Under the pieces are notes generated by a model that did no database searches, was not told where the DNA came from, and saw nothing but the letters and a program-made list of their open reading frames with translations. The position numbers and the translations under genes are program-made. Shown here piece after piece: positions 1 to 64,000 of a stretch of DNA of 64,000 nt (the stretch's first letter is position 1; each line of letters begins with the position of its first letter). The stretch comes from Gammaproteobacteria bacterium (GTDB lineage: Bacteria; Pseudomonadota; Gammaproteobacteria; SZUA-229). The stretch spans positions 1 through 64,000 of the forward strand of contig JAOUKV010000020.1 in the NCBI GenBank assembly GCA_029882355.1, given 5' to 3'.

Positions 1-136
1 TCTGGACGGAATTACATTAGCGCAATTTGTTGATCGCCCGGGTATACCAGAGCTATCAATGGAGCGTGACAAAATCATTGGTCGCTTTATGTTAGCGCGT
101 AAGCAGGCAGAAGCTATTAGCCAGGGTTTGGTTTAG
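1..136 (+). CDS. 3' end of an unidentified gene (partial)
   Basis: An open frame enters the window in phase with base 2 and ends at TAG 134-136, giving 44 residues that finish in QAEAISQGLV. The fragment looks like an ordinary soluble C-terminus rich in charged residues and Ala. I do not recognise the family from so short a piece. An intrinsic terminator about 75 bases downstream is consistent with the end of a real transcription unit. Confidence 0.55.
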   Translation, partial: LDGITLAQFVDRPGIPELSMERDKIIGRFMLARKQAEAISQGLV

Positions 137-211
137 TCTCTGATTAATGATATCTGTTTGTATGGTTATCAGGTGACCGTATAAATAACTCAAGAGTCTG
201 ACTTATTGAGT

Positions 212-241
212 AAAAAAAGCCCGCATATGCGGGCTTTTTTT
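212..241 (+). terminator. intrinsic terminator
   Basis: A perfect GC-rich stem (AGCCCGCATATGCGGGCT, 218-235) has an A-tract before it and seven T residues after it. It probably ends the gene finishing at 136. The symmetry means it could also stop transcription from the other side. Confidence 0.9.
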
Positions 242-337
242 GTAGTGTGCTTATAAAAAGTGTGGCGGAGCTGCATTTCCACTAATATTAGAAAAAACTA
301 TGTTCTGGATCTCCCTCCGTTACTCCAAAACTACTGA

Positions 338-528
338 ATAGAATATATTTATGAATCGACAAAAGAAGTTGTTGAAGAAGTCGCTGATACCGAGCCGACT
401 TGCCCCAGGTGCGGTGGTGAAATGGTAAAACGCGTTTCTAAAAAAGGAAAAAATGAAGGTAAAGAATTCTGGGTTTGTAAAATTTTCTCAAATGCCGTGG
501 TGTTGTTTCGATTGAGGAACTAACTTAG
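338..528 (+). pseudogene. frameshifted remnant of a C4 zinc-ribbon (topoisomerase-type) domain
   Basis: The frame from 338 reads a charged linker and then TCPRCGGEMVKRV, a lysine-rich loop and EFWVCK at about 464-481. This is the first half of the topoisomerase-type C4 zinc finger (CPxCGGxMV...FWxCxxFPxCRG). The second half, KCRGVVSIEEL, is found only in the -1 frame from 490 and ends at TAG 526-528. A single base missing in the codon at 488-490 accounts for the break, because C-K-x-F-[S/P]-K-C is restored if one base is added. There is no in-frame start; TGA lies at 335-337. It is probably the decayed 3' end of a nuclease- or NERD-type protein with a C-terminal zinc ribbon. The parent protein cannot be named. 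Confidence 0.7.
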
Positions 529-587
529 TACGGTAGTAAGATGGCTTAAAATAAACGATATATCACCGGGTTTGTCTCAAACTAATT

Positions 588-1382
588 ATGAACTACAATC
601 TTCCCCTTTTAAAAAAAATAATCACAGCCGCTGCCCGTGAAGAATTATTACCACGCTTTGCCGATGTGCAGCGCAGTATCAAGGTGGATGGCAGTTTTCT
701 TACCGAAGCTGATCTTGCGGTGCAGGCACGTATTTCAAGTGAGCTGAGAGAGCATTATCCCGATACCGCATTTCTGGGTGAAGAGATGAGCACCGAAGAT
801 CAGCAAGAACTATTAATGAACAGTGATTCGCTCTGGTGTCTTGACCCGTTGGATGGCACCAGTAACTTTGCGGTTGGCACGCCTTACTATGCGGTATCGT
901 TAGCCTTGATTGAACAGGGTGTGGCGACACTAGGTATTGTGTACGATCCTAATCGTGATGAGTGTTTTGTCGGTATCCGCGGGCAGGGCGCTTTCCTTAA
1001 TGATGCGCCGCTCAGAATAATGCCTGCTGGACTCCCGCTATCACAGTCCACGGCGTTGATTGATTTTAAGCGGCTTTCCTCAAAGCTTGCGATGAACCTG
1101 GTGAGTGAGCGACCTTATGCATCACAGCGCAGTTATGGTTCAGTCGCGCTGGACTGGTGCTGGCTGGCAGCTTCGCGCGTGCATGTTTATCTGCATGGTG
1201 CGTCTAACATCTGGGATTATGCGGCGGGGCATTTAATCTTTTGCGAGGCGGGTGGTGTTTCGTCTACACTCGAGGGCGAAGCGATTTACATCAACAATCT
1301 CAGCAAGCGTTCTTCTGTCGGTGCGCTGGATAAGGCGAGTTTTGATTATTGGTATGGCTGGCTACGTGAACATAGTAATTAA
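588..1382 (+). CDS. inositol monophosphatase family protein
   Basis: This 264-residue protein belongs to the Mg2+-dependent inositol monophosphatase/CysQ/FBPase superfamily of cytoplasmic sugar-phosphate phosphatases. The metal-binding motifs are visible: GEE at residues 64-66, DPLDGTSNF from D86 with the second Asp at 89, and WDYAAG with D210 near the C-terminus. Length matches the family (about 260-275). The order of motifs is complete, so it should be active. Substrate (inositol-1-phosphate, PAP or another phosphomonoester) cannot be told from sequence. It stands alone: about 130 bases separate it from the next operon. The ATG at 588 has no strong ribosome site, but no better upstream start exists. 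Confidence 0.9.
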   Translation: MNYNLPLLKKIITAAAREELLPRFADVQRSIKVDGSFLTEADLAVQARISSELREHYPDTAFLGEEMSTEDQQELLMNSDSLWCLDPLDGTSNFAVGTPYYAVSLALIEQGVATLGIVYDPNRDECFVGIRGQGAFLNDAPLRIMPAGLPLSQSTALIDFKRLSSKLAMNLVSERPYASQRSYGSVALDWCWLAASRVHVYLHGASNIWDYAAGHLIFCEAGGVSSTLEGEAIYINNLSKRSSVGALDKASFDYWYGWLREHSN

Positions 1383-1516
1383 ACTATTCGTTTTATTGGT
1401 GAGGCAAACCCCGTTAATAGTTAAGCAGTACGCAGTTAGGTGCTAAAGGCTGTCTCCTGATTTAAGGAATAAGTGTAATATACCCATTAAAATCATCTAC
1501 AGGAAATATGTAAAGT

Positions 1517-2113
1517 ATGAATAATAATGAAACAAAGATCCCCTTATATGTTATCGGCATAATTACGGCAGTTATTGCGATTATCGTTACATGGATCTTA
1601 ATCTCCGTATTAGGTTCTATTGTAGGTGTGATTGTTGGCTTGATTGTCGCCAGTGTAGTGTACATGGTACTAAATCATTTCAATAAAACAGAAGAAGCTT
1701 CTGAAATAATAGAGGAGCCAGTTAGTCTATCGGATGCCAGTATTGAATCATTACTTAATATAAATATTGCATTGCGCAAGGAAATTATCCCTGAAGAAAT
1801 TCGTAGCCTTTATGAGTCGATTATTGATCAGTTAATTGATGTACTGCCAAAAGTGAACAGTGAAGTTTCAGGTGGTGAATTGGCGTGGGTAATTAATCGT
1901 ATGGCAACTGAGTACCTTCCTGAAAAATCAATAAAACCTTATCTTTCGATGGATGATGTTCAACGTAATGCAGAAGATACCATTGCTTCAGTAAAAGAAA
2001 GTATTGCTGGAATGCAATCTGAATTATCTGAAGTACAAGACATACTTTCATCGCATAAAACGGATGAATTTAATAACAAGGCTAAATTCTTAAAAGCCAG
2101 ATTTAAAATGTAA
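1517..2113 (+). CDS. two-helix membrane protein, first gene of the TelA/polyamine operon
   Basis: A 198-residue protein of no family I recognise. Residues about 9-52 are almost entirely Ile/Val/Leu/Gly and form two adjacent membrane helices. The remaining ~145 residues are acidic and helical, probably cytoplasmic, with a coiled-coil-like stretch near the end. AGGAAA at 1500-1505 precedes the ATG. The stop is only 12 bases before the TelA-like start, so the two are probably co-transcribed. It occupies the place where other TelA loci often have an XpaC-like membrane partner, but I see no clear XpaC similarity. A role as membrane anchor for the TelA-like protein is inference. Confidence 0.8.
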   Translation: MNNNETKIPLYVIGIITAVIAIIVTWILISVLGSIVGVIVGLIVASVVYMVLNHFNKTEEASEIIEEPVSLSDASIESLLNINIALRKEIIPEEIRSLYESIIDQLIDVLPKVNSEVSGGELAWVINRMATEYLPEKSIKPYLSMDDVQRNAEDTIASVKESIAGMQSELSEVQDILSSHKTDEFNNKAKFLKARFKM

Positions 2114-2125
2114 TTGGGAGTCGTC

Positions 2126-3265
2126 ATGAGTGATACTAAAAAAGCCCCTAAATGGGCAAAAGAGTTAGATATTTCATCAATGAAAGAAAAGTCATTGTCA
2201 TTGATTGCGAACGTTAAAGAAAAAGCTGGCCCGGCATTAATGCGTACCATTGATGGTATTGGTGAGGGCTCACAAAAAAGCATGAGGTCAGCTAATGATC
2301 TTATGTCAAAAAGTGTTGATTCATTATTAAAGGGTCTGGATGGTAAATCACCAACAGGTGAAAAGTTACTTGAGTTGCGTACTGCAATGGATGATCTTAA
2401 CCCTCATTCACTGAGTAACGCCTGGTACTTTAACTGGATGCCGAAAGGGCTTAAACGTAAAGCAGTATCGCGTTTTATTCATAAATACCAACCGATGCAA
2501 AATCATGTGACTCAAATTCTTGATGGATTACGTGCTGGTAAGGATGATTTGCTTGAAACCAGTATTGACCTTGAACACCAGTACGATGAAATCATGAATG
2601 CACAAAAGCAGATTCAATCTGATATCTATGTCGGCGAACATTTTATTACGGAAGTTGAAAAACTTGAGGCAGATGTTGATGCGACAGATACCCAGGAAGT
2701 AACAAAGCTGGCATCAGTTAAAAATAAAGCTGCTCGACGTATTCGTGATCTTCGTACGATGGAACAAGCGGCCGTTCAGTTCTTTATCAGTATTGATCAA
2801 ACCGTACAAACGAATGAATTGCTCAGTGAGCAGATTGATAGCGCACTTACTGTTGGTCCTATGGTAATGACCAATGCTTTACGTATTCAAGCGGCACTCG
2901 CTAAACAGGACACCGTTAAGAAAGCTGTACAAGGTTTTCAGGAAGGCCTGGGCGACATGATGGCGCAAAATGCAGCGGCAGTGAATCAGGCAGCTCAGGA
3001 CGTAGGCGACATGTACAATAACCCGGTAATTGCACTGGAGAAAATGGAAGAAGGCTTTGATCAGTTAATGCAGGCGGTACAAACAGCAAATGAAACGATG
3101 GCGAATAGTACGTTAAAAGCGCGTGAAGCCAGTGCGCGTTTAGCCGATATGACTGCAAAATTATCTCCCGTTGCTCAAGGCTTGCATGATGCAAGAAGCA
3201 GCAATGATGACAACGATGATGTCATCGAAGGTGAAGTCGTTAATGCAGAGGCCGATAATAAATGA
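2126..3265 (+). CDS. telA: TelA-like toxic anion resistance family protein
   Basis: This 379-residue, mainly helical protein matches the TelA/KlaA family (PF05816), first known from tellurite resistance and widespread in envelope-stress loci. Typical stretches include RFIHKYQPMQNHVTQILDGL, the RAGKDDLLETSIDLE helix, the QSDIYVGE segment and a long C-terminal region rich in Ala, Gln and Met. Length is normal. The ATG at 2126 is preferred to the in-frame TTG at 2114 because GGGAG lies 5 bases before it. The C-terminus ends in an acidic tail. It overlaps the next gene by four bases (ATGA). The biochemical role of TelA proteins is not firmly known, so tellurite resistance should not be assumed. 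Confidence 0.85.
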   Translation: MSDTKKAPKWAKELDISSMKEKSLSLIANVKEKAGPALMRTIDGIGEGSQKSMRSANDLMSKSVDSLLKGLDGKSPTGEKLLELRTAMDDLNPHSLSNAWYFNWMPKGLKRKAVSRFIHKYQPMQNHVTQILDGLRAGKDDLLETSIDLEHQYDEIMNAQKQIQSDIYVGEHFITEVEKLEADVDATDTQEVTKLASVKNKAARRIRDLRTMEQAAVQFFISIDQTVQTNELLSEQIDSALTVGPMVMTNALRIQAALAKQDTVKKAVQGFQEGLGDMMAQNAAAVNQAAQDVGDMYNNPVIALEKMEEGFDQLMQAVQTANETMANSTLKAREASARLADMTAKLSPVAQGLHDARSSNDDNDDVIEGEVVNAEADNK

Positions 3266-3885
3266 TGAATGTGCAAGAAAGACTGACAGCTATTCGCGGA
3301 TTAAACCCTGCGCCTGTTGCTGAGAGAAAATCATTCGATATACGAAGCCTTAAAAATGGTGGTTATGTCAATTGGGATGATCAAACATGGCTTGTTCGAA
3401 ATGTTTACCTTTATCTTGATGTGAAGTGGAAAGACTTCTCAAAACGAAAAAAGGATTACTGGGTTACGGAACTTGAACTGTTTTCATTGAATACCGGTAC
3501 GGTACGCTATGTGGAATGGGAATATGACGATGAACTTGAAGTCAGTCAAACCGATTCAATCGTGCAATTACGTGATATTCAATATGATGGTCGATCTATT
3601 AAATATCGCGATCTAGAAGAAATGGCCGAAGAGGAGGAAGGAGAAGTGATTGTTGATGGTACCACTTACTCTTATGTCGAAGACGATACCTGGGCAGGAC
3701 TCTTTATTAAAGCCGGTGGTTCTAAAAAAGGCACTCCGATGCGTGCCTATGAGTTTGCCTCACGAAAAAACACCTATCTCACCATTGAAACATGGCATGA
3801 AGATGATGATGACAGACCTGAGCGAGAAGCGTTTGTAAGTCATGAAATTAAAGGTAGTCTGTTTGAGGTGCTGCAAACATCATGA
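3262..3885 (+). CDS. DUF4178 family protein
   Basis: A 207-residue soluble acidic protein with the DUF4178 pattern: an N-terminal segment on 'Y-V-N-W-D-D-Q-T-W-L-V-R' as a beta-hairpin, then WVTELELFS, and a second half with TTYSYVEDDTW and MRAYEFASRKNTYLTIETW. DUF4178 domains are small beta-rich modules of unknown biochemistry that recur next to DUF350 proteins and polyamine aminopropyltransferases, as here. The start overlaps the TelA-like stop by four bases, so translation is probably coupled. ATG at 3265 is an equally possible start, one codon later. Confidence 0.8.
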   Translation: MMNVQERLTAIRGLNPAPVAERKSFDIRSLKNGGYVNWDDQTWLVRNVYLYLDVKWKDFSKRKKDYWVTELELFSLNTGTVRYVEWEYDDELEVSQTDSIVQLRDIQYDGRSIKYRDLEEMAEEEEGEVIVDGTTYSYVEDDTWAGLFIKAGGSKKGTPMRAYEFASRKNTYLTIETWHEDDDDRPEREAFVSHEIKGSLFEVLQTS

Positions 3886-3904
3886 AACTAACACGGAGGA
3901 AATT

Positions 3905-5563
3905 TTGAAATATAATAATAATCGTTTCATCGGCTTCTTCTTCATTGTTTTTTTAGCTGCGTTACTCAGCAGTTGTAGTGGTCTTCCTGATCTCCTGATG
4001 CATGAATTTAAGCTCATGCCTAAACGGTTAGTGGATAATGAAGCCCTAATAAAAACACAAAAAGAAGCCTTTGATAAGCTCTCAAGCCATGCTGAATGGA
4101 CTTTTTTTAGCCCTTATTTAGAATCTGAAAAATGGATCGATAAATTTAACGTGGCTAAAGATGAGCTCAGTAAAGCAAAACATCTTTATGATACTCAAAT
4201 TGAGCCAATGGCAGACAATAATGAGCCAGAAGAAGCACAAGCTTTTACCCAGCTCATTGAACAATTCAATAAACATATGTATGCCTCAAGTGCAGCCGCA
4301 TATTATGCCGATAAACGCATCGATTTTTTAGTCACTACTCGTAATACGGCTGCTGAGCTGTATGCAAAAGCAAATCAGCAATACGAAAAAAACTTGTCTC
4401 TTCAGCGCCTTTTTGTATCCCAGGCGGGCGCTGCAACGGAAAAATATCCGAATAAAAAAGATGATTTAACAGAGCGTGTAGCGGGGCTAGATACATTAGT
4501 AAAAGAAAGCAGTGATTCTTATCTAATACTCAAAACAGAATATAACAAAAATTCTAAAGCCAACTATGCCCACTTTGGTGATGCCATTGTCGCATTAAAT
4601 ATATCAACGCAAAAAGTAGCCAGATATGAAGATGAACATAGCAATAAAGTTGATGAATTATATCGTAGTTACGTCAAGGTTCTCGCTGATCAACGTGTTG
4701 ACTATTATGTTGTGATTGGACGTGCGACCTGGTGTGAGGGTGAATACTGTGGATCAGGTGATGAAGCACGTTTTCCAGCTGTTCAGGTTGACGCAGAAAC
4801 CTTTGAATATTTTGATGCGTTGACGATTAATTCTATTGCTCAATACCGTCGGTCATGGGGTGGGGACGATAAATTATCCCTGAAAATCCCACAAGACAAA
4901 TGGAACGCATTAAGACTCAATTATAAAAGTGGAAAATCGAGTAGCCATGATTATGGCGAGTATTGGGTTGATAGCACATCTACCAAAACTTTCCATAAAT
5001 ATATTGAAATCGTCAATGACAAAATGACCGAGAAGGATTGGCAGGCTGTTAGTGATGATAATTTTTGGAAAAACTATGAAAATTTAGGCATGGCCATTGT
5101 TACAAAGCCCTACGGCTATTATGAAGAGGACGGTCTAAAGGATGCTCAACCTGTCGGTATGGCTACCGTGGCAAAACCTGTGGTAAGTAATGGTGTTGCA
5201 ACTGGATCTAATCAATACGGTGAATGGCGTCATTCAAACGGCAATTCATACTGGCACTACTACGGAATGTATCGATTGTTTGGTGATCTCGTGGGTCCTC
5301 GTCGGTATTCATATAATGATTGGAATAGTTACTCTGGCCGTAAAAGAGGCTATGGCTATTACGGTCGCAACGATGAATACGGCACTTATGGTAGTAGCAC
5401 CTATTCAAGTAGCCGTTACCGTAACAGCAAATTTGCCACTCGAAACCCGGGTGAAGTCCGAAGTGCCGCTAGCGGAAAATCAAGAACATCACGTTCAACC
5501 CCCTCTGTTCGAGGCGCCGGATCTTCATCAAGAAGTCGTGGCCCTTCAGGTGGCGGTAAGTAA
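3905..5563 (+). CDS. large Tyr/Gly/Ser-rich lipoprotein of the DUF350-polyamine operon
   Basis: I place the start at TTG 3905, because GGAGGA at 3895-3900 lies just before it and the product then begins with a clear lipoprotein signal (hydrophobic run ending in LLSSC). An earlier in-frame ATG at 3842 would lie inside the DUF4178 gene and put 21 polar residues ahead of the signal. The 552-residue product has a helical N-terminal half, a middle region with paired cysteines (TWCEGEYCGSGDEARFPAV), and a Tyr/Gly-rich region (WHYYGMYRLFGDLVG and YGYYGRNDEYGTYGSS). It ends in an Arg/Ser/Gly tail. Short DUF1190-type lipoproteins near DUF350 genes in enterobacteria have comparable low-complexity ends, but I cannot assign this one to that family. 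Confidence 0.8.
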   Translation: MKYNNNRFIGFFFIVFLAALLSSCSGLPDLLMHEFKLMPKRLVDNEALIKTQKEAFDKLSSHAEWTFFSPYLESEKWIDKFNVAKDELSKAKHLYDTQIEPMADNNEPEEAQAFTQLIEQFNKHMYASSAAAYYADKRIDFLVTTRNTAAELYAKANQQYEKNLSLQRLFVSQAGAATEKYPNKKDDLTERVAGLDTLVKESSDSYLILKTEYNKNSKANYAHFGDAIVALNISTQKVARYEDEHSNKVDELYRSYVKVLADQRVDYYVVIGRATWCEGEYCGSGDEARFPAVQVDAETFEYFDALTINSIAQYRRSWGGDDKLSLKIPQDKWNALRLNYKSGKSSSHDYGEYWVDSTSTKTFHKYIEIVNDKMTEKDWQAVSDDNFWKNYENLGMAIVTKPYGYYEEDGLKDAQPVGMATVAKPVVSNGVATGSNQYGEWRHSNGNSYWHYYGMYRLFGDLVGPRRYSYNDWNSYSGRKRGYGYYGRNDEYGTYGSSTYSSSRYRNSKFATRNPGEVRSAASGKSRTSRSTPSVRGAGSSSRSRGPSGGGK

Positions 5564-5590
5564 CTGAATAATAATCAAGGATCAAATATT

Positions 5591-6442
5591 ATGAATATTG
5601 AACAATATATGTATTACCTCTTATATGCCTTAATCTATCTCGTGCTTGCGACGGCTATGAAGTACATTTTAAACATTCGCTCATCTAAACATTATCATGC
5701 AGATGATGTAATTGCTGATGGGAACGTAGCTGTAGGTCTTCGTCGATCGGGCGCACAACTTGGTTTGGCAATTGCCATGTTAGGTGTAATGTCTGGTGAA
5801 AGTAATCCAGACATCATGAAAGATATGATTGATACCTTTAGCTATGGTCTGGTCGCTATTGGTTTTATGGTGACTTCACTATTTTTCACAGATAAAGCGC
5901 TCTTGCCTAAAGTTAATAATACCGAGGAACTTAAACGCGGCAACGTTGCCATTGGCATGGTTGAGTTCGGTACCTTAGTCATGACAGGTATTCTAGCTTA
6001 CGCCAGTATCAAAGGTGATGATGGTGGAATTCTTTCATCGGTTGTTTATTTTGTTGCAGGCCAGATCACGATGGTTGTCTTAGTGCTTTTTTATGAAAAA
6101 GTACTTGCACGAAAAATCAACCCTGTTGCATGCGTGCTAGAAGGCAATCTTTCTGCAGGTGTATATTTGTCAGGCAAGATCATTGCTTATGGTCTAATCC
6201 TTCAAAGTGCAATAGTGGGTAATAACAATGCATCCTTCACATCAGAAGCGGTGGTTGAATATATAGTCGCCGCCTTTACTGGCATGATCTTACTTTATAT
6301 CTTTGAAATCTTAATTGATTTGTTGATTATTACTTCAACGAAAGTCAGTGATATTATTATTAAAGATCAACTTGTCGCAGCTATCCAGCTTTCAATTACT
6401 AAAATTGGTATGGCATTGCTTTTAGGTGTCGCAATCTTATAA
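5591..6442 (+). CDS. duplicated DUF350 (YjfL-like) membrane protein
   Basis: This 283-residue protein consists of two DUF350 units of about 135 residues, each with about four membrane helices. The family signature G-N-x-A-x-G-x-x-x-x-G recurs: GNVAVGLRRSG near residue 45, GNVAIGMVEFG near 118, GNLSAGVYLSG near 188, and a degenerate QLVAAIQLSITKIG near the end. Single-unit DUF350 proteins such as E. coli YjfL are about half as long, so this is an internal duplication. Function is unknown; an inner-membrane channel or scaffold is often guessed. AAGGA at 5577-5581 precedes the ATG. Neighbours on both sides share the operon. Confidence 0.88.
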   Translation: MNIEQYMYYLLYALIYLVLATAMKYILNIRSSKHYHADDVIADGNVAVGLRRSGAQLGLAIAMLGVMSGESNPDIMKDMIDTFSYGLVAIGFMVTSLFFTDKALLPKVNNTEELKRGNVAIGMVEFGTLVMTGILAYASIKGDDGGILSSVVYFVAGQITMVVLVLFYEKVLARKINPVACVLEGNLSAGVYLSGKIIAYGLILQSAIVGNNNASFTSEAVVEYIVAAFTGMILLYIFEILIDLLIITSTKVSDIIIKDQLVAAIQLSITKIGMALLLGVAIL

Positions 6443-6462
6443 TTCTATAAGATTATTTCTGC

Positions 6463-8136
6463 ATGAAAACACCAAGGCTTCTGCCAGTACTGTTGGCTTT
6501 TTGTATGTTCTCAACCGGTGCAAGCGGGTTGGTCAATGAATATGTACTGGCGACAATAACAACCTACATCTTAGGCAACTCAATAGAACAATTTTCTATT
6601 GTCATTGCCTCAATGATGTTAATGATGGGTATTTCCGGCTTTGTGCAAAGTCGAATGTCTGATAATAATTTAATCTATAAATTTATCGGTGTTGAAGTTG
6701 TGATGGCGGTGCTCGGTGGTTTTGCGCCACTGGCCATCTACGGTGCCTTTGCATACTTTGAATATAACTTTGCCGTGGTACATTATTTCTTTGTGCTCAG
6801 CGTGGGTTTTCTTATTGGTTTTGAAATCCCTATCGTCATGAGAATCATTAACCAGCAGCAAATTAGCTTAAAAACAAATCTCGCCATTGTTTACGCGATG
6901 GATTATGTCGGTGCATTCGTCGGTGCGATTATATGGGTAAAAATATTACTTAAATTTTATCCTCTTACGGAAATAAGCTTTATAGTGGCTGGGTTCAACT
7001 TTGCTATTGCACTTATTACTGTCACCTACTTTATTTTTACGGGTATTATCAAACATCGAGTAACTACTGCAATTATTATGCTAATGACAGTTCTGATATT
7101 AGTTGTCGGCTATCTCAATAATCGTGATATTAGCTCACTTTTTGAACAGCATTTTTATGATGATCCCATTATTCTCAAAACAACTACAAAGTATCAGCAC
7201 ATCGTATTAACTGAAAATAAACAGCTAGGGGATATTCGTCTCTATATTAATGGTAATACGCAATTTTCATCTCTTGATGAAAAGCGCTATCACGATTTGC
7301 TAGTGCACCCTGTTATGTCTATCGCTAATATGCCAGAGCATGCCTTAATACTGGGAGGTGGAGATGGTTTGGCGTTACGTGAGCTTCTTAAGTACAAAAA
7401 TCTTAAATCGATCACTCTCGTAGATCTTGATCCTGATATGATCAAGCTGGCATCAGAAAACCCACGTTTAAGAAAGCTCAATAAAGATGCATTCCAGAAT
7501 GCACGATTACATGTTCGCCCACCCGGGAATGTAAATGCTGTTAATGTAAAAGGGGTGTATTTAGAATCAGAAGATTCATGGACTAAAAAATTACAGTCTG
7601 AATGGGTTGCAACGGTTGATGTATACACTATCGATGCTGACCAATTTATACGTAGTAAAAATGATCAGCGATGGGATGTCGTAATTATAGATTTTCCTGA
7701 TCCTTCGTCGGTTGAGCTTAGCAAGCTTTATAGTAAGCAATTTTACCGTAAATTACGCACTCACTTAACCAGTAATGCTTTTGTCTCAATTCAATCAACA
7801 TCTCCGTATCATTCGAAAGAATCCTTCTTGACCATTGGTAATACATTAAGGTCAGCCGGATTTAATGTTTTACCTTATCGTCAAAATATCCCTTCTTTTG
7901 GAGATTGGGGTTTTCATCTTGCGTGGACCTCAAGTGAAAGTGAAAAGGCTATTAAAAACAGTCTTAAAACCATCGAAACTTTTATCGTCAACACAGATTA
8001 TGTGACGCCTGAATTAATGCTGGCTTCATTCGCTTTTGGCAAAGGTGAACTAACCTCTAAAACAAATTGTGTGAATACTGTGATGTTTCCCTGTTTACTA
8101 ACTAACTACACTAACTATGGCTGGCAGGTTGATTAA
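6463..8136 (+). CDS. membrane-fused spermidine-synthase-like aminopropyltransferase
   Basis: A 557-residue fusion. Residues 1 to about 215 hold seven or so membrane helices; the remainder is a spermidine synthase (SpeE-type) domain. The nucleotide-binding loop LGGGDGLALREL lies at 297-308 (GGGDG 298-302), followed by VDLDPDMIKLA for ribose binding. The active-site region reads DFPDPSSVELSKLYS from D410. Soluble SpeE usually has D-S/T-x-D-P there; the D-[LF]-P-D-P version is typical of the membrane-fused class. It should transfer an aminopropyl or related group from a decarboxylated SAM donor at the inner membrane, but the acceptor is unknown. It overlaps speD by one base (TAATG), so donor-making and transfer enzymes are coupled. 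Confidence 0.88.
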   Translation: MKTPRLLPVLLAFCMFSTGASGLVNEYVLATITTYILGNSIEQFSIVIASMMLMMGISGFVQSRMSDNNLIYKFIGVEVVMAVLGGFAPLAIYGAFAYFEYNFAVVHYFFVLSVGFLIGFEIPIVMRIINQQQISLKTNLAIVYAMDYVGAFVGAIIWVKILLKFYPLTEISFIVAGFNFAIALITVTYFIFTGIIKHRVTTAIIMLMTVLILVVGYLNNRDISSLFEQHFYDDPIILKTTTKYQHIVLTENKQLGDIRLYINGNTQFSSLDEKRYHDLLVHPVMSIANMPEHALILGGGDGLALRELLKYKNLKSITLVDLDPDMIKLASENPRLRKLNKDAFQNARLHVRPPGNVNAVNVKGVYLESEDSWTKKLQSEWVATVDVYTIDADQFIRSKNDQRWDVVIIDFPDPSSVELSKLYSKQFYRKLRTHLTSNAFVSIQSTSPYHSKESFLTIGNTLRSAGFNVLPYRQNIPSFGDWGFHLAWTSSESEKAIKNSLKTIETFIVNTDYVTPELMLASFAFGKGELTSKTNCVNTVMFPCLLTNYTNYGWQVD

Positions 8137-8576
8137 TGACACCCGTTGAAAATATCAAGAAATGGCCTTCGCATAAACAGATCCAAAAAACAGGGCGGTC
8201 CACAAATGATCACTTTAAAGAAAGAGAAGGGGTTAAATATGCTGGTGAGCATTTAATCATCGATGTATGGGATGCAACACATCTTGATGATTTAAAATTA
8301 ATGGAGGATACCTTACGCCATGCTGTAGATGTATCTGGTGCGACTTTATTACATATTCACTTACATCACTTCACGTCAACTGGTGGGATCTCTGGTGTGG
8401 CTGTACTTGCTGAATCACATATTAGTGTGCATACCTGGCCTGAGAAAAATTATGCAGCTTTTGATGTGTTCATGTGTGGCGATGCGGATCCTGAAAAAAC
8501 CATCCCCGTTTTTCAGAAGGCTTTTTGTTCGGACAATGTTGAAGTGAAGGAAGTACTTCGTGGAATCGAACTTTAA
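8136..8576 (+). CDS. speD: S-adenosylmethionine decarboxylase proenzyme family (SpeD)
   Basis: A 146-residue class 1b pyruvoyl enzyme precursor. The self-cleavage site LAESHISVHTWPE is intact: cleavage before S94 would create the pyruvoyl group, H99 is the processing histidine and C114 (VFMCG) the acid/base residue, all in the usual order. The N-terminus is about 25 residues longer than the shortest homologues. By family it makes decarboxylated SAM for the aminopropyltransferase encoded just upstream, whose stop it overlaps. Some SpeD homologues in such clusters have changed substrate to ornithine or arginine, so SAM decarboxylation is likely but not certain. It is the last gene of the operon; 76 bases follow before the DUF2339 gene. 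Confidence 0.92.
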   Translation: MTPVENIKKWPSHKQIQKTGRSTNDHFKEREGVKYAGEHLIIDVWDATHLDDLKLMEDTLRHAVDVSGATLLHIHLHHFTSTGGISGVAVLAESHISVHTWPEKNYAAFDVFMCGDADPEKTIPVFQKAFCSDNVEVKEVLRGIEL

Positions 8577-8652
8577 GCTATATGTTCAACAACTTATTAT
8601 TGAGATAGACTGAGTACTAGAATTATACCAATAACTATATAATGGTTAGCTT

Positions 8653-11600
8653 ATGGATAAGAACGATAAAATAGAAGCCTTACAAGCAGATATAGAAAAC
8701 CTCAAAGATCTATTCAGTCGAAAAGTTAACGCTATAGAAAAACAAATAAGTGATTTATCAACTGAGGCTGATGAGCTCAAGTCGGTTACAGTAATAGAAG
8801 AAGTAACAGAATCTAAACCTGAAGTTATCATTGCATCTCATTCGCCTGTTATCGAAGAACCGGTATTGGCGATTAACAAGGAAAAAATTGAGGCATCAGT
8901 CCCAGAAGAGAACGAACACGGTTTCCTTTCGAATAATTGGAAGACACCCGAACCAGTTAATCCAAAAGAGCCCATGCCGAGTTTCACAGAGATGCTTACA
9001 TCTTTGTTTTTATTTATGTTTGCGCCATTGTTAACGCCGCTACAAGCCTTCTTCCCCCAGGCATTTACATTATATAAAAAATTTAAAGAAGAGGAACGCC
9101 TTAGTGTGTTCTTTTTAACCGCCGGTGGTGTGATTGCGACTATTCTTGGCTTTGTTTTTATATTGCAATATTCTTTTTCTAATTATCTATCTGAATTTGC
9201 AAAAATTATTCTTGGCTATGCTGTGGCTACTGCAATTATTACTACGGGCTGGAAGGTCACTAATAAATCGGAGAAGTTTAAAGATTATGGCGCGTCATTA
9301 ATTGGACTTGGTATTACACTTAATTATGTCTGTACCTACTTTATCAGTTCCTACTTTAGCTTCGTTGGGGATGTAGGAGGGTTTGTATTATTTGGTGGTA
9401 ATACAGTGCTTGCCTATTTTTTAGCGTTAAAGTTCGAAACGCGTATTGTTTCGACAATTACATATGTCGGAGGTGCATTTACACCATTCCTACTTAGTGG
9501 CGATATGGACAGTGCCAGTTTATATCTTTCGTACTTATTCTTATTGAGTGCAGCAGCCTTACATCTGTCAAGAAAAATACACTGGATTGAACTCTCGTAT
9601 TTCTCTTTCTTATCGACCTTGGCGATATTTGAATTTAGTCTGATATCTCTAGGTAGTGCAGAATCAATTAATTTATCTATTGTTGGACTAATTCACGCGT
9701 TTTTCTATTTGTACGTCTATTACTCGCTATTCTCGGGTGATTCATTCACCTTGCGAGAAACGCTTGGTAAAAAACAGCTTGCCATGTTCTGCGGTAGTAT
9801 TACCTTATATTTATTTAATCTTTATTATTATATTGGCCCATCACATGCGCTGGGTATGATTTTTATCGTTAACGCACTCCCTTTTGTGTTGTTTCTTGTT
9901 AAAAACTACAAAGCATCAAATCAACATCAACGCGCATTAATGACAACCTCCGTGGCTACCTTGTTAGCCATATCTGTCCCGCTATTGTTTCAACTGGATG
10001 TAATTGGATTGATCTGGGCTCAAGAGAGTTTGGTCTTACTTTATTTGGGTTTTGTATTTACCAGTGACTTTATTAAAAAAGAAGCCTATACCGCACTAGT
10101 GATATCATCAGCTGTCATAATCTGGTCAATCATTGATAATTATTCGTTGTGGCTCACTTCATTGCTGAATGTAAATACTGTATCGCTGCTATCTATTGGT
10201 GTTTTACTTATAGCCACAATAAAAATCATTGAGAAATTTAAGGGTTTTGCGCAAGAGTATGATTTAAATATACAGAATATCACAAGGGAATCTCTGTCTC
10301 TCTGGATGGTGGTGACGTATATTTTAATCGCGTATCAAGTAACACCAGAATACATGCTGTCATCAGCTGTTATACCCATGCTCTTTATGATTTACCGAGG
10401 CTGTGTTCATAAACTGTCTTTTACAAAAAAGCTAGGCGTTTTTCTATATGGCTTGATATTTGTTCAAATAGTCATGTCAGTTCAGGCCGTTGAGAGTTTC
10501 CGGTTTGCTCATCAAACGCTTCAAGGAAAAATTGCGCTAGTCGAAACCTTATTACTGCTAGCATTCCTTCAAACATTCTTTACACGATTATTGCCGGAGA
10601 GTAGTTGGTTGATCTATGTAAAGAGATTAAGAGTTACTTTCTTATTTATTACTCCGTTATTATTACTGCCAACCGTTTTACGACGTGCACCAGAGTTTTT
10701 CACTTTAGCATTATGGGCTTCTTTTGCTCTAAATTACTACATTGCTAAGACATCTAAGCATTCTATTATACAAAAAGAGCTTGTTGCCCATTATTTTACG
10801 AGCATTGCAGTATCAGTCGCTGTTGTCGCGTTCAGTCAGAACCCTGATATATACAGTTTTGTTAGTTGGCCATATTTTATAGCTCTCGCAATAGCCTTAG
10901 CTGCAATGCATCAAAAATTATATGAGAAAGTTATACCGGATAATAGCTGGGTTAATTTAACTCAGAAGTTGCGCATCACTTCGCTAGTTCTATTATCATT
11001 AATATTTATTCCTGCTACTATTATTTTTATGCCGAAACTTGTGCCAATAGCTTTATGGCTATCATTTGCACTTAATTATTTAATTTCGACTCGTGCTGAC
11101 TATGCTGCCTTGAAGCGTCAGCTTAAAGCGCACTATTTTCTATCCGTTTCAGTTTCAATTTTTGTGATGCTTGAAAGCTACACGACGAATCTCTTAGCGC
11201 TATCTAATATTCCAATATTCATCGGCTTGGTCGTATCAGGATTTATTTTAATAAAAGAAGGAATGTTAGAGTCAGCAAAGTTAAAAGACTCTCATCTCAA
11301 ACCTGCAATGGTTGCGTGGTTTTATCATTCCTGTATTGCCATCGGTTTTATTACACTTCTGCTAACAAGTCGTTTTGATGGTGGCGTATTTGTTATAGGA
11401 TCTTACATCTTATATATGTCATTGAAGGGAAATCGATTGCCAGCACTTAATAATATTCATGCCTTAAACTATTTAGTCAGTATGCTGATGCTTGGTTTTG
11501 TCGCAGTGTATCAACTGGCTGCGTCAACATTGAGTTTGAGTTACACCTTTAGTGCAGTAATAGGTGTTCTTGCTGTATCTCTTGTTCTATATATTGTCAA

Positions 11601-12000
11601 AAATGAAAATCCTCATCGGCTTGCATTGATTGGATCTACAGTGCTCAAACGTGAAAATAGGCGCATTATTGAATTATGGTATGCACAGATATTGGTTGTC
11701 GTTATTTATATGGCTTTAATTAAGATGTTTACAGGTGACTGGTACGGCCCTGCGACAACAATTGCATTGGTGGTTCATGGAATATCAATAATGTTCCAGT
11801 CAAATAAAACGCTCTATAAATCATTAGTTAAATTTGCAGTGATTATGTTTGTTGCGGCATGTATTAAGATATTCGCCTACGATTTAGATGGCTTTACACT
11901 AATACAAAAGATACTCGTTTTCACAGCAATCGGAATTATATTGCTTGTATCGGCTTATTACTTTAATAAAATACGAAATGTTGATCGAGCCAGTGCTTAG
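8653..12000 (+). CDS. DUF2339 giant multispan membrane protein
   Basis: A 1115-residue protein of the DUF2339 (COG5373) family. The first ~40 residues form a charged coiled coil (KIEALQADIENLKDLFSRK), followed by a Pro/Glu-rich acidic linker to about residue 105. From there to the end it is an almost unbroken series of hydrophobic helices, about 28-30, with short loops. Family function is unknown. Two internal segments (about residues 650-720 and 770-830) resemble each other in helix pattern and in W-L/V-x-x-x-x-K/Q-L/R-R linkers, suggesting internal repeats. A weak sigma-70-like promoter (TTGAGA 600 and TATACC 624 within line 8581 numbering, i.e. 8600-8629) lies just upstream, so it may be independent of the speD operon. 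Confidence 0.85.
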   Translation: MDKNDKIEALQADIENLKDLFSRKVNAIEKQISDLSTEADELKSVTVIEEVTESKPEVIIASHSPVIEEPVLAINKEKIEASVPEENEHGFLSNNWKTPEPVNPKEPMPSFTEMLTSLFLFMFAPLLTPLQAFFPQAFTLYKKFKEEERLSVFFLTAGGVIATILGFVFILQYSFSNYLSEFAKIILGYAVATAIITTGWKVTNKSEKFKDYGASLIGLGITLNYVCTYFISSYFSFVGDVGGFVLFGGNTVLAYFLALKFETRIVSTITYVGGAFTPFLLSGDMDSASLYLSYLFLLSAAALHLSRKIHWIELSYFSFLSTLAIFEFSLISLGSAESINLSIVGLIHAFFYLYVYYSLFSGDSFTLRETLGKKQLAMFCGSITLYLFNLYYYIGPSHALGMIFIVNALPFVLFLVKNYKASNQHQRALMTTSVATLLAISVPLLFQLDVIGLIWAQESLVLLYLGFVFTSDFIKKEAYTALVISSAVIIWSIIDNYSLWLTSLLNVNTVSLLSIGVLLIATIKIIEKFKGFAQEYDLNIQNITRESLSLWMVVTYILIAYQVTPEYMLSSAVIPMLFMIYRGCVHKLSFTKKLGVFLYGLIFVQIVMSVQAVESFRFAHQTLQGKIALVETLLLLAFLQTFFTRLLPESSWLIYVKRLRVTFLFITPLLLLPTVLRRAPEFFTLALWASFALNYYIAKTSKHSIIQKELVAHYFTSIAVSVAVVAFSQNPDIYSFVSWPYFIALAIALAAMHQKLYEKVIPDNSWVNLTQKLRITSLVLLSLIFIPATIIFMPKLVPIALWLSFALNYLISTRADYAALKRQLKAHYFLSVSVSIFVMLESYTTNLLALSNIPIFIGLVVSGFILIKEGMLESAKLKDSHLKPAMVAWFYHSCIAIGFITLLLTSRFDGGVFVIGSYILYMSLKGNRLPALNNIHALNYLVSMLMLGFVAVYQLAASTLSLSYTFSAVIGVLAVSLVLYIVKNENPHRLALIGSTVLKRENRRIIELWYAQILVVVIYMALIKMFTGDWYGPATTIALVVHGISIMFQSNKTLYKSLVKFAVIMFVAACIKIFAYDLDGFTLIQKILVFTAIGIILLVSAYYFNKIRNVDRASA

Positions 12001-12072
12001 TAAATATATGGCTAGTCCAAATATAATGGCTGGTTTCTCAGGAATATTAATCATGAAATATGGTGTTGCTAG

Positions 12073-12459
12073 ATGATTACTTATTTTTACTGGATGCTGG
12101 TGATTGTTATTGCTATGGCATTCATGTTTTTCTTTGGTCGTGCGGATAAGTGGAAGACTGGGATGACTGCTGCGCTGGTGGTATTTGTGCTTGGCTGGGC
12201 GGCTTATTTTTTCCATTTTCAGCAGGTCTTTGTTAAGCATTATGGTGGCGTGATGTCTATTACTGTACCTCAAGGCCAGTATCATATTGCATCGACCTGG
12301 AAAGATGATAATTTGTGGATAGAAAATTATGATCCAAAAACCAATACCTGCCATTTTAAGGAATATTCACGGGGCAATTTGTTGCAGGGGTCGGTAACGA
12401 TCAAGAATTGTAATCCATTATTACCCGAGGCTGTGCCTTCTCGTATACCGGTAAAATAA
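12073..12459 (+). CDS. small membrane protein of unknown function
   Basis: A 128-residue protein with two N-terminal membrane helices (about residues 3-18 and 26-46) and a ~75-residue C-terminal domain. That domain contains two cysteines (TNTCHF and IKNCNP) that could form a disulfide if it faces the periplasm. I recognise no family. It follows the DUF2339 gene by 72 bases in the same direction and may be read with it. The hairpin at 12463-12491 lies right after its stop. Confidence 0.6.
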   Translation: MITYFYWMLVIVIAMAFMFFFGRADKWKTGMTAALVVFVLGWAAYFFHFQQVFVKHYGGVMSITVPQGQYHIASTWKDDNLWIENYDPKTNTCHFKEYSRGNLLQGSVTIKNCNPLLPEAVPSRIPVK

Positions 12460-12462
12460 TGC

Positions 12463-12491
12463 ATCGTTCACACGCTCCAGCGTTGAACGAT
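12463..12491. repeat. REP-like hairpin
   Basis: ATCGTTCA (463-470) and TGAACGAT (484-491) flank an inner stem ACGCT/AGCGT around CC, with one unpaired C. The sequence resembles the common gammaproteobacterial REP-type palindrome based on CGTTC..ACGCT..AGCGT..GAACG. No T-tract follows on the plus strand, so it is not a classical terminator, although it directly follows the stop at 12459. Confidence 0.6.
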
Positions 12492-12568
12492 ACAAAAAAC
12501 CCTTGTTAACTGTGTCCTCGTTAGTATTCATTGCTTGGTATAATTACCCTTTCAACTGAGCTCTATCT

Positions 12569-14803
12569 ATGTCTGTCATTCCCGTACCCCTCGCCAGAAC
12601 GGCCTTGTTCGATTACCCGAAATACTGGGCCGAATGTTTTGGTAGTGCACCTTTTCTGCCGATGAGCCGTGCCGAGATAGATGCGCTGGGCTGGGATTCC
12701 TGTGACATCATTCTGGTTACTGGCGATGCCTATGTCGATCATCCCTCGTTTGGCATGGCGATTATTGGCCGCCTGCTGGAAGCTCAGGGCTTTCGTGTCG
12801 GTATCATCGCGCAGCCCGAATGGGATTCTAAAGATGCCTTCGAAGTGCTTGGCAAGCCCAATTTATTTTTCGGTGTCGCTGCCGGTAACATGGATTCGAT
12901 GATCAACCGTTACACGGCTGAGCGCAAACCACGCTCTGATGATGCTTATACTGCCGGTGGCATGGGTGGCAAACGCCCTGATCGGAGTTCGGTAGTGTAT
13001 GCGCAACGCTGTAAGGAAGCCTGGACGGATGTGCCGGTAATTCTCGGCGGTATTGAAGCTTCTTTGCGCCGCATTGCGCATTACGATTACTGGCAGGATA
13101 AGGTGCGGCGCTCAGTTCTGGTGGATGCGACTGCTGACATGTTGTTGTTCGGCAATGCGGAACGCGCCATCATCGAAGTCGCGCAGCGGCTCGCGCAGGG
13201 TGAAGCCATCGAGCAGATTACCGATGTGCGCGGCACGGCATTTGTGCGCCGCGACACGCCGCAGGGCTGGATGGAAATTGATTCGACGCGCATCGATCGG
13301 CCCGGAAAGGTCGACCACGTTGTGAACCCCTATATCAGCCCGCAGGAATTGAGCGGCTGTGAAGGAGAGCGTCGTAGTGATGCTTTTTATGGTGCGCAAT
13401 ATGATGAACACGGCGAGCCGATTGTCGATTTCAAACAAACAAAACTGGAACGCAGTCAGACAGTGATCCGTTTACCGACGTTTGAAAAAGTCAGCAATGA
13501 TTTGGCCTTGTACGCCCATGCCAGTCGTGTCCTGCATCTGGAAACCAATCCCGGCAATGCGCGTGCACTGGTGCAGAAACATGGTGCGGTGGATGTCTGG
13601 TTGAACCCACCACCGATACCACTGACCACGGCTGAAATGGATTATGTTTTTGCCATGCCGTTCAAGCGCGTGCCACACCCGCGTTACAAGGGCATGAAAA
13701 TTCCTGCCTATGAGATGATCCGCTTTTCGATCAACATCATGCGCGGCTGTTTTGGTGGCTGTACTTTCTGTTCGATTACCGAACACGAAGGCCGCATCGT
13801 GCAGAACCGTTCGCAGGAATCTGTGCTGCATGAAATCGAAGATATTCGTGACAAGGTGCCCGGATTTACCGGCGTCATTTCAGATCTCGGTGGGCCGACG
13901 GCGAACATGTATCGCATCGCCTGTAAAACCAGAGAAATCGAAGCGGCCTGCCGTAAGCCCAGTTGCGTGTACCCCGGTATTTGTCAGAATTTGATCACTG
14001 ACCATTCCGCGCTGACGCAACTTTATCGCGAAGCGCGCGCCTTGCCCGGCGTTAAAAAAATATTGATCGCCTCGGGACTGCGTTATGATCTGGCCATACG
14101 TGATCCGGAATACGTGAAAGAACTGGTTACGCACCATGTCGGCGGTTTGCTCAAGATCGCACCGGAACATTCAGAAGATGGCCCCTTGTCTAAAATGATG
14201 AAACCCGGCATGGGTGCGTATGATCAATTCAAACGCATGTTTGAAAAATACTCGAAGCAGGCGGGCAAGGATCAATATCTGATACCGTATTTTATTGCGG
14301 CGCATCCTGGTACCACCGATGAGGACATGCTCAATCTGGCTCTGTGGTTAAAGCGCAACGGCTTTAAGGCTGATCAGGTACAGGCGTTTTATCCTTCACC
14401 GATGGCATCGGCGACGGCGATGTATCACACCGGGAAAAATCCATTGCGCAAGGTCAGCTACAAAAGTGAACCAGTGGAAAGTGTCAAAGACCCGGCGCAG
14501 CGAAAACTGCACAAGGCATTTTTGCGCTATCACGATTCGAGCAACTGGCCTTTATTGCGTGAAGCGCTCAGGCGCATGGGCCGTGCCGATTTAATTGGTG
14601 ATGGGGATAAGCATCTGATTCCAAAAAATCAGCCAAAAGCCGCTGACGAGTATCACGCACCGCGCAGAAAAAATTCCGAGTCTGCGCATTCGCGCCGCAC
14701 CGGGGGTAAAAAAATTCTCACCCAGCACACCGGTCTGCCACCGCGAGATACTGGCGCGCCGAAAAAACCGTCTTCGATTAAAAAGAAATCACGCCGCCGA
14801 TAG
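12569..14803 (+). CDS. ygiQ: YgiQ family radical SAM protein
   Basis: A 744-residue radical SAM protein of the YgiQ family. The [4Fe-4S]-binding motif is visible in [11 protein letters not shown] with C394, C398 and C401 (CxxxCxxC). The N-terminal region carries the family hallmarks [20 protein letters not shown] and [16 protein letters not shown]. The C-terminus is a basic, low-complexity tail ([13 protein letters not shown]), often seen in this family. Reaction unknown; it is an orphan radical SAM enzyme. Base composition is clearly more GC-rich than the genes on its left. It is monocistronic, with a terminator at 14841-14871. Confidence 0.95.
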
Positions 14804-14840
14804 GTGGTAGTGTCAGACTGGATTTAATTAAGCGTAGTAG

Positions 14841-14871
14841 GCCTGCATAAAGCACGTTGCAGGCATTTTTT
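14841..14871 (+). terminator. intrinsic terminator after ygiQ
   Basis: GCCTGCA (14841-14847) pairs with TGCAGGC (14858-14864) around a 10-base loop and is followed by ATTTTTTAT. It lies 38 bases after the ygiQ stop and faces the convergent ylqF gene. Confidence 0.85.
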
Positions 14872-14898
14872 ATAACTTCAGGGAGCGTCAAAATCAGA

Positions 14899-15780
14899 TT
14901 AAGACTCGACTCTGCTCAGCATGGCCTTTTTGCTGGCGATCATTTCTGGTGTCTCCAGGCTTATGCGTCCTATCATTCCGGTTCTGAATTCGTTGATTAG
15001 CAGCTCTGATGCTTTGTGAATATCTATGTGGCCACCCGAGCGCAGTGCTCCGCGCCGACGTCCGATTTCCTCGAGCAAACCTATATCGTCTTCGGGTAGC
15101 TGTTTAAGTTTGTAACGCGCCAGTATTAACTCGGGATAGTATTCAAGAAAATAATTGGCGGCGTAGAGGGCTATATCTTCAAATTCAATGGCGGTGTTTT
15201 TTATAGCACCGGTCACGGCCAGTCGATAGCCTGAGTCTTCATCTTCTACTTTGGGCCAGAGCATGCCGGGGGTGTCGAACAGTAATACGCCATCAGCCAG
15301 GCGCGTGCTTTGTTGTATTTTTGTCACCGCAGGTTCATTCCCCACTTTGGCTAGCACTTTTCCGTTCAGGCCATTCATGAGCGTCGATTTGCCTACATTC
15401 GGTATGCCCATAATCATCACGCGTGCGGGATTTTTTTCCAGATTTCGATCTCCCAACATGGTTTTGGCGACCTGGGATATTTTCTGGATCAGGTTTTTAG
15501 CTTCGCCTTTTTTTTCGGCAACCAGGGCGATAGCTTTAACGCCTCTTTCGCGCTCATAATATTGCTGCCATGCTTTGGTCGTTGCGGGATCGGCTAAATC
15601 ACTTTTATTGAGCAGGGTGATGCAGGGGCGTTTGCCACGTAGCTCATCGACCAGCGGGTTCTCGCTACTGTAGGGAATACGGGCATCGAGCACTTCTATG
15701 ACAATATCGATGAGCGGCATGCTCTCTTTGATTTTGTTGCGGGCTTTTTGCATGTGCCCTGGATACCATTGAATGGCCAT
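14899..15780 (-). CDS. ylqF: ribosome biogenesis GTPase YlqF/RbgA
   Basis: A circularly permuted GTPase of the YlqF/RbgA family that helps late large-subunit ribosome assembly. The permuted motif order is visible: G4 (NKSD) comes before G1 (GIPNVGKST) and G3 (DTPG). The start at MAIQWYPGHM is the family's standard N-terminus, giving 293 residues. An upstream in-frame ATG at 15840 would add 20 residues not seen in the family. It is convergent with ygiQ. Confidence 0.93.
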   Translation of the reverse strand: MAIQWYPGHMQKARNKIKESMPLIDIVIEVLDARIPYSSENPLVDELRGKRPCITLLNKSDLADPATTKAWQQYYERERGVKAIALVAEKKGEAKNLIQKISQVAKTMLGDRNLEKNPARVMIMGIPNVGKSTLMNGLNGKVLAKVGNEPAVTKIQQSTRLADGVLLFDTPGMLWPKVEDEDSGYRLAVTGAIKNTAIEFEDIALYAANYFLEYYPELILARYKLKQLPEDDIGLLEEIGRRRGALRSGGHIDIHKASELLINEFRTGMIGRISLETPEMIASKKAMLSRVES

Positions 15781-15882
15781 GATGTTTTGTGTTGTTACCT
15801 GAGGTTTTTTTAAGTGGTTGGCCGTAGAATGGCGCTGCAATTGAAGAGATTATACCTCAATAGTGCAGAACGACAGGATTGA

Positions 15883-15898
15883 ACCTGATAAATCAGGT
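15883..15898. other. inverted repeat, possible operator
   Basis: ACCTGAT-AA-ATCAGGT is a 7-base perfect inverted repeat with a 2-base gap, lying 103-118 bases upstream of the ylqF start and 52 bases after the stop of the small minus-strand gene. No T-tract follows on either strand, so it is more like a regulator site than a terminator. Chance occurrence cannot be excluded. Confidence 0.3.
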
Positions 15899-15949
15899 CT
15901 ATATGAATGAACCGGGCAGGGTAAATTAGTGCTAGTCGGAAATACCTTT

Positions 15950-16198
15950 TTAATTTAACCTGTCAGTGATGTCATTTATTTCTTTATCAGAAAGTATCAA
16001 CGCATCCAGTTCTTTTGTTGATTTGCACTGAGCGCTGAACTGATCAAATAGATGTACTGGCTCTACTCCATTGGCCTCGTAAGATATCCAGTAGTTCCTT
16101 ATCAATTCCAGACAGGCTGGCGTGTCCAGAGGGGGCGCATTATCTTCTGCCTGCGCAGGGACGACCAGTAACAGGAGTAACAAGGGTAAATATTTCAT
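15950..16198 (-). CDS. small exported protein of unknown function
   Basis: An 82-residue protein with a clear Sec signal peptide (MKYLPLLLLLLVVPAQAED, cleavage probably after AQA). The mature part, about 64 residues, has two cysteines (PACLEL and AQCKST) that could form a disulfide in the periplasm. I recognise no family. It stands alone upstream of ylqF on the same strand, and 234 bases separate it from the divergent tas gene. Confidence 0.6.
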   Translation of the reverse strand: MKYLPLLLLLLVVPAQAEDNAPPLDTPACLELIRNYWISYEANGVEPVHLFDQFSAQCKSTKELDALILSDKEINDITDRLN

Positions 16199-16432
16199 GG
16201 GGGCAATCTATTAAGTGGATCGGTGTGGATTTGGTCGCATTTAGAGGGCGGTATTTTAGATGTTAATCTGACGAGTATCCAGTCAGTCGTTCTGTTAATG
16301 GGCATGGTTCAGCACAAGCTGTTGAATAATAAAGAATATAGTTTGATATAAGGTTGTTTTAGAAGCTTGGTGGCCCCATTTTTTTGATAAAATTACGGCT
16401 TTAGGCGTAGAGAAAATGAGTCAGAGAACATA

Positions 16433-17473
16433 ATGAAATACAATAAACTGGGTAGAACAGATTTAGATATCAGTGTCATTGGTCTTGGCACCATGACCTG
16501 GGGGTTGCAAAATACGCAAGCGGAAGGTTTTGAGCAGATGGATTATGCGCTAGCGCAGGGTGTTAATTTTTTTGATACCGCTGAAATGTATGCGATTCCT
16601 CCTTCAGCTGAAACTTATGGTGCTACTGAAACCATTATTGGTAATTGGTTTGCTTCACGTTTAAATCGTGACAAGGTGATACTGGCATCGAAAATAGCCG
16701 GGCCGGGTTTGTCGTGGATTCGGGATGGCAAAAACATTATCGACAGAAAAAATATTCAGCTCGCGGTTGATGCCAGTCTAAAAAGATTACAGACGGATTA
16801 TATCGATCTTTATCAATTGCACTGGCCGAATAGAGGTTCTTACCACTTTGGTCAGGTGTGGGATTACGCGCCTAAGTTTGATGTCCAGGCAGAGCAGGAT
16901 AATTTTCTGGAAGTGCTGCAGACCATGCAGGATTTAATTCAGGCGGGTAAAATTCGTCACATTGGTTTGTCGAATGAAACGGCCTGGGGCATGACTCAAT
17001 GGTTGCAGCTAGCTGAGAAAAACAATCTGCCGCGCATGGCTTCGATTCAAAATGAATATTCTTTAATTTGTCGTCACTTCGAACCCGATCTCAGTGAGAT
17101 AGCGATGCATGAAGATTGCGGTTTACTGGCATGGTCACCTTTATGTCGTGGTATGTTAAGTGGTAAATACCTCAATGGTGCTCGACCAGAAGGTGCACGC
17201 ATCACTATTGAAACTCGACCAGAACATCGCATTTATCCGCAGACAGATGCAGCGATTAAAGAATATATTGATTTAGCTAAAGCACATGATCTGGATGCCT
17301 GTCAGATGGCATTGTCATTTGTAAATAACCAGCCATTTGTTAGTTCGACATTGATTGGTGCGACCAATATGGCACAGTTAAAAAGTAATATTGATTCGAT
17401 TGATCTCAATCTTTCTGATGAGGTTTATCAACAAATTAAAAATATACGACGCGAATACCCTATGCCGTTTTGA
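16433..17473 (+). CDS. tas: aldo/keto reductase Tas
   Basis: A 346-residue cytoplasmic NADP(H)-dependent aldo-keto reductase of the Tas group. It begins MKYNKLGRTDLDISVIGLGTM, followed by the catalytic-region motif NFFDTAEMYAIPPSAETYG (Asp and Tyr), a QLHWPNRG strand and IRHIGLSNETAWG. Length matches E. coli Tas. Physiological substrate is unknown. A short lipoprotein gene follows within 20 bases. Confidence 0.93.
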   Translation: MKYNKLGRTDLDISVIGLGTMTWGLQNTQAEGFEQMDYALAQGVNFFDTAEMYAIPPSAETYGATETIIGNWFASRLNRDKVILASKIAGPGLSWIRDGKNIIDRKNIQLAVDASLKRLQTDYIDLYQLHWPNRGSYHFGQVWDYAPKFDVQAEQDNFLEVLQTMQDLIQAGKIRHIGLSNETAWGMTQWLQLAEKNNLPRMASIQNEYSLICRHFEPDLSEIAMHEDCGLLAWSPLCRGMLSGKYLNGARPEGARITIETRPEHRIYPQTDAAIKEYIDLAKAHDLDACQMALSFVNNQPFVSSTLIGATNMAQLKSNIDSIDLNLSDEVYQQIKNIRREYPMPF

Positions 17474-17493
17474 GTCACAATATGGGAAAAATA

Positions 17494-17886
17494 ATGAAGA
17501 AATTACTTTATGTAGTAGCCGGCATGGCGTTATTGTTTTTCACCGTTAGTTGTGCCTTTTTATCTGGTGAGTGTGTCTACCCGGATTCTACTGGCACAAT
17601 TGCCCCCGCCTGGGTTTGTTCCGGGTCTGCTGAAGGTTTAAATGTGAGCGCTACAGGTTATGCACAAAAATCATCATTAGGGCGTTCTTTTATGCAGCAA
17701 ATGGCGATCACGGATGCAAGAACTAAGCTGGTGCGTTTGTTAGCAGGAAAAGATTCAACCGTCATCCAGCATGCGACGGGCACTACAACCATCACGATTA
17801 AAGATTTAGAGAAAACCAGCATTACGAAATCTATTTTTAGTCCTACCGGTGGTGTATATATTTTGGTGAAATTTGAGTCGCTGTGA
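17494..17886 (+). CDS. LPP20-like small lipoprotein
   Basis: A 130-residue protein with a signal of the form MKKLLYVVAGMALLFFTVSC, whose C-terminal Cys would be lipidated. The mature part has the pattern APAWVCSG....ATGYAQKSSLGRSFMQQMAITDARTKLVRLL seen in LPP20-type lipoproteins. The start at 17494 is chosen because it gives a clean signal peptide and has GGGAAAA just before it; ATG 17482 and TTG 17470 are in frame. It may be co-transcribed with tas. Function unknown; LPP20-family proteins are generally outer-membrane lipoproteins. Confidence 0.7.
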   Translation: MKKLLYVVAGMALLFFTVSCAFLSGECVYPDSTGTIAPAWVCSGSAEGLNVSATGYAQKSSLGRSFMQQMAITDARTKLVRLLAGKDSTVIQHATGTTTITIKDLEKTSITKSIFSPTGGVYILVKFESL

Positions 17887-17919
17887 TGAAGAACGGTTAA
17901 TTATACTTACGGAACTATT

Positions 17920-18204
17920 GTGGACGAGCCTATAATCTGGATTATCATTATTGTTTTTTACGCACCTTTGCATTTCATGCTGCCGGTGCTGTTTTTATTT
18001 ATCGTTGGTGATGAATCAGAAACGGTGAGAAAGCAGCTGATTCGTAGTGCAATTATTGATGCCGCTGTTTCTATGGTAGTGGCTTTTTCACTTGCTATCA
18101 TACTCGTTAACTATTCACAGATAGCTCTGGCAATGGTGGCTCTCATACTGTTTATGTTGACTCCCTTCATACGCATAATAAGAAATCGACGGATTATAAA
18201 ATAA
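17920..18204 (+). CDS. small three-helix membrane protein
   Basis: A 94-residue protein read from GTG 17920, strongly hydrophobic with three predicted membrane helices and a basic end (RIIRNRRIIK), which suggests a cytoplasmic C-terminus. I recognise no family. It lies 33 bases after the LPP20-like gene in the same direction and converges with bcp. Confidence 0.55.
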   Translation: MDEPIIWIIIIVFYAPLHFMLPVLFLFIVGDESETVRKQLIRSAIIDAAVSMVVAFSLAIILVNYSQIALAMVALILFMLTPFIRIIRNRRIIK

Positions 18205-18243
18205 TAGAAATTAAAAAGAATTTCAGAAAATTAAAAATACATT

Positions 18244-18720
18244 CTAAGAGCTACTACCTATCTGTTTGACTTTGCCCAAAACAGCCTGTGCATGGCCCTC
18301 AGCGTTGACACCGTATTCCGCATCAACAATGATGCCCTGCTTATCAATGATGAAAGTAGATCGCACTATGCCCATTTTCTTTTCACCATTTTTTTCTTTT
18401 TCCTGCCATACACCGTATGCTTCACACAGCTCACCTGAGGTGTCTGCCAGTAACATGACTTTAAGCTTAAATTTGTTTATGAATGCCTGATGTGAGGCGC
18501 AGTCATCTTTGCTGACGCCAATGACAATGGTGTCGAGTGCGGCAAATTCGTTGCTCAGTGCGGAGAACTGGTTAGCTTCGATGGTGCAGCCAGATGTGTC
18601 GTCTTTGGGGTAGAAATATAAGACGATGTTTTTTCTGTTTTTGAAATCGTTCAGGCTGATGGTTTCGTTGTTTTCATTGACTGTAGTGAAATTGGGTGCT
18701 GTTTGCTGTGTTTTTAGCAT
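18244..18720 (-). CDS. bcp: thioredoxin-dependent thiol peroxidase (Bcp/PrxQ)
   Basis: A 158-residue peroxiredoxin of the Bcp/PrxQ group that reduces peroxides using thioredoxin. The active site VLYFYPKDDTSGCTIEA has peroxidatic C45 with the upstream Thr/Ser required by the family. The usual resolving Cys five residues later is replaced by Asn (N50), so the enzyme is either a 1-Cys type or uses C77 or C99. Monocistronic; it converges with the small membrane protein gene. Confidence 0.93.
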   Translation of the reverse strand: MLKTQQTAPNFTTVNENNETISLNDFKNRKNIVLYFYPKDDTSGCTIEANQFSALSNEFAALDTIVIGVSKDDCASHQAFINKFKLKVMLLADTSGELCEAYGVWQEKEKNGEKKMGIVRSTFIIDKQGIIVDAEYGVNAEGHAQAVLGKVKQIGSSS

Positions 18721-18955
18721 GATGCCGGTTTCCTTAACTGAATATTTGGTGGATTGTTATGATTGTGCCATAGCGGTACTTAGCTTATTCCACAGTGGGT
18801 GTGGGCATTAATTAAACAGCTTAAGTATTACTGCTTTGACCGAACTGACTTAATCTGAAAATTTAATGAAAATCCTGACCAAATCACAATACTTTTTTTA
18901 TTGAAAACGGTAGTCTATTCATCATTAGTTTTAATTTTCCGGTGCTGAGAGCTGA

Positions 18956-19726
18956 ATGTTTAAGTTTATCGATAACTGGTTTGAACGACGCATACTAAAA
19001 CGTTCATCGATCACGGCAGCGCAGTGGCATGAAGCCTTTGCCTCGTTACCGTTGTTGCACGGATTGACCACGAATGAAAAAAATTCGCTGATGGAATTGG
19101 CCGTTCTGTTTTTGCATGACAAAACATTTGAAGGTGCGCAGGGTTTTAATGTGACTCAGTCGATGACGATGATTATTGCCTTACAGGCCTGTCTGCCATT
19201 GTTAAATACCGGGCTTAGAGGGTATAAGGGCTGGTATACGGTGATTATCTATCCGGCTGGCTTTTCGCCTGAGCGCGTGGTTCGAGATGAATATGGCATA
19301 GAGCATCGTGTGCGCTCAAATTTAGCTGGGGAGGCATGGTTGCGTGGACCGGTGGTGTTGTCCTGGGGTGAAACGGCGAACGCGGGTATTGTTGATGGAC
19401 ATAATCTGGTGATCCATGAATTTGCGCACAAGCTTGATATGATCAACGGTGATGCGAATGGTTTTCCGCCTTTGCATGTAGGCATGGATTCGGTCAAATG
19501 GGCAGAGGCTTTTACTGCTGGGTTTGAAGATTTGCAGAAAAAATGTCATCGTGGCAAACACATCGGTATTGATTGTTATGCTGCAAGTTCACCGGCAGAA
19601 TATTTTGCGGTATTGAGTGAGGTTTTTTTCGAACGCCCCGGTGTGCTTCATAAACACTCTGCAGCGGTTTACGATCAACTGCGGCAGTATTATCGGCAAG
19701 ATCCATTAACGCGCTTGAATGATTGA
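18956..19726 (+). CDS. mtfA: zinc peptidase of the MtfA (Mlc titration factor) family
   Basis: A 256-residue M90-type zinc metallopeptidase. The metal site HEFAH lies at 154-158, followed by KLDMINGDANG with the further ligands expected downstream (AASSPAEYFAVLSEVFFE). In E. coli MtfA binds the glucose repressor Mlc and affects ptsG expression; whether that applies here is unknown. It overlaps the next gene by 8 bases. Confidence 0.9.
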   Translation: MFKFIDNWFERRILKRSSITAAQWHEAFASLPLLHGLTTNEKNSLMELAVLFLHDKTFEGAQGFNVTQSMTMIIALQACLPLLNTGLRGYKGWYTVIIYPAGFSPERVVRDEYGIEHRVRSNLAGEAWLRGPVVLSWGETANAGIVDGHNLVIHEFAHKLDMINGDANGFPPLHVGMDSVKWAEAFTAGFEDLQKKCHRGKHIGIDCYAASSPAEYFAVLSEVFFERPGVLHKHSAAVYDQLRQYYRQDPLTRLND

Positions 19727-20450
19727 AAAAACTATTATGTCGATGTTTCCCATATATATAGTTTGCCATGCTGATCACGAACCAGCAGGTTACCTTTGTC
19801 GCTATCTCGATAAGAAGAATGTTTCATATAAAATAATCAACGGTATTAGTTATGACCTGGCTGGTCTGGATCTGGCAGCTGTTGCAGGTTTAGTTTTTAT
19901 GGGTGGCCGTTATAGTGTTAATGAAGAGCTTGTCTGGATTGCTGATGAGGTTAATTTGATTCAGAAGGCCTTGGCAAAAGAAATCCCATTGATGGGCATA
20001 TGCTTTGGTGCACAGCTGATTAGTAAGGCGCTGGGTGCTGAGGTGCACACGGCAGAGAGTATGGAGACAGGCTGGCATAGAATTGAGGCTGATACTTCAA
20101 AGCTTGCAGAGGCTAATTTTTTTAATATGGACGATGCTTTTGATGTATTTGAGTGGCATGAAGATGTGTTTTCAATACCCGATGGTGCAACGCGGATATT
20201 CAGTGGTCGTAATTTTGAAAACCAGGGTTATTTATATGGCAATGTGCTCGCCATGCAGTTTCACCTGGAGATGACGGAACAGATGGTTCATAAGTGGTTA
20301 CAACGTTATCAATTTTGCATACCAGAATCTTCTCAATATATACAAAGGCCTGAACAAATCACAGAAAATTTATATGAACGACTGAAAGATTTACACCTGA
20401 CAGCTGATAATATTTATGGCGGCTGGTTAAGTATGATTAAGTTGAGCTAG
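19719..20450 (+). CDS. class I glutamine amidotransferase-like protein
   Basis: A 243-residue stand-alone class I glutamine amidotransferase domain of the GMP-synthase-like type. The triad is complete: C95 in MGICFGAQL and H182 with E184 in MQFHLEM. Such orphan domains can hydrolyse gamma-glutamyl compounds or supply ammonia to an unknown partner. The start lies 8 bases inside mtfA; an in-frame ATG at 19737 is an alternative. Overlap suggests coupling with mtfA, but no functional link is known to me. Confidence 0.85.
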   Translation: MIEKTIMSMFPIYIVCHADHEPAGYLCRYLDKKNVSYKIINGISYDLAGLDLAAVAGLVFMGGRYSVNEELVWIADEVNLIQKALAKEIPLMGICFGAQLISKALGAEVHTAESMETGWHRIEADTSKLAEANFFNMDDAFDVFEWHEDVFSIPDGATRIFSGRNFENQGYLYGNVLAMQFHLEMTEQMVHKWLQRYQFCIPESSQYIQRPEQITENLYERLKDLHLTADNIYGGWLSMIKLS

Positions 20451-20489
20451 AATAATTTGATAAACAACAGGGCGTAATACAAACAAATT

Positions 20490-20822
20490 ATGGCTAAGTA
20501 TTCTAAAAGAAATAATGTCTCAGAACAAAGCAAAGACGATGCTATGAAAATTGCACGAGGAACACAAAAACCCGGGCAAACTAAAGAGCAAACAAAGTTG
20601 ATTGCTCAGGGGATTCAAAAGGGCATTGAGTTGTACAAAAAGAAAAATAACGAAAAATCAAGAGAGTTGGATAAGAAGCTGAAGAAGGTATCTGGTCAGT
20701 TGTCTGAATCACCCGCTGATAATGACTGTAAGGACGATGAGATCAAAGCAAATAATCTGCCCTGGATCTTATTGGCTTTATCATGGTTTGGATTTGTGGC
20801 TTATGTTGTTTTGGTTGATTGA
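20490..20822 (+). CDS. DUF2956 family protein
   Basis: A 110-residue basic protein. The start reads MAKYSKRNNVSEQSKDDAMK and continues to the GTQKPGQTKEQTKLIAQGI segment typical of DUF2956. It ends in a single membrane helix (LPWILLALSWFGFVAYVVLV), so it is probably tail-anchored in the inner membrane with a cytoplasmic Lys-rich domain. Function unknown. Its last 22 bases overlap the convergent patatin gene. Confidence 0.8.
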   Translation: MAKYSKRNNVSEQSKDDAMKIARGTQKPGQTKEQTKLIAQGIQKGIELYKKKNNEKSRELDKKLKKVSGQLSESPADNDCKDDEIKANNLPWILLALSWFGFVAYVVLVD

Positions 20823-21970
20823 TCTATTTCAAGAAAACTGATTAGTTCCTCTTTACGTTGCATGGCATCTTTATAACCAAGATTGATTAATTCCCGGCAG
20901 TATGCTTTTTCAAACAGAAGGTAGCTCAACAGACTGCTGCTGTTGTTGCTTAATGCGCCGATACCGCGCAGGAAGAAACGGATGGTGCGTGGCAGCGTCA
21001 TGACATGTTTATAGGATATTTCCTGTATGTCTTCACTAGGATCAATCACTGTGACTTCGATAGTGCGTAAGCCCATATCATACTGAGACAGATTTTGTGA
21101 AGGTATGTGATGAATCGTTCTGTTGATCCGGCGCAGGCGTTCCAGATCTGTTTCCAGACTGTCTATAAAAATGCTGTTGAGTATATGGCCACCGACTTTT
21201 GCCAACGATGGATAGTCGGGCACTTCATAGGTTTCGCTAATCTCAGGTCGCCTGTTGGTGACACCTATTACCAGCACTTTATCTGCACCCATGTGGATCG
21301 CCGGGCTTATTGGCGCTATTTGCCGCATGGTGCCGTCACCATAATAATCATTGTCTAATCTTATGGCGGTGAAGACAAAGGGGATGGCTGATGAGGCCAT
21401 TAAATGATCAAGGGTGATTTCGCTGCGCTGGCCAATACGTCTTGATCTGACCCAGGGTACGACATTGGCGGAAGTGTGGTAAAAAACTACTGATCTGCCT
21501 GCACCGTAGGCCGAAGCGGTAATGCCAATGGATTCTATTACTCCTGCTTCGATGGAGGTTTTAATGCGTTCGCAGGGCAGGTATTTTTCGAGCAGTTTTC
21601 GCAAGGGTGTGCGATCAAGAAAGGAGGCGGGGTTATGCTTGCCCAGACCACCCATAATAAGGCTGAACCACCAGCCGGAGCCGCTTTTGATCATGCCGAT
21701 TAAATCGGAACGAAACACGTGGTGCACATGAAAATTACACCAGATTTTTTGCAGGCGTAAGACAGCGTCTTTGAAGTGACCACCATAAATGGCCAGTGCT
21801 GCTGTATTGATTGCCCCGGCAGAGGTGCCAATAATGATGGGGAAAGGGTTAGGTGAAGCCTTTGGCGTTATTTCGGCAATCGCCTTCAGTACGCCCACCT
21901 GATAGGCTGCGCGTGCACCACCGCCGGTAAGTACCAGTGCTAATTTCGATTTTTTCTTCGTTGTTTTCAT
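20801..21970 (-). CDS. patatin-like phospholipase family protein
   Basis: A 389-residue patatin-like lipid acyl hydrolase. The oxyanion loop LTGGGARAAYQVG, the nucleophile elbow IIGTSAGA (S50) and the catalytic Asp in YYGDGTMRQ (D212) are all present, so the Ser-Asp dyad is intact. No signal peptide is seen, so it is probably cytoplasmic or membrane-associated. The start at MKTTKKKSK is preferred; in-frame ATGs at 21988 and 22000 would add 6 or 10 residues. It converges with the DUF2956 gene. Confidence 0.88.
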   Translation of the reverse strand: MKTTKKKSKLALVLTGGGARAAYQVGVLKAIAEITPKASPNPFPIIIGTSAGAINTAALAIYGGHFKDAVLRLQKIWCNFHVHHVFRSDLIGMIKSGSGWWFSLIMGGLGKHNPASFLDRTPLRKLLEKYLPCERIKTSIEAGVIESIGITASAYGAGRSVVFYHTSANVVPWVRSRRIGQRSEITLDHLMASSAIPFVFTAIRLDNDYYGDGTMRQIAPISPAIHMGADKVLVIGVTNRRPEISETYEVPDYPSLAKVGGHILNSIFIDSLETDLERLRRINRTIHHIPSQNLSQYDMGLRTIEVTVIDPSEDIQEISYKHVMTLPRTIRFFLRGIGALSNNSSSLLSYLLFEKAYCRELINLGYKDAMQRKEELISFLEIDQSTKTT

Positions 21971-22186
21971 GCATACAGCCTGTCGCATTGGTATAAACAA
22001 AGTATAGTTTAAAATAGTCAGGGTCGGATTATGTTTAAATTATGGTTTTTAAATCCCCGTTCGTTATTTGATATCATGAAAACCCGATTCAAAGGCTAAT
22101 TGATATAATATTCATCTTATCTTGTACCTGATTGATGGCTTTAAAACCTTTAGTACAAAACCATAAACAAACTTGAAGTAATTCAT

Positions 22187-22711
22187 ATGCTTATAAAACT
22201 CTTCAAACAACTCAAAACTCTCTCCCATAGTCGCTGGTATTGGGGGTCGGCATTATTTTCTGGTATTGCCTTACTGAGTATTGCTCTGATTTATCAGCAT
22301 GTGCTGGGTGAACGTCCCTGTCTTCTGTGTATTCAGATTCGATTGTGGGTGTCGTTGTTTGTGCTGGCCTCTTTTGTCGGTTTTCTGGTGCGGCATAACC
22401 CGCTGATGAATTCTGTTGCGCACCTGTCGGTGGTTCTGATAGCAGGCGGTCTGGTGGAACGCAGTTACCAATTACTGGGCACTGAACGCGGTTTTATTTT
22501 TGGTGATTGTGGTTTTGATTTGGGTTTGCCTGTCTGGTTTGCGATTGATAAGTGGCTGCCTTCTGTGTATTACGTTGAAACCGCCTGCGGTTACACACCG
22601 GAGATTATTTTTGGCATTACCATGGCCGAGGCACTGATGGTGTTTTCGGCTGGTTTATTGTTGGTGAGTGTTGGCATTTCTGTGGCTTCCTTTCTGAAGC
22701 GCAGTGAGTAG
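22187..22711 (+). CDS. dsbB: DsbB-family disulfide bond formation protein
   Basis: A 174-residue inner-membrane protein with four helices. The first periplasmic pair C45-x-x-C48 lies in GERPCLLCIQIR, matching DsbB's CxLCxxQR. The second pair is C108 (FGDCGF) and C134 (ETACGY). It should reoxidise a DsbA-type thiol oxidase and pass electrons to quinone. The sequence between the pairs is typical of the second DsbB paralogue found in many gammaproteobacteria rather than E. coli DsbB itself. The next lipoprotein gene begins 37 bases later. Confidence 0.88.
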   Translation: MLIKLFKQLKTLSHSRWYWGSALFSGIALLSIALIYQHVLGERPCLLCIQIRLWVSLFVLASFVGFLVRHNPLMNSVAHLSVVLIAGGLVERSYQLLGTERGFIFGDCGFDLGLPVWFAIDKWLPSVYYVETACGYTPEIIFGITMAEALMVFSAGLLLVSVGISVASFLKRSE

Positions 22712-22748
22712 CAAGGGTTTGGTTACTCTGAAATATTGGCATTACACT

Positions 22749-23252
22749 ATGTCTGTGATAAAGAAACTAACAGTATTGAATCTATTTTGTGCGTTATTTT
22801 TTCTCTACGCCTGCTCCGGTGATGAGGTTTCCAAAGAAGATCAAGTTCGGCAGGTGATAGAATCAGCAAAACTCGCTGCAGAAAATCGCAGCCCGAAGGA
22901 TGTGGCTGTATTGATTGACGGTCTTTATAGTGATGATAAGGCTCATGATAAAAAGAAGTTGATCAGTATAGTCAGTGCTTATTTCTACATGCATAAGAAT
23001 ATTCATTTATTCACAAAAATTGATGAAATCGTTTTCCCTGAAGATGATAAGGCTATTGCTACGGTGTATGTGGCTATGGCCGGTAGTGTGATTTCTGATA
23101 CCAGCGTGCTCACCAGTCTGAGAGCAAAAATATATAAATTCGAATTGCAGTTAATCAAAAAAGAGGAATGGTTGTTAAAACAGGCGAAATGGGAACGATC
23201 AAGCTTTAAAGATATGATGAACATTAAGCCTACAGAAAAGGGGTATAAATAA
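22749..23252 (+). CDS. small lipoprotein with an NTF2-like appearance
   Basis: A 167-residue product with a lipoprotein signal ending in LFFLYACSG. The start at ATG 22749 is preferred to 22704, which would overlap the dsbB gene and put 15 polar residues ahead of the signal. The mature part (one long helix pair, then beta-rich repeats such as AIATVYVAMAG and FELQLIKKEEWLLKQAKWE) has the look of an NTF2/SnoaL-like cone fold; that is a structural guess. It is followed without a gap by another small gene (TAATG). Confidence 0.6.
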   Translation: MSVIKKLTVLNLFCALFFLYACSGDEVSKEDQVRQVIESAKLAAENRSPKDVAVLIDGLYSDDKAHDKKKLISIVSAYFYMHKNIHLFTKIDEIVFPEDDKAIATVYVAMAGSVISDTSVLTSLRAKIYKFELQLIKKEEWLLKQAKWERSSFKDMMNIKPTEKGYK

Positions 23253-23440
23253 TGGACATTGAATCAGAAACCAAATTTATTCAGCACTTTATCGATAAAG
23301 GTAATTACCATGCGGGGATTAATACTGCTATATCAGCGATGAATGCCTGTCGAAAAATCAATGATCAGGCGGGTATTGATCATTTTATTGAGGTGATGAA
23401 AGGGATTATCAATAAAATGGCTGAGGAGTTTGGTAGTTAG
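23252..23440 (+). CDS. short helical protein of unknown function
   Basis: A 62-residue predicted all-helical soluble protein with no family I recognise. Its ATG shares a base with the lipoprotein stop (TAATG), and its stop lies one base before the ATG of the following gene, so the three genes look translationally coupled. Confidence 0.5.
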   Translation: MDIESETKFIQHFIDKGNYHAGINTAISAMNACRKINDQAGIDHFIEVMKGIINKMAEEFGS

Positions 23441-23441
23441 T

Positions 23442-23660
23442 ATGAGTAAGTTATTAAGCGAATGGTCACCTTCTGAGCCGGCACTTAATTTGATTAAGTT
23501 TAATGGTGTAGACGGTGAGCAGATACAAAAGTCCCTAGAGTATCTAAAAGGCCAAAAAGATTTGAGTGATATCGATGATGTTGACGGTTATGATAACTGG
23601 GATGCCTTTTTTATTATGTTTTGTATAAAGGCGAGCGGTAAGTCGATTAATCCGAATTAG
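23442..23660 (+). CDS. short acidic protein of unknown function
   Basis: A 72-residue acidic protein from ATG 23442; an in-frame upstream start at 23430 lies within the preceding gene. It contains a DDVDGYDNWDAFF stretch and two aromatic-rich turns. No family recognised. It ends a run of three coupled small genes after dsbB. Confidence 0.5.
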   Translation: MSKLLSEWSPSEPALNLIKFNGVDGEQIQKSLEYLKGQKDLSDIDDVDGYDNWDAFFIMFCIKASGKSINPN

Positions 23661-23780
23661 TTCGCCGCATGGGTAAAGAATTTTTCTGTGCCCACTAAAT
23701 GATGGTAAATTAAAAACTTGATGGGCTCACTTCGATTTGTCCCTCCTACAATTTTAAAATTATAAACCAGTGGTATATAA

Positions 23781-24707
23781 ATGATGAACACACCCAATGT
23801 TGAACAATTAAATAAAGATCTATCATTTGCGAATGGATTTCACAGCCTTGTTTTTAAAATGGGTAAGGGTGGTATTCCGGTGATAGAAATAAAAAATGAA
23901 CAGTCACGTGCAGCTATCAGTCTACAGGGTGCACATATTCTTAGCTGGGTGCCTGCCGGTGAGGATGAGGTTATCTGGTTGTCGGATGAAGCCAAGTTTG
24001 AACCCGGTAAGTCAGTACGTGGTGGTGTGCCTATTTGCTGGCCGTGGTTTGGCCCACACGTGAGTAATTCTGACTATCCTGCACATGGTTTTGCTCGCAC
24101 AGTATTGTGGCAGGTGACGAAAACTGAGGCAGTATCTGCGGGTGAAACACAAATTACATTTCAGCTGGATACGCGCCAGTTAGATGATGCCGTTAAACCG
24201 ATGTGGCCTTTACCAACAATTGCCGAATACCGCTTAACCATTAGTGAAACTATAACCATGGAGCTGACTACTTATAATCATAGTGAGCAGGTTATGACTA
24301 TTGGTCAGGCGTTGCATACATATTTTAAGGTGGCTGATGTGAGTTGCACCAGTGTGCTAGGTCTTGACGGTAAAGACTATCTCGATAAAACGGATGGTTT
24401 TACTCGTAAAGTCCAGACAGGTGCTGTCACCATTAGCGAGGAAGTTGATCGTGTGTATTTAGACACGCCGGATGATATTGTTATCAATGACAATAAAAGA
24501 AAAATTGTGATTAAAAAGCAGGGCAGCCAGTCGACCGTTGTCTGGAATCCCTGGAAGGATGTCGCTGATAAAATGGGTGATTTAGGTGAAGATGGATATC
24601 TCAGAATGTTATGTGTTGAGTCGGCAAATGCTGTTGAAGATACGGTTGATATAGATGCAGGTGGTAGTCATACACTGCTGGTTACTTATGAACTTGAGTC
24701 TATTTAA
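23781..24707 (+). CDS. yeaD: D-hexose-6-phosphate mutarotase (YeaD family)
   Basis: A 308-residue aldose-1-epimerase-like protein of the YeaD/glucose-6-phosphate-1-epimerase group, which interconverts alpha and beta hexose-6-phosphates. Visible hallmarks are QGAHILSWVPAGEDEVIWLS, RGGVPICWPWFGPH, GQALHTYFKV with the catalytic His, and SQSTVVWNPW. Length is typical. ATG 23781 or 23784 may be used. It stands alone. Confidence 0.9.
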   Translation: MMNTPNVEQLNKDLSFANGFHSLVFKMGKGGIPVIEIKNEQSRAAISLQGAHILSWVPAGEDEVIWLSDEAKFEPGKSVRGGVPICWPWFGPHVSNSDYPAHGFARTVLWQVTKTEAVSAGETQITFQLDTRQLDDAVKPMWPLPTIAEYRLTISETITMELTTYNHSEQVMTIGQALHTYFKVADVSCTSVLGLDGKDYLDKTDGFTRKVQTGAVTISEEVDRVYLDTPDDIVINDNKRKIVIKKQGSQSTVVWNPWKDVADKMGDLGEDGYLRMLCVESANAVEDTVDIDAGGSHTLLVTYELESI

Positions 24708-24779
24708 ATTTCTGTACTCGGAGTGTGTGGAAATTGAACAGGGTCGTGATAAGTCAGGAAAATAACAGGGGCTGCGCTA

Positions 24780-25637
24780 ATGGATTTTATTAAAAATAAT
24801 TACCCTAAACTGATGATCTCAGTGTTACTGCTGATGTTAGCGTTATTTTCGGTGACTAATTTATTTGACGACTATGGTGAAAAGTATACGGATGAGGGTT
24901 TTAAACGCTCACTTTCTGCTTTCGCAGTTGCTAAAGGTCTCAATGGTGTTATTTCTGTTGTGCAGGGTACTGAAGTTGCGGTGGAGCCAGCAGGTATTGG
25001 TTTGATTTTAACACCGGGTCAAATACTCGACCCAGCGAATGATTTGATTGAGCGTTTTTCCTGGGTGATGCTGGTATGTACTACATCGTTGGGTATTCAA
25101 TCAATTTTATTGAAGATGTTTTCTTCCTTCTATTTTTCTGCGATGGTAGCTTCGTTGTTGTTGATGATGGTGTTGTTTGTCTGGAATGATAAAAAATCCT
25201 CTGTTGGTATGAAGAATGTTCTGTATCGATTTGCTGTTTTTCTTATTATTCTTCGGTTTTTTATACCGGCGATGGCTATTTCCAGTGAGGCAGTATATAG
25301 CGCCTTTCTTGAGCCTAAATATGCAGAATCTAAATTACAGCTGGAACAGTCCAATGAGGTGATCACTCTCCTTAGCGAAGAAAATAAGGGTGTAACTAAA
25401 GAAAGCAAAGATATACCCTGGTATGAAGCATTGAGTAATAATTTTAACGCGGCAATTGATTCTTTTGATGTGGATAAGCGTGTTGAGCAATTAAAATCAG
25501 AAGCGGATAATATGACGAACCATCTTATTAATCTGATTGTGGTTTTTACCATGCAGAATATCTTTCTGCCATTGGTTTTTATCTGGCTCGCTCTGAAGCT
25601 GGTAAAAGCTAACTTTACGTTTCGATTTTTTAATTAA
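24780..25637 (+). CDS. multispan membrane protein of unknown function
   Basis: A 285-residue protein with an N-terminal membrane helix, a ~70-residue probable periplasmic segment, two central helices at about 100-140 and 145-175, a charged helical region (residues 185-245) and a C-terminal helix near 250-275. I recognise no family. It is followed by yajD after 78 bases in the same direction. Confidence 0.65.
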   Translation: MDFIKNNYPKLMISVLLLMLALFSVTNLFDDYGEKYTDEGFKRSLSAFAVAKGLNGVISVVQGTEVAVEPAGIGLILTPGQILDPANDLIERFSWVMLVCTTSLGIQSILLKMFSSFYFSAMVASLLLMMVLFVWNDKKSSVGMKNVLYRFAVFLIILRFFIPAMAISSEAVYSAFLEPKYAESKLQLEQSNEVITLLSEENKGVTKESKDIPWYEALSNNFNAAIDSFDVDKRVEQLKSEADNMTNHLINLIVVFTMQNIFLPLVFIWLALKLVKANFTFRFFN

Positions 25638-25715
25638 ATTTATATAATACACAGATGATGGATTTGATGGCTACGCCGAGCAATGTCCATCTTTAGAATA
25701 GTTGGAAGTGACATT

Positions 25716-26078
25716 ATGAGTTCAAATAATAAGTATGATAAAGCTATAGTTGATGCACGTCGTGCTAGTGATAAGCGTGAGTTAGGTTATCGCGAATTGT
25801 CGCTGAAAATGTATCCGCATATTTGTGGTCGTTGTTGTCGTGAATTTGATCGCAAGAATTTACATGAGTTGACGGTGCATCATCGTGACCATAATCACGA
25901 TAATAATCCTGAAGATGGCAGTAACTGGGAATTGTTGTGTCTGTATTGCCATGATAATGAACACCAGCGTCAGACTGAAGCGAATCAGGGTAATACGGCC
26001 AATGATGATGGTAAGCAAGATGCTGCTACCTTTAATCCATTTGCGGATCTTAAGTCGCTGCTTGATGGGAAAAACTAA
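25716..26078 (+). CDS. yajD: YajD-like HNH nuclease
   Basis: A 120-residue HNH-type protein. The zinc-binding pairs are HICGRCC and LLCLYCHDNEH; the catalytic segment reads ELTVHHRDHNHDNNPEDGSNW, matching E. coli YajD. The ATG at 25716, preceded by GGAAG with suitable spacing, gives the family's standard length; an upstream in-frame ATG at 25683 is less likely. Substrate unknown; the fold is that of a DNA endonuclease. Confidence 0.88.
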   Translation: MSSNNKYDKAIVDARRASDKRELGYRELSLKMYPHICGRCCREFDRKNLHELTVHHRDHNHDNNPEDGSNWELLCLYCHDNEHQRQTEANQGNTANDDGKQDAATFNPFADLKSLLDGKN

Positions 26079-26097
26079 TAGTTGTGTCAGCTATCTA

Positions 26098-26844
26098 ATG
26101 ATGCTCTGGAATAGGAAAAAGAAGAAGGCGATAAAAACCAGTCAAATTATTGTTGATGATATTGATGTGCAGATTGTTCGTAAGCACATTAAAAATCTAC
26201 ATCTACGGGTCTACCCACCACATGGTCATGTACGTGTGGCTGTACCTATGCATATTAACGATGATGCTGTTCGTCATACTGTATTAGATAGACTCAACTG
26301 GATTAGAAAGCAGCAAGTTCGCCTGGCAAATATACCAGCGCCTACGCCCCGAGAAATGATTTCAGGTGAATGCCATTATTATCTTGGGGAACCCTATTTG
26401 TTAGAAGTTATTGAGCGGCATGGTAAACATGAGGTTGTTCTGAAAAACAATACTCAGCTATTGCTTTATGTGCGATCAGGTACCTGTGTCGATAAGCGTC
26501 TGTCAGTTTTGAATGAATGGTACCGACAACAAATCAAATCGGTACTTCCTGAGCTTATTGAGAAGTGGGAGCCAATTATCGGTGTTAAGGTGGACGAGTG
26601 GGCAATTAAGAAAATGAAAACTCGATGGGGCACCTGTAATATTGGCTCAAGTCGAATCTGGTTGAATCTGGAATTGATGAAAAAACCGATGGAATGTCTT
26701 GAGTATGTTTTAGTGCATGAGATGGTGCACTTGCTTGAGCGTTATCATAATAAGAACTTTAAAGCTTATATGGATAAATTTATGCCGGAGTGGCGACTAC
26801 AGGATGAAGTATTGAAGCGTGAGCCACTGGCGCGGGATTATTAA
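26098..26844 (+). CDS. ygjP: YgjP-like (SprT-type, DUF45) metallopeptidase
   Basis: A 248-residue protein of the YgjP/M48-like metal-dependent hydrolase family. The zinc site is HEMVHLLERYHN (HExxH plus a downstream His). The core MKTRWGTCN and IWLNLELM are family hallmarks. Start uncertain: ATGs at 26098 and 26101 give the normal N-terminus, and a longer frame extends into yajD. Physiological role unknown. Confidence 0.85.
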   Translation: MMLWNRKKKKAIKTSQIIVDDIDVQIVRKHIKNLHLRVYPPHGHVRVAVPMHINDDAVRHTVLDRLNWIRKQQVRLANIPAPTPREMISGECHYYLGEPYLLEVIERHGKHEVVLKNNTQLLLYVRSGTCVDKRLSVLNEWYRQQIKSVLPELIEKWEPIIGVKVDEWAIKKMKTRWGTCNIGSSRIWLNLELMKKPMECLEYVLVHEMVHLLERYHNKNFKAYMDKFMPEWRLQDEVLKREPLARDY

Positions 26845-26868
26845 ATTTTAAATGGGATGATTGTTATT

Positions 26869-28062
26869 ATGTCTTCAATTAAATATCTATGTAAATGTTT
26901 GAGTCTGGTTGTTGTGAGTTTTTGTTTTTCGTTTACCACGAGCCACGCTGAGAGCTTTGATGACTGGAAAAATCAACAGCAAACTGGATTTCAAAAAGCT
27001 AAAACCGAGTTTGAAGAATACAGGGCTGAAATTGATGCCGCTTTCAAAGAATACAAGCGTAAAACGGGTGCAGTTTGGGGGAAGGATAATATTACTTCAG
27101 ATGGTAAACGTTGGATTAGTTACATCGATAAATTGAATCAGCGTAGTGTGGTTGATTTTGAGCAGGGCGTGGTCAATGTCGAAGTGGCTCTACCGGCTGA
27201 TCAGGGTGATCAGGGTGAAAAGCTACTGGAGCAGGCTTTATTAAAAGCAATGAAACAAGGTGGTGATCAACGTCCTATACAACAGATCGCAAAGCAACCT
27301 GTTTCAAAACCTATGGGTAAAGATGTGTTGTCCGGACAGATAGGTATGGATAATGGTGCGGTCGCTCAGCGTGGTGATTATCAGGCTATTGCGAGTGAAG
27401 CCGCGGCGAATGCGACAAAGAAGACATTGCGTGGCGATGATGGAAAAACTCGAGTCGTTTACCAGGCGCAATTAAAATTAGTGCCGGATCACATTCGAGT
27501 GCGTGCCAGTAAATACCTATCACTGGTGAATCAATATACTACTAAATACAAAGTACCCGCTGCTGTTGTGCTTGCGGTGATGGAAACCGAAAGTATGTTT
27601 AACCCAATGGCACGATCAGCTGCGCCTGCGTTTGGTTTGATGCAACTGGTGCCCACCAGTGGTGCTCGTGATGCTTATCGTTATGTCTATAAGAAGGACA
27701 AGCTGGTGAGTGATGTCTATTTGTACAATCCAGACAATAATGTGCACTTGGGAACGGCTTTTTTACGCCGTTTAAATAGTGAATATCTTGGTGGTATCAA
27801 GTCTGATGAGTCGCGTATGCTGGCTACCATCGCTGCATATAATACCGGCGCTGGAAATGTTTTCAGGGCATTTGTTGGTAGTAGCTACAGTAGAAGTCGA
27901 TATAAAAAGTATAAAGATTATAAAAATGCTGCGCTTGCTGAAATTAATAAACGTTCATCTGAGCAGGTTTATCAGTATCTACGCGGGCATCTACCTCATA
28001 AGGAAACACGCTCCTACCTTAAAAATGTGACCGAGCGTATGGTCAAGTATGAGGCTAGTTAA
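26869..28062 (+). CDS. MltC-like lytic murein transglycosylase
   Basis: A 397-residue exported protein with a signal peptide (hydrophobic run ending in FTTSHAES). Residues 25 to about 100 resemble the DUF3393 domain found before the catalytic domain in MltC (FDDWKNQQQTGFQKAKTEF). The C-terminal SLT domain carries the catalytic Glu in VMETESMFNP, then APAFGLMQLVP and IAAYNTGAGNV. It should cleave peptidoglycan glycan strands in the periplasm. Unlike MltC there is no lipobox Cys. GGGATG lies 9 bases before the chosen ATG; ATG 26857 is an alternative. Confidence 0.9.
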   Translation: MSSIKYLCKCLSLVVVSFCFSFTTSHAESFDDWKNQQQTGFQKAKTEFEEYRAEIDAAFKEYKRKTGAVWGKDNITSDGKRWISYIDKLNQRSVVDFEQGVVNVEVALPADQGDQGEKLLEQALLKAMKQGGDQRPIQQIAKQPVSKPMGKDVLSGQIGMDNGAVAQRGDYQAIASEAAANATKKTLRGDDGKTRVVYQAQLKLVPDHIRVRASKYLSLVNQYTTKYKVPAAVVLAVMETESMFNPMARSAAPAFGLMQLVPTSGARDAYRYVYKKDKLVSDVYLYNPDNNVHLGTAFLRRLNSEYLGGIKSDESRMLATIAAYNTGAGNVFRAFVGSSYSRSRYKKYKDYKNAALAEINKRSSEQVYQYLRGHLPHKETRSYLKNVTERMVKYEAS

Positions 28063-28262
28063 GTTTTTTCTGACCCTGTCCTGGTGCTAGCTAATAGTCT
28101 CGCTTATTCATAATCTCAATAGATTTTCTTATTAAGGGATTAAGTAATAAGTGTGTTTATTCAAGTGCTTACGCGGTTTATCTGTATGCTTTTCTGATGG
28201 TTGTATCCATTATGAGATGGAGCAACTATCCACTATTAATTCCACATTAAACATAGTGCCTA

Positions 28263-28291
28263 TTGACTTTATAAGCATTCCTGCATATTCT
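28263..28291 (+). promoter_or_regulatory. sigma-70-like promoter of the globule-protein locus
   Basis: TTGACT (28263-28268), a 17-base spacer and TATTCT (28286-28291) lie about 65 bases before the first globule gene's ATG. The -35 matches five of six consensus bases and the -10 four. No operator was recognised in the flanking AT-rich sequence. Confidence 0.5.
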
Positions 28292-28354
28292 AATAACCAT
28301 AAGTTCTGATGGACTTAAGGCGCATGAATTCTAACTAAAATGAGACTAAATATT

Positions 28355-28750
28355 ATGAAAACTTTAAAAATAATTGCAATTGCTACATTCCTTGCTGCTT
28401 CTACTTCAGCTAACGCTTGGTGGGGTCCTTTTAACAACAACAACGGTTACAACAACGGCGGATATAACAACGGTTATAACGGTTATAACAATGGTTATGG
28501 TAACGGTGCTGGTAACGGTAGTGGTGACTTTGACGGCGGTGGCGACTTTTCTTTCGGTATGAGTGCTAAAGGAAATGGTAACGGTTATGGCAGTGGTAAT
28601 GGTAATGGCTACAACGGTTATAACGGTAATAACAGCTACAACGGTTATAACGGTTACAATGGTTATAACGGTGCTCCATATGGTTACAACGGCGCTCCTT
28701 ACGGTTATGCTCCAGCTCAGGCTCCAGCTCAAGCTCCAGCAGCTAACTAA
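28355..28750 (+). CDS. sulfur-globule-like Gly/Asn/Tyr-rich exported protein 1
   Basis: A 131-residue exported protein. The signal peptide MKTLKIIAIATFLAASTSANA would be cut before WWGPF. The mature part is almost entirely Gly, Asn and Tyr in (N)GYNG-type repeats, with one acidic patch (GSGDFDGGGDFSFGMS) and an Ala/Pro/Gln tail (APAQAPAQAPAAN). WWGPF followed by Gly/Asn/Tyr repeats is the pattern of sulfur globule proteins, which coat elemental sulfur stored in the periplasm of sulfur oxidisers. No sulfur oxidation gene lies in the window, so the role is inferred. ATG 28340 is in frame, but 28355 gives a clean signal. A terminator follows at once. Confidence 0.75.
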   Translation: MKTLKIIAIATFLAASTSANAWWGPFNNNNGYNNGGYNNGYNGYNNGYGNGAGNGSGDFDGGGDFSFGMSAKGNGNGYGSGNGNGYNGYNGNNSYNGYNGYNGYNGAPYGYNGAPYGYAPAQAPAQAPAAN

Positions 28751-28778
28751 GGAACTACCTTACGGTAGATTAGTGAAG

Positions 28779-28814
28779 AAAAGGTCAGACACTGAATAGT
28801 GCCTGACCTTTTTT
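28779..28814 (+). terminator. intrinsic terminator between globule gene 1 and its neighbour
   Basis: AAAAGGTCAG-A-CACT-GAAT-AGTG-C-CTGACCTTTTTT forms a 7+4 base-pair hairpin with one internal mismatch and ends in six Ts. It lies 28 bases after the first globule gene and 27 bases before the next start, so it should limit read-through into the membrane partner. Confidence 0.9.
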
Positions 28815-28840
28815 ATTACAGATTTAATTGGGAGAATGTA

Positions 28841-29503
28841 ATGAGTGAATCAAATTCAGATAACAAAGCTGTAGTTGAAAAAGTGACGAAAGCAAAGAAA
28901 ACCGCGAAAGCTAAAAAAGTAGAAGAAGTGGTTGCTAGTGAAGTCGTTGTTGAGAAAATGGCTGTAGAAAAAGAAGAGGTAATTACAGCACCATATATCT
29001 CTACTGAGAAAAAAGAAGATGTTTCAAAATCTTATGCCAGTTATTTTGCAATAGCGGCTAGTGTTGTATTTGTCGCCGTATTAACTACAGTCACTTTCTT
29101 TGAAGATGAGTATCAGTCTGCTCTAGCCAGTTTAGAAACATTCATCACTGCTGATGAAGTGGTTAGTGAGTCTACTGTTGCAAGTAACAATAGTAGTCAG
29201 ATGTCAGATCAGATTGTGCAAACTAATTATGGTTATCAGCCAGTTGTTATGAATCAAGCTAGCAATAATTCATATAACGAAGTGCGGAACAATCAGCGTG
29301 CTGCATTTGAAGAATCAATGCGTCAGCATGATCAAAAAATGGCTGAAAGACGTGAGCTAAGAACTGCTGCTTTCAAAAATATGGATCAAACCAGGATTGA
29401 TAGACAGAAGAAATTTGAAGTAATGCGTGAAAAAACTCAGCAGATTCAAATAGAAATGCAGCAGAAAATGCAAGCAGCATATAACGAGTTTCACTCGATC
29501 TAA
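28841..29503 (+). CDS. membrane-anchored partner of the globule-like proteins
   Basis: A 220-residue protein from ATG 28841, preceded by GGGAGAATG. Residues 1-60 are Lys/Glu/Val-rich (KVTKAKKTAKAKKVEEVVAS), histone-tail-like. One membrane helix follows (SYFAIAASVVFVAVLTTVTFF, about 68-88). The outer part has a Ser/Asn/Gln-rich linker and a C-terminal helix rich in Arg, Met and Gln (RAAFEESMRQHDQKMAERRE). That helix resembles the C-terminus of globule-like protein 2 (QMEAQRAAFVKQMEERRAA), both with Q-R-A-A-F-x-x-x-M. It is flanked by the two globule genes. I know no family for it; a membrane tether for globule assembly is inference. Confidence 0.7.
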   Translation: MSESNSDNKAVVEKVTKAKKTAKAKKVEEVVASEVVVEKMAVEKEEVITAPYISTEKKEDVSKSYASYFAIAASVVFVAVLTTVTFFEDEYQSALASLETFITADEVVSESTVASNNSSQMSDQIVQTNYGYQPVVMNQASNNSYNEVRNNQRAAFEESMRQHDQKMAERRELRTAAFKNMDQTRIDRQKKFEVMREKTQQIQIEMQQKMQAAYNEFHSI

Positions 29504-29556
29504 TTTGAACTGAAGTATTTGAGTTATTTACAGACTAATTTTTTGAGGAAGAACAA

Positions 29557-30192
29557 ATGAAAACATTAAAAATAATTGCTGCAGTGGCAGCGCTGGTTAT
29601 CTCATCATCTGCAAATGCATGGTGGGGCCCTTTTGGTAATAATAATGGTTATAACAACAACAGTTATAACGGAAATAACAATGGCAACGGTTATGGTAAC
29701 GGAAATGGTTACGGTAACGGTGCTGGCAATTTCGATGGTGACTTCGGTTTTAATATGAATGCACGTGGAAATGGTCGCGGAAACGGTAACGGTAATGGCT
29801 ACAATGGTTATAACGGTAGCAATAACTATAACGGTAGCAATAACTATAACGGTAGTAATGGTTATAACGGCTACAATGGTTATGCTCCAGCTCCTTACGG
29901 TCAGGCTCCTGCTCCAGCTCCAGTAGCACAGGCTCCAGCTGTTCAGGCACCTGCTCCAGTTCAAAACGGTCAGGCTCCATACGGTTATGCTCCAGCTCCT
30001 TACGGACAGGCACAAAATGGCCAGGCTCCTTACGGCTACGCTCCTATGACTCAGGAGCAGATGGAAGCTCAACGCGCTGCATTTGTTAAGCAGATGGAAG
30101 AACGACGTGCTGCTGATCAAAAGCACCATGAAGAGATGATGAAGAAAATGCACGAAGCTCGTGCAAATAAAGATGGTGCTAATAAAAGCTAA
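29557..30192 (+). CDS. sulfur-globule-like exported protein 2 with a C-terminal helix
   Basis: A 211-residue exported protein with signal MKTLKIIAAVAALVISSSANA and a mature start WWGPF, as in globule-like protein 1. A Gly/Asn/Tyr region of NGYGNG and YNGSNNYNGS repeats runs to about residue 105. It is followed by a Pro/Ala/Gln-rich segment with QAPYGYAPAPYG repeats and a charged helix (MTQEQMEAQRAAFVKQMEER...HHEEMMKKMHEARA) not found in protein 1. The helix shares its core with the neighbouring membrane protein, which suggests pairing. GAGGAAG precedes the ATG. Two terminators follow. Confidence 0.75.
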   Translation: MKTLKIIAAVAALVISSSANAWWGPFGNNNGYNNNSYNGNNNGNGYGNGNGYGNGAGNFDGDFGFNMNARGNGRGNGNGNGYNGYNGSNNYNGSNNYNGSNGYNGYNGYAPAPYGQAPAPAPVAQAPAVQAPAPVQNGQAPYGYAPAPYGQAQNGQAPYGYAPMTQEQMEAQRAAFVKQMEERRAADQKHHEEMMKKMHEARANKDGANKS

Positions 30193-30205
30193 TCTTTAGT
30201 AAAAA

Positions 30206-30242
30206 AACGGATTTTAGTGATATGTCTGAAGTCCGTTGTTTT
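30206..30242 (+). terminator. intrinsic terminator after globule gene 2
   Basis: AACGGATTTTAG (30206-30217) pairs over 12 bases with CTGAAGTCCGTT (30226-30237), including two G-U pairs, around an 8-base loop, followed by GTTTT. It lies 14 bases after the stop of the second globule gene. Confidence 0.8.
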
Positions 30243-32732
<2,490 letters not shown>

Positions 32733-32783
32733 TTTTTTTTTGTGTTCTTTTTTAGAGTACCTGAACAACCCTACGAAGAAATA

Positions 32784-32825
32784 GGGTCAAGTCTTTCATT
32801 GTGTGCACAATGAAAGACTTGACCC
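32784..32825. repeat. 42-base REP-type palindrome
   Basis: GGGTCAAGTCTTTCATTGTG (32784-32803) is followed after TG by its perfect complement CACAATGAAAGACTTGACCC (32806-32825). Palindromes of this GTCAAGTCTT/AAGACTTGAC type are common dispersed repeats in gammaproteobacteria, often linked to RAYT (REP-associated tyrosine transposase) activity. A related copy bounds the other side of the efflux block at 40274-40357. Confidence 0.85.
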
Positions 32826-32880
32826 CCGTTATCCAGACCCCCGTTATCCAGACCCCCGTTATCCAGACCCCCGTTATCCA
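32821..32880. repeat. four perfect tandem copies of a 15-base unit
   Basis: The unit GACCCCCGTTATCCA repeats exactly four times without any mismatch. Its first five bases are the end of the palindrome's right arm, so the array is fused to the palindrome. With no spacers between units it is not a CRISPR. It resembles a young slippage-prone array whose copy number may vary between strains. Confidence 0.95.
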
Positions 32881-32962
32881 TGCATCAATACAACCACAAG
32901 GATTGCGCACACGAGGGTGTTCTTATTCAGAATAGGGCAAATCAATTTCCATTGTTCAAATC

Positions 32963-32980
32963 AAACATACCGGTATGTTT
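32963..32980. promoter_or_regulatory. perfect 18-base palindrome, probable TetR-family operator
   Basis: AAACATACCGGTATGTTT is fully self-complementary. Palindromes of this size and the ACATACC/GGTATGT core are typical operators for AcrR/TetR-type repressors, and a TetR-family gene begins 129 bases downstream as the first gene of an efflux operon. A weak promoter (TTGTTC 32952-32957 and TATGTT 32974-32979, 16-base spacer) would be covered by it. Confidence 0.6.
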
Positions 32981-33041
32981 CTTTGTTTGCAAAGCTGTAT
33001 CACTAAATTAGGGAGCTGATGGTCAGTGTCTCTGGGAGTAC

Positions 33042-33069
33042 TTGACTTATAATAACGGCTCGATAAGAT
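33042..33069 (+). promoter_or_regulatory. sigma-70-like promoter of the tetR-efflux operon
   Basis: TTGACT (33042-33047), a 16-base spacer and TAAGAT (33064-33069) precede the tetR ATG by about 40 bases. The match is five of six bases for -35 and four for -10. It lies 60 bases downstream of the palindrome at 32963. Confidence 0.45.
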
Positions 33070-33108
33070 AGTAATCAATTACTCACTTTCAAACATTAGG
33101 ATACCCAG

Positions 33109-33717
33109 ATGCAGAGCCATTCAAAACACCTGCCAGCAGAAGAGCGTCGCGCGGTCACCGTCGAGACGGTGATTGAGTTGGCTGCCGAGCAGAATCCCAG
33201 CGTGATTACTACAGCGGCTATTGCCAAGCGCATGGGGCTGACTCAGGGTGCACTGTTTCGCCATTTCCCCAATAAGGATGCCATCTTGAAGGCTGTGATG
33301 GAGTGGGTCGCTGAGCGGTTGTTGTCGCGGGTGGATAAGGCGGTGGAGGGGGTGTCATCACCGCTGGCTGCGCTCGAAGCGATGTTCATGGCGCATGTGG
33401 CATTTGTCTCCGAGCACCCCGGCATCCCCCGTCTGTTATTCGGCGAATTACAGCGTGCGGAGATTTCGCCGGCCAAACGCATGGCACAGATGCTAATCCA
33501 ACGCTATGGCGAACGCTTGCACCGGCTCATTGAGGAAGGCAAGGCGCAGGGTGAGCTGGATGCTGCGCTTGATGTCGAGGCGGCGGCGGCACTTTTTATC
33601 GGCACTATTCAGGGACTGGTGATGCAGTCGCTGCTGATTGGCGATATCAAACGTATGCGCGATGATGCGCCGGGAATTTTTGCTATTTACTGCCGTGGAA
33701 TCAGGAGTGCAGTATGA
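33109..33717 (+). CDS. TetR/AcrR family transcriptional regulator
   Basis: A 202-residue TetR-family repressor. The N-terminal helix-turn-helix reads ITTAAIAKRMGLTQGALFRHFPNKDAILKAV, including the family signature LxxHFPNKxxIL. The C-terminal ligand-binding domain is of the HlyD/RND-associated type (LFIGTIQGLVMQSL). It leads the efflux operon and overlaps the membrane-fusion gene by four bases, so it probably autoregulates through the palindrome at 32963-32980. Inducer unknown. Confidence 0.93.
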   Translation: MQSHSKHLPAEERRAVTVETVIELAAEQNPSVITTAAIAKRMGLTQGALFRHFPNKDAILKAVMEWVAERLLSRVDKAVEGVSSPLAALEAMFMAHVAFVSEHPGIPRLLFGELQRAEISPAKRMAQMLIQRYGERLHRLIEEGKAQGELDAALDVEAAAALFIGTIQGLVMQSLLIGDIKRMRDDAPGIFAIYCRGIRSAV

Positions 33718-34865
33718 AATATCTACCTGTTGGCAACCGTACTCTGGCGATGTTGGCGGTGATTCTGCCGTTGCTGGTGTTGCTGATTTATGTCGCTCTG
33801 CGATCCGGCCCACTGGCGCCGGTGCCGGTTAGGCTTGCAACTGTTGAGTCGCGGTCACTCTCGCCGGGGCTGTATGGCATCGGTACAGTTGAGGCTCGTT
33901 ATGCCTACAAGATCGGCCCTACGATGGCCGCTCGGGTGCAGTCGCTGGATGTACATGTAAGTGATCGGGTGACGGCGGGGCAGGTGCTGGGAACCATGGA
34001 TCCAGTTGATTTCGATGCCCGCCAGCGCGTCCAGGATGCTGCGCTCAAACGCTCCAGGGCGCAGCGGCAGGAAGCCGCAGCCCGCCAGCACTATGCACAG
34101 GCCCAGGTGCAGCGTTATGAGCAGCTGCTGATCGCCGGTTCCACCAGTGAGGAGGTGGTTGCGACCAAACAGCAGGAGTTGCAGGTGGTAGATGCTGCAC
34201 TTGTTGCGGCGCAGCAGGAGTACGCACGGGTTCAGGCGGAAGGTGAGGCTTTGATCGCGCAGCGGGAGAACCTGCTTCTGCTTGCCCCGGTAGATGGACT
34301 GGTGGTGGCGCGCAACGCCGACCCCGGCACGACGATGGTGGCAGGTCAGGCCGTGGTGGAAATGATCGAGCCAGAGAGTCTCTGGATCAACGTGCGCTTC
34401 GATCAGGTCAGTGCGACCGGACTCAGCGCCGGGCTGGTGGCACGCATTGTGCTGCGTTCGCGTAGCAACCTGACTTTGAGCGGTGAAGTATTGCGCGTCG
34501 AGCCGCTGGCCGATGCTGTGACTGAGGAAATACTCGCCAAGGTGGTGTTCAAGCAGATGCCTGAGCCACTGCCACCCATAGGCGAACTGGCTGAAGTCAC
34601 GCTGATGTTACCGGCGCTACCGGCGCAGCCGACCGTGCCCAATGCCAGTCTGCAACGGGTTGACGGGGTGCTGGGGGTGTGGCGGGTCGAAGACGATGCG
34701 CTGAATTTCGTGGCAGTGAAAACCGGCGCGCATGATCTTGATGGCCAGGTGCAGATTCTTGAAGGCCTGAAGGCCGGGGAGCAGGTGGTGGTCTATAGCC
34801 GGCAGACGCTCACTGACGGCAGCCGTATTAAGGTCGTCGATCAGCTGCCGGGCGTTGCGCCTTGA
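33714..34865 (+). CDS. periplasmic membrane-fusion (HlyD/MacA-type) adaptor
   Basis: A 383-residue adaptor. One N-terminal membrane helix (about 10-32) is followed by a barrel-sandwich half (GPTMAARVQSLDVHVSDRVTAGQVLGTMDPVDFDA), a long Gln/Ala-rich coiled-coil hairpin (about 105-180), the second half (LLAPVDGLVVARNADPGTTMVAGQAVVEMI) and a membrane-proximal domain. It should link the ABC permease to the TolC-type protein encoded downstream. The ATG overlaps the tetR stop and the next start overlaps its own stop. Confidence 0.9.
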   Translation: MKYLPVGNRTLAMLAVILPLLVLLIYVALRSGPLAPVPVRLATVESRSLSPGLYGIGTVEARYAYKIGPTMAARVQSLDVHVSDRVTAGQVLGTMDPVDFDARQRVQDAALKRSRAQRQEAAARQHYAQAQVQRYEQLLIAGSTSEEVVATKQQELQVVDAALVAAQQEYARVQAEGEALIAQRENLLLLAPVDGLVVARNADPGTTMVAGQAVVEMIEPESLWINVRFDQVSATGLSAGLVARIVLRSRSNLTLSGEVLRVEPLADAVTEEILAKVVFKQMPEPLPPIGELAEVTLMLPALPAQPTVPNASLQRVDGVLGVWRVEDDALNFVAVKTGAHDLDGQVQILEGLKAGEQVVVYSRQTLTDGSRIKVVDQLPGVAP

Positions 34866-36064
34866 TCAGCCTGGCCGGACGCGACATCCTGCACGGTTGG
34901 GGCAAGTTCGTCTTTACCGGTGTCGGGCTGGGGCTGTTGATCGGCGTAACCCTGACCATGGCTGGGGTCTATCGTGGCATGATCGACGATGCCCAGGTGC
35001 TGATCGACAATAGCGGCGCCGATCTGTGGGTGGTGCAGAAAGATACTCTCGGCCCCTATGCGGAATCCTCCAGCCTTTACGAAGAAATCTACCGTAGCAT
35101 CGTCATCATGCCGGGGGTAGCACAGGCGGTTAATGTCACTTATTTCACCATGCAGGTGCGCCACGGTGAGCGTGATGTGCGCAGCATGGCCGTGGGTATC
35201 GTTCCCGGTGAGACCGGGCAACCCGGCTGGCCCCCCTATCTGGTGGCTGGACGCCAGATCACCCACAGCCACTATGAGGCGGTGGCCGACATCGCTACCG
35301 GCTTCAAGCTTGGTGATCGTATCAAGATTCGCCGTAACCATTACACGGTGGTGGGACTGACCCGACGCATGGTCTCTTCCAATGGCGATCCGATGGTGTT
35401 CATTCCCCTCAAAGATGCGCAGGAGGCACAGTTCCTCAAGGACAACGATGCGATTGTGCAGAATCGTCGCCGCACCGCCGAAAACCCGAACTTCAATCGT
35501 CCCGGCGTGCCCGGTCTGCTGGACGCGGTCATCGCCTCGCAAAGCGGTAATCCCTATGTCAATGCCGTGCTGGTGAGCATCAAGCCTGGCTATACGGCGG
35601 AGCAGGTGGCCGAGCCCATCCGCCGCTGGAAGCGCCTGACCGTGTACACGCATGCGCAGATGGAAAGCATCCTGATCGAAAAACTCATTGCCACGGCGGC
35701 CAAACAGATTGGCATGTTCCTGGTGATTCTGGCCCTGGTCAGCGCGGCCATTGTCGCCTTCATCATCTACACCCTCACTCTGGGCAAAATCCGCGAGATA
35801 GCGGTGCTCAAATTGATTGGCACCCGCAACCGCACCATTGCCGCGATGATCATGCAGCAGGCCATCGGGCTGGGGCTAATTGGTTTTGCCGTCGGCAAGA
35901 TCGCGGCGACCTTCTGGGCGCCAATCTTTCCCAAATATGTACTGCTGCTGCCGGGTGACTCGCTACGTGGTTTTGTCGTAGTGGTGGTGATTTGCGCTCT
36001 GGCCAGTGTGCTGGCGATACGCGCCGCACTCAAAGTAGACCCCGCGGAGGCAATCGGTGGCTGA
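34862..36064 (+). CDS. ABC transporter permease, FtsX/DevC type
   Basis: A 400-residue permease with the FtsX/MacB-type layout: an N-terminal membrane helix (GVGLGLLIGVTLTMAGVY), a large periplasmic domain of about 220 residues (GADLWVVQKDTLGPYAESSS onward), and three C-terminal helices with the GKIREIAVLKLIGTRNRTI coupling segment. The translation start is TTG 34862, overlapping the adaptor's stop. The periplasmic domain resembles those of DevC-type glycolipid or small-molecule exporters. Substrate unknown. Confidence 0.88.
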   Translation: MISLAGRDILHGWGKFVFTGVGLGLLIGVTLTMAGVYRGMIDDAQVLIDNSGADLWVVQKDTLGPYAESSSLYEEIYRSIVIMPGVAQAVNVTYFTMQVRHGERDVRSMAVGIVPGETGQPGWPPYLVAGRQITHSHYEAVADIATGFKLGDRIKIRRNHYTVVGLTRRMVSSNGDPMVFIPLKDAQEAQFLKDNDAIVQNRRRTAENPNFNRPGVPGLLDAVIASQSGNPYVNAVLVSIKPGYTAEQVAEPIRRWKRLTVYTHAQMESILIEKLIATAAKQIGMFLVILALVSAAIVAFIIYTLTLGKIREIAVLKLIGTRNRTIAAMIMQQAIGLGLIGFAVGKIAATFWAPIFPKYVLLLPGDSLRGFVVVVVICALASVLAIRAALKVDPAEAIGG

Positions 36065-36770
36065 TTCTTATGGTATTCGCATAGAAGGTGTCAGGAAGCG
36101 ATATGGCGAAGGCGACACTGCAGTCGATGCACTCAGGCATGTTGATATGCAGGTGGCGCCCGGCGAGGTGGTCGGCCTGATCGGTCCCTCCGGTTCGGGC
36201 AAGAGCACACTGCTCAAATGCCTGGGCGCGGTGATCGAACCCACCGCCGGGCGCATGATTCTGGGCGAGCAGGTGATCTACGACGACGGCTGGAAGATCC
36301 CCGATCTGCGTGCGCTACGGCGTGACAAAATCGGCTTCGTGTTTCAGGCTCCTTATCTGATCCCATTTCTGGATGTCACCGATAACGTGGCGCTGCTGCC
36401 CATGCTGGCGGGGCATTCCAATGCCGAATCCCGCAAGCGTGCGCTGGAGCTGCTGCAGGCACTGGATGTGGGCCATCGTGCCAAAGCCATGCCCTCGCAG
36501 CTCTCTGGCGGTGAACAGCAACGGGTCTCCATCGCCCGCGCGCTGGTCAACCGGCCGCCGGTGATTCTGGCCGACGAGCCTACAGCACCACTCGACAGCG
36601 AGCGCGCGCTGGCGGTCATCCGCATCCTCAACCAGATGGCAAGCCAGTATGAAACCGCCATTATTGTGGTGACCCACGACGAAAAAATTCTCCCTACCTT
36701 CAAGCGTATCTACCACATTCGTGACGGCAAGACCCACGAGGAAGTAGGCGAAGGGCGGGGGTTCGATTGA
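36057..36770 (+). CDS. ABC transporter ATP-binding protein (LolD/MacB-type)
   Basis: A 237-residue ATPase. Walker A is GPSGSGKST, the signature is [15 protein letters not shown], Walker B is [12 protein letters not shown] and the switch His is in VVTHDEK. The start is GTG 36057, inside the permease's last codons. It powers the FtsX-type permease encoded before it. Confidence 0.95.
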
Positions 36771-36858
36771 GCCGCACGTGCTCGGTCGCGATGACAGCAC
36801 CACTGGCACCAGCCGGTGGATATTGGGAAACATTTGGAAAACATAACGAGGTATAGCT

Positions 36859-37272
36859 ATGACACAACATAAATCAGGGCGTTCTATTGGAGTATGGAGC
36901 ATGTCCATCGTGGCGGTTCTGTTTGGACTGATGACGATCAGGGCGGGGGGCAGTGTTCTGTTCGGCGACCCGGCGGCGCAGGCTGCTGGCAATTATGTGC
37001 CGTTCGTACTGTGGTTCAACTTTCTCGCCGGTTTTGGTTATGTCATCGCCGGAGCGGGGTTCTGGTTGCAGCAGCGTTGGGCGGTATGGCTGGCCATCGC
37101 CATCGCCGCTGCCACCGCGCTCACCTTTACCGGTTTTGCTGTCCATGTATTTGGGGGTGGTGACTACGAGCAGCGCACTGTCTTCGCCATGAGTTTGCGC
37201 ACCGTGATGTGGACTGCGCTTGCGGCTATCGCCTGGCGACAGATCGGTGTGGTGAAAAGTGCCCGGATATGA
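36859..37272 (+). CDS. small four-helix membrane protein of the efflux operon
   Basis: A 137-residue inner-membrane protein with four predicted helices (about 9-30, 43-66, 70-92 and 105-126). No family recognised for certain. GAGG lies before the ATG. It lies 88 bases after the ATPase gene and its stop overlaps the next start by four bases, so it belongs to the operon. Confidence 0.75.
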   Translation: MTQHKSGRSIGVWSMSIVAVLFGLMTIRAGGSVLFGDPAAQAAGNYVPFVLWFNFLAGFGYVIAGAGFWLQQRWAVWLAIAIAAATALTFTGFAVHVFGGGDYEQRTVFAMSLRTVMWTALAAIAWRQIGVVKSARI

Positions 37273-38144
37273 AGCTGTTTTTTATCGCCCTGATCCTGTT
37301 CACAGGGTTTGCGCTGACGGCGGCACCCCGGTTGGTACTGGCCGAAAATGATGTTGAGTCAGGCATGACAGCACTGCCGACCACGCATCTTTTCGAACCG
37401 CTACGCGCCGACCCCAAGGAGCCACGCTTCTTTGTCAGCACGCTCAAGATCGATTCGGCGTTATACGACACCACCCTTGGGGCTGTCGGCTTCGGCGAAA
37501 ACTTCGGCATTGTGCGCAGTCAAACCCGTGCAGGCGTGGACTGGCAACTCGGTATTGCGGGTGCGGTGTTCGCTCAATTTGACCTGAAGGCGCCATCGAG
37601 CGATCTGGTAAATGCGGATTATGTCATCGGTGTACCACTGACCTGGCGGCATGAAGACTGGTCCGGGCGGGTGCGTGTGTATCACCAGAGTTCACATCTG
37701 GGTGATGAATTTCTCCTACGCACTCAGCCGCAACGGGTAAACCTGAGCTTTGAAGCGATCGAGCTCATTGTGGCCTACGATTTTGACGGCATCCGTTTCT
37801 ATGGCGGTGGTGAATACCTCTTCCATCATGATCCCGATGATCTTGACGAGAGCCTGCTGCACGCGGGGGTCGACTGGCGCGGACGCCAGGTAGTCGTGAG
37901 TATGGCCGATCTCGGCGGCGCACACTGGGTGGCCGGGCTGGATGTGAAACGCTGGCAGCAGAGTGACTGGCAGGCGCAGGTGAGCGTCAAGGCAGGGCTC
38001 GAGTTTGTGCCACTCAATAATAACCGCCAAAACGCACGGCGCTGGAGTGTGCTGGCGGAATTTTACGACGGGCCGTCTCCGTACGGACAATTCTACCCGA
38101 TGGATGTGCGCTACTGGGGTATCGCCATCCAGCTGGGCCTGTAA
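37269..38144 (+). CDS. DUF1207 family exported protein
   Basis: A 291-residue protein with a signal peptide (FFIALILFTGFALTAAPRLVLAEN). The mature part matches DUF1207: FEPLRADPKEPRFFVSTL, GVDWQLGIAGAVFAQFDLKAPS, the QSSHLGDEFLLR loop and a beta-rich C-terminal half ending in YWGIAIQLGL, an outer-membrane-barrel-like terminal strand. Function unknown. The ATG overlaps the preceding stop by four bases; an earlier ATG at 37209 would lie within that gene. A DUF1207 protein in an ABC tripartite operon is unusual. Confidence 0.85.
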   Translation: MKLFFIALILFTGFALTAAPRLVLAENDVESGMTALPTTHLFEPLRADPKEPRFFVSTLKIDSALYDTTLGAVGFGENFGIVRSQTRAGVDWQLGIAGAVFAQFDLKAPSSDLVNADYVIGVPLTWRHEDWSGRVRVYHQSSHLGDEFLLRTQPQRVNLSFEAIELIVAYDFDGIRFYGGGEYLFHHDPDDLDESLLHAGVDWRGRQVVVSMADLGGAHWVAGLDVKRWQQSDWQAQVSVKAGLEFVPLNNNRQNARRWSVLAEFYDGPSPYGQFYPMDVRYWGIAIQLGL

Positions 38145-38185
38145 ACGCACGGTTGCCACAACCTTATATTGAGAGAAACCAAGCC

Positions 38186-38644
38186 ATGACAATATTTCAT
38201 ATCAACACCGCCGCGCTGGCCACCGGCTTCGCCCTGATAACGGCATGCTCATCGCTGCTGGCCGAAAACGACAACGAACCGGTTGAGCCGCTGGCCCTGT
38301 TCGCCATCATGCAGGAGATGGGCGAGAACATGCAAACCATTACTGCGGCCATTGTCAGCGAAGACTGGGAAACAGTGGTAGAGACTTCCACCCTGATTGC
38401 TGATCATCCTCAGCCACCGCTGGGCGAGAAAATACGTATTCTCGCCTTTATCGGCACCGATGTCAGCGCGTTCAAAGATCATGATGGAAAAACCCATCAG
38501 GCGGCGCAGCAACTGGGGCAGGTGGCTGAAAGTGAAGACGGCGAGGCGGTGATCGCTGCATTTGCAGACCTGCAACGGAGTTGCCTGAGCTGCCATCAAC
38601 GTTTCCGCCAGTCCTTCAAGGCACATTTCTATGGTCAGCAGTAA
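38186..38644 (+). CDS. cytochrome c'-like exported protein
   Basis: A 152-residue exported protein with a signal peptide and a C-terminal CLSCHQRFRQSF motif (CxxCH heme attachment). This position of the heme site at the end of a four-helix bundle is typical of cytochrome c' and cytochrome c-556-type proteins, which bind NO or act as small electron carriers. The start at ATG 38186 gives a normal signal; 38153 would add 11 polar residues. Its place in an export operon is unexpected. Confidence 0.85.
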   Translation: MTIFHINTAALATGFALITACSSLLAENDNEPVEPLALFAIMQEMGENMQTITAAIVSEDWETVVETSTLIADHPQPPLGEKIRILAFIGTDVSAFKDHDGKTHQAAQQLGQVAESEDGEAVIAAFADLQRSCLSCHQRFRQSFKAHFYGQQ

Positions 38645-38668
38645 ATCAATTGACATTGGAGTTTTGAT

Positions 38669-40162
38669 ATGAACACCCTCGATCAATGCGGGTACAGGGC
38701 TCATCCGCTACGTTTTTTTGCAGGTGTCGGCCTCGCTATAGTGTTGGTAGGTTGTGCCTCCGGTCCCGATTTCAGGCCACCGGATGCCCCTGAGGTGAGC
38801 CGCTATACCGACACAGATTTACCTGAACGAACGGCCTCGGCAGTGGGACCTCAGGGTGATTCACAGCGCTTTATAGAAGCGGCGAGCGTGGCACAACAAT
38901 GGTGGCGCGAACTGGGTTCAGCCAAACTCGATACGTTGATCAATCAGGCTTTTCAGACCAGTCCCACACTGGCTTCGGCTCGGGCCACGTTGCGTCAGGC
39001 GGAGCAAATTTATGCAGCGCGGGCGGGTTCGACACGCTATCCGCAAGTCGATGCCAGTCTGGGTGGTCAGCGCCAGCGTATCAGTCCCACGGCATCAGGG
39101 CAGACCGGTGAGGCGCAGGAATTTAATCTTTATAATGCCAACGTCGGTGTGCATTATCAGCTTGATCTGGCCGGCGGCAACCGGCGTGCTCTGGAAGCGT
39201 TGGCGGCCCGTGCTGACTATCAGCACTTCCAATTGGAGGGCGCACGTTTGAGCCTGGCGGCTACTATCACCACTACTGCTGTTACCCAGGCCAGACTCTC
39301 GGCGCAGATTCAGGCCATGGAGCGCATTTTGGGCGCTCAGGAAGAACAGCTGGGAATGGCCCGTGAGCGGCTGCGGCTGGGTCAGGCTATGTTGGATGAT
39401 ATTCTGGCCCTGCAAACTCAGGTGGAGCAGACACGAGCCGATATTGTGCCACTACGCCAGCAGGCGGCACAGAATCAGCATCTGCTTGCAGTGCTGGCCG
39501 GTCGCGCACCGGGTGCGGGCGGCATGCCTACGTTTGAGCTGGAAGATTTCACCCTGCCGGTGGAGCTGGCCGTGGTGGTGCCGTCAGAACTGGTGCGCCA
39601 GCGCCCTGATATTCAGGCTGCTGAAGCATTGTTGCACGCGGCTAACGCGGAATACGGGGTGGCTATTTCTCAAATCTACCCGCAACTCAATCTGAGCGCC
39701 AATTTAGGCTCGCAGGCTCTGACCACAGGGGCTCTGTTCGGTAACGGTTCTGCGGTGTGGAGCCTGATCGGACAGCTGATCCAGCCGCTATTCAACCCCG
39801 GACTGTCAGCAGAAGAGCGTGCGGCACTGGCCGCCTTTGATGCCGCGGCGGCAAACTACCAGAGCGTCGTGCTCGAATCCATGCGTAATGTGGCGGATGT
39901 GCTGCGCGCCCTCGACCACGATGCCCAGGCTCTGGCGGCGCAGGCCGCAGCCGAGGCCTCGGCGCAAGCATCCCTGCAATCCATGCAGCGCCAGTATGCT
40001 CTGGGGGCAATCAGCTATCTGCAATTGCTCACCGCTCAGCAGCAGGCACAACAAGTCCACATCACTCTGATCGCTGTTCAGTCGCAGCGGTTGATCGATA
40101 CCGTGTTGTTGTATCAGGCTATGGGGGGTGGGCAAGGCAGGAGAATGATGAGCAGCTATTAA
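38669..40162 (+). CDS. TolC/NodT-family outer-membrane efflux lipoprotein
   Basis: A 497-residue outer-membrane factor of the NodT/OprM family. The lipobox is VLVGC, and two OEP repeats of about 190 residues follow (each with LDTLINQAFQTSPTLASARA-type and LEDFTLPVELAVVVPSELVRQRPDIQAAEALL-type stretches). It completes the export channel begun by the adaptor and the permease/ATPase pair. GGAG precedes the ATG. It is the last gene of the operon; no terminator was found before the repeat at 40274. Confidence 0.93.
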   Translation: MNTLDQCGYRAHPLRFFAGVGLAIVLVGCASGPDFRPPDAPEVSRYTDTDLPERTASAVGPQGDSQRFIEAASVAQQWWRELGSAKLDTLINQAFQTSPTLASARATLRQAEQIYAARAGSTRYPQVDASLGGQRQRISPTASGQTGEAQEFNLYNANVGVHYQLDLAGGNRRALEALAARADYQHFQLEGARLSLAATITTTAVTQARLSAQIQAMERILGAQEEQLGMARERLRLGQAMLDDILALQTQVEQTRADIVPLRQQAAQNQHLLAVLAGRAPGAGGMPTFELEDFTLPVELAVVVPSELVRQRPDIQAAEALLHAANAEYGVAISQIYPQLNLSANLGSQALTTGALFGNGSAVWSLIGQLIQPLFNPGLSAEERAALAAFDAAAANYQSVVLESMRNVADVLRALDHDAQALAAQAAAEASAQASLQSMQRQYALGAISYLQLLTAQQQAQQVHITLIAVQSQRLIDTVLLYQAMGGGQGRRMMSSY

Positions 40163-40273
40163 AATTTCTGCATTAATATATTCGAATCAGAGTAATAACT
40201 AATGGCGGTCTCCGATTGAAAGATCTTGACCATAGTATTCAATTAATAAGTATCCGCTTCTCGCGAAACAACA

Positions 40274-40357
40274 GGGGCAGGTCTTGCCTTTTGCTATTGG
40301 TCTATTTCTTTTATTGCGGCCAACATTGGATAAAGGCAAAACGCAAGACCTGAGCCC
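40274..40357. repeat. imperfect inverted repeat related to the 32784 palindrome
   Basis: GGGGCAGGTCTTGCCTTTTGC (from 40274) faces GGCAAAACGCAAGACCTGAGCCC (40335-40357) across about 40 bases. The core CAGGTCTTGC/GCAAGACCTG is perfect. The (G)GGxCAxGTCTT pattern matches the palindrome at 32784-32825, so both probably belong to one REP superfamily. Confidence 0.7.
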
Positions 40358-40434
40358 TTTCTTACCCAAATATTCCACTTGATTTATTGTAGCCTGAGAG
40401 CTACAGTTGTAAAAGAGACAACAGGGATGGGTTC

Positions 40435-40710
40435 ATGGAAATTCAAATATACCAGCTGGATAACGGGAAATTGCCATTTGACTCGTGGCTGAAAGGTTTA
40501 AAAGACCAGCGAGCAAAGACAAAGATACTGGTTCGGCTAGATCGTCTATCTCTGGGTAATTTTGGAGATACAAAATCGATAGATGAGGGTGTTTTTGAGC
40601 TGAGAATAAATGAAGGCAAAGGCTACCGCGTTTATTTTGGCCGCAAAGGTGGTGAAATAGTTTTACTACTGTGTGGTGGCAACAAATCCACCCAACAAAA
40701 AGATATATAA
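40435..40710 (+). CDS. HigB/Gp49-type toxin with premature stop
   Basis: A 91-residue RelE/HigB-superfamily (PF05973) mRNA interferase-like protein: FDSWLKGLKDQRAKTKILVRLDRL, ELRINEGKGYRVYFGRKGGEIVLLLCGGNKSTQQKDI. In this family KDI is normally followed by a helix of the form xxAKxYWxxY. Here that helix (LAKKYWRNYCEQCD) is still encoded in frame after the TAA at 40708-40710, up to the next stop at 40753-40755. A single nonsense change has therefore removed 14 or 15 residues. The shortened toxin may be inactive or only weakly active; read-through cannot be excluded. Confidence 0.85.
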   Translation: MEIQIYQLDNGKLPFDSWLKGLKDQRAKTKILVRLDRLSLGNFGDTKSIDEGVFELRINEGKGYRVYFGRKGGEIVLLLCGGNKSTQQKDI

Positions 40711-40738
40711 CTGGCAAAAAAATATTGGAGGAACTACT

Positions 40739-41023
40739 GTGAACAATGTGATTAACTACTACACCGCTGATTATCTAAAATCACCAGAAGAAGTTGCGCA
40801 ATACATCGAAACAGTTCTTGAAGAAGATGACCCTGCATTATTGCTTGTCGCTTTGCGTAATGTGGCTGAATCGCAAGGTGGCATGGCGATGATGGCTAAA
40901 AACTCCGGTCTAAGTCGGGAGAGCCTCTACCGAACATTATCTGAAAATGGTAATCCAAAAATATCTACGTTAATCGCAATTATGAAAGCGTTGGGGCTTC
41001 ATTTGTCGGTTAGGGCGGCTTGA
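40739..41023 (+). CDS. HigA-type (COG3636) antitoxin
   Basis: A 94-residue helix-turn-helix protein of the addiction-module antidote family: YLKSPEEVAQYIETVLEEDDP, then MAMMAKNSGLSRESLYRTLSENGNPKISTLIAIMKALGL. The start is GTG 40739 with GGAGGA at 40727-40732. It overlaps the ancestral, untruncated end of the toxin gene, the usual toxin-first HigBA order. It should bind and neutralise the toxin and repress the pair. Confidence 0.88.
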   Translation: MNNVINYYTADYLKSPEEVAQYIETVLEEDDPALLLVALRNVAESQGGMAMMAKNSGLSRESLYRTLSENGNPKISTLIAIMKALGLHLSVRAA

Positions 41024-41045
41024 TTGGGTTGAGGAGTTTGAGCCT

Positions 41046-41129
41046 TTGATCTACACACCATATTCCCCAGATTACGTTGTACTTCATCCGGGCTACCTTG
41101 CTGAACCTATGACAGAATTTATATGCTGA
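41046..41129 (+). pseudogene. possible remnant of a HigA-type antitoxin N-terminus
   Basis: The frame from TTG 41046 reads a short peptide of 27 residues with PDYVVLHPGYLAEPMTEF, reminiscent of the 'PDYxVHPGExLxExM' start of HigA-type antitoxins, before TGA at 41127-41129. It overlaps the start of the AraC-type gene. It could be chance; I give it low weight. Confidence 0.2.
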
Positions 41130-42139
41130 ATCAAATAGCCATTGCAGTTGTAGGTTTTTCCGTCATGGCTCTCCTGCTGTTGGTTCTTCAAAAACGTTCA
41201 GAATCAACGACCGCAAAAATATTAGCGAATACATTGCTCTGTAATTTAATAGCTATCCAGATTTTACAGGGACTTTATATTAATGATTATTTGTTATTTG
41301 AAAATTTCATTACCTTAATTTATTTTCTCTTGCTGGGTTATGTCGGGCCTGTATTCTATTTTTACAGTCAATATATCATTCATAGAGATAAACAATGGCG
41401 CCCTCAGGATAACGCGCATTTTCTGCTGCCGATTGTGATTGCAATATTCGGTTATCACTTCCCAGAATATTTTAATATCACCTATGCCATAGTATTTCTA
41501 CTTGGCGGCATATATATGGCTAGCCTGGCATGGTCTTTATATGGTCTTAGAATGCGCCGCACTTTATTCAAAACTGAGTTTTTATTCACAGCAAGTTTTT
41601 TGAGCTGGGCAATTGCAATGGTTTTTATTGCTGTGTTTAGTACTCAGGTCATGGATTATTTAATTCCTGCTCAGGTCATCATGCTGGCAATAGCTATTGC
41701 GGCTGCCGTTCACATTCAACTTAATTACCCACATTTACTCAGCTCGCTGGAAGAAATTGCCAATAAGTTTTATCAAAGCTCAACGCTGTCTAATGTGGAT
41801 TGTGAGGATGCAAAAACTCGGCTTGAGGAATTAATGAAGAGCAATAAGATATATCAGGATGCAGACCTGTCCTTGTCATCATTAGCTGAGATCTTATCAA
41901 TGAAATCTCATCAGTTATCTGAATTAATTAATACTCAGTTAGGAATGAGTTTTTCTGCTTATCTACGATACCAGCGTGTAAAGGCTGCTGAAGCATTATT
42001 AATTAAGGAACCAGAAGTATCCGTGCTAGCCATTGGGCTTGATGTAGGTTTCAGTTCTCAATCTGCATTTTATTCGGCATTCAGGGAAGTACATGCTATT
42101 GCGCCGGGGCAGTATCGGCGTCAGATGATTGCTAAATGA
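41123..42139 (+). CDS. AraC-family regulator with a membrane N-terminus
   Basis: A 338-residue regulator. The first ~200 residues form about seven membrane helices; the C-terminal ~100 are an AraC helix-turn-helix domain (LSLSSLAEILSMKSHQLSELINTQLGMSFSAYL and VSVLAIGLDVGFSSQSAFYSAFREVHAIAPGQYR). It is therefore a membrane-bound sensor-regulator. It stands 133 bases upstream of the DUF2269-epimerase operon and may control it. Confidence 0.9.
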   Translation: MLNQIAIAVVGFSVMALLLLVLQKRSESTTAKILANTLLCNLIAIQILQGLYINDYLLFENFITLIYFLLLGYVGPVFYFYSQYIIHRDKQWRPQDNAHFLLPIVIAIFGYHFPEYFNITYAIVFLLGGIYMASLAWSLYGLRMRRTLFKTEFLFTASFLSWAIAMVFIAVFSTQVMDYLIPAQVIMLAIAIAAAVHIQLNYPHLLSSLEEIANKFYQSSTLSNVDCEDAKTRLEELMKSNKIYQDADLSLSSLAEILSMKSHQLSELINTQLGMSFSAYLRYQRVKAAEALLIKEPEVSVLAIGLDVGFSSQSAFYSAFREVHAIAPGQYRRQMIAK

Positions 42140-42272
42140 TCATTTGGCAATCATCCTAAGTTACTGAAATAACAATATAAATTATTTTTTATATTCCTGA
42201 TTTGTCAATCAGGAAGTCTAATTTCGTTAGAACTGCTGTAATCCTGATCACATTGTTGATTAGGAGAACGCC

Positions 42273-42728
42273 ATGTATCTAACAGTTAAATTAATTCATA
42301 TTGTCAGCGCTACTCTGTTGTTTGGAACTGGTCTCGGTAGTGCTTTTTATATGTTTATGGCCTATCGCAGTGGCAATATGCAGATGATGGCAGAAACCAA
42401 CCGCATCGTTGTCATTGCTGATTTTATATTCACTACACCTACCGTCATTATTCAATTAGTTACGGGGCTTTATCTTTTAAATTATCTTGGCCTTGAATGG
42501 ACTTCACCCTGGAGTTTATCGGTTTTAGGCTTATACGCCTTTGTTGGTGTCTGCTGGCTCCCCGTTGTCTGGTTACAAATCTGGTTAAGGAACAGGGCGC
42601 AGGAACTAGATCATCCTGATGCACAATATCAGTATCGCATGAAAGTCTGGACAATTTTGGGTGTCATGGCATTTCCAGCTGTTGTGGTTCTTTACGGCTT
42701 TATGGTTTACAAACCTTTTTGGGGATAA
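42273..42728 (+). CDS. DUF2269 family membrane protein
   Basis: A 151-residue integral membrane protein with four helices matching the DUF2269 family (MYLTVKLIHIVSATLLFGTGLGSAFYMF and TTPTVIIQLVTGLYLL). Conserved His10 and the Trp-rich loop suggest a cofactor-binding relative of cytochrome b561-like proteins, but that is a guess. AGGAGA lies before the ATG. The next gene begins 2 bases after the stop. Confidence 0.85.
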   Translation: MYLTVKLIHIVSATLLFGTGLGSAFYMFMAYRSGNMQMMAETNRIVVIADFIFTTPTVIIQLVTGLYLLNYLGLEWTSPWSLSVLGLYAFVGVCWLPVVWLQIWLRNRAQELDHPDAQYQYRMKVWTILGVMAFPAVVVLYGFMVYKPFWG

Positions 42729-42730
42729 TC

Positions 42731-43963
42731 ATGAATATTTTAATCATAGGTGTGAGTGGTTTTATAGGTCAGCACCTTTATCATGCGCTTAGTCAGTGTG
42801 GTTATAACGTAACGGGTTGTAGTCGTCATGAAGTGCATAACATCAAATGGCAAAGTTTTAGTTTTAATCAAAGCGCCAAAGACTGGGAACGCCAGCTAAA
42901 AAGTATCGATATTGTGATCAACGCAGCAGGCATTTATCAAGAATCAGATGCACAAGATTTTTTGCAGGCACATGATCTAGGTCCAAAAAAACTCTTTGAA
43001 GTCTGTACAAGGCTTGGCATTAAAGTAATTCAAATATCAGCCATCGGTGCAGAGGTTGAAAATCCAAAAACAGATTTTTTAATCAGTAAACGCAATGCGG
43101 ATCAGTTTTTGTTAGAGAGCGACAGACCTAATATAGTTTTATATCCCGGTATCGTACTCGGCGAACGGGGCAGGAGCACGCGTCAATTATGTATGCTAGC
43201 CAGGGTGCCTTTAATGCCGCTGGTTTTTGGAAGAAATAAAAAACTGCCGTTAATAAGTGTTTACCAACTAACTGAACACATAATAAAAATAATTCAGCAT
43301 TGGCCGAAGACAAAGCAGGCCATCGTTTTAATAGCCAGAGAAGAAAGCATGGAGCAGCTGTTGAATAATATGAAAAGCTGGATGGGGTTAGGTAAGGGGT
43401 ATTTTATTTCAATACCAAAACAATTAATCAATATTGGGTTTAAACTCTTGCCAGGATTATCGCTAGGTTTATTTAATAAACAGAGTATCGAGTTGTTATC
43501 CGAGTATTCAAACAGATCTTATTCGCCAATATCAAATACAACAGCCTCAGATTCATTAATTAAACACTCCGCATCAGCGCCTTTTAAAAAAGCATTAAAA
43601 CTGAAGATGTTGTTTTATGTGAATTTAATCGCACTCGGCATTATCTGGATAGTCTCGGGAATAAGCTCGCTAATCAGTTTTGAGCAGAGTCGAGAATTAA
43701 TTACATCAATTGGTATCAATGGATTATTGGGCGATAGCATTATTATCGGCGCTGCTATTGGTGATATATTACTCGGCATTTTTCTCTGGCACCCAGGCCT
43801 GAGGCGATATGTAATTTACACACAGATTGCTGTTATGTTGATATACAGTCTCATCATATCAATCTCATTACCGGTATTTTGGCTGCATCCCTTTGCACCC
43901 ATAATTAAAAATCTGGCCATGTTAGTGATGGCATTATATTTGTTAACAGAAGAAACGGAGTAG
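42731..43963 (+). CDS. NAD-dependent epimerase/SDR protein with DoxX-like C-terminus
   Basis: A 410-residue fusion. The N-terminal Rossmann domain begins MNILIIGVSGFIGQHLY (GxxGxxG) and resembles atypical SDR epimerase-like proteins. After residue ~285 come four membrane helices of the DoxX-like type (IWIVSGISSLIS onward, GDILLGIFLW). GGGG lies 6 bases before ATG 42731; ATG 42719 is in frame but overlaps the preceding gene. Followed 2 bases later by the DUF4166 gene, with which such fusions usually occur. Confidence 0.85.
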   Translation: MNILIIGVSGFIGQHLYHALSQCGYNVTGCSRHEVHNIKWQSFSFNQSAKDWERQLKSIDIVINAAGIYQESDAQDFLQAHDLGPKKLFEVCTRLGIKVIQISAIGAEVENPKTDFLISKRNADQFLLESDRPNIVLYPGIVLGERGRSTRQLCMLARVPLMPLVFGRNKKLPLISVYQLTEHIIKIIQHWPKTKQAIVLIAREESMEQLLNNMKSWMGLGKGYFISIPKQLINIGFKLLPGLSLGLFNKQSIELLSEYSNRSYSPISNTTASDSLIKHSASAPFKKALKLKMLFYVNLIALGIIWIVSGISSLISFEQSRELITSIGINGLLGDSIIIGAAIGDILLGIFLWHPGLRRYVIYTQIAVMLIYSLIISISLPVFWLHPFAPIIKNLAMLVMALYLLTEETE

Positions 43964-43965
43964 TC

Positions 43966-44538
43966 ATGTTTAGAAAAATATTATCTGATCAATGGGAATT
44001 ATTGAGTCCAGCAGTCCAACGACATTATGGTATTGAAGATGGTGAAAAGATTACACTGCGAGGTGAGCTTGCTGTTAGGCATGGAAAGTTTATAAAGATG
44101 CTGATGCCGTTTATCCGGCTGACGGGTGCACTTGTGCCTGTTGAAGGCGAGAAATTCAAAGTTACGGTGAAGAACAAGAGAGTAGGCGATACTTTTTATT
44201 GGCACAGGGTGTTTAAAAAAGATAATAAAGTCTATGAATTTAATTCAAAAATGCAGCAATTCGATAATGACATTGTCGAATTTGTCGGGCTCAGCATAGG
44301 AATTCGTATGGGGTTAAAAGTTATAAGCGGCGGCCTGACCTATGAAGACAAAGGCTACGTTTTAAAAATCGGTTCAAAACTGATATCAATTCCGCTTGGT
44401 TTGTTAGTGGGTAAATCTGTTATTAAAGAATTTACAACAAATGAAGAAGTACATGATATAGAAATGGAGTTTATTGTTAACCACCCGTGGTTTGGTTTCG
44501 GCTTTAGTTATATGGGGTTCTTTGAGATTATTAAGTAA
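43966..44538 (+). CDS. DUF4166 family protein
   Basis: A 190-residue protein matching DUF4166: LSPAVQRHYGIEDGEKITLRGEL, TFYWHRVFKKDNKVYEFNSKM, and an end with HPWFGFGFSYMGFFEI. The family is often fused to or adjacent to SDR/DoxX-like proteins, as here. Function unknown. It ends the operon; a strong hairpin follows. Confidence 0.88.
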   Translation: MFRKILSDQWELLSPAVQRHYGIEDGEKITLRGELAVRHGKFIKMLMPFIRLTGALVPVEGEKFKVTVKNKRVGDTFYWHRVFKKDNKVYEFNSKMQQFDNDIVEFVGLSIGIRMGLKVISGGLTYEDKGYVLKIGSKLISIPLGLLVGKSVIKEFTTNEEVHDIEMEFIVNHPWFGFGFSYMGFFEIIK

Positions 44539-44552
44539 GAGTAAGCAGGGTG

Positions 44553-44582
44553 GCAACGGCAAAATTTTATCTTTGCCGTTGC
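44553..44582 (+). terminator. hairpin after the DUF4166 gene, probable terminator
   Basis: GCAACGGCAAA (44553-44563) pairs perfectly over 11 bases with TTTGCCGTTGC (44572-44582) around an 8-base loop, 14 bases after the stop. The T-tract is absent, so termination is less certain than for the others. Confidence 0.55.
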
Positions 44583-44732
44583 TCTGAGAGGAACATATAG
44601 ATTATTGTGTATTAGCGTGTCAATGAATTTAATAAGTTAAGTCAATATTTGAACACTTAGTTGTTAACTACGATAAACCTTTTCGTCATATCCTTTTTTC
44701 GTGCTTTGGATCATAATGTACGACAGATAAAG

Positions 44733-44772
44733 CAGGCAGATCAAGCGATACCTGTACCGCTTGATCTGCCTG
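44733..44772. repeat. 15-base perfect inverted repeat
   Basis: CAGGCAGATCAAGCG (44733-44747) and CGCTTGATCTGCCTG (44758-44772) are perfect complements around a 10-base loop. It would form a strong RNA hairpin. No T-tract on either side marks it as a terminator. It may be a REP-type element or a mobile-element end. Confidence 0.7.
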
Positions 44773-44942
44773 AAAACGTAATATGTCATAAGTATGTATA
44801 TTTTTCTGCTATCGGTGGCACTGATACCAATTGCTGCTTTGACAACAATTCTGTCACTATCTTTTTTAAACTCTAAACCGGCTATCATTTCCTGTAGACG
44901 TATGCCGACAATGTACGCTTTAAAACTATTGGTTGTTAAGTC

Positions 44943-44974
44943 CGTAGGTCCGATCGGCGTAGCGTAATCAGACA
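44943..44974. repeat. degenerate REP-type element
   Basis: The segment GTAGGTCCGATCGGCGTAGC and its continuation GTAATCAGAC resembles the widely dispersed gammaproteobacterial element built on GTAGG-x-x-GGAT-x-AGCG-x-AGCGTAATCCGAC. The match is partial, so this is probably a decayed copy. Confidence 0.4.
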
Positions 44975-45027
44975 AATAATATCAAAATATGCGTGCGACT
45001 ATGCATAGATTAAAAGGCAAGAGCTGG

Positions 45028-45053
45028 ATTCCGGCTAAAAATCACACCGGAAT
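45028..45053. repeat. short inverted repeat ATTCCGG/CCGGAAT
   Basis: ATTCCGG (45028-45034) and CCGGAAT (45047-45053) are perfect 7-base arms with a 12-base loop. The wider text (GCTGGATTCCGG...CCGGAATGAC) matches a repeat common in proteobacterial intergenic regions. It lies just after the stop of the minus-strand flavoprotein gene. Confidence 0.6.
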
Positions 45054-45086
45054 GACGAACTTGTTTTTCGGTGTTAAAAAACTTTG

Positions 45087-46274
45087 CTAAACAACCTGCC
45101 CAGCACACCACCCTGAAGACCATGCCCACTGAAAGTTATACCCCCCCAACCACCCAGTTATATCTATAACCTCACCAATAAAATAAAGCCCCTCGACTTT
45201 GTTAGACTCCATAGTTTTCGATGACAGCTCATCACAGTCAACGCCACCTAGCGTAACTTCTGCCGTACGGTAGCCTTCGGTGCCATTTGGTTTTACCTGC
45301 CAGTCCTGCAATTGCTCGGCTATTTCTTTGATGCGTAGTTGTGATAATTCCTGCAATGTTTTATCGATGACATCAATGCCAAGCAGAGCAGGCACTAAAC
45401 GTTTCGGTAGTATTTCGGTTAATACAGTTTTTAATTTAATATTGGGCTGTTTTTTCTGGCGCGCTTTTAATAGTTCGATCACATCTGTATCTGGTAACAG
45501 GTTGATGTTAATCGCTTCCCCAGCCTTCCAGTAAGAAGAGATTTGTAAGATGGCTGGGCCGCTTAGTCCGCGATGGGTGAACAGGATGTTTTCTCGAAAT
45601 GAAATTAGTTCATTGCTGACTACAGCTTCCAGCGAAATCCCCGAGAGATCTGACAGCATTTCTTTATCGTGCGGTTGTAGGGTAAAGGGAACTAGTCCCG
45701 CCTGGGTTGTCCAGATGTGATGTCCAAACTGTTCAGCGATTTTATAGCCAAACGGACTGGCGCACATTTTTGGAATGGATAAACCGCCGCTGGCAATGAC
45801 TAAAGAAGTGGCGCTGAAATTACCCAGTGAAGTAGCAACTAAAAAATTTTCTTTCTTCTCAACTTTACTAATCTCACATTTAAGTTGAATTCGAACGCCT
45901 GCTTTTTCGCATTCCACTAGCAGCATATTAAGAACATCTTTGGCACTATCGTCACAAAATAACTGACCGTGCTCACGTTCGTGGAATGGGATTTTATGTT
46001 CGCTGACCATGGCGATAAAATCCCACTGCGTGTAACGACTCAATGCTGATTTACAAAAGTGGGGGTTGTGCGAAAGATAGTTGTCAGTACTAACATCATA
46101 ATTAGTGAAGTTGCAGCGACCACCACCCGACATGAGAATTTTTTTACCGGCTTTGTTAGCGTGATCAAGTACAGTAACTTTACGGCCACGCTTTCCGGCT
46201 TCGATGGCGCACATTAATCCAGAGGCGCTGGCACCGATGATCAGGACGTCTGTTTGAATGTGTTTATCTGACAT
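45087..46274 (-). CDS. yhiN: HI0933/BaiN-family NAD(P)/FAD-dependent oxidoreductase
   Basis: A 395-residue flavoprotein. The FAD-binding N-terminus is TDVLIIGASASGLMCAIEAGKRGRKVTVLDH, followed by KKILMSGGGRCNFTN, and the C-terminus ends GLYFIGEVIDITGWLGGYNFQWAWSSGWCAG, both hallmarks of the HI0933/YhiN family. Substrate unknown. It starts 14 bases after the dbpA stop, so the two are probably co-transcribed. Confidence 0.93.
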   Translation of the reverse strand: MSDKHIQTDVLIIGASASGLMCAIEAGKRGRKVTVLDHANKAGKKILMSGGGRCNFTNYDVSTDNYLSHNPHFCKSALSRYTQWDFIAMVSEHKIPFHEREHGQLFCDDSAKDVLNMLLVECEKAGVRIQLKCEISKVEKKENFLVATSLGNFSATSLVIASGGLSIPKMCASPFGYKIAEQFGHHIWTTQAGLVPFTLQPHDKEMLSDLSGISLEAVVSNELISFRENILFTHRGLSGPAILQISSYWKAGEAININLLPDTDVIELLKARQKKQPNIKLKTVLTEILPKRLVPALLGIDVIDKTLQELSQLRIKEIAEQLQDWQVKPNGTEGYRTAEVTLGGVDCDELSSKTMESNKVEGLYFIGEVIDITGWLGGYNFQWAWSSGWCAGQVV

Positions 46275-46288
46275 GCTGAGATCAAGCT

Positions 46289-47671
46289 TCAGCTCAGTTT
46301 TCGTACTCTAAACTTACGACCTTTTATTTTTCCTTCTGACAACACTTTTAATGCCTGCTTGGCTATGGAACGTTCGACAGCAACATAAGCCACATTATTA
46401 AAAAGATCAATCTTGCCAATTTGTTTACCCGGTATTTTTTTATCGGCGGTTAATGCGCCCAGTATATCTCCAGCGCGAACTTTATCTTTACGCCCACCGT
46501 TTATGCACAGCGTCACCATCGGTGGGCTGAGTTTAAAGTCTTCTCGCATTTTAAGCGTTGATACGGGATCAATCCTCACTGAACTCTTCTGGTATTCTTC
46601 TATGGCCGTGACTTTTCGGGCTTCTGAGGGCATGAACAAACTGAGCGCTAAACCCTCTTTACCTGCGCGGCCAGTGCGACCGATGCGGTGAATATGAATT
46701 TCCGGATCCTGTGATATTTCAAAGTTAATAACGGCAGACAGGTCTTTAATGTCAAGGCCACGAGCGGCGACATCGGTGGCAATTAAAATTGAACTGCTTT
46801 TGTTTGAAAACTGAACCAATACACGATCTCGATCATTTTGTTCAAGGTCGCCGTGCAAAGCCAGTGCATGAAAACCCTGTTGCCATAATTCTTCAGCCAG
46901 TTCTCGGCATTGATGTTTACGATTGCAAAACACGACGCTGGATTCAGGCCGGTAATGGTGTAGTAGGGCGATTAAAGTTTGGGTTCGGTCGCCTTTTTCA
47001 ATTTCGTAGAATACCTGTTTTATTTTTTTATCGTCGTGCAGACTTTCTACATGAACATCAAGCGGATCTTTTTGAACGGCTTTGCTGATGTCTTTTATTT
47101 CATCCGGGTAAGTCGCGGAAAATAACAGTGTCTGTCTTTTCGCGGGCATGAATTTAACAATCGACATGATATCTTCATGAAAACCCATGTCGAGCATGCG
47201 ATCGCCTTCATCCAGTACCAGTGTTTTTAAATGATCTAAGTTTAAAGAGCCTTTTTGCAAATGTTTTAATATGCGCCCTGGTGTACCGACGACGATATGT
47301 GGCTGATGATCTAACGATGCCAGTTGACCACCCATCGGTATGCCACCACACAGAGTGAGAATTTTAGTGTTGGGGATTGGCCGTGCCAGGCGGCGGATTT
47401 CTTTGCTGACCTGATCGGCCAGTTCGCGTGTCGGGCAAAGTACCAGTGCCTGTGTCTGATATGTTTGCGCATCCAGCCTGTGCAATAAACCAATACCAAA
47501 TGCAGCCGTCTTACCGCTACCAGTTTTCGCCTGCGCCTGTACATCTTTACCCTCAAGAATAGCAGGCAGGCTTTGCGCCTGAATAGGTGTCATTACCTTG
47601 TAATCCAGTGATTCAAGGTTAGTCAAAAATTCAGGCGATAAAGGCAGTGATTTGAAGGCAGTAGTGGTCAA
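46289..47671 (-). CDS. dbpA: ATP-dependent RNA helicase DbpA
   Basis: A 460-residue DEAD-box helicase that acts on 23S rRNA hairpin 92 during large-subunit assembly. Walker A is AKTGSGKT, motif III is SAT, motif VI is [10 protein letters not shown], and the C-terminal ~75 residues form the DbpA RNA-binding domain (VTLCINGGRKDKVRAGDILGALT). Motif II reads DEGD ([14 protein letters not shown]) instead of DEAD. The motif II Ala lies in the ATPase centre and is nearly invariant, so activity may be altered. The base change could also be an assembly error. Confidence 0.94.
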   Translation of the reverse strand: MTTTAFKSLPLSPEFLTNLESLDYKVMTPIQAQSLPAILEGKDVQAQAKTGSGKTAAFGIGLLHRLDAQTYQTQALVLCPTRELADQVSKEIRRLARPIPNTKILTLCGGIPMGGQLASLDHQPHIVVGTPGRILKHLQKGSLNLDHLKTLVLDEGDRMLDMGFHEDIMSIVKFMPAKRQTLLFSATYPDEIKDISKAVQKDPLDVHVESLHDDKKIKQVFYEIEKGDRTQTLIALLHHYRPESSVVFCNRKHQCRELAEELWQQGFHALALHGDLEQNDRDRVLVQFSNKSSSILIATDVAARGLDIKDLSAVINFEISQDPEIHIHRIGRTGRAGKEGLALSLFMPSEARKVTAIEEYQKSSVRIDPVSTLKMREDFKLSPPMVTLCINGGRKDKVRAGDILGALTADKKIPGKQIGKIDLFNNVAYVAVERSIAKQALKVLSEGKIKGRKFRVRKLS

Positions 47672-47778
47672 GGAAAAGTCGTCTTTTGTGGTGTATGGAA
47701 GGCGAACTATAATAGCAGGGATTTAGTCATTCCTTTAGTTAAAAATTCAACCACGGCTAATCACTTTTAACATTGCAA

Positions 47779-48252
47779 TTAGAAAAAGTAATTTACGCCT
47801 AAGCTAATAAAGTTAAGGCCATCATCAATCTCAGTATATTCAACCTCCATTAGTCCTCCTGCGGCCCAGAAACCTATGCCGATACCAAAAGAAAGTTCCA
47901 GATTGTCATTATTGCCATAATCAACATCGGTTATACCAATTTTAGCTTTGAACTTAACTTTAGTATTTGAACGAAATGCGGCAAATACAGACAGTGTATC
48001 AACTTCCCAGTTATTGCCTGAGGGTGTATCGCCGTCGATAAGTGTTCGGGTTAATTCTACTTCGGTCGATAGGTATTTGTTCTGGCGATAGCCTATATCT
48101 AATCCCATGTTTACCGCGCTATCGTTAAATCCCTGTGGATCCATGAATCCGCCCTTGATGCCAAAATACCAGGGTGTGTCTTTATTAGCTGCTTCTGCAT
48201 AAGTGCTTATTAGTAACAGTGTGCATAATATACTTAGGATGATTTTTTTCAT
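47779..48252 (-). CDS. small outer-membrane beta-barrel-like protein
   Basis: A 157-residue exported protein. The signal peptide MKKIILSILCTLLLISTYAEA is followed by alternating amphipathic strands (WYFGIKGGFMDP, VNMGLDIGYRQNKYLSTEVELTRTL, LELSFGIGIGFWAAGGLMEVEY) and ends in NYFF, the C-terminal Phe expected for BAM-assembled barrels. ATG 48252 is preferred; 48282 would add 10 polar residues. No specific family assigned. Confidence 0.75.
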   Translation of the reverse strand: MKKIILSILCTLLLISTYAEAANKDTPWYFGIKGGFMDPQGFNDSAVNMGLDIGYRQNKYLSTEVELTRTLIDGDTPSGNNWEVDTLSVFAAFRSNTKVKFKAKIGITDVDYGNNDNLELSFGIGIGFWAAGGLMEVEYTEIDDGLNFISLGVNYFF

Positions 48253-48400
48253 GGGTGCTCCGCTAAATGCTGAAAACAGCAAAAATATTAGGTGTTGTGT
48301 GATTACAAAGGAGGAGTTTGACTGTTTTTTACATTTAAACGATATTTTATCTAGCTATCAAAATGATAGCAACGGGAGGTGTTGTTAATGTCTGTGATAA

Positions 48401-48436
48401 AAAATAAAGCAGCTTAAAAGCTGCTTTATTTTTTAT
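48401..48436 (-). terminator. intrinsic terminator (bidirectional)
   Basis: AAATAAAGCAGCT (48402-48414) and AGCTGCTTTATTT (48419-48431) form a 13-pair stem with a TAAA loop, A-tract on one side and T-tract on the other. It serves the minus-strand TIGR02647 gene ending at 48453. Confidence 0.88.
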
Positions 48437-48452
48437 TTGATTATGTCTTTAT

Positions 48453-48701
48453 TCAACTTGCTTCGGTAACGGGTGCCAACATCAATACCAGAGTTTGAGC
48501 GTGTTCCGCTGCGGTTCGTCCCAAATCGGTTAAATAGCCGCCATCGACCTGTGTGATCATGCCTTTTTCATGCAGACGTTTGACCGCTTCAATGGTTTCG
48601 GGATTGGCGCTTCCGTGTACTTTGATTCCTTGTTGCGTGCTTTCCAGGTTATAACGAATGAGTACATCCATTTCCTGGATTTGTTCGGGGGAATAGGGCA
48701 T
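48453..48701 (-). CDS. TIGR02647 family protein
   Basis: An 82-residue protein matching the TIGR02647 pattern MPYSPEQIQEMDVLIRYNL, STQQGIKVHGSANPET and GMITQVDGGYLTDLGRTAAEHAQ. It has a winged-helix-like look, but its function is unknown. ATG 48701 is preceded by AGAGG. A perfect FNR-type site lies 160 bases upstream, so it is probably induced at low oxygen. Confidence 0.85.
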   Translation of the reverse strand: MPYSPEQIQEMDVLIRYNLESTQQGIKVHGSANPETIEAVKRLHEKGMITQVDGGYLTDLGRTAAEHAQTLVLMLAPVTEAS

Positions 48702-48834
48702 AACACAACCTCTTTGGGATGAAATAGTCATTGTGACTGGACTGGTTAATCTTGACGGATTCTCATATTTAAATCAATTGCTTAGTTAATGAGTCAAGCG
48801 CACACATTATTTGTGGTAACTGATTTAAGTCATG

Positions 48835-48875
48835 ATCATAAAGCTATGCAGAAGCGGCATATTGATTTTGATCAA
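48835..48875 (-). promoter_or_regulatory. FNR/Anr-type promoter of the TIGR02647 gene
   Basis: TTGATTTTGATCAA (48862-48875) is a perfect match to TTGAT-N4-ATCAA. On the minus strand, TATGAT (read 48840 to 48835) fits a -10 element and puts the start near 48828, with the FNR site centred near -40.5. This is class II activator geometry. The resulting leader is about 127 bases. The site lies just after the end of the TlpA-like gene. Confidence 0.65.
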
Positions 48876-48887
48876 TCAGGCGCATAT

Positions 48888-49409
48888 CTAATCAAGTTTG
48901 AAATGTTGACGAATTTTTTTGCCGAACTCTTCATTCCCCCAGGGAGCAATACCGTAAAAGTTGCCGCTATAGGTTCCATCGGCTGAGACGAAGATGGTAA
49001 AGGGCAGTGCCGGAATGTCCAGACTATCGCTGTCATTTTTATCAACTAACAGTGCAGACATAGAAAGCTGATATTTTTTTATGAAGTATTTGGACTGTGC
49101 CATACGCTCATCCAGCGATAGCGGAATAATCAGAATGTCAGGATTATTTTTCTTCCACTCCAGCATATCGGGTAATTCTTTGCGGCAGGGGAAACACCAC
49201 GCTGCCCAGAAGTGTAATAAACGTGGTTTGCCCTGAGTGTCTTTTAGGTGATGAGTCTGTTCTTCCGTATCCAGCCAGCGAATGTTGGGCATCGGTTGCT
49301 TATCGCCAGGTTTTATTTCACTGGCATAACTGAACTGCGACAGTGAAAGCGTAACCAGCGCCACTGCAATAATACTTATAGGAAGATTTGTAGGGTTGCG
49401 AAATTTCAT
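48888..49409 (-). CDS. TlpA-like exported thioredoxin-fold protein
   Basis: A 173-residue protein with a signal peptide ending in FSYASE and a TlpA/ResA-type thioredoxin fold. The active site is FWAAWCFPCRKE (C72, C75), with a cis-Pro loop DIPALPFTIF later. It should act as a periplasmic thiol reductant or oxidant, for instance on apocytochrome or a copper chaperone. ATG 49409 overlaps the CX3CH cytochrome stop (ATGA); GTG 49412 is possible. Last gene of the five-gene redox operon. Confidence 0.9.
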   Translation of the reverse strand: MKFRNPTNLPISIIAVALVTLSLSQFSYASEIKPGDKQPMPNIRWLDTEEQTHHLKDTQGKPRLLHFWAAWCFPCRKELPDMLEWKKNNPDILIIPLSLDERMAQSKYFIKKYQLSMSALLVDKNDSDSLDIPALPFTIFVSADGTYSGNFYGIAPWGNEEFGKKIRQHFKLD

Positions 49410-49699
49410 CACTGGTCTTGTTGTGACAAATAATCAAGCAGCAGTTTAGTTTGATCTTCGGTTAATGGTGATCGACCCGAGCTTTGCATGCGAGTTTGCA
49501 TGGTGTTCAAAACTACGCGCCATTGTTTGGGTCTCAAGCGGCTGCGGTCGGGCGCCTGGTGGCAGGCATCGGCACAAAAAGTGGTGAATATTTCCTCGCC
49601 GCTGAGTGTTTCACTATTGCTATCAACTTCGGTAGTTTCATTGGCATGAAGCATACTGCTTATTAAAAGTAAAAAGAGCATTAGGCTGCATTTTATCAT
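49409..49699 (-). CDS. small c-type cytochrome-like protein with a CX3CH motif
   Basis: A 96-residue exported protein. Signal peptide ends near HANET. The heme-site region reads FTTFCADACHQAPDRSRLRPKQWRVVLNTM, that is C42-A-D-A-C46-H47: three residues, not two, between the cysteines. The context (CHQAPD.S.L.PxQWRxV) is clearly that of a c-type cytochrome of the CxxCH class. CX3CH is a rare natural variant that some systems can still load with heme. Possible axial Met68 or later. Start overlaps the preceding gene by four bases. Confidence 0.8.
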   Translation of the reverse strand: MIKCSLMLFLLLISSMLHANETTEVDSNSETLSGEEIFTTFCADACHQAPDRSRLRPKQWRVVLNTMQTRMQSSGRSPLTEDQTKLLLDYLSQQDQ

Positions 49700-50280
49700 G
49701 GTAATTGTTGATCCAGAATTTGAACGAGTGTATCACCGGTTCGGTAATCTTCATTCATCAGAATAGTGCCATCGCTGTCGATGACGATGGTGATGCCCAT
49801 GGCACCATTAAACTGATTTAGTACAGCCTGATCTACATCCGCCAAAATGCTGTAGCTAGAGCCTACATAACCATTGGCTTGAGCGGCGGCATAGGTAGCA
49901 GAGACGCTACCGGAAACATAATCAACCAGACCATAAACAACGGTTCCACGGCCAAGAAATTGTGGCATAACGTTGGTATAAATATGATCAGAATGCGAAA
50001 GGCAGATTGGGCACCACATGGTGAAGTAGAGCACAACTACATCCGCAGGATTCGAGCCGCCAGTTAAATGATCGGATAATATAAAATCATTACCATTCAG
50101 GTCTTTAATGGTGAAGTCTGCTGCGATTTGACCTGGCATATTACCGGTTGACCCGGTTGTTACTGCGCCACGTTGATCGCTACTGGAGGGCAGAAGATCG
50201 TCTTTTAAATCACAGGCACCTAGGCCAAACACTAGCAAGCTCAGAGCCAGAAGTTGTTGTAAAGTTTTAGCGTAAGACAT
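49696..50280 (-). CDS. thioredoxin-fold lipoprotein (AhpC/TlpA-type)
   Basis: A 194-residue lipoprotein with lipobox GLGAC (C23). After a Ser/Thr linker follows a redoxin fold with ADFTIKDLNGNDFILSDHL and LYFTMWCPICLSHSDHI, the C90-x-x-C93 site. The MWCPIC form of the active site and its spacing resemble TlpA/SCO-like thiol oxidoreductases used in copper or heme delivery. It begins 13 bases inside the preceding gene, so translation is coupled. Confidence 0.85.
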   Translation of the reverse strand: MSYAKTLQQLLALSLLVFGLGACDLKDDLLPSSSDQRGAVTTGSTGNMPGQIAADFTIKDLNGNDFILSDHLTGGSNPADVVVLYFTMWCPICLSHSDHIYTNVMPQFLGRGTVVYGLVDYVSGSVSATYAAAQANGYVGSSYSILADVDQAVLNQFNGAMGITIVIDSDGTILMNEDYRTGDTLVQILDQQLP

Positions 50281-51271
50281 GGCTAACTCCTACGGTAAGA
50301 ACGTCAGTGGTGGGGAAGTTTTCACCCCAGCCATCACGTGATGGAGCATGGCTATAAGTGAGCTTATAGACCCAGTCACGATTTTCAGTGGCCCAGGCCA
50401 TTGTCATGGAAACCGATTCTTTGCTGATGCCGGAAGTGGTATCGATAACACCATCAATCCTGGCTTCATCTTCTTTTAAAATAGCGTAGGCCAGTGTGGT
50501 CGTGATCGACTCCATTTCATCGGTGAAGTAGGTGTAACCAAAGCTGAGGTTGGTATTTAAGCGGTCACCGTATTGTTTGTGATAAGGCGCGACGTAAGTG
50601 CCATATTCACGATTGACAGGGCGCTCCAGATATTTGCCATAGCTGGCACCGAAACTCATGTTCCAGGGATAGATGGTTTTATCAATTAAAACGGAAGCAT
50701 CAAGGCGGTATGCGCCACGACCTGTGATATCGAAATTATCCACTACATCGTCATAGGGTGAAGTGCCGGTGGGAATAGTCAGTGTGCCACCCATATAAAT
50801 GGCAGGCATCAGGTCTTCCCAGTTCTTTACATCCCATACGCAGGTGATTTTTTCAAAGGCTTCATACCAGACAGATACCGTGCCATCACCAATGCCATTG
50901 GTGTTTCGTTCCAGACTGGCATATTTGTTTTGGTTAAAGACATAAGGCAGCGTGACAGAACCTTGCCAGTTGGGCGCTAAACGATGGGCGTAACCCATGT
51001 TTATTCGATACTGATTCAGGCTGGAGCCTTCCGGGTCTTCTACCCAGTCGCCGTTGTTATCCCAGAAACCATCGTAATGCTCATAATCCATACTGACATC
51101 GAGCATGGCTTTGGAGAATTTAGGTAATACCAGAGAAGAGGCCGAGCCGCCACCGCAGCAGGAAGCGGCATGGGCAGTTGGAATCCATTCTACTGGACTG
51201 AAAACAAGAGCGGTGCTTGTAATAAGCACCGCTCCTATGTAGCTATTAATCGGTTTTTTATAGTGCTTCAA
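50267..51271 (-). CDS. outer-membrane-like protein with an N-terminal CCGGG motif
   Basis: A 334-residue exported protein. The signal peptide (about 35 residues, ending AHA) would expose ASCCGGGSASSLVLPKF at the mature N-terminus, a probable metal-binding or thiol site. The remainder is made of amphipathic beta-strands (YRINMGYAHRLAPNWQGSVTLPYVF, GGTLTIPTGTSP, LNTNLSFGYTYF, VLTVGVSHVLR), so it is likely an outer-membrane barrel. No family named with certainty; transporter-like 'CCGGG' barrels occur beside redoxin genes in other gammaproteobacteria as far as I recall. Confidence 0.7.
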   Translation of the reverse strand: MKHYKKPINSYIGAVLITSTALVFSPVEWIPTAHAASCCGGGSASSLVLPKFSKAMLDVSMDYEHYDGFWDNNGDWVEDPEGSSLNQYRINMGYAHRLAPNWQGSVTLPYVFNQNKYASLERNTNGIGDGTVSVWYEAFEKITCVWDVKNWEDLMPAIYMGGTLTIPTGTSPYDDVVDNFDITGRGAYRLDASVLIDKTIYPWNMSFGASYGKYLERPVNREYGTYVAPYHKQYGDRLNTNLSFGYTYFTDEMESITTTLAYAILKEDEARIDGVIDTTSGISKESVSMTMAWATENRDWVYKLTYSHAPSRDGWGENFPTTDVLTVGVSHVLR

Positions 51272-51279
51272 AATACTTC

Positions 51280-52905
51280 CTACATAGCGCCAGGTGTTAC
51301 GGTGAAGGTTGCATAATCATTAATACCTGCACCAGCTACACCGTCGATGCTGCTGTTGAGTGTATAGGTATTGGTGGCTATACGTACATAGAGTGTTCCT
51401 TCAACACCGTTAGTCAGGCCAGTTATACCCTCGGCTGTCCAGTAACCGCTACCATCTTGATTGGCTAGAATTGGACTAGTGAAAGCAGCGTCAGTTGACA
51501 CTTCTACAGCCATATTAGCGATGATTAGAGCAGCTTCGTTCAAAGAAACACCATCAAAAACAGCCGGAAAGCTCATCATTGTTTCCATGGTAGAAGTGAA
51601 TAATTCGAATGTATGGCTACCAGGTACACTAATCAGGCTGGATTTGAACACCTGAAAAGTACGTGCAACTGGGCCATCCATACTCATCATTGTAAGGTTG
51701 CTATTTTTCAGTTTGACCATAGCAGTGCCATTCATCGCCATCATTACGGGTGGGAAGAAATGAGCAGTATCCGCCATTCCACCAACCATCACGGCTAAAT
51801 CCCAGTAACCCATAGATGTGCCGTCCATCATGACAGAAGCCATTACATAATAAACGGTGCAGTCATAAGTGCCGGGTGTAGCACTTGGAATACAAGCACC
51901 TGCATTATCAACGGGTGTTGAATGTGTTTTGTCAGCCATATGCATCATAGGCATTATTGATACCGTATCGCTTACGGGTGCACCAACACTATCAGTAACA
52001 CGAATCTGGAATTGACTCTTACCTTCCATCGCGTCCATCTCCATCATGCCCATTGTATCTTTGAGATATTCAACGGTGTAGTTGGCTGTAAGGGCAGTTT
52101 GGGCGAAAGGTAGAACACCAATCATGTCAGCAGCAAGACCAGATGCGTCATTACCACCATCACGGAAGTTCATCATGGCAAGAGTGAACTGGTTCTGGAT
52201 GTTGGCAGATAATGCTATACCAGTCGTATTTGATCCATCCAATGTGCCATCGGACAGGTCTTCTGCCAGAGCTAGCATGAGGTCAAACTGTTCAGCTGCT
52301 GTTAGCCCCAAGTCTAATGCTAACTGACTAAAAGTAGCAGCATGTAAACCTGCCAATAATTCATCGTTGCTGGCGCCAGTTGCAGGAGCAGTTGCATCAG
52401 TGGGTGCAATAGTAGTGTCAGGTGTATATCCAAAAGCGCTACTAAATGCAGCTTCAGCATCAGCATGGGTCATTTGATGCTGCATTCTTAGTTGGTACAT
52501 AATGGTGCTATCAGGTGTCGCGTGTAGAGCTACACCTGCGGCGAGTGTGCCGCCATTGGCATACGCAGCCAACATGCCAGCTGTTTGACTCGTACCATCA
52601 GCTTCATTGGTGTAAGTACCACCATCACAAACTAGGACCAGGTCGTCAGCAAGGTTAGCGGTCGGAATATTGGCACTGTAGGTACCAGTGGCAGATGTAC
52701 CGATGTTATCTACGATGATGTTGCCATTGATATCCTGAACACTACAAGCTGCACCATCGACTGCAGATGCAAAAACAGAACCGTCGATAGTCGTTGAAGC
52801 AACGCCAGCGTCATTACTACATCCAACCGTACCGGCAGATAGGATGGCTGCCAGCAATGTGGCAATGGCGGTACGCGAAAATGATAAATGATGTTCTATC
52901 GACAT
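51280..52905 (-). CDS. Met-rich lipoprotein, first gene of the exported redox operon
   Basis: A 541-residue lipoprotein with lipobox SAGTVGC. Residues 30-300 are Ala/Thr/Asp-rich with a small beta-domain. From about 295 there are dense methionine clusters: DTMGMMEMDAMEGK, IMPMMHMADKTHSTP, MMDGTSMGYWDL, PPVMMAMNGTAM, LTMMSMDG and STMETMMSF. The segment SQFQIRVTDSVGAPVSDTVS...YWDLAVMVGG resembles the FixH/YtkA-like beta-fold. Met clusters with His in an exported protein often bind Cu(I), so a copper-binding role is the best guess. No exact family known to me. Confidence 0.75.
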   Translation of the reverse strand: MSIEHHLSFSRTAIATLLAAILSAGTVGCSNDAGVASTTIDGSVFASAVDGAACSVQDINGNIIVDNIGTSATGTYSANIPTANLADDLVLVCDGGTYTNEADGTSQTAGMLAAYANGGTLAAGVALHATPDSTIMYQLRMQHQMTHADAEAAFSSAFGYTPDTTIAPTDATAPATGASNDELLAGLHAATFSQLALDLGLTAAEQFDLMLALAEDLSDGTLDGSNTTGIALSANIQNQFTLAMMNFRDGGNDASGLAADMIGVLPFAQTALTANYTVEYLKDTMGMMEMDAMEGKSQFQIRVTDSVGAPVSDTVSIMPMMHMADKTHSTPVDNAGACIPSATPGTYDCTVYYVMASVMMDGTSMGYWDLAVMVGGMADTAHFFPPVMMAMNGTAMVKLKNSNLTMMSMDGPVARTFQVFKSSLISVPGSHTFELFTSTMETMMSFPAVFDGVSLNEAALIIANMAVEVSTDAAFTSPILANQDGSGYWTAEGITGLTNGVEGTLYVRIATNTYTLNSSIDGVAGAGINDYATFTVTPGAM

Positions 52906-53154
52906 AGGTGCTTCTCCATAAAATATAAAATAATTTGAACATATTGTAATTAGTGAATGTGTGTCTGGGAATGCGACATAGTGACGCAGCTGGTCATGAA
53001 AACTGATGGATTAGTTTCTATGTCTATGAAATTCTGAGAATTTATTGACTGAGGAATATAAGTGAAGGCTTATTTCCATTAAAGTAAACTTGATCTAGCT
53101 CCTGTTATAGTTGACGATGTTTTGCATAATACTGACTTTTTACCGAGTTGCCTC
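52906..53154. promoter_or_regulatory. divergent regulatory region between the redox operon and nnrS
   Basis: About 250 AT-rich bases separate the Met-rich lipoprotein start from the nnrS start and must hold both promoters. I found no perfect FNR, NsrR or CueR-type site. Sigma-70-like hexamers occur, but their spacing is poor. Confidence 0.4.
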
Positions 53155-54360
53155 ATGCCATTGAATATTGATAACAGAAGTATCGCCTTAGCTATTCCAC
53201 CTTTATTGCGTCTGGCATTCAGGCCACTATTTTTAGGTGGTACTGTATTTTCTATTATTGCGATTATCTGGTGGCTTTATTTCTGGATGAATCCTTTTAA
53301 CTGGCAGCCTTATGGTGGGCCGGTCTGGTGGCATGGTCATGAAATGTTATTTGGTTTTGGTGCGGCCATTGTTGTTGGTTTTTTACTGACAGCGGTGCAA
53401 TCCTGGACCGGGGTGATCGGCATCAGAGGTAAACCTCTAGCGGTACTGGTATTAATGTGGTTGTCCGGAAGATTGTTGTTAGCTTTTGGTTCAGCTTTGC
53501 CCGACTGGTTGATTGCGGCAGGTGATGTCAGTTATCTATTGTTTGCCGCCATTGCCATGGCCTATCCGGTGATTAAAGTAAAACAGTGGCGTAATTTAAT
53601 GTTTGTGCCGATATTGTTTGTTTTTGCTTTATTGAATGCGGCCAGTCACTGGGGGGTGATTACCGAACAACCGCAGCTCGCCATTCAGTCACTGCACGGC
53701 ACGATTATGCTATTTGCTTTAATTATTTCCATAGTAGGTGGACGTGTTATCGCGGCATTTACCGCTAATACTATGGGTAATCAAAGAGCGCAGCCTATGC
53801 AGTGGTTAGAAACAGTGAGCATTGCCAGTATTATTTTTATGCTGGTAATAGCATTTTACGGTTTTGCCAGCGTGCCATCGGCTTTGTTGTTTATTGTTTC
53901 CAGTATTGCCGCCATCGCCAATGGCTGGCGTTTTTTACGTTGGGGTTTCCAGCATAGCTGGACTGATCCCATGTTGTGGTCGTTGCATCTGGCCTATGCC
54001 TTTATCCCCCTGGGTTTTGTTGGTCTGGCTTTGCATAGTGTGGGTTTGATGGACAATACCAGTGCAGCTTTGCACAGTTTTACTGTTGGCTCTATTGGCG
54101 GAATGATTCTTGCGATGATTTCGCGTGTCACCTTAGGTCATACGGGTAGACCGCTTAATCCACATAAATTAGTACCACTGGCATTCGGTTTTATTTTACT
54201 GGCCGCAGTATTACGTGTTGTATTGCCTGCCTGGCTGCCAGAAACATCACAATGGGGTATTGGCCTTGCAGGCGTTCTTTGGGTGGCTGCTTATGGTATT
54301 TATGTTTTTGTATACGCACCAATGTTGCTAACAACCCGGGCAGATGGGAACCCGGGATAA
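53155..54360 (+). CDS. nnrS: NnrS family heme-copper membrane protein
   Basis: A 401-residue protein with about 12 membrane helices matching NnrS, a heme- and copper-containing protein of nitric oxide stress and denitrification. Typical stretches are LLRLAFRPLFLGG at the N-terminus, GGPVWWHGHEMLFGFGAAIVVGFLLTAVQSWTG, the GGRVIAAFTANTMG loop, LHSFTVGSIGGMILAMISRVTLGHTGRPL and several conserved His. ATG 53155 gives the normal N-terminus; TTG 53122 would add 11 residues. It lies divergent to the exported redox operon. Confidence 0.95.
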   Translation: MPLNIDNRSIALAIPPLLRLAFRPLFLGGTVFSIIAIIWWLYFWMNPFNWQPYGGPVWWHGHEMLFGFGAAIVVGFLLTAVQSWTGVIGIRGKPLAVLVLMWLSGRLLLAFGSALPDWLIAAGDVSYLLFAAIAMAYPVIKVKQWRNLMFVPILFVFALLNAASHWGVITEQPQLAIQSLHGTIMLFALIISIVGGRVIAAFTANTMGNQRAQPMQWLETVSIASIIFMLVIAFYGFASVPSALLFIVSSIAAIANGWRFLRWGFQHSWTDPMLWSLHLAYAFIPLGFVGLALHSVGLMDNTSAALHSFTVGSIGGMILAMISRVTLGHTGRPLNPHKLVPLAFGFILLAAVLRVVLPAWLPETSQWGIGLAGVLWVAAYGIYVFVYAPMLLTTRADGNPG

Positions 54361-54370
54361 TTAGTCAGAG

Positions 54371-54412
54371 TTGCCCTGGATCAAGAGTCTATGTATAGAG
54401 TAACATTACAAT
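54371..54412 (+). promoter_or_regulatory. FNR/Dnr class-II-type promoter of the Cys-rich peptide
   Basis: TTGCCCTGGATCAA (54371-54384) matches TTGAT-N4-ATCAA in eight of ten bases. TACAAT (54407-54412) is a five-of-six -10 element; a start about 7 bases later (near 54419) puts the site centre at -41.5, exactly the class II position. The 39-residue gene begins 29 bases further on. Confidence 0.6.
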
Positions 54413-54447
54413 TCTCCTTCGATTAAACAGGTAATGAGGATAATAAT

Positions 54448-54567
54448 ATGGGTTGTTGCGGAAGCTGTGGCGGTCAAGACGCTGATAAAGAAAAAGATCA
54501 GGAAAAGGATAAAGAAAACGAGCAGGAGCGAAATCAGGAATCAAATAAAGAACAGGAAGAGAAATAA
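54448..54567 (+). CDS. 39-residue Cys-rich peptide with a CCGSCGG motif
   Basis: A short gene with GAGG ten bases before its ATG. The product begins MGCCGSCGGQDADK and continues as a run of Glu, Lys, Asp, Gln and Asn with no hydrophobic residue, ending EQEEK. Three cysteines in CCGSC at the N-terminus could bind a metal or an iron-sulfur precursor; the tail is a highly charged, disordered or helical chain. The terminator downstream and the FNR-type promoter upstream support a real independent gene. Its first residues recall the CCGGG start of the outer-membrane-like protein across the divergent region. No family known to me. Confidence 0.7.
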   Translation: MGCCGSCGGQDADKEKDQEKDKENEQERNQESNKEQEEK

Positions 54568-54905
54568 CGATCTTGCTGGCTGTTAGCCCGATGGTCATTG
54601 ATTTGACTATCGGGTTTGATTTACCCGTTCACAATATAAATCTTCTTCTAGATGATACTAGCGGCCTCGGTTAGCAAGTATTGGCTAGATTCTATAACCT
54701 ACCTTCTTCGATGGTAATTTTCACCATCAGCTGCTTTGGCCGCTCCATCACACCAAATACCATGATCAATAGCTCTGACCAGCTATTTAAGAATACAATT
54801 GATAATTAATTTCATTGATTGGACGAGAAAGTATAAAGAATATGTTATATATATCCTGCTACATATTAAATCACTTAAATGCTAAAAAATCATCAAAGGT
54901 ACGTC
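54568..54905 (+). other. intergenic region after the Cys-rich peptide gene
   Basis: After the terminator this region holds no complete gene. On the minus strand a short frame near 54695-54785 reads ELLIMVFGVMERPKQLMVKI and then IEEGRL before a stop; it may be a small relic. An AT-rich stretch near 54790-54870 probably carries the promoter of the binding-protein gene. Confidence 0.4.
54587..54621 (+). terminator. intrinsic terminator after the Cys-rich peptide
   Basis: CCCGATGGTCA (54587-54597) pairs over 11 bases, with one G-U pair, with TGACTATCGGG (54604-54614) around a 6-base loop, followed by TTTGATTT. Confidence 0.8.
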
Positions 54906-55820
54906 ATGTTTAGATATTTCTGTCTTTTTTTCGTCATGATTGCAACCCCTCTTGCAACGGCATCGGATGGTAACCGTCGGGTAATTGCATTTGCGCAGGA
55001 CACGATGGCCAATGACTTCCGTAAAGCACAGGTATTTGAAGTGCGTGATGAAGCCTCAAAATATCCAGGTCTCTCATTTGTCTATTCAGACGGCCAGGGG
55101 CAGACATCATTAATGATTCGACAGATTGAGCAGTTTATAGCGCAGAAAGTTGATTTGCTTGTTATTGGCACAAATGACGAAAATGCAGTTGTTCCTGTTG
55201 TTTCTAAGGCTTACAAATCAGGTATTCCAGTTATTGTTCTCGATAGAGGTATTAAAGGTAACGGTTATACCACTTTTATTAAATCAGACAATGTGAAGAT
55301 TGGCAGACTTGGTGCTGAGTACATTGCAAAAGCATTAAATGGTAAAGGGGTGGTTTTGTTATTTGAAGGTATTCAGGAGGCGGATGTTACCAAGCTGAGA
55401 AGTAAGGGTTTTACTGATGAGATGAGTAAACATAAAGGTATTCAAACCATCAAACGTACCGGTAATTTTTTACGCAAGGACGCTGTTATCGAAATGGAAA
55501 AATTGCTGAAGCAGGGTGTTCATATTGATGCCATTTTCTCAGAAAGTGACAGTATGCTGAGCGGCGTAAGAATGGTATTGAGGCGTTACAATATTGATCC
55601 GGCATCAATGGTGATGGTGGGTGTTGATTATATCAGTGAGGCGCAGCAGGCTATTCGTAATGGTAGTCAGGCAGCTTCTATACTGTTTCCGCTAGGCGGT
55701 ACGGCTACAATTAAGAATGCATTGAAAATTTTTAACGGCGAAACGGTTCCAAAACATATATATAACCCGGTAAAACTGGTGACCAAAAAAAATGTGGAAG
55801 AAGTAGCTCCTATTTTTTAA
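54906..55820 (+). CDS. periplasmic sugar-binding-type (RbsB-like) protein
   Basis: A 304-residue exported protein. Signal peptide ends near PLATASDG. The mature part is a type I periplasmic binding fold of the peripl_BP_4 group: VIAFAQDTMANDFRKAQVFEV, QIEQFIAQKVDLLVIGTND, YKSGIPVIVLDRGI and KRTGNFLRKDAVIEMEKLL. There is no ABC transporter next to it; the following gene encodes a GGDEF-EAL protein. It is therefore probably a ligand sensor for that protein rather than an importer component. ATG 54906 has AGG nearby and gives a cleaner signal than ATG 54879. Confidence 0.88.
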   Translation: MFRYFCLFFVMIATPLATASDGNRRVIAFAQDTMANDFRKAQVFEVRDEASKYPGLSFVYSDGQGQTSLMIRQIEQFIAQKVDLLVIGTNDENAVVPVVSKAYKSGIPVIVLDRGIKGNGYTTFIKSDNVKIGRLGAEYIAKALNGKGVVLLFEGIQEADVTKLRSKGFTDEMSKHKGIQTIKRTGNFLRKDAVIEMEKLLKQGVHIDAIFSESDSMLSGVRMVLRRYNIDPASMVMVGVDYISEAQQAIRNGSQAASILFPLGGTATIKNALKIFNGETVPKHIYNPVKLVTKKNVEEVAPIF

Positions 55821-55851
55821 TAGGCGTGCTTGAAATCTAATCATCAGGACG

Positions 55852-58398
55852 ATGTCAAATGCTCAAATATTGATAAAAAACGTGCAAAGAAAAAGTAGTC
55901 TTAAAACTAAACTTTCTATATTAGTGACTGCTGCAGTCATGCTGGTCGTGACTGTACTGGGTTTCTATTTCGATGAGTTTTTAAAAAACAGTTCTCTTGA
56001 AAATACCCGTATCCGTATGCATCATGGTTTCGAGCGCCTGTCATACAATCTTGAAAATATAGAGCATGAGCTAAATGAAGGAATAGCTTTTGCCCGGTCA
56101 GATGAGAAGTTGATAGCATCAGTCGAGCTGATCAACAATTATCAGGATAAGGAAAATTATAATACCTACCTCATTGATGAGGAGAAAAAGTCAATTGCCA
56201 GCCAGTTATTGAGTCGTGTCAAACTTTCGTTTAATGAAGATATTTCGATCTATGATTTGAATAATGAGCTGGTTGCTTTTGTGACCAAGGCGAAGGGTAC
56301 ATATCGACTTAGTTATGTCTCTTATCAAAATGGCCAGGGACAATTGTATAGCCGGGACGAATATCAGCGTGAATATGTGGTTGCTGATGTTTCGCTACCG
56401 CTGAGCATGTCGCACCAGCATCAGTATTTTCATGAATTAGAAAAATTGGATGAAGCAAGTCTGGTGACGTATCAGTATCTGGCTGATCAAATTATTATTA
56501 AGTCACATCAGAGTGTTTTTGATAGAGATTCAAAACATACAGTCGGACATATCGAGATGTCTCGAAATCTGGATCGAACATATTTCGAACTGTTTTCTGA
56601 AGAGCTGGATCTTGATATGCAGTATTCCTTTGATCCCGTTCTAGAAGAACAGGCTGGAATTTTGAAAAATAGTATCGATGCCCAGCAGCTTAATATTCTT
56701 CAGACCGATCTTAATTACACTTCAGTTTTAAAACAGAGTAGTCAGAATGGTTCTATCTACTACCGAGTTAATCTTGATAAGGTGGTGCTGAATACGCTGC
56801 TGAATGAAAGCCGTGAGCAGTTTTTCATATTTTTGATTCTTGTTCTAATCTCAATTGTTTTTCTGATGCACTATGTTATTAATCGTTGGCTGGACCGACC
56901 ATTGAAACAATTGATGCAACAGATCCATAAAATCGAGTGTCAAAACTATTCTTCATCTAAACCTGTTGATACTGGCGATGAACTTGAAGTTATTTCTGTC
57001 AATATTAATCAACTGGCACTGACTGTACAGGAACGTGAAACCTTACTGGGGATCTCCAGGGATGAGCTGGAATATCTTTCTAATCATGATGTGCTGACAG
57101 ATTTGCCGAACCGCAGAATTTTTTCACAATGTTTACAACATGCACTGGATTTGGCTTCTCGTAATGATGGACGATTAGCTATCTTCTTCCTCGACCTGGA
57201 TCAGTTTAAACTGGTCAATGATACTCTGGGGCATGATATTGGTGATGAATTGCTGATTCAGGTCTCAAAGCGCTTGCTCAAGCATGTACGTGCCGCTGAT
57301 ACGCTGGCTCGAATCGGTGGTGATGAGTTTAATATTCTGATTGAAGATGCACCTGATAAGCATGAGCTGAAAAAACTCGTAGAAAAATATATGTCATTAT
57401 TTAACCAGCCATTTAAATGTTGTGGGCATGATATTAATGTGACTGTGAGTATTGGGATTGCACTATATCCTGGGGACGGTGTAGACAGTGTTAGCCTGGT
57501 AAAACATGCTGATTTAGCCATGTATAACTCAAAGGATCATGGTCGTAACGAATATACGTTTTTCTCAAATGATCTTTCACTGCATGCTCAGAGTCGCGCA
57601 AATCTGATTCATGCCATGGAAAGTGCTATTGAGTCAGGCAATCAATTTGAGTTGTATTACCAGCCTAAAGTTTTAGCTGGCTCTCATAAAATTATTTCTA
57701 TTGAAGCCCTGTTACGTTGGCATAGTCCTGATCTTGGTGAGGTGCTGCCGGATGAATTTATTACTCTTGCGGAAGAAACCGGGCTGATTATTCCTATTGG
57801 TGAATGGGTTTTACAACAGGCCTGTCAGGATTTTGTTCAATTGCAGGAAGAGGGCGTTCAGTTAGAGCATGTCAGTATTAATGTATCAAATGTGCAGATG
57901 AATAAAAGCGATATGCTGACAACAGTTACTGAGACAATTAGCAACTCCGGAATAAATTGCCAACAAATTGAATTAGAGATTACTGAAAGTTATATCGCGA
58001 CCGATGTTGATCAGGCTGTCGAAACGCTGCAAATATTTCATGATATGGGTATAGGTGTCGCGATTGATGACTTTGGTACAGGTTATTCATCGATGCATTA
58101 TTTGCAGAAATTACCGATCTCACGTTTAAAAATTGATAAAAGCTTTGTTGATGATCTACCTGTATCAAAAGATAGTGCAACCATTGTTAGGGCTATTATT
58201 GGTCTGGCAAAAAGTTTTAATCTCGCGATAACTGCTGAAGGAGTTGAAAATAAAGATCAGCTTCTCTTTCTTGAGGATGCTAAGTGTGATGAAATTCAGG
58301 GTTACTACATCTCAAAGCCTCTTTGTCTGAATGATTTCATGGCTTTTTATAACTCAAGTCTGAAAGAAGTTAAATATTCAGGGCTTGATTGTGATTGA
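55852..58398 (+). CDS. GGDEF-EAL membrane signalling protein
   Basis: An 848-residue c-di-GMP enzyme. Membrane helices lie near residues 22-40 and 324-343 and enclose a ~280-residue periplasmic sensor. After a HAMP-like linker comes a GGDEF domain (NHDVLTDLPNRRIFSQCL, then RIGGDEFNILIED, intact) and an EAL domain (SIEALLRWHSPDLGEVLPDEF, DDFGTGYSSMHYL, LKIDKSFV, intact). Both activities are possible, so it may be a synthase, phosphodiesterase or switch. It is co-directional with the binding protein gene after 31 bases and likely senses that protein's ligand. It converges with the NYN gene. Confidence 0.95.
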   Translation: MSNAQILIKNVQRKSSLKTKLSILVTAAVMLVVTVLGFYFDEFLKNSSLENTRIRMHHGFERLSYNLENIEHELNEGIAFARSDEKLIASVELINNYQDKENYNTYLIDEEKKSIASQLLSRVKLSFNEDISIYDLNNELVAFVTKAKGTYRLSYVSYQNGQGQLYSRDEYQREYVVADVSLPLSMSHQHQYFHELEKLDEASLVTYQYLADQIIIKSHQSVFDRDSKHTVGHIEMSRNLDRTYFELFSEELDLDMQYSFDPVLEEQAGILKNSIDAQQLNILQTDLNYTSVLKQSSQNGSIYYRVNLDKVVLNTLLNESREQFFIFLILVLISIVFLMHYVINRWLDRPLKQLMQQIHKIECQNYSSSKPVDTGDELEVISVNINQLALTVQERETLLGISRDELEYLSNHDVLTDLPNRRIFSQCLQHALDLASRNDGRLAIFFLDLDQFKLVNDTLGHDIGDELLIQVSKRLLKHVRAADTLARIGGDEFNILIEDAPDKHELKKLVEKYMSLFNQPFKCCGHDINVTVSIGIALYPGDGVDSVSLVKHADLAMYNSKDHGRNEYTFFSNDLSLHAQSRANLIHAMESAIESGNQFELYYQPKVLAGSHKIISIEALLRWHSPDLGEVLPDEFITLAEETGLIIPIGEWVLQQACQDFVQLQEEGVQLEHVSINVSNVQMNKSDMLTTVTETISNSGINCQQIELEITESYIATDVDQAVETLQIFHDMGIGVAIDDFGTGYSSMHYLQKLPISRLKIDKSFVDDLPVSKDSATIVRAIIGLAKSFNLAITAEGVENKDQLLFLEDAKCDEIQGYYISKPLCLNDFMAFYNSSLKEVKYSGLDCD

Positions 58399-58404
58399 TA
58401 TAGT

Positions 58405-58878
58405 TTAGAGTAATAAGTCCTTTTCAATAGGATGATAAATACTGGCTGCCTCAATTAGTGAGTTAGCGGTAAGTGATGGCACACCATAAACTTCAGCACT
58501 AACAGCGTAATCTTTTCTGATTTTTTCCAGTAACATATCAAAATCACCATCACCCGATAATAAGATGACGGTATCCACGTCTTTGGCTATTTCCATTACA
58601 TCGATAGTAATGCCGACATCCCAGTCGCCTTTGGCGGAACCATCACTGCGTTGAATATAAGGTTTGAGTTTTACTGTGAAGCCAATGTGTTTGAGTGCGT
58701 CCTGAAACTTTAGCTGCTTGTCGTCACCACGGTGAATAGCGTAAGCGATAGCAGAAATAATCTCACCTTCAGCACTTATCTTCTGCCAAAGTTTTCGATA
58801 ATTAAACTGGCGAGCATAGCTGTCACGAGTTGTATAGTAGATGTTTTGTACATCGACAAAAATGGCTATTTTTTTCAC
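58405..58878 (-). CDS. NYN domain (LabA/DUF88) protein
   Basis: A 157-residue PIN-like NYN domain, a putative RNase: VKKIAIFVDVQNIYYTTRD with the first Asp, VGITIDVMEIA and VILLSGDGDFDMLLEKIR. GTG 58878 is chosen since AGGA precedes it and the product starts directly at the family's KKIAIFVD; ATG 58932 would add 18 residues. Only 6 bases separate its stop from the GGDEF-EAL stop. Confidence 0.88.
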   Translation of the reverse strand: MKKIAIFVDVQNIYYTTRDSYARQFNYRKLWQKISAEGEIISAIAYAIHRGDDKQLKFQDALKHIGFTVKLKPYIQRSDGSAKGDWDVGITIDVMEIAKDVDTVILLSGDGDFDMLLEKIRKDYAVSAEVYGVPSLTANSLIEAASIYHPIEKDLLL

Positions 58879-58917
58879 GATGAATCCTGTCTGGTTATAA
58901 AATATTTTACTATAGAC

Positions 58918-58952
58918 AAAAAAAAGGGGCATGAGATAAACCCCGCCCCTTT
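58918..58952 (-). terminator. intrinsic terminator after rhlE
   Basis: Read on the minus strand, AAAGGGGC (58952-58945) pairs with GCCCCTTT (58930-58923) and continues into a run of Ts to 58918. It lies 26 bases after the rhlE stop. Confidence 0.88.
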
Positions 58953-58978
58953 ATATTGTTCGCAGCTAATGATTAGAC

Positions 58979-60292
58979 TTAAGCAGCGCGTGAACTACCG
59001 CGTGATCGGTTACCCGACTGACTCTGATTGCCTGAGCCACCCTGGTAAGAAGAGCGCGGGTTATTCCGGTTAGATGAGGCTCTATTGCCACCGGGTTTTC
59101 TTGAACCCTGCTGGTTGCCACGTCCCCGGTTAATCGGTTCAGCTTTAATGCTTGGATCAGGGGTATAACCTTCAATGATATCTTTGGGAATGTCGCGTTT
59201 AATCAGACGTTCGATATCTTTAAGCAGTTTCAGTTCATCAACACAGACCAATGACATGGCTTCACCTTCATTACCGGCACGACCGGTGCGACCAATACGG
59301 TGAACATAATCTTCAGCAATGTTGGGTAATTCAAAATTAACTACGTGGGGTAGTTGATCAATGTCTATGCCTCGTGCAGCAATGTCGGTGGCTACCAGTA
59401 CACGAACCTTTCCTGATTTAAAATCGGCCAGTGCTTTGGTGCGTGCGCCCTGACTCTTGTTGCCGTGAATGGCTGCAGCAGTTATGCCATCTTTAATCAG
59501 CGATTCAGTCAACTTGTTAGCGCCATGTTTAGTGCGGCTGAAGACCAGCACCTGTTGCCAGTTATTCGAACCAATCAGGAACGAAAGTAGTTCACGTTTT
59601 CGGTTTTTATCGACCGGATGAACTACCTGGGTAACAGTTTCAGTGGCCATATTACGTTGAGCTACTTCAACCAGTGCAGGTGACTTGAGTAGACCGTTCG
59701 ATAATTTTTTAATTTCTTCTGAAAAAGTCGCAGAGAACAATAAGGTCTGTTTGTCTTTTGATAGCAGTGCCAGCACTTTACGGATATCACGAATGAAACC
59801 CATGTCGAGCATACGGTCAGCTTCATCGAGTACCAGAATTTCTACTTTGGAAAGATCAACAGTTCTCTGGCCAACATGATCGAGCAAACGACCGGGAGTA
59901 GCGACCAGAATATCAACGCCATTACGTAGTTTCTGAATTTGTGGATTAATTTTTACACCACCAAAGATCACAGTAGATCTTAAAGGCAGGTGTTTGCCAT
60001 AGAGTTCAACGCTTTCTTCAACTTGTGCAGCCAGCTCACGTGTGGGTGTCAGCACCAGCGCGCGGATAGCACGACGGTTATTGTCAGGTTTGGCTGATTC
60101 CATTAGGCGTTGTAATAACGGCAGGGTGAAGCCGGCAGTTTTGCCTGTGCCTGTTTGCGCGCCACCCATAATGTCTCGTCCTTCGAGGATGAGGGGGATA
60201 GCCTGTAATTGTATGGGGGACGGAGTGGTATAGCCTTTTTCGGATACAGCACGGAGTAATTCGGCTCTAAGACCGAGGGATTCAAATGACAT
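58979..60292 (-). CDS. rhlE: DEAD-box RNA helicase RhlE
   Basis: A 437-residue DEAD-box helicase of the RhlE group. Motifs: Q-motif [13 protein letters not shown], Walker [13 protein letters not shown] in [16 protein letters not shown], and [10 protein letters not shown]. The C-terminal ~60 residues are a Gly/Arg/Asn/Ser-rich tail ([20 protein letters not shown]) that helps RNA binding. ATG 60292 ([13 protein letters not shown]) is the family start; ATG 60331 would add 13 residues. Confidence 0.94.
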
Positions 60293-60491
60293 ATTATGTG
60301 TTTTCTCTTTGGATCGGCCCACCCAATTCATAGGATTTGGGATGGTCTAGGCGGAAACTTGCTTGTTTTTCGAGGTGAATCCGGAAGGATTACATCGGTG
60401 AAAATAGGTGCAGACCAAAGTGCACCAGAAATTGAGGTCGAATTATACCTGAATTATTAGTAAAAATCAGGTTTGTCAGGGATTAACTCGA

Positions 60492-63400
60492 TTAACGTTC
60501 GATGGTGTAAAGAATATCCGCGCCCTGATATTCACCGCTTTCAGCCTTGATTTGCCATTTGTTCGAGATTTTATAACGTAGTGTCAGCGTGTTGAAGGCT
60601 TCGACCAGTCCAACGCCGTAGCTGACGTAAAGTCTGGGTGACAGATAACGACCGACTACCAGCGAAGCCTGATCGCCTTCATCACTGCTTTCCACGCGCA
60701 TTTCATCCAGACCGAAGCGGTCTCCTATGGTCCTTGCCAGATGATCACCACTGGCCAGCCCCATCGCTAGTGCGGCTTTGGCCATCATCGCGCCTTCCTC
60801 ACCTGAGGCATTTTCTATGGGTGCGCCCAGCAGCAGATAAGCGAGCGTGTCGGTCTGGCCCATGGCCGGAGTCGAAAATAGTTCCAGTCGAGGTTGTTTG
60901 AGGCTGCCTCTGACTTTAATACCAGCGGTGATGTTACCGACGTGGCGTACCGCTCGCATATCCAGGCCAGGGTTGGATGGCGAGCCACCAGTGAACAGTA
61001 GCCGTCCGAGTTCAATCTCGAGGCGCTGACCATAAGCTCGATAACGACCTTCAGGGATGCTGATTTCGCCGGTGGCTTTGGTGAGATATCCGGGTTTATC
61101 TTCCAGTAGAACGTTACCACTTAACCGGCCTTCAAAACCAAAACCATAAAAATGTACGCGCTCACCCAGCGCCAGTCGAATTCGGGTATCAAGCAACCAC
61201 TTTTCTTCAGCGATCTTTTCACCGCCAATAATCACCGCGTCTTCTGAGGCGCGCGCTGCCGTGGTGATGTCTTTTGGTTGAAGTTTGGCCTGGGGGATAT
61301 TGATATTACCGCGAACCTTAATCGACCTCTTTTTCTGCTCAATCTGTAAATCTGGTGTGACCACTATACGTGCCTCAGGGATCGCCGCGACTTCAAATTC
61401 ACTGCCCTTGATACTGATTTCTGTGGGCCAGCCGTCGGCACTATTTAAAATGGTTTGCCCCTTGATGGTCAGATCACCATCACCTGAATGGGCGTTGAGC
61501 TGGAAGCCAAATTTGTCTAACCCCTGACTCTGACCATTCAGGACAAGTTTTGTAATGTTCAGGCCGAGTCTGGGTATCCGTAAAGAGCCATTGAGCAGCT
61601 GGACATCACTACTGACCAGGGGCTGAGCTAGCGTTCCGCCAGCGGAGAGATTCAGGGCAATTTCACCTTTAAGATCCTGCACCTCAGGTAGCAGGGCTTC
61701 GATCAAGCCCAGATCATGAACAGATAGATGTGCATCGGCAAGTAAACGCTGTTGCGGGTAGTTTAAAGTGAGTAACTGTGCCCCTGGTAATTCAGCTTTA
61801 AAATCGAAGTGGTCACCGTTACTCATAGCGATTTCTGCACTGCTATTAATGCCCTGTTCATCCATAGCGAAGACCATGGTGCCGCCGCGGTATGACCAAA
61901 GATCGCGTTCACCTTCCAGCAGTGGGTAACTGACCGTACCCGATGGTAGTTCGATCTTGCCTTGCCCCAGAAGTTGGTTGGGTGCAATAAAATGCAGCTC
62001 GGCACTGGTGTTTAGCTGGCCTTCAATTTTCAGGTCTGCTGGCAACCACGGGGAGAACTGCATCAGCGGTATTTCCATAGCATCAAGTTTTGCCTGCCAG
62101 TGTTTGCCCTGTCGTTGTAGTTTTATGCATACTTCGCTGTTTTTGTTCAGCAAACAGATAGGCTCGGCCTGAATAGTATTTTCAGCAACATCGAGGCTAG
62201 CTGGTGCCTTGAGTTGCCAGTGATAAAGCTGTTGATTGCTGAGTTCAACTTTTTCTAAACTTCCGTGCCAGCCCTGTGCATCAGTCTTGCCCTGAAGTTT
62301 AGCCAGGGCGGTGAGCTTTTCAGAAACTGCCCTGATCTCAATCTGTTGTCCAGCAGTGCTGATGTCCAGTGATTGCCACGGGTAGCCTGCAAGCTCCAGC
62401 GTCTGAGCGTTGAGATTTATATCAAGTGACTGCCAGCGGAATAAATCCAGACTCATTTTGGCGTCAAGAGAACCGATGTGATGATTCGACAGCGCCAGTG
62501 CCTGCGCCTTGATGGTCGCCTCAATGATTGGGCTTTCGCTCGATCCGCTAAGCTGGCCATTTGCATGGAACCGTCCCTGGGCCTGGGGGTGAAGTTCAGC
62601 CAGATTGTTGGTGGTAACAGACCAGTCCAGCTTCAGCACCTCAGCCACACGACCTTTTGCGTTGACTCGAGCTTCTCCTGAATGGAAGTCGAGCAGGGTT
62701 ATGTCGATGCCATTATCGCGCCAGTTCAGCCTGCTCTGGAGTGAGACCGGAAAACCGCGTAATTCTCCTGTCAGCTGGGTGATATCGGCATCAGCAAGTA
62801 GTTGGCCATTTTCGAGTCGCCCCGTGATGTTCAGTTTTGCTTGCAGCTGGCCGAACCATTCCGGCCAGAGAATGCCAGGATTGATGTCCTTGGCATTAAC
62901 CACAAGCTGCCAGTTGATCTGGTCGAGCAGATCGTTTACCTCGGCATCGAGGCTCAGTTGCCACGGGCTACGTAACTGCTGTTTCAGATGTGTGGTTTGC
63001 ACATTACCGATCAGTTGACCATTGCCATCAATCGACGCGCCGGAGGGCAGTTTGACCTGCCAGTTCATTGCCAGCTCATGATGGTAGTCGTGTGTCGGCA
63101 GGAGCTCGCCTTTAATGTTCAGGCTGAAATCCTCGGTGCTGATACTGAGTTCTTTAATGTCGACTTTGCTCAACAACGTGCTGGCGTTGAGCCGGATCTG
63201 CTTTAAGTTGATGGTCTGTTCGTTCTGGCTGAAGTGAAAACCATCAATCTGCGCATCTTTGATCACCGTGCGCCAGGGCAGAAAAATCTCGGGCAGAATC
63301 GCAGGCTGGTCGGTTGGCGGCGTGTCCGACAGTACAATGTTGAGCGACCTGATGCGCACGGAGTCGATATCAATATTCGCAGCCAGCAGTGCGCCGGGAT

Positions 63401-63638
63401 GCCAGTCGGCGCTGATATGCTCGGCCTTGATGGTCATCCCGTGCTGCTGAAATTCGACCTCTGCCAGTGTGATCGGGCCGATTAACGTGCCCTGCAGTGA
63501 GCCCAGACTCAGACCGGCGGGCAGGTAGGGTTCGGCTTGTTGATAGACCAGCCGCAGGCCGCTTTCGGTGGTCATTAGCCAGACTAGCAACGCCAGTGGC
63601 AGCAGTAGAACTAGCAACAGTAGACGCAGCCACCTCAT
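60492..63638 (-). CDS. tamB: translocation and assembly module subunit TamB
   Basis: A 1048-residue protein with one N-terminal signal-anchor helix (LLLLVLLLPLALLVWLM), a very long repetitive beta-structure with TamB/AsmA-like groove repeats, and the C-terminal DUF490 domain (GEISIPEGRYRAYGQRLEIELGRLLFTGGSPSNPGLDMRAVR, then SYGVGLVEAFNTLTLRYKISNKWQIKAESG). It is somewhat shorter than E. coli TamB (about 1260). It spans the periplasm and works with TamA in outer-membrane protein or lipid transport. The ATG overlaps the tamA stop. Confidence 0.93.
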   Translation of the reverse strand: MRWLRLLLLVLLLPLALLVWLMTTESGLRLVYQQAEPYLPAGLSLGSLQGTLIGPITLAEVEFQQHGMTIKAEHISADWHPGALLAANIDIDSVRIRSLNIVLSDTPPTDQPAILPEIFLPWRTVIKDAQIDGFHFSQNEQTINLKQIRLNASTLLSKVDIKELSISTEDFSLNIKGELLPTHDYHHELAMNWQVKLPSGASIDGNGQLIGNVQTTHLKQQLRSPWQLSLDAEVNDLLDQINWQLVVNAKDINPGILWPEWFGQLQAKLNITGRLENGQLLADADITQLTGELRGFPVSLQSRLNWRDNGIDITLLDFHSGEARVNAKGRVAEVLKLDWSVTTNNLAELHPQAQGRFHANGQLSGSSESPIIEATIKAQALALSNHHIGSLDAKMSLDLFRWQSLDINLNAQTLELAGYPWQSLDISTAGQQIEIRAVSEKLTALAKLQGKTDAQGWHGSLEKVELSNQQLYHWQLKAPASLDVAENTIQAEPICLLNKNSEVCIKLQRQGKHWQAKLDAMEIPLMQFSPWLPADLKIEGQLNTSAELHFIAPNQLLGQGKIELPSGTVSYPLLEGERDLWSYRGGTMVFAMDEQGINSSAEIAMSNGDHFDFKAELPGAQLLTLNYPQQRLLADAHLSVHDLGLIEALLPEVQDLKGEIALNLSAGGTLAQPLVSSDVQLLNGSLRIPRLGLNITKLVLNGQSQGLDKFGFQLNAHSGDGDLTIKGQTILNSADGWPTEISIKGSEFEVAAIPEARIVVTPDLQIEQKKRSIKVRGNINIPQAKLQPKDITTAARASEDAVIIGGEKIAEEKWLLDTRIRLALGERVHFYGFGFEGRLSGNVLLEDKPGYLTKATGEISIPEGRYRAYGQRLEIELGRLLFTGGSPSNPGLDMRAVRHVGNITAGIKVRGSLKQPRLELFSTPAMGQTDTLAYLLLGAPIENASGEEGAMMAKAALAMGLASGDHLARTIGDRFGLDEMRVESSDEGDQASLVVGRYLSPRLYVSYGVGLVEAFNTLTLRYKISNKWQIKAESGEYQGADILYTIER

Positions 63639-64000
63639 AAATCTGGCCCTATATTAATATGCAACCGCCAGGGCCGGTCATCCTGGGTAATCGCGCTGGC
63701 CAGATCGACACGCACAGGTCCTACAGGTGATTTCCAGCGGAAGCCGAAGCCGGCACCCTGTTCCAGATCGTCTGACAGGCTGTCGATGGCATTGCCGCCA
63801 TCATAGAATACAGCGATGGCCCATTTGTTACTGAAACTGTGTTCATATTCGATGCTGCCCACCATCAGATTTTTACCACCAACTACCAGATTATTCTGGT
63901 CTACCGGGCCGAGTGAATGGTAAGCATAACCGCGCACACTCTGTGCGCCGCCAGCAAAAAAACGTACCGAGGAGGGTAGCTGCTGAAACTCATCTGCCCA
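63635..64000 (-). CDS. tamA: translocation and assembly module subunit TamA, 3' end (partial)
   Basis: The C-terminal 121 residues of an Omp85-family protein; the gene continues past the right edge. It contains the signature VRFFAGGAQSVRGY, then YEHSFSNKWAIAVFYDGGNA and the final barrel strands (GFRWKSPVGPVRVDLA, LHINIGPDL). Immediately followed by tamB with a four-base overlap, the normal tamAB order. Confidence 0.93.
   Translation of the reverse strand, partial: WADEFQQLPSSVRFFAGGAQSVRGYAYHSLGPVDQNNLVVGGKNLMVGSIEYEHSFSNKWAIAVFYDGGNAIDSLSDDLEQGAGFGFRWKSPVGPVRVDLASAITQDDRPWRLHINIGPDL

Follow-up and report, generated by a model that had tools for sequence, protein, structure and literature searches.

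A candidate copper-handling gene cassette of the bacterial envelope with a Met-rich lipoprotein, an outer-membrane barrel, and redoxins

Gene order and distribution of the cassette

What task could unite a Met-rich lipoprotein, a barrel-like protein, two thioredoxin-fold proteins, and a small cytochrome encoded side by side at a single locus? In the window (the whole 64-kb stretch of DNA analyzed here), the ORF listing places five ORFs within positions 48888 to 52905, all on the minus strand. These encode METR, a Met-rich lipoprotein (51280 to 52905; ORF list, family search, and alignment); BARR, a predicted outer-membrane beta-barrel whose mature N terminus reads SCCGGG (50267 to 51271; ORF list, alignment, and model); LTRX, a redoxin lipoprotein with a CPxCxxH motif (49696 to 50280; AhpC-TSA match and alignment); CYT, a small exported monoheme cytochrome c (49409 to 49699; weak Cytochrome_CBB3 match); and TLPA, an exported TlpA/ResA-type thioredoxin (48888 to 49412). 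The sequence-only reading had described five overlapping genes for exported proteins only. All five are real and lie where it placed them, and N-terminal export signals, judged by eye, were present in each, but the overlaps (4 to 14 nt) join just four genes (BARR, LTRX, CYT, and TLPA), whereas METR and BARR are separated by 8 nt. The listed start of the BARR ORF is TTG.

Profile HMMs were used to survey the cassette in 43 distinct loci, 42 of which contained BARR. The METR-BARR-LTRX core was intact in 38 of the 42 BARR-bearing loci; the remaining four (L039, L049, L097, and L099) retained two genes, and each was cut by a contig end. All five genes occurred in order in 16 loci and the first three alone in 17, while three loci had four genes without TLPA and two had four genes without CYT. 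The 43rd locus, L037, combined METR with a mere fragment of BARR and looks broken. From these counts, METR, BARR, and LTRX make up the constant unit and CYT and TLPA an accessory pair, and since the five-gene order is conserved in relatives, it is not due to chance. The neighborhood search thus bears out the earlier idea that these genes form one system, and no intact homologue stood apart from redoxin neighbors, except at contig ends.

A search of 145 related genomes recovered full-length METR relatives (39 to 68% identity) from several members of the window's own family as well as from one further family. Named assemblies with BARR came from Gammaproteobacteria, Zetaproteobacteria, and Mariprofundaceae. 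Among genomes sampled from the class and the phylum, BARR occurred in 13 of 321 and 14 of 398, respectively, and family f202 had it in 12 of 74. We took f202 as Mariprofundaceae; the Mariprofundaceae locus L031 and the f202 locus L090 are one contig by their gene coordinates. Carriers of the core therefore belong to many gammaproteobacterial families and to the Mariprofundaceae, whose described members oxidize iron. In both the BARR and LTRX trees, the window's genus grouped with L028, L070, and Mariprofundaceae sequences and not with the other members of its own family (support for the split, 99/99 and 100/99, respectively), and no match was found in the other five genomes of the genus, several of which are incomplete. 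Because of this split and the same-genus genomes without a match, the cassette has probably moved horizontally. No BARR was found on plasmids in PLSDB. In the literature searched, which mostly leaves out subscription journals, we found no account of the cassette.

Conserved residues and predicted structures

METR consists of a lipobox Cys (Cys29), an N-terminal carboxypeptidase-regulatory-like Ig domain, a central helical part, a YtkA-like Met/His domain (residues ∼270 to 430), and a C-terminal Ig-like domain. Its Met clusters, which had been noticed in the window, are conserved among homologues: in an alignment of 41 sequences, Met321, Met323, His328, Met355, Gly366, and Trp368 were invariant (41/41), and Met359, Met365, Met389, and Met391 were nearly so. 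The YtkA family (PF13115) was matched by 7 of 23 METR family members (best, 8.8e-6 in L047, above the curated cut-off), and the matching stretch fell inside the Met domain wherever positions were listed. It is important to note that only these relatives reach the YtkA model; the window's own METR does not, and Pfam and NCBIfam gave no usable family for the window's METR or BARR. Comparison of the METR profile with PDB sequences returned chance matches only, and the METR structure model (pLDDT, 61; modest confidence) had just generic Ig-type matches.

The SCCGGG motif of BARR, together with Cys144, was kept in 41 of 42 sequences, with one row gapped there. The motif noted earlier is thus real and conserved, although it starts the mature protein and not the ORF. 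PF13557 was matched by 7 of 20 BARR members (best, 1.9e-7), the window's member not among them, and none of the 20 matched the PcoB/CopB family. The BARR model, built from a six-row alignment and of modest confidence (pLDDT, 62), has 12 main strands. It aligned to the COG4313 channel 4rl8 with TM-scores of 0.59 to 0.73 and to FapF (5o65) with scores near 0.6 to 0.7. With the modest confidence of this model, BARR is predicted to be a 12-stranded outer-membrane barrel of the 4rl8 type. Counting strands in the same model places Cys144 in a turn (residues 138 to 156) that is predicted to be periplasmic, on the same side as the N-terminal Cys pair.

FapF gave the best structural matches of the BARR model, and FapF exports amyloid subunits. 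BARR could on this basis be a FapF-like polypeptide exporter that places METR on the cell surface, but the fold is common to FapF and the COG4313 channel, and a match to it is therefore no specific sign of export. Further, a lipobox-like motif is present in 34 of 41 METR members, and we noted no Fap partner gene among the cassette neighbors, for which no dedicated search was made. We consider such an exporter highly improbable. BARR resembles FapF and the COG4313/Phenol_MetA_deg channels in fold and, weakly, in sequence, but it differs from the COG4313 channels, which have been linked to hydrophobic compounds (PMC4493636), in its invariant SCCGGG and Cys144 and its fixed operon partners.

Both thioredoxin-fold proteins proposed from the sequence were confirmed in kind. 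LTRX, described earlier as a CxxC lipoprotein, is of the AhpC-TSA/ResA type (AhpC-TSA, 1.6e-8; ResA-like in PDB), and its C90-P91-x-C93-x-x-H96 motif was kept in 40 of 40 sequences. LTRX has CPxC and a nearby His where SCO1/SenC (PF02630) would have CxxxC and a distal His, and it did not match that family; its matches were to AhpC-TSA and Redoxin. TLPA has a WCxPC motif and matches AhpC-TSA (2.5e-11) and the ResA subfamily (3.2e-18), as its designation as TlpA-like had implied. The atypical heme site attributed to CYT is real in the window, but most CYT proteins have a normal one: among 19 loci with CYT, 13 encode CXXCH and 6 encode CX3CH (the window, L027, L028, L070, L088, and L089). CYT was absent from about half of the loci.

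The pairing of METR with LTRX resembles that of CtaK, a YtkA-domain lipoprotein of Bacillus subtilis, with the thioredoxin-fold copper protein Sco; the two are thought to act together in CuA assembly of the oxidase (PMC13344008). In contrast to CtaK and Sco, the cassette is found in Gram-negative bacteria, includes a predicted outer-membrane channel, and encodes a CPxCxxH redoxin instead of Sco, and some of its carriers show one oxidase gene only.

A promoter palindrome and the divergent genes

Seven consensus boxes were tried on the cassette promoters. Strong enrichment was confined to the RegA-type core GCGNC-N5-GNCGC; the FNR, CueR, CusR/CopR, NorR, and NsrR boxes showed no clear enrichment there. 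The exact core was found in 12 of 37 promoters (expected, 0.39), and a core with one mismatch was found in 11 more (expected, 5.3), with expectations taken from 3,285 control windows of the same loci. The binomial chance of at least 12 exact promoters is ∼4e-15, although the loci are related and thus not independent. Most of the cassette-promoter sites read TGCGACA-N3-TGTCGCA; the RegR consensus is quoted as GNGRCRTTNNGNCGC (PMC5506826). In the window, the predicted site is the RegA/RegR-type palindrome TGCGACATAGTGACGCA at positions 52972 to 52988 (no strand), in the cassette promoter region.

Across the window's whole genome, the exact form TGCGNCA-N3-TGNCGCA occurred twice, at 52972 to 52988 and immediately upstream of nosR-nosZ. 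A further site, with one mismatch to this form, is flanked by regB-regA on one side and an exbB-exbD-tonB-TonB receptor cluster on the other. The regB-regA genes themselves were identified by matches to NF033792 (7e-68) and NF033791 (7e-64), both below the curated cut-offs. The strict palindrome occurred 12 times across 30 carrier genomes, against 0 times for its reversed control. Five of the 12 were at the cassette and four at regB, with one common to both; one precedes a TonB-dependent receptor that is 60% identical to the receptor beside regBA in the window's genome, and the neighbors of the remainder are lpxC and a protein with a CxxCH heme site or another barrel gene. RegB-like sensors and/or RegA-like regulators also adjoin the cassette in six loci (L038, L048, L089, L091, L093, and L096), and the RegB sensors of L093 and L096 have Met/His-rich loops. 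Taken from promoter and neighborhood sequences, the cassette is probably under the control of the respiratory regulator RegBA.

In known regB-senC-regA loci, the genes of a redox two-component system lie next to that of a copper-type protein with a thioredoxin fold, SenC being a Sco. The likeness lies in RegBA-type genes next to such a protein; the cassette differs in having another redoxin together with METR and BARR. In Rhodobacter capsulatus, RegA binds copper, and the copper-induced RegA dimer binds the ccoN promoter (PMC9147068).

Two plus-strand genes diverge from the cassette: NnrS (53122 to 54360; PF05940, E value of 5.5e-110) and a 39-residue CCGSCGG peptide with a charged tail (54449 to 54568; ORF list). 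The sequence-only reading had offered, as one option, a heme/NO protective pathway that includes both. NnrS is a true member of its family, and it shares with the cassette one intergenic region with the RegA-type palindrome, which could also serve NnrS. However, NnrS adjoins the cassette in the window only, and the related loci compared had no NnrS or CCGSCGG match in the vicinity of the cassette. The peptide is present and had no family match in Pfam or NCBIfam, but the FNR-type control proposed for it is weak, with no FNR box at up to one mismatch nearby; the sole such box within 48000 to 55000 is at 48862 to 48875. Since NnrS and the peptide are not conserved beside the cassette, the NO reading is largely refuted. 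The lack of CYT in about half of the loci, the lack of enrichment of any NO-regulator consensus in the cassette promoters, and the scarcity of nosZ among carriers outside the window's family (2 of 23) also count against NO protection, which we regard as very unlikely.

Copper links and a candidate role in supply

The copper relay that the sequence-only reading had proposed gains support from the YtkA-like Met domain, from a Csp1 neighbor, from the Met/His-rich RegB sensors, and from the RegA-type box shared with nosR. In four Mariprofundaceae loci (L088, L091, L092, and L093), the cassette is followed immediately downstream by a gene for Csp1-type copper storage, which is no part of the window's cassette. 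Its product is exported, four-helix, and Cys-rich, with a TAT-type signal, and the one homologue searched matched 5fjd (E value of 5e-14). Across Mariprofundaceae genomes, Csp1 was present in 5 of 12 with the cassette and 11 of 62 without it, a weak association. Upstream of the cassette, four loci of this family (L030, L031, L088, and L093) encode a small exported Met/His/Cys-rich protein. Based on the likeness of the METR domain to YtkA and CtaK, the downstream Csp1 gene, and the RegA/RegR-type promoter palindrome, the cassette very probably handles copper at the envelope, with copper well supported as the metal by inference from sequence.

TlpA/ResA-type redoxins commonly serve cytochrome maturation, and multiheme cytochrome blocks stand beside the cassette in 3 of 43 loci. 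Both would suit a machinery devoted to the assembly or thiol quality of a redox protein at the cell surface, in which the Met residues scavenge oxidants and copper is incidental. Against this, the METR Met positions are invariant together with His and Trp and are not scattered, the multiheme neighbors are confined to those three loci, and the Csp1, YtkA, and Met/His sensor links favor copper. We consider such a machinery unlikely.

For the role in copper handling, we put a RegBA-switched supply relay in the envelope, made of a channel, a Met-rich Cu(I) binder, and thiol redoxins, at about even odds (∼0.5). In this relay, BARR would form the outer-membrane channel, with its three Cys residues (the Cys pair and Cys144) binding or gating Cu(I) at the periplasmic mouth. 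The YtkA-like domain of METR would hold Cu(I) in a Met/His site beside the channel, and LTRX would either accept the copper or keep the cysteines reduced, while TLPA and CYT, where present, might supply or drain electrons. The copper would then be handed on to respiratory cuproenzymes or, where it is present, into Csp1 storage. For this relay, we infer that copper moves inward, that the cysteines act as a gate, and that the hand-overs follow this order. Only tentatively do we extend it to a copper supply route through an outer-membrane channel gated by Cys-Cys-Gly-Gly-Gly, reset by redoxin, fed by METR, and switched by RegBA along with nosZ-type genes and TonB uptake; with equal caution, a route through such a gated channel would be previously undescribed in Gram-negative bacteria.

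The same parts could instead serve copper defense, buffering or expelling surplus periplasmic Cu(I) through BARR as an exit channel like PcoB, with METR and the redoxins protecting thiols. PcoB, whose outer-membrane barrel bears a Met/His-rich tail, serves efflux (PMC12509749); Csp1 and the small Met/His/Cys-rich proteins near the cassette could be copper sinks; and the cassette is patchy and seemingly horizontally moved, as resistance genes are. On the other hand, its promoter box is common to nosR, regBA, and the TonB system and not to known efflux genes, and in a nonexhaustive look at recurring neighbors we noticed no copper ATPase, multicopper oxidase, or HME-RND pump. Defense thus appears rather doubtful. 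BARR shares with PcoB/CopB the outer-membrane barrel, conserved N-terminal soft-metal ligands, and a copper-type operon, but its barrel family is a different, PF13557/COG4313-like one, we noticed no PcoA, and its very short CCGGG motif contrasts with the long, disordered Met/His-rich tail of PcoB/CopB.

Which cuproenzymes a supply relay would serve was approached through co-occurrence. Nearly all genomes of the window's family have nosZ and heme-copper oxidases, which leaves the comparison no power; genomes lacking the cassette have them just as often as carriers do, so the cassette is not needed for either. Among the 23 carriers outside the family, 22 had a heme-copper oxidase match and 21 lacked nosZ; we therefore rejected NosZ as the only client. 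At most, NosZ is one of the clients.

Little is known of how ionic copper passes the outer membrane (OprC is a recent example; PMC8610252), and the cassette offers a compact, conserved candidate for it, with named residues to mutate. It is also relevant to nitrous-oxide-reducing bacteria, in which copper supply limits N2O removal. Because the cassette links a copper-type operon to a redox regulator whose R. capsulatus counterpart binds copper, RegBA control of copper supply becomes directly testable. Finally, a His-rich PF13557 barrel was found beside or near the cassette in two loci, L043 and L038.

Features of the cassette proteins

The small exported monoheme cytochrome c of the cassette (49409-49699, minus strand) carries a CX3CH heme site, a spacing that is uncommon for c-type heme attachment. 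The same site was found in 6 of 19 relatives, namely, the window's own copy and those at the compared loci L027, L028, L070, L088, and L089, and in the barrel tree the loci with a CX3CH cytochrome cluster together or close by one another. Other large predicted proteins (loci L020 to L026 and L050) also carry a counterpart of the lipoprotein's N-terminal 230 residues (the lipoprotein being the Met-rich one of the cassette), and most of them match it in this part only.

FNR-like and RegA-type sequences

A perfect match to the FNR box, TTGATTTTGATCAA, lies at 48862-48875, in the gap that separates the cassette's end from a DUF5669/TIGR02647 gene on the minus strand (48453-48731), which might be its target. 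For the CCGSCGG peptide gene (54449-54568), which is located 3' of NnrS and whose product has a highly charged tail, the closest FNR-like sequence, TTGCCCTGGATCAA, has two mismatches as judged by eye.

At locus L115 (genome G000, contig C23; 3701-10835), a RegA-type box sits between regB-regA and a divergent group of exbB-exbD-tonB, a TonB-dependent receptor gene, and a gene for an exported BNR-repeat protein with a His-rich N-terminal start. At L095, the cassette itself is adjoined by a TonB gene and the end of a receptor gene. Two genomes of one genus (L122 and L131) likewise have the strict RegA-type palindrome, here in the stretch that separates lpxC from a gene for a small exported heme-site (CxxCH) protein.

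Neighboring gene blocks

At three loci (L028, 3-6022; L033, 9457-16684; and L041), the cassette is preceded, directly or closely, by a block encoding multiheme cytochromes, an NHL/multiheme fusion, and a NapH-like ferredoxin membrane protein. Elsewhere in the window (54879-58398), a sugar-binding-protein-like periplasmic gene is followed by a large GGDEF/EAL-type gene; on another contig (L118, 210-4673), a similar periplasmic-protein gene adjoins a 1161-residue gene.
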